A program made the position numbers and the translations under genes. DNA of 24,287 bases from a virus. The notes under the pieces were generated by a model. That model was not told where the DNA came from, ran no database searches, and worked only from the letters and a program-made list of their open reading frames with translations. Where the stretch lies: the IMG/VR virus record IMGVR_UViG_3300032093_000814, positions 1 to 24,287 of that record. One strand, given 5' to 3'. The stretch's first letter is position 1; each line of letters begins with the position of its first letter. This document shows positions 1-24,287 of this stretch, piece after piece.

Positions 1-144
1 GGATTCATAATCTTCAATAAAGAAACAGGAAAAGAAATGGCAAGACTTCCATTGACTATCCCTATCGGATCAACAGTAGAAGCCTATGAAAAAGCAGGTC
101 ACAAGGTTTCTTGGGGCTGGCTTGAAGGAGAGGTGAAAGCGTGA
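1..144 (+). CDS. Small protein of unknown function, 5' end cut by window edge
   Basis: The frame is open from base 1 to a TGA at 142-144 and gives 47 visible residues, ending WLEGEVKA. The true start lies outside the window unless the internal ATG at codon 13 is used. I do not recognise a family. The stop overlaps a GTG start (GTGA, 141-144) of the next gene, the same arrangement seen along this whole rightward cluster, which is the main argument that it is real. It is the first visible member of an early-looking operon of very small genes. Confidence 0.5.
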   Translation, partial: GFIIFNKETGKEMARLPLTIPIGSTVEAYEKAGHKVSWGWLEGEVKA

Positions 145-248
145 TTACCTGCGACATATGCTTTGCTTATGGAGTTCAGACAGTAGCAACCAAGATCAAT
201 AGTAATGAAGTCAAGGTCTGCTTTGAGTGTATAGGAGTAAGCAAGTGA
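141..248 (+). CDS. 35-aa zinc-ribbon-like mini-protein
   Basis: A GTG start overlaps the upstream stop (GTGA), and the frame ends at TGA 246-248. The peptide has two Cys pairs, TCDIC near residues 4-7 and VCFEC near 27-30. This is the CxxC...CxxC layout of a minimal zinc ribbon, so I infer metal binding, not catalysis. It has no membrane segment. Its stop overlaps the GTG start of the next gene. It is too short to assign to a family. The evidence is the overlap pattern plus the paired cysteines. Confidence 0.55.
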   Translation: MITCDICFAYGVQTVATKINSNEVKVCFECIGVSK

Positions 249-391
249 ATAAGATAACTGACAACAAGGAATTACTTAGAGAAATCTCTTTAGTAATTGG
301 TGGTGAATATGCTTCCTATAAGTTATCGGAGGAAGCGTGGAATTATTGGCTTGAAATAGTAAAACTTATTCAAGAGGGGGAGGGCAAGTGA
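245..391 (+). CDS. 48-aa hypothetical protein
   Basis: A GTG start overlaps the preceding TGA (GTGA at 245-248), and the frame closes with TGA at 389-391, itself overlapped by the next GTG. The peptide is acidic and probably mostly helical (DNKELLREISLVIGGEYASY, then an EEAWNYWLEIVKLIQ stretch). It contains no Cys, unlike its neighbours. I do not recognise it. Translational coupling to both neighbours supports expression. No function can be assigned from sequence. Confidence 0.5.
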   Translation: MNKITDNKELLREISLVIGGEYASYKLSEEAWNYWLEIVKLIQEGEGK

Positions 392-522
392 GTTATCAAC
401 ATGGAGAAAATCATGAGAACTGCTGGCGTGATTGCGATAGACATAAAGACCTTGAGTGCTTTGTGTTTGATTGCCCTGATAAATCTAAATCCGAATACGA
501 TTGTGAAGAGGCGGTGGCGTAA
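388..522 (+). CDS. 44-aa Cys-rich mini-protein
   Basis: The gene starts at GTG 388, overlapping the upstream TGA, and ends at TAA 520-522, which overlaps the next ATG (TAATG). The 44 residues contain five cysteines (ENCWRDC, LECFVFDC, YDCEE) plus several histidines in the N-terminal half, suggesting a metal-binding or disulfide-stabilised micro-protein. The sequence is strongly acidic. I know of no family match. Its place in a chain of coupled mini-genes is the main support. Confidence 0.5.
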   Translation: MSYQHGENHENCWRDCDRHKDLECFVFDCPDKSKSEYDCEEAVA

Positions 523-656
523 TGTTTGAAGAGTGTGTTTATTGCGAAGGCGTTGCCGACTTCATACAGATTGATGGCGGTTGGTATGTATGTGCTGGCT
601 GTATTAAAGAAGGTCAGACAGATACTCAAGCACAGGAAATGGCGGTGACTTCATGA
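522..656 (+). CDS. 44-aa zinc-ribbon-like mini-protein
   Basis: An ATG at 522 overlaps the previous stop (TAATG), and a TGA at 654-656 overlaps the ATG of the next gene (ATGA). Two Cys pairs, ECVYC near residues 5-8 and VCAGC near 24-27, are spaced about 16 residues apart, as in small treble-clef or zinc-ribbon knuckles. The rest is a short hydrophilic tail. Its layout resembles the 35-aa peptide at 141-248, so the two may be related or may bind metal in the same way. Function is unknown. Confidence 0.55.
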   Translation: MFEECVYCEGVADFIQIDGGWYVCAGCIKEGQTDTQAQEMAVTS

Positions 657-1132
657 GTAAGCACTCTTTTATTCTGACTTATGACACCGAAACAAGAGAG
701 TGGGAGTGGGATACAGATCAAGAAGGCAACCGCCTTGATGGTAAGACCTACGCCCCTGATTGGTCTGCGATTGACTACGACCAAGTAGGCTGGTCAAGAG
801 AGCCGATTCACTTTGCCTTAGAAGATGAACTGGCTGAGAAGATTGGCTACATGAGAAGAACTCTCAATGACATAGAGAAGCATGAAGATTCTTTGGAGAA
901 GGCTGTTAAAAGTTCTCCGAGATTCTTCGATTGTGAGATTCGATTCTCTGGGCAGGAAGCAACCGAGAAAAGAAGAATCGGTATTCTGCCCTTGGGATTC
1001 GAAGGTGATACCCAAGCTTTGCCTAATGACGACAAGGTTTGGTATTGGTTAGATGCGTTGAGCCTTTACGAAGGCTTCTCTAATCTAATTGACGGCTGGA
1101 CTATTGAAAGTATTGAGGTGGAATCGGCATGA
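653..1132 (+). CDS. 159-aa acidic hypothetical protein
   Basis: This is the largest of the unknown rightward genes. ATG at 653 overlaps the upstream stop, and TGA at 1130-1132 overlaps the next ATG. The protein is soluble and acidic, rich in Trp and Tyr at the N-terminus (EWEWDTDQEG), with a predicted helical central part (residues about 55-90) and no signal peptide or TM segment. I do not recognise a domain. A host-takeover or accessory role would fit its early-cluster position, but nothing in the sequence shows this. Confidence 0.75.
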   Translation: MSKHSFILTYDTETREWEWDTDQEGNRLDGKTYAPDWSAIDYDQVGWSREPIHFALEDELAEKIGYMRRTLNDIEKHEDSLEKAVKSSPRFFDCEIRFSGQEATEKRRIGILPLGFEGDTQALPNDDKVWYWLDALSLYEGFSNLIDGWTIESIEVESA

Positions 1133-1266
1133 AACTGGGATTCATTCTGTTCTTCTTGACTTTCTTTACAGTTCCGCTAGGGCTGGCAGAGGATTCTCCC
1201 TTGCTGGTGGCTATTCCGATTGCGGTTTGGATCGGGGCTATTCTGTTCGGAAATGAGGTTCAATGA
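1129..1266 (+). CDS. 45-aa small membrane protein
   Basis: ATG at 1129 overlaps the TGA of the 159-aa gene, and TGA at 1264-1266 overlaps the ATG of the Rpf-like gene. The peptide is almost wholly hydrophobic, with two segments (MKLGFILFFLTFFTVPLG and a second around LLVAIPIAVWIGAILF) separated by a short acidic turn (AEDSP). This suits a two-pass membrane hairpin, or a signal peptide plus one TM. Its direct coupling to a cell-wall-active gene raises the possibility of a role in envelope access or lysis, which is inference only. Confidence 0.6.
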   Translation: MKLGFILFFLTFFTVPLGLAEDSPLLVAIPIAVWIGAILFGNEVQ

Positions 1267-1664
1267 CTACTCGATTACTAATTGGAGTAATCGCTTTCGG
1301 GGCTGGTTTCATACTAGCCCCGAAGGAATTACCTACTAAGGAAGTTATCGTTGCTGAAAGGATTGAAGTTCCTGTCGTTTATGAAATGACACTTACCGAC
1401 CTTCCTTTAGCTTGGCAAGAATTAGCCAAGTGTGAATCTAATGGCAGACTTAATGCTGTAAGCGGCACTAAGAAACAATTTCAAGGGGCATTCCAGATTG
1501 AATACCCTAGAACTTGGGTTGCTCATGGCGGTGACAGCGATACTCCGCCGAAGAAAGCGACACTCAAAGAGCAGTTCCATGTAGCTCTTCATATCTATGC
1601 AGATCGTGGGGCCAAGCCTTGGCCTTACTGTGGCAAGTTCCTAAAGGAAGAGTATGGAAGGTAA
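1263..1664 (+). CDS. Rpf-like (resuscitation-promoting factor type) transglycosylase
   Basis: The 133-aa protein has an N-terminal hydrophobic segment (residues 4-20, LLIGVIAFGAGFILAP) that would anchor or export it, then an Rpf-like domain from about 50 to 126. The diagnostic block is WQELAKCESNGRLNAVSG, with the conserved Cys57 followed by the expected catalytic Glu58. It continues with FQGAFQIEYPRTWVAHGG and closes with AKPWPYC (Cys123), which should form the disulfide with Cys57. Rpf domains are lysozyme/SLT-fold enzymes that cut peptidoglycan glycan strands and are mainly actinobacterial, supporting an actinobacterial host. The gene lies in the early-looking cluster, about 8 kb from the endolysin and on the opposite strand, so it is unlikely to be the main late lysin. 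Confidence 0.85.
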   Translation: MTTRLLIGVIAFGAGFILAPKELPTKEVIVAERIEVPVVYEMTLTDLPLAWQELAKCESNGRLNAVSGTKKQFQGAFQIEYPRTWVAHGGDSDTPPKKATLKEQFHVALHIYADRGAKPWPYCGKFLKEEYGR

Positions 1665-1665
1665 C

Positions 1666-1694
1666 TTGTCAATGCTAACAGCGATTTGTATGAT
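1666..1694 (+). promoter_or_regulatory. Near-consensus sigma70-type promoter
   Basis: TTGTCA (1666-1671) and TATGAT (1689-1694) are separated by exactly 17 nt, a five-of-six match to each consensus hexamer. The expected start site is near 1701. It points rightward, immediately after the Rpf-like gene and only about 30 nt before a terminator, so it has no gene to serve on its own strand. Either it drives a short RNA or the match is chance. Confidence 0.45.
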
Positions 1695-1700
1695 ACGATC

Positions 1701-1765
1701 AGTTTAGTTGGAATAGACACCAACTAACAGAAAAGCCCTCGGACTGTAGGCCGGGGGCTTTTCAC
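1701..1765 (+). ncRNA. Candidate short two-hairpin RNA
   Basis: From the predicted start near 1701, the transcript would hold a perfect 8-bp hairpin (TTAGTTGG 1704-1711 with CCAACTAA 1720-1727, loop AATAGACA), then the terminator hairpin at 1731-1762, giving an RNA of about 62-65 nt. It has no ORF of useful length. Promoter, 5' hairpin and terminator placed back to back is the architecture of a small regulatory RNA. It would overlap the 3' end of the FmdB-like gene on the other strand by a few bases. No homology is known to me, and expression is unproven. Confidence 0.35.
1731..1762. terminator. Bidirectional intrinsic terminator at convergent junction
   Basis: AAAAGCCCTCGG (1731-1742) pairs with CCGGGGGCTTTT (1751-1762) over 12 bp with one G-U-type mismatch and an 8-nt loop. 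The A-tract and T-tract flanks supply a U-run in both directions. It sits between the rightward Rpf-like gene and the leftward FmdB-like gene, whose TGA begins within the stem edge (1762-1764), so it can end both transcripts. Confidence 0.8.
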
Positions 1766-1947
1766 TTTCTAAAGTTATCTGTTGAGTAGAAACCTTGAGC
1801 CTTGAAGATCGTGGGGTTGGCGGAATAAACTCTTCGAAGCTTTGCACCACAGGTAGGACAAGCATATTCACCTTCGGGTTCAGAGATAGGTCTTTCGATA
1901 ACAATAATCTCGCCATCACCCGGGCATTCATAATCATAACTAGCCAT
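1762..1947 (-). CDS. FmdB-family zinc-ribbon protein
   Basis: The 61-aa product starts MASYDYECPG and carries ACPTCGAKLRRVYS at residues about 29-42, then ends IFKAQGFYSTDNFRK. This N-terminal Y-x-Y-x-C, central CPxCG and C-terminal GFYSTD pattern is typical of the FmdB/CxxC_CXXC_SSSS family of small zinc ribbons, which are often annotated as regulators without firm biochemistry. The first CxxC half looks degenerate (CPGDGE rather than CxxCG), so zinc binding may be altered. It is the last gene of the leftward operon and its start overlaps the upstream TAA. Confidence 0.8.
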   Translation of the reverse strand: MASYDYECPGDGEIIVIERPISEPEGEYACPTCGAKLRRVYSANPTIFKAQGFYSTDNFRK

Positions 1948-2423
1948 TAATTACTATAGCTTCCTCTAAACTTTCGTAGACTCTCTTCTGGTACACAGTA
2001 GATCTCTGGTCTTTTCCAATCAGGTTTATCTAACCACTCAGGATTCTTAGCATCTTTACCCATGATCCAACCGATTAACTCATAGTTCGGCATACCACCA
2101 CGAACTAAAACAAACTTAATATCATCTCTAGCTTCAGGTCTTACAAGTAATCTACCCTGCTCATGCTTGGTGTATTTAACATCTATGTTGGGTTCTATAT
2201 CTACACCGCCTTGACCGAAGGCACCACCCCAATAAACTCCAAGATACTTAGCAACAGCGATTTCTGCACCACATCCATCAACATCAAGAAGTATTCTTTG
2301 CCATGGATCAAGGTCGCCTAACCCTCTCATCTGTTGGTTCTTCATCGTGCTTACATATCTTTCAACTGCCGTGTTAACTGCCATCACAACCTCATATCTT
2401 TCAAGGTTTATCTTTAGGCCCAT
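1947..2423 (-). CDS. Putative PD-(D/E)XK-type nuclease-like protein
   Basis: The protein is 158 aa and soluble. The segment DGCGAEIAVAKYLGVYWGG (residues about 49-67) is followed by VDIEPNIDVKYTKHEQGRL. The order Glu, then Asp, then D-V-K in a beta strand is what PD-(D/E)XK nuclease folds show, and the C-terminal half has the repeated VLVRGG and YELIGWIMG strands common to phage versions. No activity can be proven, and the assignment rests on the motif spacing. It overlaps the sigma-like gene upstream by 10 nt and is translationally coupled to it. Confidence 0.6.
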   Translation of the reverse strand: MGLKINLERYEVVMAVNTAVERYVSTMKNQQMRGLGDLDPWQRILLDVDGCGAEIAVAKYLGVYWGGAFGQGGVDIEPNIDVKYTKHEQGRLLVRPEARDDIKFVLVRGGMPNYELIGWIMGKDAKNPEWLDKPDWKRPEIYCVPEESLRKFRGSYSN

Positions 2424-3067
2424 GGCGTAGGCCCTCCGAGATGATCAATTATCTTTCGTAAAATTCTTTGCACTCTCCTATCTACAGTTGAATCAGAGAG
2501 TCCTAACTCTTTTGCTATATCCGATAGGGTCATTGGGGAAGCTCCATATCTTAGATCGATTATGTATTGTTCATCTTTGTCTAACAGTTCAACAGCAGAC
2601 TTAACATCGATAGCCATAGCCATGAGGTTGCCACCTTCGTTAGGTGCTGGAGATTTTCTTGGTTGTCCATCATCTACCTTGTCAATAAGGGTTGCCCCTT
2701 GCACATCAAACTGCAATGCAACAGGTAAGATAGATGCGATTGTTACTGTGTTATAGAAGAACTCATCACCGGTTGAGTATCCAACCTTGGCTGCCTTTTC
2801 TTTACGAGAATACTTTTCTATATGCCGGCGGAACCGAGCCATAATCTTTCGAGCTACCCATTTCGTCTCATCCTTTGAGACGGTATAAGATTCATCAAGA
2901 TCTTCTTCAAGCTTGGGTCGCTGAAGCACATAGATGTTTAGCTCTTGTATCAGATCCTTATACTCTACATATCCAATGAACCTTCGGTAGATGGTTAAAG
3001 CGGATACATTGATTAGATCATTGATGTGGTCTTTAGCTCTTTCACTCACCGACACTACCCTCATCAT
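2414..3067 (-). CDS. Sigma-factor-like protein with region 4 HTH
   Basis: The protein is 217 aa. The C-terminal part (about 158-212) reads LLDKDEQYIIDLRYGASPMT followed by LSDIAKELGLSDSTVDRRVQ, a clear sigma-70 region 4 type helix-turn-helix that would contact promoter DNA. The N-terminal stretch (about 15-55, with YKDLIQELNIYVLQRP) is compatible with a diverged region 2, and 68-95 is strongly basic. Full sigma factors are longer on average, so this may be a compact phage sigma or a standalone activator. It could switch host RNA polymerase to phage late promoters, which is inference. Its start lies inside the end of the small TM gene upstream. Confidence 0.7.
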   Translation of the reverse strand: MMRVVSVSERAKDHINDLINVSALTIYRRFIGYVEYKDLIQELNIYVLQRPKLEEDLDESYTVSKDETKWVARKIMARFRRHIEKYSRKEKAAKVGYSTGDEFFYNTVTIASILPVALQFDVQGATLIDKVDDGQPRKSPAPNEGGNLMAMAIDVKSAVELLDKDEQYIIDLRYGASPMTLSDIAKELGLSDSTVDRRVQRILRKIIDHLGGPTPWA

Positions 3068-3161
3068 CCATCTCTATGATGGTGTCGATTAAAAATCTAA
3101 TGGCAAAATACAATGCTGTAATTACAAGAATTGGAATTAAAAAAAAGAAAACTTTTTTCAT
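3042..3161 (-). CDS. 39-aa single-pass membrane mini-protein
   Basis: This gene has the start ATG at 3161-3159 overlapping the stop of the Nmad1-like gene as ATGA, and a TGA at 3044-3042. The product is a Lys start (MKKV), one long hydrophobic helix (FFFLIPILVITALYFAIRFL) and an acidic tail (MDDEGSVGE). It overlaps the first 26 nt of the sigma-like gene in another frame. The coupled start and the textbook TM profile support it. Its function is unknown. Confidence 0.65.
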   Translation of the reverse strand: MKKVFFFLIPILVITALYFAIRFLIDTIIEMDDEGSVGE

Positions 3162-3601
3162 AGTTTATTCTTAGGCCACTTTCCACGCTTGACCATCATG
3201 GCAATGATGGCGTAGTTGGCAAGATCCTTGAATGAATCTTCGATAGGTTCGTGTTGTGGGTTACCATCACCGAATGTAAACAGGTTCTTCAAGCGTTCAA
3301 ACTTGTCACCCATACGGACAAGCAGTCCGTTCATTGGGCCACCGAAGGCGTTGTTGATATTGCCGGGGCCGTAATCCCTCTGCTTACTTATTAAAAGATT
3401 ACCAAGCTCATCGATGATATCCCAGACATCAGTAACGAACTGGTTCATCTCCGGATCGGCGGAACTCGAACTCTTATCTCTAGGCCCGAAGGCAGATTTA
3501 TTATCTCGATTACTTTGAAACCCTGAGACTCCAACAATCTTTTCAAAGTCTCTATCGTCTCCATATTTTCCAAGCTCATCTTCGTATCTGCTGTCACTCA
3601 T
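3158..3601 (-). CDS. Nmad1/DUF1599-like nucleotide-modification-associated protein
   Basis: The protein is 147 aa. The first 50 residues are polar and likely disordered. The conserved domain covers about 52-143, with LLISKQRDYGPGNINNAFGG, then MNGLLVRMGDKFERLKNL and a C-terminal DSFKDLANYAIIAMMVKRG. The K-x-x-DYG, R-x-x-DK-x-x-R and D-x-x-NYA signatures belong to the DUF1599 family (nucleotide modification associated domain 1). That family is related in fold to MazG-like all-alpha NTP pyrophosphatases and is often found beside phage base-modification genes. No modification enzyme is obvious nearby, so the substrate is unknown. It sits between primase and sigma genes in the replication operon. 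Confidence 0.75.
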   Translation of the reverse strand: MSDSRYEDELGKYGDDRDFEKIVGVSGFQSNRDNKSAFGPRDKSSSSADPEMNQFVTDVWDIIDELGNLLISKQRDYGPGNINNAFGGPMNGLLVRMGDKFERLKNLFTFGDGNPQHEPIEDSFKDLANYAIIAMMVKRGKWPKNKL

Positions 3602-4241
3602 CCAACCCTAACCTCTTCCTTAATCCTTTGAGTCCTTCATCTATAACTACTGAGTTAACATCAGATCCTTGCGGTAATGATATCAGTTCTGCATGTTCGA
3701 CTTCTTGTAATACCTTTTCGGCGAGTTCCATACCCGGATTGCTACCATCTTTCTTTGTCTCGTCATTATCTGCAAGGACAAGTACTCGTTTGTATCCCCC
3801 GAATAATCTGTTGAAGTGTGGTCTCCAAGCTTTGACACCCGGTACTCCAACTGAAGGCAACAGTTGGCTGGCAATAGCTGCATCGAGTTCTCCCTCGCAG
3901 ATTGCAACAACATCTGAAGGTTTTTGTAGATCGACTGCATTGTAGAGTCGGGCTGGCTGATGCATTGGAGCCATGTATTTAGGGCCCGGAGATCCATCGA
4001 CTCTTCGGAACTTGAATCCTGCCACCCCATGGACAACTCTGTATGGGATGGATAGCCAACCGATAAATTGCACATGGCTAGGATCACAATCTACTGGTAC
4101 GGTGCCGAGTAGATGAGTTTCTGCCAGCTCTTGACTGAACCCTCGCCCCTGTAAGTAAGCCACCGTCTCTTCGTTTATCTTTGTCTGATAAGTCGTAGCC
4201 AGCTCTTTTAGCAATGTCAACCGCTCTATCGATAGCAACAC
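3594..4241 (-). CDS. DNA primase, TOPRIM (catalytic) part
   Basis: The ORF opens with GTG at 4241 and encodes 215 aa. Residues 22-80 (VAYLQGRGFSQELAE, then GWLSIPYRVVHGVAGFKFRR) match the N-terminal subdomain of DnaG-type catalytic cores. The TOPRIM motifs are clear: AICEGELDAA with Glu116, and VLVLADNDET with Asp158 and Asp160 for metal binding. The zinc-binding half lies in a separate ORF that overlaps it by 158 nt in another frame. Homology seems to switch from one frame to the other near 4180, so the first ~20 residues of this ORF are probably not made, and a +1 frameshift product of about 290 aa is likely. It makes RNA primers with the DnaB-like ATPase upstream. Confidence 0.85.
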   Translation of the reverse strand: MLLSIERLTLLKELATTYQTKINEETVAYLQGRGFSQELAETHLLGTVPVDCDPSHVQFIGWLSIPYRVVHGVAGFKFRRVDGSPGPKYMAPMHQPARLYNAVDLQKPSDVVAICEGELDAAIASQLLPSVGVPGVKAWRPHFNRLFGGYKRVLVLADNDETKKDGSNPGMELAEKVLQEVEHAELISLPQGSDVNSVVIDEGLKGLRKRLGLDE

Positions 4242-4464
4242 GAAAATCTATCCCTTCTTTCCACATCAACAATGAATACGCATCTCCACCAATACCACAG
4301 GTATGACAGAAGTACAGTCCGGCTCTGTCTCCATCAGTAGACATAACCGCAGATCTTCTAGTGTCGTCATGGAAACAACACCGGACTGCCTTTGAGTAGC
4401 CGTCTCTAGTCTCTCCACCGTAGTGCTTAACTACAGCTTTAAGTAGTTCAGGATCGGCTGCCAT
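4084..4464 (-). CDS. DNA primase, zinc-finger (CHC2-type) part
   Basis: The 126-aa ORF begins with a primase zinc domain: CCFHDDTRRSAVM (Cys30/His32) and YFCHTCGIGGDAYSL (Cys53, Cys56). This is the CHC2 layout that reads template DNA in DnaG primases. Primase-like sequence continues to AVDIAKRAGYDLSDK (residues 81-95), then the frame degenerates into an Arg/Ser-rich tail (SRAGRNSSTRHRTSRL) with no resemblance to primase. At that point the overlapping +1 frame takes up the homology with INEETVAYLQGRG. The tail is therefore likely an off-frame product, unless the zinc domain is also made alone. Confidence 0.8.
   Translation of the reverse strand: MAADPELLKAVVKHYGGETRDGYSKAVRCCFHDDTRRSAVMSTDGDRAGLYFCHTCGIGGDAYSLLMWKEGIDFRVAIDRAVDIAKRAGYDLSDKDKRRDGGLLTGARVQSRAGRNSSTRHRTSRL
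4176..4191 (-). other. Candidate +1 frameshift site in primase
   Basis: On the minus strand the zero-frame codons TCA GAC AAA GAT AAA (S D K D K) can be re-read one base forward as ACA AAG ATA AAC. A Lys-tRNA on AAA could re-pair on AAG. Primase homology ends in one frame and resumes in the other just here. A sequencing or assembly indel gives the same picture and cannot be excluded. Confidence 0.4.
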
Positions 4465-4466
4465 AA

Positions 4467-4670
4467 TTATTTCTTCTTCGCAGTAGTTTTCTTTTTTACT
4501 GTCTTAACTTCTTCATCAATCAACTTAGCAAAGTTAAGGAAATGGTTTGGATCATCCTTGCGTTTGCTCCAGTAGATCTCATCTGCAACTTTGTAGTAAG
4601 CCCACTCAAGGAAGTGGTAAAGGGCAACACCTGCTGTAACAGACAGGATTAGTGCTAGTGTCTCATTCAT
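4467..4670 (-). CDS. Single-pass membrane protein with Lys-rich tail
   Basis: The product is 67 aa with an N-terminal hydrophobic helix (LALILSVTAGVALYHFLEWA), a short amphipathic stretch and a very basic C-terminus (VKKKTTAKKK). With few N-terminal charges and many positive ones after the helix, the tail should lie in the cytoplasm. It overlaps the resolvase-like gene by 8 nt and precedes primase by 2 nt, so it is part of the replication operon. Tethering replication proteins or DNA to the membrane is possible, but nothing shows it. Confidence 0.65.
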   Translation of the reverse strand: MNETLALILSVTAGVALYHFLEWAYYKVADEIYWSKRKDDPNHFLNFAKLIDEEVKTVKKKTTAKKK

Positions 4671-5028
4671 TTATTAGCTCCATAAATTCGTCTAGTTGGA
4701 TAATTACAAATGCTTTACTGACATTGCTTTGCCTTCGCTTGGCAATGACAAGTGGAATAACTCGACCATTGTTCTTTCTTCTCTTCTTCCAGTTATCCCT
4801 TTCAAGCACCGCTTCTTGTGTCCAAGGCCCGGGCTTGAAACCTTTTTCATTCTTGGCTTCTACTACGAAGTAGACCTGTCTGTTTAAGAACCAGAGATCG
4901 CCTTCATCGTAGTTGCCAGAGAGTCTTAATCTTTCTGCTATTAATTCTTTACTTCGGAAGTAATCAATTAGATCTACTTCCCATTGCGTACCCTTGCGTT
5001 TGTTGGCTCGTGATGTTTTGGTATCCAA
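4663..5028 (-). CDS. Holliday-junction-resolvase-like PD-(D/E)XK nuclease
   Basis: The 121-aa protein starts at TTG 5028, the only usable start because an in-frame TAA lies two codons upstream, with GGAG about 9 nt before it. Motifs follow the Hjc/VRR-type nuclease order: KGTQWEVDLIDYF with Glu17, LSGNYDEGDLWF with Asp44, and YFVVEAKNEKG with Glu57 and Lys59 of the E-x-K motif. The C-terminal half is very basic. It would cleave branched DNA during replication, recombination or packaging. Its first 65 nt overlap the end of the helicase-like gene, which is long but fits the TTG start. Confidence 0.75.
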   Translation of the reverse strand: MDTKTSRANKRKGTQWEVDLIDYFRSKELIAERLRLSGNYDEGDLWFLNRQVYFVVEAKNEKGFKPGPWTQEAVLERDNWKKRRKNNGRVIPLVIAKRRQSNVSKAFVIIQLDEFMELINE

Positions 5029-5854
5029 AGTTTATTACTCCCGGTCTCATGTCTGCTCTACCCTGTGCATTAGCATCAGCTATCTGTACTCTTGATGGAT
5101 CGATAAGAAGAGTAGAATACTTAGTTCCATCAGCAGAGTGTTCACCAAATCGGTTCTTAACAGCAGCAACTCTAAACTCTCCATACTCTGGATTCATTGC
5201 AATCGATAGGATCATCGAAGGCAACTGTGATGCCTTACCAAGTATGGCTCGGCGTGGTGCTGGTTTGTCTGCATCGTAATCTCTTTGCTCCGACATATGT
5301 GTAAGAGCAAGGACACAGGCACCTGTCTTTCTAGCTACATGATGAAGTTCGGACATGATTGCCCGAATGCCTGACCATTCTTCCCCGGTAACGGACACGC
5401 AATTCATCAAGTTATCTATCACGACAAGTGCCGGTGCCATGCCATACACCTCACCATAGGCAAGGATTTCAAGTTCAATGCTGTCTATATCTGGTGACGG
5501 ATCAAAGACCCACTTGATATGTGAGCCTTTCTCAGACAGCATTGAATCGAAATAGTGTGAGTCCTGATCAAGATAGGTCTCCACTTGTTGTTGCGGAATC
5601 CCACTTAAAGCAGCGACAGTACGAAACATCTGTGTTATTGGATCCGTATCGGCAGAGAAATACAAAGTTGGTACCTGACTTTTAAGTGCATATACCAAAG
5701 CCATAAGACTCTTACCGGAGTTTGGTTGCCCAGCGATTAGGCATAGTTGTGAATGACGGAACCTCATCCCATTAAGCTTCAATGATTCCCACACATCGGG
5801 CAATGGTTTCGCTGAAGAGTTTGTACTGTGTACTGCTTGAAGTAAGTTCAACAT
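4964..5854 (-). CDS. DnaB/RecA-like replicative ATPase (helicase)
   Basis: The protein is 296 aa with a single RecA-fold core. Walker A is GQPNSGKS at 42-49, Walker B is LVVID at 143-147 (in PALVVIDNLM), a sensor-like LALTHMSEQ lies at about 182-190, and AVKNRFGEH (231-239) resembles the K-x-R finger of DnaB-family enzymes. The usual N-terminal DnaB domain is absent, giving a compact DnaB-C-like protein of the size many phages use. It is followed by resolvase and primase genes, a standard replisome set. Roles as a RadA-like recombinase cannot be ruled out. The start ATG overlaps the WhiB stop. Confidence 0.8.
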   Translation of the reverse strand: MLNLLQAVHSTNSSAKPLPDVWESLKLNGMRFRHSQLCLIAGQPNSGKSLMALVYALKSQVPTLYFSADTDPITQMFRTVAALSGIPQQQVETYLDQDSHYFDSMLSEKGSHIKWVFDPSPDIDSIELEILAYGEVYGMAPALVVIDNLMNCVSVTGEEWSGIRAIMSELHHVARKTGACVLALTHMSEQRDYDADKPAPRRAILGKASQLPSMILSIAMNPEYGEFRVAAVKNRFGEHSADGTKYSTLLIDPSRVQIADANAQGRADMRPGVINFGYQNITSQQTQGYAMGSRSN

Positions 5855-6159
5855 TAGGCTGCTATGGTTCGCTTTCTTTCTATGTTGTAAAATCTTCGGA
5901 TAAACTTTCTATCATGTGCAGAGGAAGCTCCCCAATAGTGGAAGTCCTCGTTATGTAATGCCCAGTTAAAACAATCTTTTAAGAGTGGACATTGACTACA
6001 GATCCCTCGCAGAACCTCGTAGTGACTGAAGTCTTTTTCATCTGTACAGAACATCTCTGATCCTACAGTTGCACAAGCTTCCTTGCCGGTGAAGGCCGGA
6101 TACTGAGGTGTATCCGGCTCCACCAGTTGGACTAAAAACTTTTGGTGTTGTGACCTCAT
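5854..6159 (-). CDS. WhiB-family iron-sulfur transcription regulator
   Basis: The 101-aa product has the WhiB cysteine set: Cys29/Cys38 (EACATVGSEMFC), then CSQCPLLKDC (Cys54, Cys57, Cys63), a C-x2-C-x5-C block for a 4Fe-4S cluster. HYWGASSAHDRKFIRR follows, a variant of the G-[VI]-W-G-G turn with the usual basic tail. WhiB proteins are confined to actinobacteria and their phages and bind the principal sigma factor region 4. Phage copies can block host WhiB function or redirect transcription. The turn reads YWGAS instead of VWGG, which may change its DNA or sigma contact. It lies between the exonuclease block and the helicase. Confidence 0.9.
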   Translation of the reverse strand: MRSQHQKFLVQLVEPDTPQYPAFTGKEACATVGSEMFCTDEKDFSHYEVLRGICSQCPLLKDCFNWALHNEDFHYWGASSAHDRKFIRRFYNIERKRTIAA

Positions 6160-6162
6160 GAG

Positions 6163-6636
6163 TTACTTAATCCAAATAGTTTCGGCCTCAGCCACTCCTT
6201 TACTGAAAGGCTTCGGGCCCTTTACTGGATCAAACCAACCGACATAAGATTTTCCGGCCTTGGATATTCCACGCTTTTTGGCATAGAAGCCACGACCATC
6301 AGGTAGTGGTGGTGCATCAGGCAGACCATAAGTCCACTCGTTTCCATAGCGATCCTTCAACGCTTCTACGCCAATGCTTGCAACTGGAGTATTAGGTTGT
6401 GCTGGTGCATTCCACTTATCAGTAGTAATAACAGTTCCACCCAAAGCATTCGCTATCTGTTGGGTAGACATTGGCTGTGCAAACGCATTAGCCATTGCTT
6501 GGAGTAGTGCCTCAGCACCACTCTGATCTAGAGCTTCAGACAATTTCTGTGCAAAGCCTGTATATGTTGCATCTGCAATTACAAAGATTGTTCCATCGTT
6601 TGTCTTTGTAGATACTTGAAAGCCGAGTTCAGCCAT
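6163..6636 (-). CDS. Hypothetical protein, possible ssDNA-binding or recombination partner
   Basis: The product is 157 aa. The N-terminal half (about 1-70) is a beta strand and helix region (GTIFVIADATYTGFAQKL), a Pro/Ala linker follows (about 72-90), and the C-terminal part has an aromatic and basic block, GFYAKKRGISKAGKSYVGWF then DPVKGPKPFSKGV. I do not recognise a named family. The aromatic/basic C-terminus and a place between a Cas4-like exonuclease and the WhiB/helicase genes would suit a DNA-binding or annealing partner, but this is inference. It starts 1 nt after the upstream exonuclease gene ends. Confidence 0.7.
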   Translation of the reverse strand: MAELGFQVSTKTNDGTIFVIADATYTGFAQKLSEALDQSGAEALLQAMANAFAQPMSTQQIANALGGTVITTDKWNAPAQPNTPVASIGVEALKDRYGNEWTYGLPDAPPLPDGRGFYAKKRGISKAGKSYVGWFDPVKGPKPFSKGVAEAETIWIK

Positions 6637-6637
6637 C

Positions 6638-7594
6638 TTATTTTTCCTCCGTGTGTTTGATGTTCAACCGTACTGATTCTTTTCCGGTTGTTTTCTTTGG
6701 TACAAAACCTATCTTCTCTTTAACCTGTTCCTCATCAACGGATTGACGAGGTGCCACAGTTGTCCAGCTTATCTCTACGCCAGACAATGTTCTCCCGAAG
6801 ATACCTTCGAAAGTAGACTTCAAAGAATCAGATTTTGTTTCTAACTTTTTGATTTCGTTATTAACTTGTAGATATTCCAAGGCATTCATATCCACCTGTG
6901 GATCATCAAGAAGAATCTCCGCCGGTGTTATACCGCCTTTTTTTAATCCAGTACACCCCACTTCACCACTTGGATCATAGTACTTGCAGTAGAACTGACA
7001 GTAACTAGCATCCTTCGCTGGTGGTGGTGCCTCATCTGCAAACTCAATATTGCGTAACCAGTTGAGAGCTTCTTCGGCAATACTTGGATCGTATGCTTCA
7101 GAGTGTACTTTGATATCTCGTTCATCCCCATCTCGTGGTATGCCCACAAGATTTACAGTTTTAACTTCATAGCCATTCTTGGCTAAAAGATAACCATAGG
7201 TTTGAACCTGCCAGATTTGTTGCCTTGATGGAAAGAAATTAAGGTTCTTAATCTTAACAGTTTTCCAATCGACAACAGCACCAGATGATTTAATATAGAG
7301 GTCGACATGGGCTTTCATTCCATCTGCTTCGACCTCAGTTTCAACAAGATATTCTTCCTGCTTTGGATCGTGCAATGCAAGAGCCTGTTCTATAGCTCCG
7401 TGAATTGCAGTACCCATAATAGCAGCAAGCTTTAACTCATTGCTATTGGTCTCAGGTTGTTGATTCAACCTGTACCAAACCTTGCGTGGGCAACCACCAA
7501 GTTCTGATGGCCCTACTTGTGTCTGAGTTGATCTACCTCTTGAAGCATCTTTCTTCTTGAGGATATCAATCAACACATCTTTAATTTCCTGCAT
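6638..7594 (-). CDS. Cas4/RecB-like PD-(D/E)XK exonuclease with Fe-S cysteines
   Basis: The protein is 318 aa. GPSELGGCPRKVWYRL (Cys35) is followed by IMGTAIHGAIEQAL (His65), AHVDLYIKSSGAVVDWKT (Asp98, Asp109, Lys111 of the nuclease core) and WQVQTYGYLLA (QxxxY motif). A downstream cluster CQFYCKYYDPSGEVGC gives Cys199, Cys203 and Cys214, which with Cys35 form the four ligands of a Cas4/AddB-type 4Fe-4S cluster. The C-terminal part (about 225-318) is helical and may bind partners. Such enzymes resect DNA ends in phage recombination. No helicase domain is fused. The start overlaps the glycosyltransferase by 14 nt. Confidence 0.85.
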   Translation of the reverse strand: MQEIKDVLIDILKKKDASRGRSTQTQVGPSELGGCPRKVWYRLNQQPETNSNELKLAAIMGTAIHGAIEQALALHDPKQEEYLVETEVEADGMKAHVDLYIKSSGAVVDWKTVKIKNLNFFPSRQQIWQVQTYGYLLAKNGYEVKTVNLVGIPRDGDERDIKVHSEAYDPSIAEEALNWLRNIEFADEAPPPAKDASYCQFYCKYYDPSGEVGCTGLKKGGITPAEILLDDPQVDMNALEYLQVNNEIKKLETKSDSLKSTFEGIFGRTLSGVEISWTTVAPRQSVDEEQVKEKIGFVPKKTTGKESVRLNIKHTEEK

Positions 7595-8321
7595 TGGCTT
7601 CTTCTTCCTTTATCTTCATTTGTCTTGCATATTCTTGCCAGTAGAGTCCATAGTAAGCGACATCAAAACTGAATCGCTTCATATGTTGAGCCAATGCACC
7701 GGTGTGTGCATGAACTTTGATTCCACATTCCTTTAGTTTCCTAAAGAAAATAATATCTTCACCGACAAACTTATCCTTACCTAAATCTTTCTCAGCAAAG
7801 AATGATTGATCCGGAAACTTCTCTCTCAATTTTGGAACTATTGACTTGTGCATAAGAACTAATCCCATACCTGCACTATCAACTTTAATTAGTGAATCTA
7901 CTGGAAGTGGGTGGATAAATTCCATATTGAACTCATCTCCTTCTTTGTCTAAGAATATAGCCGGCATAGGTGTCATTAGGCTGGCCTCCATTCCTTTAGA
8001 TACAAAGTACACCCCAGATACGACAGGCCGTGAGATCTTATCGGCAGCATCCCAAAGCTTCTTTAATATGTCTGATGTTAGAACCACATCTGAATCTACC
8101 CACAGTAGCCAGTCTGTTCCCACATGATCAGCCCATAGTTCTAGAAGATCCATACGCTGTCTGGCAATTTGATTACCTTGGACACGAATTGCATTATTAA
8201 AAAATATCCCATGCTTTGCAGATGTAAGTGTTGTGTATAGCAAGCCCTCTGTGAACTTGCCATCAGTCATGCCATTGTCACACCAGCCAACAGATAAAGT
8301 TTCCTTACTACTATGCGGCAT
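7581..8321 (-). CDS. GT-A fold glycosyltransferase (GT2-like)
   Basis: The product is 246 aa. The nucleotide-sugar site is WLLWVDSDVVLTSDIL with the D-x-D metal motif at 76-78, preceded by ARQRMDLLELW. A later FVGEDIIFFRKLKECGIKVH segment (about 186-205) resembles the acceptor-side ED motif of family 2 transferases, and AGMGLVLMHKS sits between them. The substrate is unknown: it may glycosylate virion proteins, phage DNA or host wall glycans. It lies in the replication operon, which slightly favours a DNA or host target. It overlaps both neighbours by 11-14 nt. There is no TM segment. Confidence 0.75.
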   Translation of the reverse strand: MPHSSKETLSVGWCDNGMTDGKFTEGLLYTTLTSAKHGIFFNNAIRVQGNQIARQRMDLLELWADHVGTDWLLWVDSDVVLTSDILKKLWDAADKISRPVVSGVYFVSKGMEASLMTPMPAIFLDKEGDEFNMEFIHPLPVDSLIKVDSAGMGLVLMHKSIVPKLREKFPDQSFFAEKDLGKDKFVGEDIIFFRKLKECGIKVHAHTGALAQHMKRFSFDVAYYGLYWQEYARQMKIKEEEANAGN

Positions 8322-8538
8322 CTACTTGCCACTCCTTCCAATGTGGAATCTTTGCAGTATCAGCTTGGTTAGCCTTCCACGCTTTCCAAGCTTCTCTCTT
8401 CTTGTGATCTTCAAGAGACCTTCCATTAACATTAGGCTTCTTGGCTTTGGGTTGCTTTGGGTTCTTCTTGGAAGCTTTACCGTTTCGCCGGTTCGTATTT
8501 CTAACACCACTACCCCTGCCTTTCTTGGGCTTGCCCAT
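8311..8538 (-). CDS. Very basic 75-aa protein
   Basis: The first 40 residues are dominated by Lys, Arg, Gly and Asn (MGKPKKGRGSGVRNTNRRNG), and the C-terminal half is Trp- and Lys-rich (KREAWKAWKANQ, HWKEWQ). The charge pattern suggests nucleic-acid binding. It is not a recognised family. A GGAAAGG-type ribosome site precedes the ATG, and the gene overlaps the glycosyltransferase by 11 nt and the preceding small gene by 29 nt, fitting the operon. The antisense ORF across this region is a codon-bias shadow. Confidence 0.6.
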   Translation of the reverse strand: MGKPKKGRGSGVRNTNRRNGKASKKNPKQPKAKKPNVNGRSLEDHKKREAWKAWKANQADTAKIPHWKEWQVDAA

Positions 8539-8680
8539 CTTGTGACCTTTCCTTTTGTAGAACTGTTATTGCGTATTCAAGTCCATCAACTAAACCTTGT
8601 TTGTATTCAGTATCAGGTAGTGGTTCTGCCTTTGCAAGCTTCTTGCAAAACTGATCAATATAAAAATCTTTAAGTAACAT
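8510..8680 (-). CDS. 56-aa hypothetical protein
   Basis: ATG at 8680 is preceded by AAGGGA, and the frame ends with TAG at 8512-8510. The peptide is helical (MLLKDFYIDQFCKKLAKAEP, then EYKQGLVDGLEYAITVLQKE) with a Gln-rich tail. It overlaps the upstream gene by 11 nt and the basic gene downstream by 29 nt, and it fills what would otherwise be a 130-nt hole in the operon. Function is unknown. Confidence 0.6.
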   Translation of the reverse strand: MLLKDFYIDQFCKKLAKAEPLPDTEYKQGLVDGLEYAITVLQKERSQDGQAQERQG

Positions 8681-9029
8681 TTTGGTATCCCTTAATGTAA
8701 TCCTCTACCAACTTAGAGATCTTCGCTTCTCCATCGACTGGTCGCCATACGATCATTATTCCCGGAAGAATTAGATTCTTTTCTTCTGGTAATGGAACAA
8801 GTTGAACCATGCGATCAGCAATGAAGAACCCTTCATGGAACCAATCAACAAGATCTAGCTTGCCCAATAGGTACTGGCTGGATTCATATGCATGATCCCA
8901 CCAGATAGATATACCACCATCCCTGCCATATGAAAACCCCATGACCCATGGATGAGGGCGGAGTGAAGAATCGGATAACTCAGCCATCTGTGCATAGATG
9001 TTGTTTACCTCGATCAGCTTTTCTGTCAT
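8670..9029 (-). CDS. Hypothetical protein, first gene of leftward operon
   Basis: With the ATG at 9029 the product is 119 aa (MTEKLIEVNNIYAQMAEL...). The middle is rich in aromatic residues (GFSYGRDGGISIWWDHAYES) and the C-terminal helix is charged. The frame is open to a TTG at 9125, which would add 32 residues. No good Shine-Dalgarno site precedes either start, but the TTG lies exactly 6 nt after a TATAGT box, so a leaderless transcript starting there is possible. I prefer 9029 because the 32-residue extension has low-complexity, non-domain character. Unknown family. Confidence 0.65.
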   Translation of the reverse strand: MTEKLIEVNNIYAQMAELSDSSLRPHPWVMGFSYGRDGGISIWWDHAYESSQYLLGKLDLVDWFHEGFFIADRMVQLVPLPEEKNLILPGIMIVWRPVDGEAKISKLVEDYIKGYQNVT

Positions 9030-9131
9030 GGAATAAGTGTGACACAAGGGTATGACAAATTGTGGGATTTCGGCGTGTCGTGATATTGTTGGCCTACCTC
9101 GAAAGAGGTGGGGCAGAAACTTCAAGGCGAC

Positions 9132-9160
9132 ACTATACGGTGTAGCACCTGACCAACCAT
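9132..9160 (-). promoter_or_regulatory. Candidate promoter of leftward replication operon
   Basis: On the minus strand TATAGT (9137-9132) is a good -10 box. The -35 side is poor (ATGGTT at 17 nt spacing). The predicted start is about 9125, the first base of a TTG codon of the first operon gene, which could give a leaderless mRNA of the kind common in actinobacteria. It sits just downstream of the late-operon terminator, where a new promoter is needed. Confidence 0.4.
9133..9145. promoter_or_regulatory. Operator-like repeat, copy 1
   Basis: CTATACGGTGTAG overlaps the candidate -10 box of the leftward promoter. A near copy, CTACCGGTGTAG, lies 58 nt further on at 9203-9214, sharing CTA.ACGGTGTAG or CTA.CCGGTGTAG positions. 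Both have CTA/TAG ends that form a small inverted repeat. Repeated partly palindromic sites around a promoter suggest a DNA-binding protein, perhaps the phage WhiB or HTH protein. Confidence 0.35.
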
Positions 9161-9202
9161 AAGTTTTTTATGGGGGGTGGGGGGGCATTTCTTAAAGCTC
9201 TT

Positions 9203-9214
9203 CTACCGGTGTAG
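9203..9214. promoter_or_regulatory. Operator-like repeat, copy 2
   Basis: CTACCGGTGTAG is an inverted repeat with CTAC and GTAG arms around CGGT, and matches copy 1 except for one inserted or changed base. It lies between the late-operon terminator and the G-rich tract. It has no promoter box of its own that I can see. Confidence 0.35.
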
Positions 9215-9224
9215 TTTTTAGGCA

Positions 9225-9254
9225 TAAAAAAAGAGGGCCACCCGAAGGTGGCCC
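9225..9254 (-). terminator. Strong intrinsic terminator of the late operon
   Basis: On the minus strand GGGCCACC, loop TTCG, GGTGGCCC (9254-9235) forms a perfect 8-bp GC-rich stem capped by a C(UUCG)G tetraloop, then CTCTTTTTTT. It follows the holin-like gene and ends leftward transcription of the virion and lysis genes. The plus strand has no U-tract after the stem, so it acts in one direction. Confidence 0.92.
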
Positions 9255-9272
9255 CATTTCTTGTAAGAGTTA

Positions 9273-9500
9273 TTACTCTTCGTCAATATCCTCTGGATCT
9301 GTCCAGAGAGCTGCTTCTGTCTTATCGTTTTCTACACGCTGTGCATACTCACCTAGACCCAATGCAGACAAGACAAAAATAACTGCTTGCTCTGCTGGAA
9401 TATCTGGTGATATTAAAGTAACGATTAAAGCAACTGCTGAAGATACAAACGCTGCAACTCTAGCAGGGTGACGATGAATTAATGATTTGATCTTTTCCAT
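9273..9500 (-). CDS. Holin-like two-TM membrane protein
   Basis: The product is 75 aa. A basic start (MEKIKSLIHRHPARV) leads into two hydrophobic helices (AAFVSSAVALIVTLI and AVIFVLSALGLGEYA) separated by SPDIPAEQ, with an acidic tail (WTDPEDIDEE). This is the usual layout of small class II holins or holin-like membrane proteins in actinobacterial phages. It lies directly after the endolysin gene, whose last codons contain its Shine-Dalgarno sequence (AAAGGAGGA). As the last late gene before the terminator it probably times lysis. The family is inferred from topology and context. Confidence 0.65.
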   Translation of the reverse strand: MEKIKSLIHRHPARVAAFVSSAVALIVTLISPDIPAEQAVIFVLSALGLGEYAQRVENDKTEAALWTDPEDIDEE

Positions 9501-9986
9501 TTAGTCCTCCTTTGGACTTGGTACTTCACATTTCTGTGGGTTCCGATTCTTCAGACTTTGAATGACAGCATCTGGAGAAGAGAACACTTTCTTTTTTGTC
9601 CAAGGGAACCAAGAGCTTTTATCGTTCTCATGCTTTGGATCGATGGAGATGTGCATATGTTTTGAGTGTGGGTTTGATCCGGTATACCGGCGGTCTCCCT
9701 CACTTGCTCTGGCACGAGTCCAGATCTTGCTATCGAAGATTAAGTAGGCAACCCTTTTGTCATCCTTAAACTTCTGAAACAGTTCATGACAGTCTATCCC
9801 AGACTTTGGGTCATGGGTTAAATCGACTGCGTGTCCTGTGTTGTGATCAGAATTAGGGCTGGCTTTTAGGTGGGCAGCAGAAGGCAGGAGCCCATCGCTG
9901 GCCTTGTTGCGTTTCGGAAAAAGTTTGGTTGCTTGTCGCAGAACAGCAAGGGCAGCAGGTGTGGCTCTCTTGGCAACAGGTTTCAT
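9501..9986 (-). CDS. Endolysin, M15-type peptidase
   Basis: The protein is 161 aa. SDHNTGHAVDLTHD (residues 46-59) gives the S-x-H-x-x-G-x-A-x-D zinc motif with His48 and Asp55, and SKHMHISID (108-116) gives the H-x-H with His112. These match D-Ala-D-Ala carboxypeptidase/L-Ala-D-Glu peptidase-type (M15) endolysins that cut peptidoglycan peptide stems. There is no signal peptide, so export would need a holin. After about 125 the tail is basic with no clear wall-binding domain. The gene sits between the methyltransferase and the holin-like gene in the late operon. Confidence 0.85.
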   Translation of the reverse strand: MKPVAKRATPAALAVLRQATKLFPKRNKASDGLLPSAAHLKASPNSDHNTGHAVDLTHDPKSGIDCHELFQKFKDDKRVAYLIFDSKIWTRARASEGDRRYTGSNPHSKHMHISIDPKHENDKSSWFPWTKKKVFSSPDAVIQSLKNRNPQKCEVPSPKED

Positions 9987-10556
9987 TTATAGCTTCCTTA
10001 TCCATACTTGGGATCCTGTATCTAGTAGTTCGATCTCTTCCTTAAGAAGGGTCAGAAATAGGTCTATAGCTGGCTGTGGTCGCTTTTCAAAGGGTAATCC
10101 ATCCCCCCATAGGTAATCATCAAAGGCCATGATTCCGCCCTTTCTAAGGGCTTTCCAGCCAAGGCTGGCATCTTGCCAGACCCCTTGGGCTGTATGGTCT
10201 CCATCGATATAGATGAAGTCATAGATCTCATCTTCGGGCAGCCGAGCATAGAACTCTAGGCTGGTTGACTTGACCTTTATTACTCGTGGGTAATCTTTAA
10301 GCTTCCAGTCGTAGGTCTTTTCGACATCAAGAAAATCCATTTTATGATGAGCTTCTTCATCAGATCCCTGCCAAGTATCCACATCAACAAGGACTGAACT
10401 CTTCTGGGTCAGGATGTTTTGGATCAACCATAGGCTGGCATCACCAGTAAAGGCACCGACTTGTAAGAATCGTAGATCTTCTTTGTCTTTGAATCTTGCT
10501 AGATGTTTATCGAAATACGCAATGGCGTAAGAAGCAAACCAATTTGGATAGCTCAC
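9987..10556 (-). CDS. Class I SAM-dependent methyltransferase (Methyltransf_24-like)
   Basis: The gene has a GTG start at 10556 that overlaps the stop of the TM/coiled-coil gene (GTGA) and encodes 189 aa. The SAM-binding loop is FLQVGAFTGDASLWLIQNIL, the next strand ends in DVDTWQGSDEEAH, and the catalytic-side block is DFIYIDGDHTAQGVWQD followed by LRKGGIMAFDDYLWGDG. This order fits small-molecule or sugar O-methyltransferases of the Methyltransf_24 type rather than DNA methylases, as no DPPY/NPPY motif is present. Its place between tail and lysis genes may mean it modifies virion glycans or wall components; the target is unknown. Confidence 0.8.
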   Translation of the reverse strand: MSYPNWFASYAIAYFDKHLARFKDKEDLRFLQVGAFTGDASLWLIQNILTQKSSVLVDVDTWQGSDEEAHHKMDFLDVEKTYDWKLKDYPRVIKVKSTSLEFYARLPEDEIYDFIYIDGDHTAQGVWQDASLGWKALRKGGIMAFDDYLWGDGLPFEKRPQPAIDLFLTLLKEEIELLDTGSQVWIRKL

Positions 10557-10747
10557 TTCTGTATTAATATCTCATACAATCTGTCTAGTTTTGAAGATAG
10601 TCTATTGACCTCGTCACGCAAACTTGTTCCACCATTAGGCTTAAGTTCTGCTAAGTAATGTTTGACTAACCATCTAACTCCACCGGCTAATGCGGAAAGG
10701 ATTGTTATTATTGCGACCGCTAGTCCGGCCCAGTCAAGGTAGTTCAT
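10553..10747 (-). CDS. TM plus coiled-coil protein, possible second holin or lysis regulator
   Basis: The product is 64 aa with an N-terminal TM helix (WAGLAVAIITILSALAGGVRW), a short basic stretch, the segment KPNGGTSLRDEVNRLSSKLD and a C-terminal heptad-like helix (LYEILIQK). Small phage proteins with one TM and an N-G-G-[ST]-[ST]-L-R-D turn into a coiled coil occur near actinobacteriophage lysis cassettes and are often called holins or DUF2746-like. Its ATG overlaps the TAA of the large tail gene, and its stop overlaps the methyltransferase start. The precise role is uncertain. Confidence 0.65.
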   Translation of the reverse strand: MNYLDWAGLAVAIITILSALAGGVRWLVKHYLAELKPNGGTSLRDEVNRLSSKLDRLYEILIQK

Positions 10748-12759
10748 TATACAACCGTTCTCATAGTGATAGTGATGATCCCTCCGAAGTTATCGCTATT
10801 GCTACTTGGTGGGGTCATGCGAGTGAATGAAATTTCTTCGATTACGGTATCGAAGTTTTCACCAGAGGTGAAATCCTGTACGAGAACAGTAGAACCACTA
10901 GATTCTAAGGACTCTAACGCTGCTACTCGGAACTTAGCTCCATCTTGTGTACCGAAACGAACGCCTCTTCTATCTGTTTCAAAGTCATAACACATCAAAG
11001 GCATCTGAATAAGCCTAGATCTAGTAGGTGAAGGGATAGCCTTTATTGCATAACCACGAAGTAATGCACCTTTAGTAGCATCTGATGCACCACGATAAAG
11101 AGTAAATGTTAATTGACCATTAACCTGTGGTGATAGATAGGCAGAAGATAAATCGAAGTCGGTATTATATTCAGTACCTTCAGTCAAGGTAACGATCTGT
11201 GATCTACCTTCGTTGGAGTTAGCATAGACTTCAATTTTTCCAAGAAGAGTATCGGTCTCAACACGAACCCTTTTCCATGCTTTCTTTTCTAATGTACCCC
11301 AGTTGACAATACCTGTGTCTAAAGTTCCTTCAGCAACTAATTGAGTTGCATGTTCTAAATGAATACCACTTGCTGTGATTGAAAAGAATAGCTGACCACT
11401 TGTTGGGAAGAAGCCTATAGAGTCTACTATTCCTGTAGTTCCAGTAGCAGATATATCTGTAGCAAAAGGATAAGCACCATCGTCAAGTAGGGTTCCAAGG
11501 TAGATTCGATAGGCACCAGATGCACCACCAACACCTGCTTTAACACCTGCCCATATGTATGAATCACGAGCTGCAAAGCAAAGCACAGGGCTAGTAGTCT
11601 CAAAGATTATAGGGCCATAAACAATGGTTGCATCATCTGCAATAGCAGCAATACGAACACCACGAGATGTTCCAATGGCAAGAAAAGTTCCAAGATATCC
11701 AAACAATGCAGTCACGGTTTCACCACGAGGTATATCTGCTACAGAGATAGCAGCTCCTAAAGCACCGGTAGCAGCATCGGGCTGCACCTTAAAGATTGCA
11801 GACTTATCACCGGCATAACCAGAGAGGTAGATAGCTCCACGACCCTCTGCAATATCTGACCAGATCCATCCGATAGGTACTGTGGTTGTATTTGTTATGG
11901 GTGTGACACCAGAAATATTATGTGTACTTGAATGACTTTCACTAAATGGTAATGAATATGCAGCAGCATGAGGTGTAGTTCCTGCAACATAACTAATGCC
12001 AGCCACAATACGATTCTTTACAAACTTAAGAACTACATTAACAGCGTTGGCTGTATTGATTTGGTAATGCTGGTGAAGGCTAAGTGATCCACCAGTAAAG
12101 TTTCCATGGTAGATATAATCTTCGGTAGCTAAATAAAGTTCTGTTCCATCTGTTTCAGCAGCAAGAATCTTTTTAGAAATCGTTGCACCAGTAACAAGAG
12201 TACTAGCAGTACCGGCTGAAGTAACAAGGGATACTCGAACCGCAGTTGTGGATGCAGCAGTTGCCTCTGTGTTAATAGCAAGGACATAATCTGTGCCACC
12301 ATAACTTGCTGATAAGGCTATAGTCTTTGCGGTAGCAGAAGTGCTTGTAACATTGTAGATTTTAGAGGTGTCTTTAAGAAGAGAAAGTTCACCGGGAGTC
12401 CAAGGATCAATACCTGTGGATGTGAAGTAACGGAAACGAAGAAGATCAGCATTACCCTCAAGAGCTTCTTGGAACTGGATACCTGCACCAAGGTGCCATG
12501 ATGTCTGAGATCTAACCCATAGACCTGAGTCAAGGGTTTGCTCACCCGGTTCACGAGCTTGGTCAACACGCTCATATTTCCATCGGGCAGTAGATCTGCG
12601 ATAAGGAATCGTATCTGTGATGTTATAGAGGAATGGCAAACCACCAATAGCAACATCAAAGGCATAGGTATCTGGATCGTAGTACTGAGATGTACGACCA
12701 GTAAGGTCGACAATAACTGTCTCGGTAATATCCGGTGATTTAGAGATCTTTAATACCAC
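10747..12759 (-). CDS. Large beta-rich tail protein (minor tail/nozzle or spike)
   Basis: The gene starts at GTG 12759 with AAGGAG seven bases upstream and encodes 670 aa. The sequence is nearly all beta strand, with repeated blade-like segments (TELYLATEDYIYHGNF, GRGAIYLSGYAGDKSAIFKV, SYIWAGVKAGVGG, LFGYLGTFLAIGTSRGV), suggesting a beta-propeller between about 110 and 470. The C-terminal 180 residues look like a jelly-roll or carbohydrate-binding sandwich. The front, with LWVRSQTSWHLGAGIQ, resembles actinophage minor tail proteins. T7-type nozzle proteins also contain a propeller, so either a nozzle or a host-binding spike is possible. It is the last tail gene before the lysis cassette. Confidence 0.7.
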   Translation of the reverse strand: MVLKISKSPDITETVIVDLTGRTSQYYDPDTYAFDVAIGGLPFLYNITDTIPYRRSTARWKYERVDQAREPGEQTLDSGLWVRSQTSWHLGAGIQFQEALEGNADLLRFRYFTSTGIDPWTPGELSLLKDTSKIYNVTSTSATAKTIALSASYGGTDYVLAINTEATAASTTAVRVSLVTSAGTASTLVTGATISKKILAAETDGTELYLATEDYIYHGNFTGGSLSLHQHYQINTANAVNVVLKFVKNRIVAGISYVAGTTPHAAAYSLPFSESHSSTHNISGVTPITNTTTVPIGWIWSDIAEGRGAIYLSGYAGDKSAIFKVQPDAATGALGAAISVADIPRGETVTALFGYLGTFLAIGTSRGVRIAAIADDATIVYGPIIFETTSPVLCFAARDSYIWAGVKAGVGGASGAYRIYLGTLLDDGAYPFATDISATGTTGIVDSIGFFPTSGQLFFSITASGIHLEHATQLVAEGTLDTGIVNWGTLEKKAWKRVRVETDTLLGKIEVYANSNEGRSQIVTLTEGTEYNTDFDLSSAYLSPQVNGQLTFTLYRGASDATKGALLRGYAIKAIPSPTRSRLIQMPLMCYDFETDRRGVRFGTQDGAKFRVAALESLESSGSTVLVQDFTSGENFDTVIEEISFTRMTPPSSNSDNFGGIITITMRTVV

Positions 12760-12825
12760 GCCAGACTCCTTGAGCTAGAAAGATTGATAAGGGTTCTTAC
12801 TTACGACATTAGGCGAGGACACCCT

Positions 12826-13239
12826 CTAAACTGCCTCTGTTTCAATGTTAGGTTGGGTATCAGTTACTTCTGAAAAATCTTTAGTTAATTCAATCCAAGA
12901 TGTTTGAGTTTCATCCCACACATACAATTTTCCATCTGATGGGTAGGCAACAGGTGCTTCCCATTTGCAAGTTGTTTCATTTAAAATCCAAGAAGCAAAA
13001 GGTTTTGGAGTAATAAACGCATCTTTTGCAGGGTCAAAATACATGCCTACTCCTGCATAATTTTTGCGGAAGTTTCCATTGTATGAAGTTTGTTTCCACA
13101 AGGAGTGTCCATGTAATGATGTTAAAAAGTCAATACCTGCTTGTTCTGACTCATTTCCATTAACAGTAATAACATCATTGTTTACAACATGCACCGCAAT
13201 TACATTATTGTTTTCATCTAGTTTTGCAAAGTGTGCCAT
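12826..13239 (-). CDS. Cyanophage-type fibre-associated protein
   Basis: The product is 137 aa, beginning MAHFAKLDENNNVIAVHVVN and containing LWKQTSYNGNFRKNYAGVG, AFITPKPFASWILNETTCKW and LYVWDETQTSWIEL. To my knowledge this set of motifs is common in hypothetical proteins of marine T4-like cyanophages and other aquatic phages, usually near tail-fibre genes; their role is unproven. Here it follows two Gly-rich fibre genes. A good Shine-Dalgarno (AAGGAGAAA) precedes the ATG. It may be a fibre tip, an attachment adaptor or an assembly factor. The 66-nt gap to the next gene shows only a short imperfect hairpin. Confidence 0.7.
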   Translation of the reverse strand: MAHFAKLDENNNVIAVHVVNNDVITVNGNESEQAGIDFLTSLHGHSLWKQTSYNGNFRKNYAGVGMYFDPAKDAFITPKPFASWILNETTCKWEAPVAYPSDGKLYVWDETQTSWIELTKDFSEVTDTQPNIETEAV

Positions 13240-13247
13240 TTTTCTCC

Positions 13248-14183
13248 TTAGTAAGTAATTGACCCATCACCATTAAATTTGTAAATGTGATAACTTCCTG
13301 ATGTTGTGTATGTTGGGGAACCTGTTGTAGAACTTGCTGCTTGTAATGCACGAACAATTACTACGCCTGAACCACCAGCACCCGGTACTTGTGGAAGGTT
13401 TGACCCACCACCCCCGCCACCACCAGTATTAGTAGAGCCTGATACGGCTGCAATAACATTAGTTCTATCAGCGCCTTTTCCGCCACCACCAGTACCACCA
13501 GCACCTTCATTAGAACCTTCAGAACCACCACCACCACCGCCACCATAAGTAACAGATGAACCAGTTATTTCTACTGCTACGCCGTTACCACCAGCACCGC
13601 CTACAAGACCTGAGTGTGTGCCATTTCCGCCAGCAGCACCTGCACCACCGCCACCGCCTGAGCCATTACCAGCACCGTTTCCACCAGCATAACCTTGACC
13701 AGTTGTTCCTACACCACCAGTAGTGCTATAACTTGAACCGCCATCACTATAACCACCACCGCCACCACATCCACCAGGGCGACCATTTCTGCCTTGTGTT
13801 GTTCCGTATAATCCAGCAACGCCACCACCATAAGATGTTATGGCGTTAATGTAAGCACCGCTTATTGATGAATAATTGCCTTCAAAACTATTTGAAGCAA
13901 CTCCAATGTTTCCACCAGCAGCACCGCCTGCACCAACAGTAATTGTGTATGTTGTTCCTGTTTTTAAAGTTAATGCTGTTTCTAAAGTTCCGCCACCGCC
14001 AGTTGCAGTAACGCTTGAACGAACACCACCAGCACCCCCGCCAGCATTGGTTCCAGTTCCACTTGCCCCACCGCCAACAACTAAAAAGTCAACAGTAACA
14101 CCAGCAAAACTTGTTTGGTCCCAAAACTCAGAAGCTCTAACTCCCCTTGAAATTGAAGCACTTGAAAATTTACGAATAGCCAT
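13248..14183 (-). CDS. Glycine-rich tail-fibre protein, copy B
   Basis: The protein is 311 aa. An N-terminal strand region (residues 1-35) is followed by a long Gly-rich array with GGGASG, GAGGVRSS, GGGGGYSDGG, GGGGGGGSNLP and similar blocks (about 36-275), then the C-terminal motif SGSYHIYKFNGDGSITY. Conserved pieces such as VDFLVVGGGASG and LKTGTTYTITVGAGGAAGG place it with Gly_rich_2-type phage receptor-binding proteins, where poly-Gly lattices present variable tips. It is a tandem paralogue of the gene at 14183-15073. The reverse-strand Pro-rich ORFs over it are shadows of the glycine codons. Confidence 0.8.
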   Translation of the reverse strand: MAIRKFSSASISRGVRASEFWDQTSFAGVTVDFLVVGGGASGTGTNAGGGAGGVRSSVTATGGGGTLETALTLKTGTTYTITVGAGGAAGGNIGVASNSFEGNYSSISGAYINAITSYGGGVAGLYGTTQGRNGRPGGCGGGGGYSDGGSSYSTTGGVGTTGQGYAGGNGAGNGSGGGGGAGAAGGNGTHSGLVGGAGGNGVAVEITGSSVTYGGGGGGGSEGSNEGAGGTGGGGKGADRTNVIAAVSGSTNTGGGGGGGSNLPQVPGAGGSGVVIVRALQAASSTTGSPTYTTSGSYHIYKFNGDGSITY

Positions 14184-15073
14184 TAGTAGGTAATACTCCC
14201 ATCCCCAGTAAATTTGTAAATGTGGTAAATACCTGATGTGGTATAGGTTGGCGATCCAGTAGTTGCTGCTGCTGCTTGTGTAGCACGAAGTATAACTACG
14301 CCTGAACCACCAGCACCGCCATTAGAATTTAAATCAGGACCAGTTCCACCGCTACCACCAGTACCTGTATTGGCAGTACCACTAGCACCAGTAGCATTTG
14401 AACCACTTTCTATACCGCCTTTACCACCTTTTGAATAAACAACTATTGAACCAGTTATAGAATTTGGTATTCCAGCACCACCTTCGCCAGCAACTGGGCT
14501 TGAACTTGACCCTGAACCATCATGTCCTTGGCTTGCAGCACCACCACCGCCACCACCTGCATTGTAACTACCGCTACTGGTTCTGTATCCAGCACCACCA
14601 GCATAACCTTCATTGCTTGTGCCAGTTCCACCGTTAATCCATTGTGCAAGTCCGGCAGAGTTTATGTTACCGCCACCGCATCCACCATTTAAATTAGATC
14701 CAGTATTATCATTAAACCCAGCACCACTACCACCACCTGTTGAAGTAACAGTTGTGATACCAGTTCCTGAAATAGATGAATTTCCGCCAGCACCGCCTCT
14801 TAAACGAGTTGCAACACCACCAGCACCACCTTGGCCAACAGTTACCGTATAAGTAGTTCCTGTTCTTAATGATAATGGGGTTTCTAACGAACCACGCCCA
14901 CCAGTAAGTTCAATAGTAGAGCGAAGTCCCCCAGCACCACCGCCAGCACCACCGTTCCCACCACCACCACCGCCTGCTACAACTAGGTAGTTAACAGTTA
15001 CAACTGGTGTTAGTTGTGCATACTTAGGAAACCCCTCGCTAAAGCGTGAATTAGAAAAGCGTGATATTGCCAT
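14183..15073 (-). CDS. Glycine-rich tail-fibre protein, copy A
   Basis: The protein is 296 aa, with VNYLVVAGGGGGGNGGAGGG near the N-terminus, LRTGTTYTVTVGQGGAGG, then irregular Gly/Ser loops and a C-terminus SGIYHIYKFTGDGSITY that matches copy B at most positions. Its TAA overlaps the ATG of copy B (TAATG). The flanks are conserved while the loops differ, which fits duplication followed by divergence of exposed loops in receptor binding. The N-terminal 20 residues (ISRFSNSRFSEGFPKYAQ) probably attach to the fibre base. Confidence 0.8.
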   Translation of the reverse strand: MAISRFSNSRFSEGFPKYAQLTPVVTVNYLVVAGGGGGGNGGAGGGAGGLRSTIELTGGRGSLETPLSLRTGTTYTVTVGQGGAGGVATRLRGGAGGNSSISGTGITTVTSTGGGSGAGFNDNTGSNLNGGCGGGNINSAGLAQWINGGTGTSNEGYAGGAGYRTSSGSYNAGGGGGGAASQGHDGSGSSSSPVAGEGGAGIPNSITGSIVVYSKGGKGGIESGSNATGASGTANTGTGGSGGTGPDLNSNGGAGGSGVVILRATQAAAATTGSPTYTTSGIYHIYKFTGDGSITY

Positions 15074-15095
15074 AGTGGTAATCCTAACGGTTAGA

Positions 15096-15425
15096 TTAAG
15101 CGGCTAATTCAGAACCAAATGCTGTGAATGTAAGATCAGCAGTCGAAGCGTATGTAACAATTACATTGCCAGCAGCAAGTGTAATTCCAAGAGTTAATGC
15201 TGTTGAGTCGTTTGCAGCGATAGTAACATCGTATGCAAGATAGTGTTCGTTAGCCAATGTAGTTCCTGTAGCTGGCTTAACTGCAATACGGTATGTCTTT
15301 GCTGATGCTGCACGATTAGCAACAACAATAGTTGATACTACCGCTGCTGAAGATGAAGGGGTTGCGTAAAGTTCTTCCGCAGTTGTTGCAGCGGCTGCCT
15401 TACGACCCAGTACTTTGTATGCCAT
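15096..15425 (-). CDS. Small structural protein (tail/fibre base or decoration)
   Basis: The product is 109 aa of beta-rich sequence: MAYKVLGRKAAAATTAEELY, VVSTIVVANRAASAKTYRIA, then YLAYDVTIAANDSTALTLGI and a C-terminal FTAFGSELA. Proteins with this arrangement of a Y-x-L-Y start, a V-x-N-R strand and an ANDS-x-x-LTLGIT strand are common near fibre genes in aquatic phages. It is probably a virion protein. The exact position in the particle is unknown. Its Shine-Dalgarno (GGGAG) is supplied by the last codons of the upstream gene. Confidence 0.65.
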   Translation of the reverse strand: MAYKVLGRKAAAATTAEELYATPSSSAAVVSTIVVANRAASAKTYRIAVKPATGTTLANEHYLAYDVTIAANDSTALTLGITLAAGNVIVTYASTADLTFTAFGSELAA

Positions 15426-15428
15426 GTT

Positions 15429-15632
15429 TTATGCTCCCATGAGTAGAAACGGATCTAAGCCACCTGCGGTGACTTCTGATGCTTTGGCTAAAGGATACCC
15501 TCCAGCCGTTACACCATCGTGAACTACGATAGTGTCTTTGTCGGTATCAACTGTTACTTCACCGACTAAGCCTGTAAATGATGCGTGTTGGGCTGTTGTA
15601 CCCCTACGCAGTTGTATTGCAAATGACGACAT
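15429..15632 (-). CDS. Mtd-N-like tail-fibre domain protein
   Basis: The product is 67 aa. SFAIQLRRGTTAQHASFTGL, then VGEVTVDTDKDTIVVHDGVT and GGYPLAKASE form the short beta domain (major tropism determinant N-terminal type, often called hyaluronidase-like) that usually recurs at the start or within phage fibres. Here it stands alone, followed only by LDPFLLMGA. The last codons read ATGGGAGCATAA, shared with the neighbouring fibre gene. It could be a split-off domain of that fibre or a small adaptor that trimerises with it. Confidence 0.75.
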   Translation of the reverse strand: MSSFAIQLRRGTTAQHASFTGLVGEVTVDTDKDTIVVHDGVTAGGYPLAKASEVTAGGLDPFLLMGA

Positions 15633-15633
15633 C

Positions 15634-17298
15634 TTATGCTCCCATCATCATAAATATATCTGTCAATGGATCAGTAACAATGGTTGCCCAAGATGCTGTC
15701 GATCCATCGGTGGTTAAGTATTTACCACCATTGCCAGTTTGGCTTGGAAGGCTTACAGGGGCTGCTGCCCAAGTAATTCCATTGGTGGCTGTAGAAGAAG
15801 CTGTTAGTAGATATCCGTCTGAACCTACTGAAAGTACGGCAGCAGTATCGTTTGCACTTGCTACAAATATATCACCCTTGGCATTGAACGATGTAGCCAG
15901 AAGGGCAGATCCTAAAGCTGTTGCCGAGTTGGCGGCAGATGTAGCAGAAGTAGCTGCTGAGTTAGCAGAGGTCAGGGCAGAGGATGCAGAAGTAGATGCA
16001 CTAGAAGCTGAAGTAGCAGCCGATGTTGCACTTGTTGCAGCAGAACTTGCAGAGGTTGCTGCATTAGCAGCAGAAGTAGCAGCATTGGCTGCAATGGTTG
16101 AGATGTTGATATAAGTCGTTGTTGTTGTATCTGCAACGGTAATTGATCCCATATCACGGACAATGCCAGCACCTGTTAGACCAGTAATCGAGGTTAAACT
16201 ATTAGCTGCTGAAGTTGCAGAGTTAGAAGCAGAAGTAGCAGAAGTTGATGCTGCACTAGCAGAGTTAGCTGCTGAAGTTGCACTTGTAGATGCAGCAGTT
16301 GCAGAACTCGCTGCTGCAATCGCCGAGTTGGCGGCTGATGTAGCCGAGGTTTCTGCCGAAGAAGTCGATCCAAATACTGTATCGATATAAGACTTAGGCA
16401 CAGCATCGGTAGATGCTGATGGGCTGCCAAGATCGGTGATCTTGTTGTTACCCATTGACAAGGCACCAGTCATGCTGTCGCCAGCCTTGGCAACCTTGGT
16501 AGCAATCGAGTTGGTTACTGTGGTTGAGAAGCTTGCATCATCATTGATGGCAGCAGCAAGTTCATTAAGGGTATCTAAAGCACCCGGAGCTGCATCGACT
16601 AAGTTAGATACCTGAGTATCTACATAAGCTTTAGTTGCTGCATCTGTATTGGCAGAAGGTGTAGCAAGACCAGTCACCTTAAATCCACCAGCAGCAAGAT
16701 CAGTAGTAAGAGTTGCACTAGATAGATTCTTAGATGTCAGGGTAGATGCAACGCCATCAAGGGTTACAGTACCTGTGGCGTTAGGAAGAGTAATTGTTCT
16801 GTTTGCTGTTGGATCAGTAACAGTTAATGTTGTATTAAAAGCATCGGTAGTTGTACCCTCAAAATCAATTCCACCAGATGCAATAACTGCACCAGATAAA
16901 ATTTTTGCTGAAAGTGTTTGTGAATCTGTAGTGCCTACAACATTTCCAGTAATGCCATGAATACCAGATGTAGTCGGGGTTCCAGAAGAACCAATATGTG
17001 CAGAGAACTCATTGAAGTCACGACCAGAAATAATGTGACGAACAGTTGCACCAGCAGAGTGGGCAACATTGGTAGTTCCATCTTCTCCACGAGTAACATT
17101 AAGAGTTGTTCCACCACCAGAGGAACCAACGGTGATGATCTCTTCCTTGTTAGTATCTGGATCAATAACTAACGAGTAAGGATAGTTAGTTGGGAAGCCT
17201 GTCGTTAAGTCTAAAGTAATCGATGTAACAACACCATCGATTGAAGATGATAGAGAGGCTTGCTTTGCCGTAGAGGCGTAGTATCGTGTTTGTGCCAT
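15634..17298 (-). CDS. Tail fibre with Ser/Ala/Thr repeat shaft
   Basis: The protein is 554 aa. The N-terminal 130 residues are a fibre-base domain (SIDGVVTSITLDLTTGFPTN, TNKEEIITVGSSGGGTTLNV, TVRHIISGRDFNEFSAHIGS). Residues 140-300 hold repeated beta turns with NATGTVTLDG and PSANTDAATKAYVDTQVSNL, which recurs as SPSASTDAVPKSYID. Two low-complexity shafts of ATSAANSA type follow, about 308-375 and 400-455, split by a folded insert (LTGAGIVRDMGSITVADTTT). The C-terminus reads KYLTTDGSTASWATI and DPLTDIFMMMGA. It is probably a trimeric fibre; the missing large tip domain suggests that the Gly-rich proteins carry host recognition. Confidence 0.85.
   Translation of the reverse strand: MAQTRYYASTAKQASLSSSIDGVVTSITLDLTTGFPTNYPYSLVIDPDTNKEEIITVGSSGGGTTLNVTRGEDGTTNVAHSAGATVRHIISGRDFNEFSAHIGSSGTPTTSGIHGITGNVVGTTDSQTLSAKILSGAVIASGGIDFEGTTTDAFNTTLTVTDPTANRTITLPNATGTVTLDGVASTLTSKNLSSATLTTDLAAGGFKVTGLATPSANTDAATKAYVDTQVSNLVDAAPGALDTLNELAAAINDDASFSTTVTNSIATKVAKAGDSMTGALSMGNNKITDLGSPSASTDAVPKSYIDTVFGSTSSAETSATSAANSAIAAASSATAASTSATSAANSASAASTSATSASNSATSAANSLTSITGLTGAGIVRDMGSITVADTTTTTYINISTIAANAATSAANAATSASSAATSATSAATSASSASTSASSALTSANSAATSATSAANSATALGSALLATSFNAKGDIFVASANDTAAVLSVGSDGYLLTASSTATNGITWAAAPVSLPSQTGNGGKYLTTDGSTASWATIVTDPLTDIFMMMGA
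15905..16345 (-). repeat. Degenerate Ser/Ala/Thr codon repeats in the fibre shaft
   Basis: Two blocks (about 15905-16100 and 16202-16345) consist of variants of a GCTGAAGTTGCA / GCAGAAGTAGC-like unit on the plus strand, encoding A-T-S-A-A-N-S-A on the minus strand. Unit phase is kept in frame across both blocks. Such arrays can change length by slippage or recombination. The same low complexity produces long false ORFs on the plus strand. Confidence 0.75.
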
Positions 17299-17301
17299 TC
17301 G

Positions 17302-18204
17302 TTACCTCTTATAGTGGAGTCGGGGAGGGTATAGATCTCGGAGTGATGCAGCTTCTTGTTGGAGTCGCTGCGTATACAGACCAAGATAGAAACGAGCTGT
17401 AGAAGCACCTGAGCCGACCGGCTTCGACTGGTCGAGCATATCCGCTTCTACGCTTTGGAATGGAATCTTTGCTGCATCGCTATTCATAAGCAGACGAGCT
17501 ATGGTTCCATACATAATTGCATCAACAGAACTTGATGGGAAACCAGTAACAGTTTCATATACATCACTATCTGATGTCAATATGGTAGGTGCTTTGGCAA
17601 AAGTAATTTGAACGGTTCTACCCGGATCAATAGAATCAAATATGTTAATAGTTTTACCATTAGGAAATGATGTTGTGTTGGCTACTTTATCTGTGTTATA
17701 TCTTCTTACATTTAGCCATTCTTTAGTTGATCCAATAGTCTGCCACTTTACATCAAGAACATATTCCATAGCAGCAGGAAGAGAGTAAGTAGTTACAGCA
17801 GAGTTAAAGGAGAAAGTGTGTGTTCCTACTGCAAATAGTTCTGGGTAAGAAGCTTGAATTGTGTCATTAATTGTTTGCTTAACAAGACTTCTAGGATAAA
17901 TAGGTGCAACAATTACTTTTGCATTATTAGCAGCAGTTGCTGCTGTAGTGCCACGAAATCCTCTGCCCCATGGAGTAACTGTTACTGTCTTAGTAAGGTT
18001 ATCAACCTTATCAAGATAGATAAGTTCATCACCAATTTCAATAAGACCACGACCCATTTGATTAGTTTCATTAACTATAAATGAGGTGGCATTAGCAGTA
18101 ATTCCACCTGCTTGATTAATCCAAGTAGCTGTTTCTAATTGAGCAGAACCACTTTGAATATTAGACATTACTTTATCTATAAGCTGACCAAAGGTAGTTG
18201 ACAT
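17302..18204 (-). CDS. Adaptor-like virion protein
   Basis: The protein is 300 aa. The front has FGQLIDKVMSNIQSGSAQLE, then a beta domain with IEIGDELIYLDKVDNLTKTV and VTPWGRGFRGTTAA. The centre (SLVKQTINDTIQASYPELFA) and the C-terminal helix (DAIMYGTIARLLMNSDAAKI, ending LRDLYPPRLHYKR) look like head-tail connector or adaptor proteins. It directly precedes the main fibre gene, where an adaptor or fibre-anchoring ring component would be expected. I cannot separate a gp6/gp11-type adaptor from a baseplate ring protein by eye. Confidence 0.65.
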   Translation of the reverse strand: MSTTFGQLIDKVMSNIQSGSAQLETATWINQAGGITANATSFIVNETNQMGRGLIEIGDELIYLDKVDNLTKTVTVTPWGRGFRGTTAATAANNAKVIVAPIYPRSLVKQTINDTIQASYPELFAVGTHTFSFNSAVTTYSLPAAMEYVLDVKWQTIGSTKEWLNVRRYNTDKVANTTSFPNGKTINIFDSIDPGRTVQITFAKAPTILTSDSDVYETVTGFPSSSVDAIMYGTIARLLMNSDAAKIPFQSVEADMLDQSKPVGSGASTARFYLGLYTQRLQQEAASLRDLYPPRLHYKR

Positions 18205-18473
18205 TAAGTAGACCTTGCTCTTAGGGCAGCAGCAGGAGCCTTATCGGTTGTGCCACCTAATTGATTACATACACCACGAAGATCCTTATAGTTAGGTCTT
18301 GTGTTACCAGCTTTGACATTCAAGGCACCAACAACATCAAGGCCGGTTGTGCCGGCAAAAGTGTTTGCTGCTTTTGCATCATCAACATAATCCTGTATAG
18401 CAGGATAAGTACCACCATTAGCAAGACGATTAAGTTCTGCTGTAAAGGTACTGCCATTAGTGCCTAGTGCCAT
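18204..18473 (-). CDS. Small structural protein, unknown function
   Basis: The product is 89 aa, Ala/Gly/Asn-rich, with STFTAELNRLANGGTYPAIQ and NTRPNYKDLRGVCNQLGGTT. It is neutral to slightly basic with one Cys and no TM. Its ATG overlaps the TAA of the basic 55-aa gene, and its stop overlaps the adaptor-like gene start. Its place between the basic mini-proteins and the adaptor suggests a minor virion part. I do not recognise a family. Confidence 0.65.
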   Translation of the reverse strand: MALGTNGSTFTAELNRLANGGTYPAIQDYVDDAKAANTFAGTTGLDVVGALNVKAGNTRPNYKDLRGVCNQLGGTTDKAPAAALRARST

Positions 18474-18640
18474 TACTTGCCCTTCTTCCTTAATACTGCT
18501 GCGTTATCTACAAGGTTTGGATACTTGCGACCAGCAGCTTTTGCTCTAGCTTTTGCCTGAGTTTTCTGTGCAGGTGTTAGTTTCGTAGATTTTTTCTTTG
18601 GGTTTTTTGTATCCCAGAATGCTTTTTTCTTTTTCACCAT
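18473..18640 (-). CDS. 55-aa very basic protein
   Basis: ATG at 18640, TAA at 18475-18473 (TAATG overlap with the next gene). The peptide begins MVKKKKAFWDTKNPKKKS and continues LTPAQKTQAKARAKAAGRKY with PNLVDNAAVL. The K/R-A-A-G-R-x-Y-P-N-L-V-D-N tail is, as I recall, a motif found in small hypothetical proteins of several phages. It overlaps the upstream basic gene by 7 nt, so the region 18473-19600 is a continuous, coupled set of basic proteins. A nucleic-acid or capsid-binding role is inferred from charge. Confidence 0.7.
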   Translation of the reverse strand: MVKKKKAFWDTKNPKKKSTKLTPAQKTQAKARAKAAGRKYPNLVDNAAVLRKKGK

Positions 18641-18909
18641 TTCACCTTATCTGCCCAGTATGCGGCTGACATCTTTCCTTTAGAAATATTTTTTGCATGA
18701 CGAGCCTTAAATGACTTCTGTCGTTTAGTTGGTTGACGATCGCCTGTGACACCCTGTTGACCAAACCTAATTGTCTTAACCTGTGATCCTTCTTTGGCTA
18801 CGACAACATGAGACTTGGTAGGGTGAGAAGGGGTTCTCTTAGGTTTATTAAACCCAGATACCCCTGCTCTCTTAAGTCGAGGATCTGCCTTACTTCTTTT
18901 TTCCGCCAC
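18634..18909 (-). CDS. 91-aa basic protein, DUF6321-like
   Basis: The product reads MAEKRSKADPRLKRAGVSGF, KPKRTPSHPTKSHVVVAKEG, then IRFGQQGVTGDRQPTKRQKS and ends KMSAAYWADKVKW. This ordered, well-conserved-looking basic sequence is familiar to me from small proteins of aquatic podovirus-like phages; I believe the family is DUF6321, but I am not certain of the label. No enzyme motif is visible. Its first 20 nt overlap the end of the Ntn-hydrolase gene, so the two are coupled. It may bind DNA or the head interior. Confidence 0.7.
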   Translation of the reverse strand: MAEKRSKADPRLKRAGVSGFNKPKRTPSHPTKSHVVVAKEGSQVKTIRFGQQGVTGDRQPTKRQKSFKARHAKNISKGKMSAAYWADKVKW

Positions 18910-19600
18910 GCTTCTTTGCTTTCTTCATTACCATTTTCTTACCAGACTTCTTAGCATCTGCCTTAGCCATTGCCATACCTTTAGCGGTATATGCGTATTC
19001 TTTCTTTCCTACCTTTGGCATATCCTTACCCCTTTGTGTGATTATTTTGGTTTTCCCACCTGTGTTTATATCAAACGAGGCAGAAATCTCTATTGCTTTC
19101 TTTGCTTCATTTACTGCAACTTTGGTGCTTGTTGGGGAAATGTTAGCTCTTGATAAAGAGCCAAGTGCATAGGATCCACCGGATCCAACTGCATATACTC
19201 CACGATCATCTCTGCACCAAGAGAAATCATTATCTATCTGATATATCTTTCCACGGATACATATTAAGGCATCAAACCCTGCATCCTCGTTAGGCATACC
19301 ATCTTCCTTCTTTGGAGAAGGATCGTATCCATAGTCGGTAAAAGCTTGTCTAAGTGATGGCATTAGATCTGTCATCATAAACTTATCTAAATTAACTACC
19401 TTTGGTAGTTTTGGTGGGATCCAACAGAAGTTGGCAATATCCCCGGCGATAGCATCGCCAGCAAAGGCAAAGACATACTCGCCTTTTTCAATGACTTTAT
19501 CCATGCCATTGGCTATAAACTTTTGACTACCTGAAACCATCAAGGAATCTGCTGCTATAAGGCCCCAGCCTTTACCTTGGATTCCAACGATGGTAGTCAT
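18890..19600 (-). CDS. Proteasome/HslV-like Ntn hydrolase with Lys-rich tail
   Basis: The protein is 236 aa. After Met1 the chain begins TTIVGIQGKGWGLIAADS, matching proteasome beta and HslV subunits: the nucleophile would be Thr2 after Met removal, with Asp18 (Asp17 in mature numbering) and Lys35 (Lys33 with one loop residue added). FAFAGDAIAGD follows as in HslV, and YAVGSGGSYALGSL (136-149) is the conserved GSGG segment. VNEAKKAIEISASFDINTGG completes the fold. Residues 196-236 form a separate Lys/Ala-rich tail (MVMKKAKKRGGKKK). Family members are threonine peptidases forming rings; in this head-tail operon a role in capsid or scaffold processing is possible but unproven. No ATPase partner is present. 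Confidence 0.85.
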   Translation of the reverse strand: MTTIVGIQGKGWGLIAADSLMVSGSQKFIANGMDKVIEKGEYVFAFAGDAIAGDIANFCWIPPKLPKVVNLDKFMMTDLMPSLRQAFTDYGYDPSPKKEDGMPNEDAGFDALICIRGKIYQIDNDFSWCRDDRGVYAVGSGGSYALGSLSRANISPTSTKVAVNEAKKAIEISASFDINTGGKTKIITQRGKDMPKVGKKEYAYTAKGMAMAKADAKKSGKKMVMKKAKKRGGKKK

Positions 19601-19602
19601 TA

Positions 19603-19875
19603 TCAGTCCTTAAAACTATTGGTGTTGGCATCGAAGGCTTTACCAGCCATATTCGATAGCTCAACAGCCCCTCGGATATCTTTCATATTAGTTGTTGCTG
19701 GTTCAATGCCTTGGTCTATCGCTGACTTGTAAGCATTGAGTTCACTATCCCAAGACTTCTGAGACATTACCCTTCTGCTATTAGCATCTCCTGTATTAAC
19801 TTGTAATCCTGAATCTCTAAGGCATTCTCCCCAGTTAGCATGATCCTGAGTGGGGCAACCTGTCCTACATGCCAT
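19603..19875 (-). CDS. 90-aa structural-operon protein with Cys/His N-terminus
   Basis: The product starts MACRTGCPTQDHANWGECLR, placing Cys3, Cys7, His12 and Cys18 in a compact cluster that could hold a metal ion. The rest is helical, with SWDSELNAYKSAIDQGIEPA and AVELSNMAGKAFD. It starts where the previous stop ends (overlap at 19875) and ends 2 nt before the Ntn hydrolase gene. It probably belongs to the head-tail module. No family is recognised. Confidence 0.65.
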   Translation of the reverse strand: MACRTGCPTQDHANWGECLRDSGLQVNTGDANSRRVMSQKSWDSELNAYKSAIDQGIEPATTNMKDIRGAVELSNMAGKAFDANTNSFKD

Positions 19876-20186
19876 TATGACCTCAATACTAAAAATCCAT
19901 TATGTGCTTCATCAGATGCGGCATCAGCTTCACCTTGAGTCTTTATTGTATACCCTAGACCCACTAAAACATCTTTAACCGCTTCGGTTACGACATGCTC
20001 TCTTCCGCCAAGAAAGACATACTGATATTCATTTAACTCATCTTCTGTTACTGCCCGAGATGTGGTGACTGTAGCTCCATCTATTAGGACTGCCACACCC
20101 CTTGGAGATACGACTCTTCTCCACCATTTGTCTCGCAATGGATAACCCTCCATTACCTGCGGTGGATAAAAAGTATAAGTAGCCAT
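19875..20186 (-). CDS. Putative small head-tail connector protein
   Basis: The product is 103 aa, beta-rich, with MATYTFYPPQVMEGYPLRDK and WWRRVVSPRGVAVLIDGATV at the front, then TEDELNEYQYVFLGGREHVV and VLVGLGYTIKTQGEAD. It is the first gene after the major capsid gene, the usual place for completion or connector proteins, and has a good AAAGGAG ribosome site. The sequence itself shows no diagnostic motif, so the role rests on position. Confidence 0.6.
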   Translation of the reverse strand: MATYTFYPPQVMEGYPLRDKWWRRVVSPRGVAVLIDGATVTTSRAVTEDELNEYQYVFLGGREHVVTEAVKDVLVGLGYTIKTQGEADAASDEAHNGFLVLRS

Positions 20187-20202
20187 ATTTCTCCTTTGTA
20201 GA

Positions 20203-20228
20203 GAGGGGGTGAGTTACCCCACCCCCTC
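20203..20228 (-). promoter_or_regulatory. Strong hairpin after the capsid gene (attenuator or mRNA stabiliser)
   Basis: GAGGGGGTG (20203-20211) and CACCCCCTC (20220-20228) form a perfect 9-bp stem with an 8-nt loop. No U-run follows on the minus strand; instead the ribosome site of the next gene comes 5 nt later. It is therefore more likely a partial terminator or 3'-end protector that sets capsid mRNA above downstream genes than a full stop. Confidence 0.6.
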
Positions 20229-20244
20229 AACTAATTAGCTCAGA

Positions 20245-21168
20245 TTAAAGAGCTGATGCACCGGTTTCCAAACGAACAACGGCATCATCACGGAAGATGC
20301 CCCATCCGCCAAAGTACTTCCAGCCGAGTGCTGACTTACGGCGAAGGATGTCGATCTGAGGTGCAATGACGGTTTGTACATCATAGACATTAGCCTCAAG
20401 AAGAGCTTCCTTACCAACTGCAACAGCCTTGTAGACAGTTGCAGATGATGCACCGTCTGCACCTGAAGGTACACGAGTTGTCTGAACAACTTGGAATCCT
20501 TCAAGAACACCGATGGTGCCAGTCAATAGGTTGCCAACATTCTCAGTTGTGTACTTGTGAATGTCAACGAATCCACCTGATCCAGTTTCGGCACGAAGGT
20601 CGAAAGCTTGGCGTGGGTGAATAAACAGAGTGTAGAGATCTCCAACACGAGGTTGTGCTGAAGCCTCTAGAAGTGTGGTCTGAGCCTTACGAAGCATTGT
20701 TGTTGAAAGAACATCAGATGCTGTAAGGGTTGCTGTTGAGGTACGAGTTCCACCGTACTTAACAGCAGTTCCACCAACGAGAACGGTTGCAACAAGCTTG
20801 TCGAGAGTATCGGCAGCGTTGAATGCAATAGCATCACCAATCATTGTATCAATGTCGGAGAATGCAGCGAAGTTTACCTTCTCAGTTTGCTCAACTGCAT
20901 TACCGTATTCGGTAACAGTTACGCTTACTTGAGATGGGTTTGCCAAAGCAACCGGTGTAATATCGGATGTTTCGGTTAGAGCTGTGGTAGCAGCAGTCAA
21001 GTTAGCATAAACTGCAAACTTGAGAGATGTACCCGGGTTGGTCATTGAAACTGGTCGTAGGTCTGCAACAGAACGCATAACAGGAAGTGAGCGGAGTGCA
21101 GCACGAACATATGTGTCATATGCATTGACTACGAGGTTGCCAAGACCAGAGATTTGTGTAGTTGCCAT
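20245..21168 (-). CDS. Major capsid protein, N4-gp56-like
   Basis: The protein is 307 aa. The N-terminal arm has DTYVRAALRSLPVMRSVADL, the core has EYGNAVEQTEKVNFAAFSDI and ADTLDKLVATVLVGGTAVKY, then LRKAQTTLLEASAQPRVGDL and YTLFIHPRQAFDLRAETGSG. The C-terminal part has LLEANVYDVQTVIAPQIDIL and KYFGGWGIFRDDAVVRLET. Order and motifs fit the N4-gp56 family of HK97-fold capsid proteins, in which no long delta domain is present. It follows the scaffold gene and has the strongest structural call in the window. Confidence 0.9.
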   Translation of the reverse strand: MATTQISGLGNLVVNAYDTYVRAALRSLPVMRSVADLRPVSMTNPGTSLKFAVYANLTAATTALTETSDITPVALANPSQVSVTVTEYGNAVEQTEKVNFAAFSDIDTMIGDAIAFNAADTLDKLVATVLVGGTAVKYGGTRTSTATLTASDVLSTTMLRKAQTTLLEASAQPRVGDLYTLFIHPRQAFDLRAETGSGGFVDIHKYTTENVGNLLTGTIGVLEGFQVVQTTRVPSGADGASSATVYKAVAVGKEALLEANVYDVQTVIAPQIDILRRKSALGWKYFGGWGIFRDDAVVRLETGASAL

Positions 21169-21193
21169 TAGGCACTACCTCCTTATTTCTTGG

Positions 21194-21673
21194 TTAATAG
21201 CCCTGCTTACCAAGATCTGCAAAGAGCTGCTTTAAGGCTTCTGGGCCTTTGGCAGCAGCTTCATCCATTTGAGATTGAATCAACTTTTCTCTGTCGGCTG
21301 TCATGCCGGCATCCATAGTTGATTGAGCCTTCATGTAATTTTCTTTGAAACCTTCTGGCAAGTTAGAGCTTGCTTGGTTGGTTGATTGACTTTCGATTCC
21401 GAAAACATCTCCGTATTCAGAAAGCCAAGTCGACAACGATTCCTCCGTGAGGTCGATGTCCTGTGGAATGAATGCCGCTATTTTCGGATTCACACCACGA
21501 GAGGTGAGGGTTTCTTTGATGGTTCTATCTCGTTTTTCTTTACGCAGTTCGGAAAGCTCTACCTGAATTTCTTTCAGTTGCTTTTCTTTTTGCTTATTAG
21601 CTTTGCGTAGTTGAGAAAATGCATCATTCGAATCTAATTCGAAATCTTCCTCATCATCTTCGTAATTGGACAT
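21194..21673 (-). CDS. Capsid scaffolding protein
   Basis: The product is 159 aa. A very acidic start (DDEEDFELDSND) is followed by a coiled coil (LRKANKQKEKQLKEIQVELS, ELRKEKRDRTIKET), a small folded part (GVNPKIAAFIPQDIDLTEES), a Gln/Ser linker and a C-terminal helix (ADREKLIQSQMDEAAAKGPE). Highly charged coiled-coil proteins directly before the capsid gene are scaffolds that shape the prohead and are then removed. The Ntn hydrolase downstream could be the protease that removes it, which is inference. Confidence 0.8.
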   Translation of the reverse strand: MSNYEDDEEDFELDSNDAFSQLRKANKQKEKQLKEIQVELSELRKEKRDRTIKETLTSRGVNPKIAAFIPQDIDLTEESLSTWLSEYGDVFGIESQSTNQASSNLPEGFKENYMKAQSTMDAGMTADREKLIQSQMDEAAAKGPEALKQLFADLGKQGY

Positions 21674-21727
21674 TTGTCCTACTCCCTTTTTCTATGTTTG
21701 TCGCTGGCCTCAAATAGATCGGGGAAT

Positions 21728-21760
21728 CTACTTGGCTCCAACTGCCGGGTTAATACTCAT
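21728..21760 (-). other. 10-codon mini-ORF with ribosome site
   Basis: ATG at 21760 is preceded by GGAG and encodes MSINPAVGAK before a TAG at 21730-21728. It lies in the gap between the LysM and scaffold genes. It could be a leader peptide for scaffold translation, or chance. There is no independent support. Confidence 0.2.
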
Positions 21761-21786
21761 CTCAAGCTCCGGTATATCTAGAGATG

Positions 21787-21876
21787 GAGTGGGTGTTCAG
21801 GTCTTGAACCTGAATGACTGCCAGTCACCCGACCGATTAAACGGTTCTTGTTCTTAATGCTCTCTGCCCAACTCCG
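21787..21876 (-). other. Structured, tRNA-like hairpin element
   Basis: On the minus strand, TTCAGG-TTCAAGA-CCTGAA (21815-21797) is a perfect 6-bp hairpin with a TTCRA T-loop. It is preceded by TGACTGGCAGTCA, whose loop CTGGCAG has a U33-like base, and by AACCG-TTTAAT-CGGTC. GGGTG and CACCC (21831-21827 and 21796-21792) can close the first two; alternatively GGAGTTGGG and CCCACTCC close all three. It overlaps the last codons of the LysM gene. Variable region and acceptor geometry are wrong for a functional tRNA. Confidence 0.4.
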
Positions 21877-23447
21877 GTTGTTCCAGAGAATTGTGCAAGG
21901 TTTGTAGCTCTTAATCTACCCATGGTTTCTGTGGCTCCGACATCTCCACCGAACTCGGCAGCGATAGCTTCTTTGGCTCCAAAGTTTTCGCCATAGATTG
22001 AAGCAAGATCTCCATACTGCTGAATGTTTTTAGCAACCTGTGAGAACTTCTGTCTCTGAGTTCCATAGGCAAGTGATCCTGCACCGTATTGCTGTGCAAT
22101 ATCTGCTTGCTCTTTGGTTAAGCCCTCAAGAAGGGCTGCTGCTGTATTAAGGTTCTTACCTGCAATACCCTCAAGAATTGATTGACCTCTTGCTGGATCA
22201 ATCATGTAGGCAGTAGTCATATCATCAGTAATCCCATAAAGACTCTTAAGTTGATCACGGATTGCTGGATTAGTTGATTGCACGAAATCTCTATATGCTT
22301 GGAATACATTTGCTACATCAACATTTGTATAGTTGTTTTGTAGGAATGTTTGGAAATCACTTGTTTGATCGTAGAAACCTTTTGGTGCATTATAGGAAGT
22401 AAGAACCTTTTGGTATTCATCTTCCATACCAACAATAGTCTTTTCATCTAATGAACGATATCCAGCCTTAATACGAGCTTCATTAACCTTACCGAATCTT
22501 TCATAGTAAGGTGCTGTTTGGATCAGTTGTAGATAGAAACCTTCTGTGGTTGTAGGTATCTCATCAAACTTCTTACCACTTCGGTCTACGCCTTCTCCCT
22601 TAAAAATATCAGAGATTACTTTACCGAACTCTGGAACACCCATCTGAGTGAATCGTTCTGTGATAATGTCATATGCAGACTTGCGTTCTTTAGCTAACTG
22701 CTCAAGTTTTGCTTGTTCAGCAGCTTTCTGTTGGGCAGTAAGTTGTGCTTGGAAACTAGCCATTGATTTTGCAAGGGCTGCATCGATAGCCTTCTGCACA
22801 TCTTCTGGGGTCATTCCTTGTTGTGAAGTATCCGGTGCTGGAGTATCTGTATATGTTCCATCGCTGTAATAAGTACGAATTACACGATTGGCACCAGATC
22901 CAAGAATCTCGGTTCTTGTAACAGTTTTACCTGTTGGAGTACCAACAATCTCAGTAGTTCCATCATCATAGGTAACTGTGAATGTGCCATCAGGATTTTT
23001 AACACGAGATACTTCTTTTTTACCGGGTTTATCTTCAGGAAAGTTTGACTTAAATGTTCCAGATACTGGATCATATGTATATGGTGCAGTTGGCGTTACT
23101 GTTTCGCCATCTGCTGTTGTATAACCAGTTTCTGTTCTAGTTGCACCGACTGGTATTGGGCCAGTAAATTGCCCACCTTCTGGTGCTGGGGTAGTAAATG
23201 GACTTCCTGTTGGAATATTACCTGCTGTACTTGCTGGGGTAGTACCTGCTGAATCAGAAACTATTTTTGATTTTGGTGCATCTGGAATTTTAATTGTTGT
23301 TCCCGAGAATAAGGTTCTACCATCATTATATTTAGCTTCTGTGGTTAGTTTAGGGTTGGCATCAAGCAAAGCAGAGACCGTAGTATTATTTGCTTTAGCT
23401 ATACTAGAAAGCGTTTGACCACTTTTAACTTTTACTTTTTCTGCCAT
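21837..23447 (-). CDS. LysM-domain virion-associated protein
   Basis: The protein is 536 aa. Residues 3-54 form a LysM domain (KVKSGQTLSSIAKANNTTVS, then LLDANPKLTTEAK and GTTIKIPD), which binds N-acetylglucosamine in peptidoglycan. A Pro/Thr-rich spacer and a beta-rich region (about 55-215, KNPDGTFTVTYDDGTTEIVG) lead to a coiled coil (about 225-265, AQLTAQQKAAEQAKLEQLAK) and a helical C-terminal half (AYMIDPARGQSILEGIAGKN). No lytic catalytic residues are obvious. Placed just before scaffold and after another large helical gene, it is likely an internal or tail-tip protein that helps penetrate or grip the cell wall at infection. Confidence 0.8.
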   Translation of the reverse strand: MAEKVKVKSGQTLSSIAKANNTTVSALLDANPKLTTEAKYNDGRTLFSGTTIKIPDAPKSKIVSDSAGTTPASTAGNIPTGSPFTTPAPEGGQFTGPIPVGATRTETGYTTADGETVTPTAPYTYDPVSGTFKSNFPEDKPGKKEVSRVKNPDGTFTVTYDDGTTEIVGTPTGKTVTRTEILGSGANRVIRTYYSDGTYTDTPAPDTSQQGMTPEDVQKAIDAALAKSMASFQAQLTAQQKAAEQAKLEQLAKERKSAYDIITERFTQMGVPEFGKVISDIFKGEGVDRSGKKFDEIPTTTEGFYLQLIQTAPYYERFGKVNEARIKAGYRSLDEKTIVGMEDEYQKVLTSYNAPKGFYDQTSDFQTFLQNNYTNVDVANVFQAYRDFVQSTNPAIRDQLKSLYGITDDMTTAYMIDPARGQSILEGIAGKNLNTAAALLEGLTKEQADIAQQYGAGSLAYGTQRQKFSQVAKNIQQYGDLASIYGENFGAKEAIAAEFGGDVGATETMGRLRATNLAQFSGTTGVGQRALRTRTV

Positions 23448-23448
23448 G

Positions 23449-24287
23449 TTATAGTCCTAACATATCCTTGAGTTGTAATGTAATTGTGTCTGCCTTACCA
23501 CGAGCATTAGATGTAAACTGCCAACGATTATCTTTGAACAAGCTTTGTTCAAACATCCATAAAGGAACTGTCTCATAAGAGGTTGCAGTACCTTTAGCAT
23601 CTGTAATCGCCTTACCCTGCATAGCCTTGCGGATTGTAGGATCTTCAAGATCTATACCACCCTCCGGGATTTCCAGAATACGAACCATTGCTTGGATGTA
23701 TGGGCTGGCAATAGCCAACGGAGATTCTCCATTAAGGATTCGATCACGGAAAGCAGGGAAAGCTGCAACAGCCTGTTGACGAAGATTCTCATCAATCTGC
23801 TCATTACTGGAATCTCCAAGGAAAACATTCTTGGCAAGATTAGTTGCTGCTTCATCAGTAATAGATAGACCATACTGACGATACTTAGTCTGCACCATCA
23901 ACTTATTTGAATTGATCTGTTGTTGAACCTGTGGCTGAGACAGATACTTATCTGTCTTGCGGATACCCTTTTCAAAGTCTGCAAGGTTTGTAGACTTAGT
24001 TAATAGTTGCTGGAATAAAGGATCATTCACAGAGAACTGTGAAGCAGCCATATTAAAGTTTTTGGTATAAGTCTGGATATAGTCAGCAGCAGCTCTATCG
24101 AAGTCAAGACCTGCTTTCATTGCACGAGCAATGTCTGGCTTAACAGTTTCTAACTGATACTTCTCAATAGACTTAAGGCGAATCTGATACTGGACTTCAT
24201 CCTTGTCTACTACCTTGGCAAGAAGCTTATCTCTGAAAGAAGTCTCTTCTTCTTTGGTTAAGGTAATACCATTAGATAAAGCGTAGC
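23449..24287 (-). CDS. Large helical virion protein, 5' end beyond window
   Basis: The frame stays open to the window edge: 55 further codons lie before the internal Met at 24120 (for example TKEEETSFRDKLLAKVVDKD), so at least 278 aa are present and the true start is outside. The protein is helical and Gln/Lys/Asp-rich, with FEKGIRKTDKYLSQPQVQQQ and AATNLAKNVFLGDSSNEQID, and ends WQFTSNARGKADTITLQLKD. It lies 1 nt before the LysM gene. It resembles internal virion or ejection proteins in composition and position, but I do not recognise a family. Confidence 0.65.
   Translation of the reverse strand, partial: YALSNGITLTKEEETSFRDKLLAKVVDKDEVQYQIRLKSIEKYQLETVKPDIARAMKAGLDFDRAAADYIQTYTKNFNMAASQFSVNDPLFQQLLTKSTNLADFEKGIRKTDKYLSQPQVQQQINSNKLMVQTKYRQYGLSITDEAATNLAKNVFLGDSSNEQIDENLRQQAVAAFPAFRDRILNGESPLAIASPYIQAMVRILEIPEGGIDLEDPTIRKAMQGKAITDAKGTATSYETVPLWMFEQSLFKDNRWQFTSNARGKADTITLQLKDMLGL

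What the first reader, a model, noticed from the sequence alone, without database searches (positions are those of the whole stretch)
18890..19600. Proteasome/HslV-like threonine hydrolase inside the head-tail operon, with a Lys-rich tail
Thr after Met1, Asp17 and a Lys at position 33/34 (mature numbering) and the GSGG loop are all visible, so the enzyme looks intact. No HslU/Mpa-type ATPase is in the window. The C-terminal 40 residues are Lys-rich, unlike cellular family members. Lying between capsid/scaffold and tail genes, it is a candidate for a capsid maturation protease of an unusual fold, or for a virion-borne peptidase. I do not know whether such a phage protein has been characterised.
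Basis: partly seen in the sequence, partly recalled or inferred. Interest (0 to 1): 0.72.

Follow-up and report, generated by a model that had tools for sequence, protein, structure and literature searches.

The report
Proteasome-like peptidase in phage head operon
A very common group of lake phages that infect actinobacteria carries, among its capsid genes, an apparently working relative of the proteasome's cutting subunit; its lysine-rich end is a small neighbouring gene fused on, and it is probably a helper peptidase made late in infection, not an essential capsid-maturing protease.

Summary
Window 18890-19600(-) encodes an intact N-terminal-threonine (Ntn) hydrolase of the HslV/BPH branch of the proteasome family: PF00227 above cut-off, phrog_1040, a confident AlphaFold model, Thr1/Asp17/Lys33-type/Gly47 kept in about 220 relatives, dN/dS 0.06-0.16. 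It is an actinophage gene (WhiB present). The lysine-rich tail is not part of the enzyme: in sister phages it is a separate 43-codon gene, and here the stop between them is absent. In the window's lineage an Ntn gene follows MCP-gp103-gp90 in 61 of 61 MCP-selected contigs where the slot is visible. In a cousin lineage that includes the cultured Planktophila phages E7 and F5 it sits directly after the portal gene. That would suit a maturation protease, but three results speak against an obligate one: near-complete contigs with the same capsid and scaffold families lack it; it is displaced in place by about 35%-identical alleles while the capsid stays 95-98% identical; and the capsid protein shows no obvious cleavable propeptide. 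Best reading: a late, BPH-like, probably ATPase-independent accessory peptidase with no proven substrate. Phage proteasome homologues were already known; the head-operon setting, tail fusion and allele displacement look new.

The parts
19025..19600 (-). Ntn-hydrolase (proteasome-like, BPH/HslV branch) domain, residues 1-192; Met1 then catalytic Thr2
   Evidence: PF00227 and phrog_1040; AlphaFold mean pLDDT 83.9; Foldseek and VIA matches to BPH, HslV and 20S beta; catalytic residues conserved
18893..19021 (-). Lys-rich tail (residues 194-236), equal to a 43-codon stand-alone gene (phrog_33179) in sister phages, fused here by absence of the stop codon
   Evidence: phrog_33179 match to residues 194-231; separate ORF in L012, L014, L029, L035, L037 and stop-then-ATG in L019-L021; purifying selection on the tail
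19019..19035 (-). Internal start ATG of the former small gene, preceded by a Shine-Dalgarno-like AAAGGGG; both kept in the fused form, so the free 43-aa protein might also be made
   Evidence: sequence read; translation from this ATG is inference
18634..18909 (-). Next gene, small basic protein (91 aa, net +19, phrog_7595), overlapping the end of the Ntn gene; replaced by DUF6496 or other small basic genes in relatives
19603..19875 (-). 90-aa conserved head-module protein (gp90) directly upstream of the Ntn gene
   Evidence: phrog_10483; constant neighbour in the lineage
19875..20186 (-). 103-aa conserved head-module protein (gp103)
   Evidence: phrog_8987; constant order MCP-gp103-gp90
20245..21168 (-). 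Major capsid protein, Phage_capsid_3 / N4 gp56 type
   Evidence: PF13252 and phrog_1357
21194..21673 (-). Acidic scaffold-like protein (159 aa, net -11)
   Evidence: position before the MCP, phrog_7813, acidic and conserved; the scaffold role is inferred
17302..18204 (-). SU10-type head-tail adaptor
   Evidence: PF24175
5854..6159 (-). WhiB regulator, marker of an actinobacterial host
   Evidence: PF02467; whiB as actinophage marker in PMC6802176 and PMC10202952

Best explanation
The gene encodes an active N-terminal-threonine peptidase of the HslV/BPH branch (group I) of the proteasome family, carried by a freshwater actinophage. Steps. (1) Host methionine aminopeptidase removes Met1 and frees the catalytic Thr (inferred from the Met-Thr start). 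(2) Subunits assemble into a double ring with the active sites inside (inferred from fold and family). (3) A long, net-acidic H2-S7 pore loop, the distinguishing feature of BPH, lines the entrance, and no phage ATPase partner is found, so it probably takes short peptides or unfolded chains without ATP (inferred; loop and missing ATPase shown). (4) The basic tails would lie on the outside of the ring and could dock it on something acidic such as DNA, RNA or the scaffold (inferred; fusion and charge shown). (5) It is presumably transcribed with the head genes and most probably acts as an accessory clearing peptidase during late infection or assembly, with substrates not tied to the sequence of the capsid or scaffold (inferred from allele displacement and from absence in relatives).
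For: Fold: AlphaFold pLDDT 83.9; Foldseek best match BPH 5ovs E 2.8e-11; VIA Z about 20 to 20S beta subunits and BPH over residues 2-192, rmsd 2.6-3.4, about 170 aligned; family profile against PDB best with BPH 5ovu, E 4e-12, then HslV. Catalytic residues kept in about 220 relatives; dN/dS 0.06-0.16. H2-S7 loop net negative in 220 of 220, as in BPH, which lacks a known unfoldase (PMC5777263). No AAA_2 ATPase in 18 long contigs. Ntn gene present in 61 of 61 MCP-selected contigs of the window lineage with the slot visible. Absent in G033 (39.9 kb), G032 (37.6 kb) and G015 (35.9 kb). In-place displacement: L446/L448 MCP 98%, scaffold 86%, Ntn 35%; L106/L085 MCP 95%, scaffold 92%, Ntn 31%.
Against: No activity, oligomer or substrate has been measured. 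Purified BPH itself was inert on standard substrates (PMC5777263), so activity cannot be taken for granted. Constant residence in the head module, at one of two sites, and complete retention in the window lineage suggest a tighter link to head assembly than 'accessory' implies.
Confidence: 0.5

Rival explanations
1. Capsid maturation or scaffold-clearing protease of an unusual (proteasome) fold: the ring is built into the prohead and degrades the scaffold.
For: In E7-type phages the gene lies directly after the portal gene (about 200 loci), a usual place for prohead proteases; in the window lineage it lies after the capsid genes, still inside the head module. No S78, S49 or ClpP-type protease in 18 long contigs. 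The basic tail could bind the acidic scaffold (-11 to -15). It does not follow the swapped giant-protein cassette.
Against: Missing from phages with the same capsid and scaffold families, including near-complete G033, G032 and G015; no replacement protease of the families tested in these. Scaffolds of phages with and without it are alike in length and sequence. The capsid protein aligns from its N-terminus with no obvious propeptide. Alleles are displaced while capsid and scaffold stay 85-98% identical. Homologues in DSL-LC01, D'Alembert, Vibrio phage 1.101.O and XacN1 lie outside the head genes.
Confidence: 0.22
2. Virion-borne peptidase: packaged with the DNA (basic tail) or with internal proteins and delivered into the host at infection.
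For: Presumably late expression from the head operon; basic tail (+15); DSL-LC01 has an independent basic C-terminus; allele turnover as in host-directed cargo.
Against: Most homologues in the cousin lineage have no tail; a 12-14-mer would be bulky cargo; no virion proteomics was found.
Confidence: 0.15
3. A non-proteolytic Ntn enzyme, such as a ligase of the connectase kind or an amidase.
For: The proteasome family includes connectase, a protein ligase (PMC8665760), and BPH showed no peptidase activity (PMC5777263).
Against: No connectase-type insertion between strands 3 and 4 in the model; closest to BPH and HslV in sequence and fold.
Confidence: 0.08

Closest known systems
BPH (bacterial proteasome homologue; PDB 5ovs, 5ovt, 5ovu)
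   Same: Best Foldseek and profile match; same catalytic residues; no propeptide; long net-acidic H2-S7 pore loop; no unfoldase partner found
   Different: About 20-25% identical; phage gene inside a head operon; fused basic tail; oligomeric state unknown
HslV (ClpQ)
   Same: Met-Thr-Thr start, fold, GSGG loop
   Different: Far under the NCBIfam HslV cut-off (26 against 137 bits); no HslU; longer pore loop
Phage proteasome homologues AAH, PPH and CPH of Fuchs et al. 2021 (PMC8665760)
   Same: Group I relatives carried by tailed phages, function unknown
   Different: PPH has about 140 residues and lacks helix H2, this one has 192 core residues and H2; AAH could not be compared, and in 2021 no actinophage carrying AAH was known
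Ntn genes of Planktophila phages E7 and F5 (OX376640, OX376641; PMC10202952) and 'ATP-dependent protease subunit' of Actinomycetia phage DSL-LC01
   Same: Homologous actinophage enzymes, 32-38% identical, same catalytic residues
   Different: E7/F5: directly after portal, no tail; DSL-LC01: outside the head module, next to a WhiB gene, with its own basic C-terminus
Phage prohead proteases (S78, S49, ClpP-like)
   Same: Position in the head module, next to portal in the cousin lineage
   Different: Unrelated fold; not universal in the lineage; no cleavable capsid propeptide seen

Membership tests
Proteasome-like Ntn-hydrolase family (PF00227) | Curated profile score | tested here: met
   28.4 bits against a cut-off of 22.4
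Proteasome-like Ntn-hydrolase family (PF00227) | Alpha-beta-beta-alpha fold of 20S beta/HslV | tested here: met
   model pLDDT 83.9; Z about 20 over residues 2-192
Proteasome-like Ntn-hydrolase family (PF00227) | Catalytic Thr1, Asp/Glu17, Lys33, Gly47 | tested here: met
   conserved in about 220 relatives; Lys is at mature position 34 in this protein
Proteasome-like Ntn-hydrolase family (PF00227) | Ring assembly and peptidase activity | not testable with these tools
   no biochemistry; single-chain prediction only
HslV | Equivalog score | tested here: not met
   26.2 bits against 137 and 22.9 against 157.75
HslV | HslU partner ATPase in the same genome | tested here: not met
   no AAA_2 match in 18 long related contigs; a host HslU cannot be excluded
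20S proteasome beta (bacterial or archaeal) | Equivalog score | tested here: not met
   15.7 against 191.9 and 28.1 against 224
BPH | Closest solved structure and sequence | tested here: met
   (in one search BPH ties with 20S beta subunits)
BPH | Elongated acidic pore loop between H2 and S7 | tested here: met
   11-19 residues, net negative in 220 of 220; definition from PMC5777263
BPH | Tetradecameric double ring | not testable with these tools
   needs SAXS, EM or a crystal
BPH | Clustering with BPH rather than AAH or CPH | not tested
   reference alignments of Fuchs et al. 2021 not available here
PPH (phage proteasome homologue) | About 140 residues, no helix H2 | tested here: not met
   192 core residues and a helix at 71-89; definition from PMC8665760
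AAH | Clustering with AAH sequences | not testable with these tools
   no AAH reference set; the one genome-contig scan gave a single weak relative
Phage capsid maturation protease | Location in the head module | tested here: met
Phage capsid maturation protease | Present whenever the same capsid and scaffold types are present | tested here: not met
   absent in L130, L133, L138, L454, L466, L468 at the portal slot and in contigs G015, G032, G033
Phage capsid maturation protease | Cleavable capsid or scaffold propeptide | tested here: inconclusive
   no N-terminal delta domain seen in the MCP alignment; cleavage can only be seen in virions

The most novel reading that the evidence does not exclude
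A proteasome-fold barrel is the head-assembly protease of this actinophage group: it is drawn into the prohead, partly through a fused or separately made basic tail that binds the acidic scaffold, and clears the scaffold before packaging; phages without it let the scaffold leave uncut.
Probability: 0.2. Interest if true: 0.8.

Novelty: new variant of a known kind. Interest (0 to 1): 0.52.

Why it matters
Phage proteasome homologues have been listed since 2021 with no function and no informative gene context. Here the context is informative: in hundreds of lake-phage contigs the gene lives in the head module at one of two fixed sites, in one lineage without exception, and it is displaced by distant alleles in place instead of drifting with the capsid. 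Two cultured phages of 'Ca. Planktophila' (E7, F5) carry it, so its role can be tested directly by virion proteomics and inhibitor or mutant studies. If it processes head proteins it would be a maturation protease of a new fold; if not, it is a candidate late host-directed or clearing peptidase in one of the most abundant freshwater virus-host systems.

Tried and rejected
Lys-rich tail as an enzyme-specific extension: rejected, it is a fused small gene. Giant internal protein as coupled substrate: not supported. Pairs with portal about 95% identical have giant proteins with no similarity (L085/L199) or 89% similarity (L085/L198), yet Ntn identity is 74-75% in both. Ntn genes at both sites of one phage: not found. 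A different classical protease doing the job: no S78, S49 or ClpP match in 18 long contigs. Mantel test of Ntn against capsid distances: positive but modest (rho 0.32, 0 of 999 permutations as high), so co-inheritance is only partial. Profile A4 could not be used to scan genome contigs; the scan with A2 found one weak relative in a gammaproteobacterial MAG, so a cellular AAH comparison was not possible. The 43-aa tail alone found nothing in the phage collection (low-complexity filtering is likely). Literature searches for a phage proteasome-fold maturation protease found nothing.

Full report
WHAT IS THERE. The reported ORF (18890-19600, minus strand, 236 aa) is real. It passes the Pfam cut-off for PF00227 Proteasome and matches phrog_1040 'peptidase HslV family' at 2.7e-25. 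It is far below the NCBIfam cut-offs for HslV, archaeal beta and bacterial beta, so it belongs to the superfamily without being an orthologue of those. An AlphaFold model from 38 related viral sequences has mean pLDDT 83.9, with most of the core above 90 and the tail end below 50. Foldseek ranks BPH first (5ovs, E 2.8e-11), then HslV and 20S beta. VIA-align gives Z about 20 over residues 2-192 for 20S beta and BPH, with differences under 1 counted as ties. A family profile finds BPH 5ovu first (4e-12), then HslV.

ACTIVE SITE. Over 220 distinct relatives Thr1 is invariant where readable (217), Asp17 is D in 207 and E in 10, the catalytic Lys is K in all 220, Gly47 is G in 217, and the GSG loop glycines are invariant. 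In the window protein the Lys is at mature position 34. Core dN/dS against seven relatives is 0.06-0.16. The enzyme is therefore maintained by selection. The loop between helix H2 and strand S7 (residues 90-108) has 11-19 residues and is net negative in all 220. A long acidic loop here is what sets BPH apart from HslV (PMC5777263). No AAA_2 ATPase occurs in 18 long contigs of the group.

THE LYS-RICH TAIL. In sister phages the enzyme ends at codon 192-193, or after a short extension, and the tail is a separate 43-codon ORF: overlapping the enzyme's end (L029, L035, L037...AAATAATGCC...) or further downstream behind another small basic gene in a shifted frame (L012, L014); in L019-L021 a longer variant of the same small gene follows in frame behind a stop (...GGTAAATAAATGCC...). 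In the window the junction reads GGTAAGGATATGCC with no stop. The internal ATG and a Shine-Dalgarno-like AAAGGGG remain, so both fused and free forms may be made (inference). Other fused members carry different basic tails at the same codon (MSVKGEKYKS..., MAAAKKVSKK...). The enzyme thus sits next to a cassette of exchangeable small basic genes (phrog_33179, MSVK type, DUF6496, phrog_7595). The tail has net charge +15 and the core 0; the scaffold-like protein has -11. The tail is itself under strong purifying selection against close relatives (dN/dS 0.03-0.06). The distant homologue of phage DSL-LC01 has an independent basic C-terminus.

GENE CONTEXT. Two homes exist. In the window lineage the order is scaffold-MCP-gp103-gp90-Ntn-basic genes-gp89-adaptor. 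In the cousin lineage Ntn is directly after the portal gene (about 200 loci). Never both. When contigs are chosen by the window capsid, all 61 with the slot visible carry Ntn. When chosen by the cousins' capsids, 13 of 16 and 6 of 10 with the portal slot visible carry it (one Ntn-less contig is in both sets). Ntn-less contigs include G033 (39.9 kb), G032 (37.6 kb) and G015 (35.9 kb), with no match to the family profile anywhere in them; the related genomes are about 39-40 kb (PMC10202952), though these records are not certified complete. In G015 the portal is followed directly by the next small genes.

ALLELE DISPLACEMENT. L446 and L448 share MCP 98%, scaffold 86%, gp103 91%, gp89 92% and adaptor 85% identity, but Ntn only 35%. 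L106 and L085 share MCP 95%, scaffold 92%, Ntn 31%. The neighbouring giant-protein cassette is also swapped between close phages, but independently of Ntn. Ntn and capsid distances correlate only modestly (rho 0.32), and in the trees slot-2 Ntn groups with part of the slot-1 genes while slot-2 capsids are far from all slot-1 capsids (midpoint root and long branches, so the direction of the move is not settled).

HOST AND KNOWN RELATIVES. WhiB in the window marks an actinobacterial host; whiB is used as the actinophage marker in PMC6802176 and PMC10202952. GenBank OX376640 and OX376641, listed as 'Caudovirales sp. ct2KA10', match by record title (LanE43-AprE7) and genome sizes (39,112 and 38,889) the cultured Planktophila phages E7 and F5 of PMC10202952; that F5 is OX376641 is inferred from size. 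The paper says annotated genes include ones for degradation of the host's proteins; its table could not be read. Fuchs et al. (PMC8665760) described phage proteasome homologues PPH and AAH without function or telling context and found no actinophage with AAH. Other phage homologues lie in non-structural regions; one paper treats such a gene as a protein-metabolism gene (PMC8953757).

WHAT IT PROBABLY DOES. Shown: intact, selected, BPH/HslV-like enzyme; residence in the head module; fusion to a basic gene; no ATPase partner or classical head protease found. Inferred: Met removal, ring assembly, late expression, ATP-independent action on peptides or unfolded chains. Obligate capsid maturation is disfavoured by Ntn-less relatives, allele displacement without capsid change, unchanged scaffold and the lack of an obvious capsid propeptide, but the portal-adjacent position and complete retention in the window lineage keep it alive (about 0.2). 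Virion cargo (about 0.15) is untested. The best single reading is an accessory late peptidase whose substrates are not tied to capsid sequence (0.5).

LIMITS. All context data are metagenomic contigs, many short. MCP-selected sets are limited to the best 80 loci each and are not independent samples. Gene calls are ORF-based. No biochemistry or proteomics was available.

Noticed in passing
L089-L091 (G003, 47,612 bases): 1-1588 against 39969-41552: The contig carries the scaffold/LysM region twice at 80% identity, and a capsid fragment at its very start: probably two related phages joined in assembly, or a terminal overlap with strain variation.
   Followed up: partly
window 18634-18909 against OX376640 20122-20370: The small basic phrog_7595 gene is 90% identical between the window phage and E7-type phages whose capsids are only 41% identical, which suggests recent exchange of these mini-genes; relatives are also common in marine roseophages and cyanophages.
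   Followed up: partly
head module between portal and scaffold, e.g. L085 8284-16931: The giant 1700-1965 aa protein, gp145 and the LysM protein form a cassette replaced wholesale between phages with about 95% identical portals; probably the 8-kb island reported between E7 and F5 in PMC10202952.
   Followed up: partly
L314 661-1212(+) and 2261-2812(-): A 4.5-kb contig holds two Ntn genes in opposite orientation; real duplication or assembly artefact not resolved.
   Followed up: no
window 21837-23447: A LysM domain sits at the start of a 536-aa protein just upstream of the scaffold gene, unusual for a head-module protein.
   Followed up: no
window 1263-1664: Rpf-like transglycosylase gene on the plus strand opposite to nearly all other genes, fitting an actinobacterial host.
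   Followed up: no
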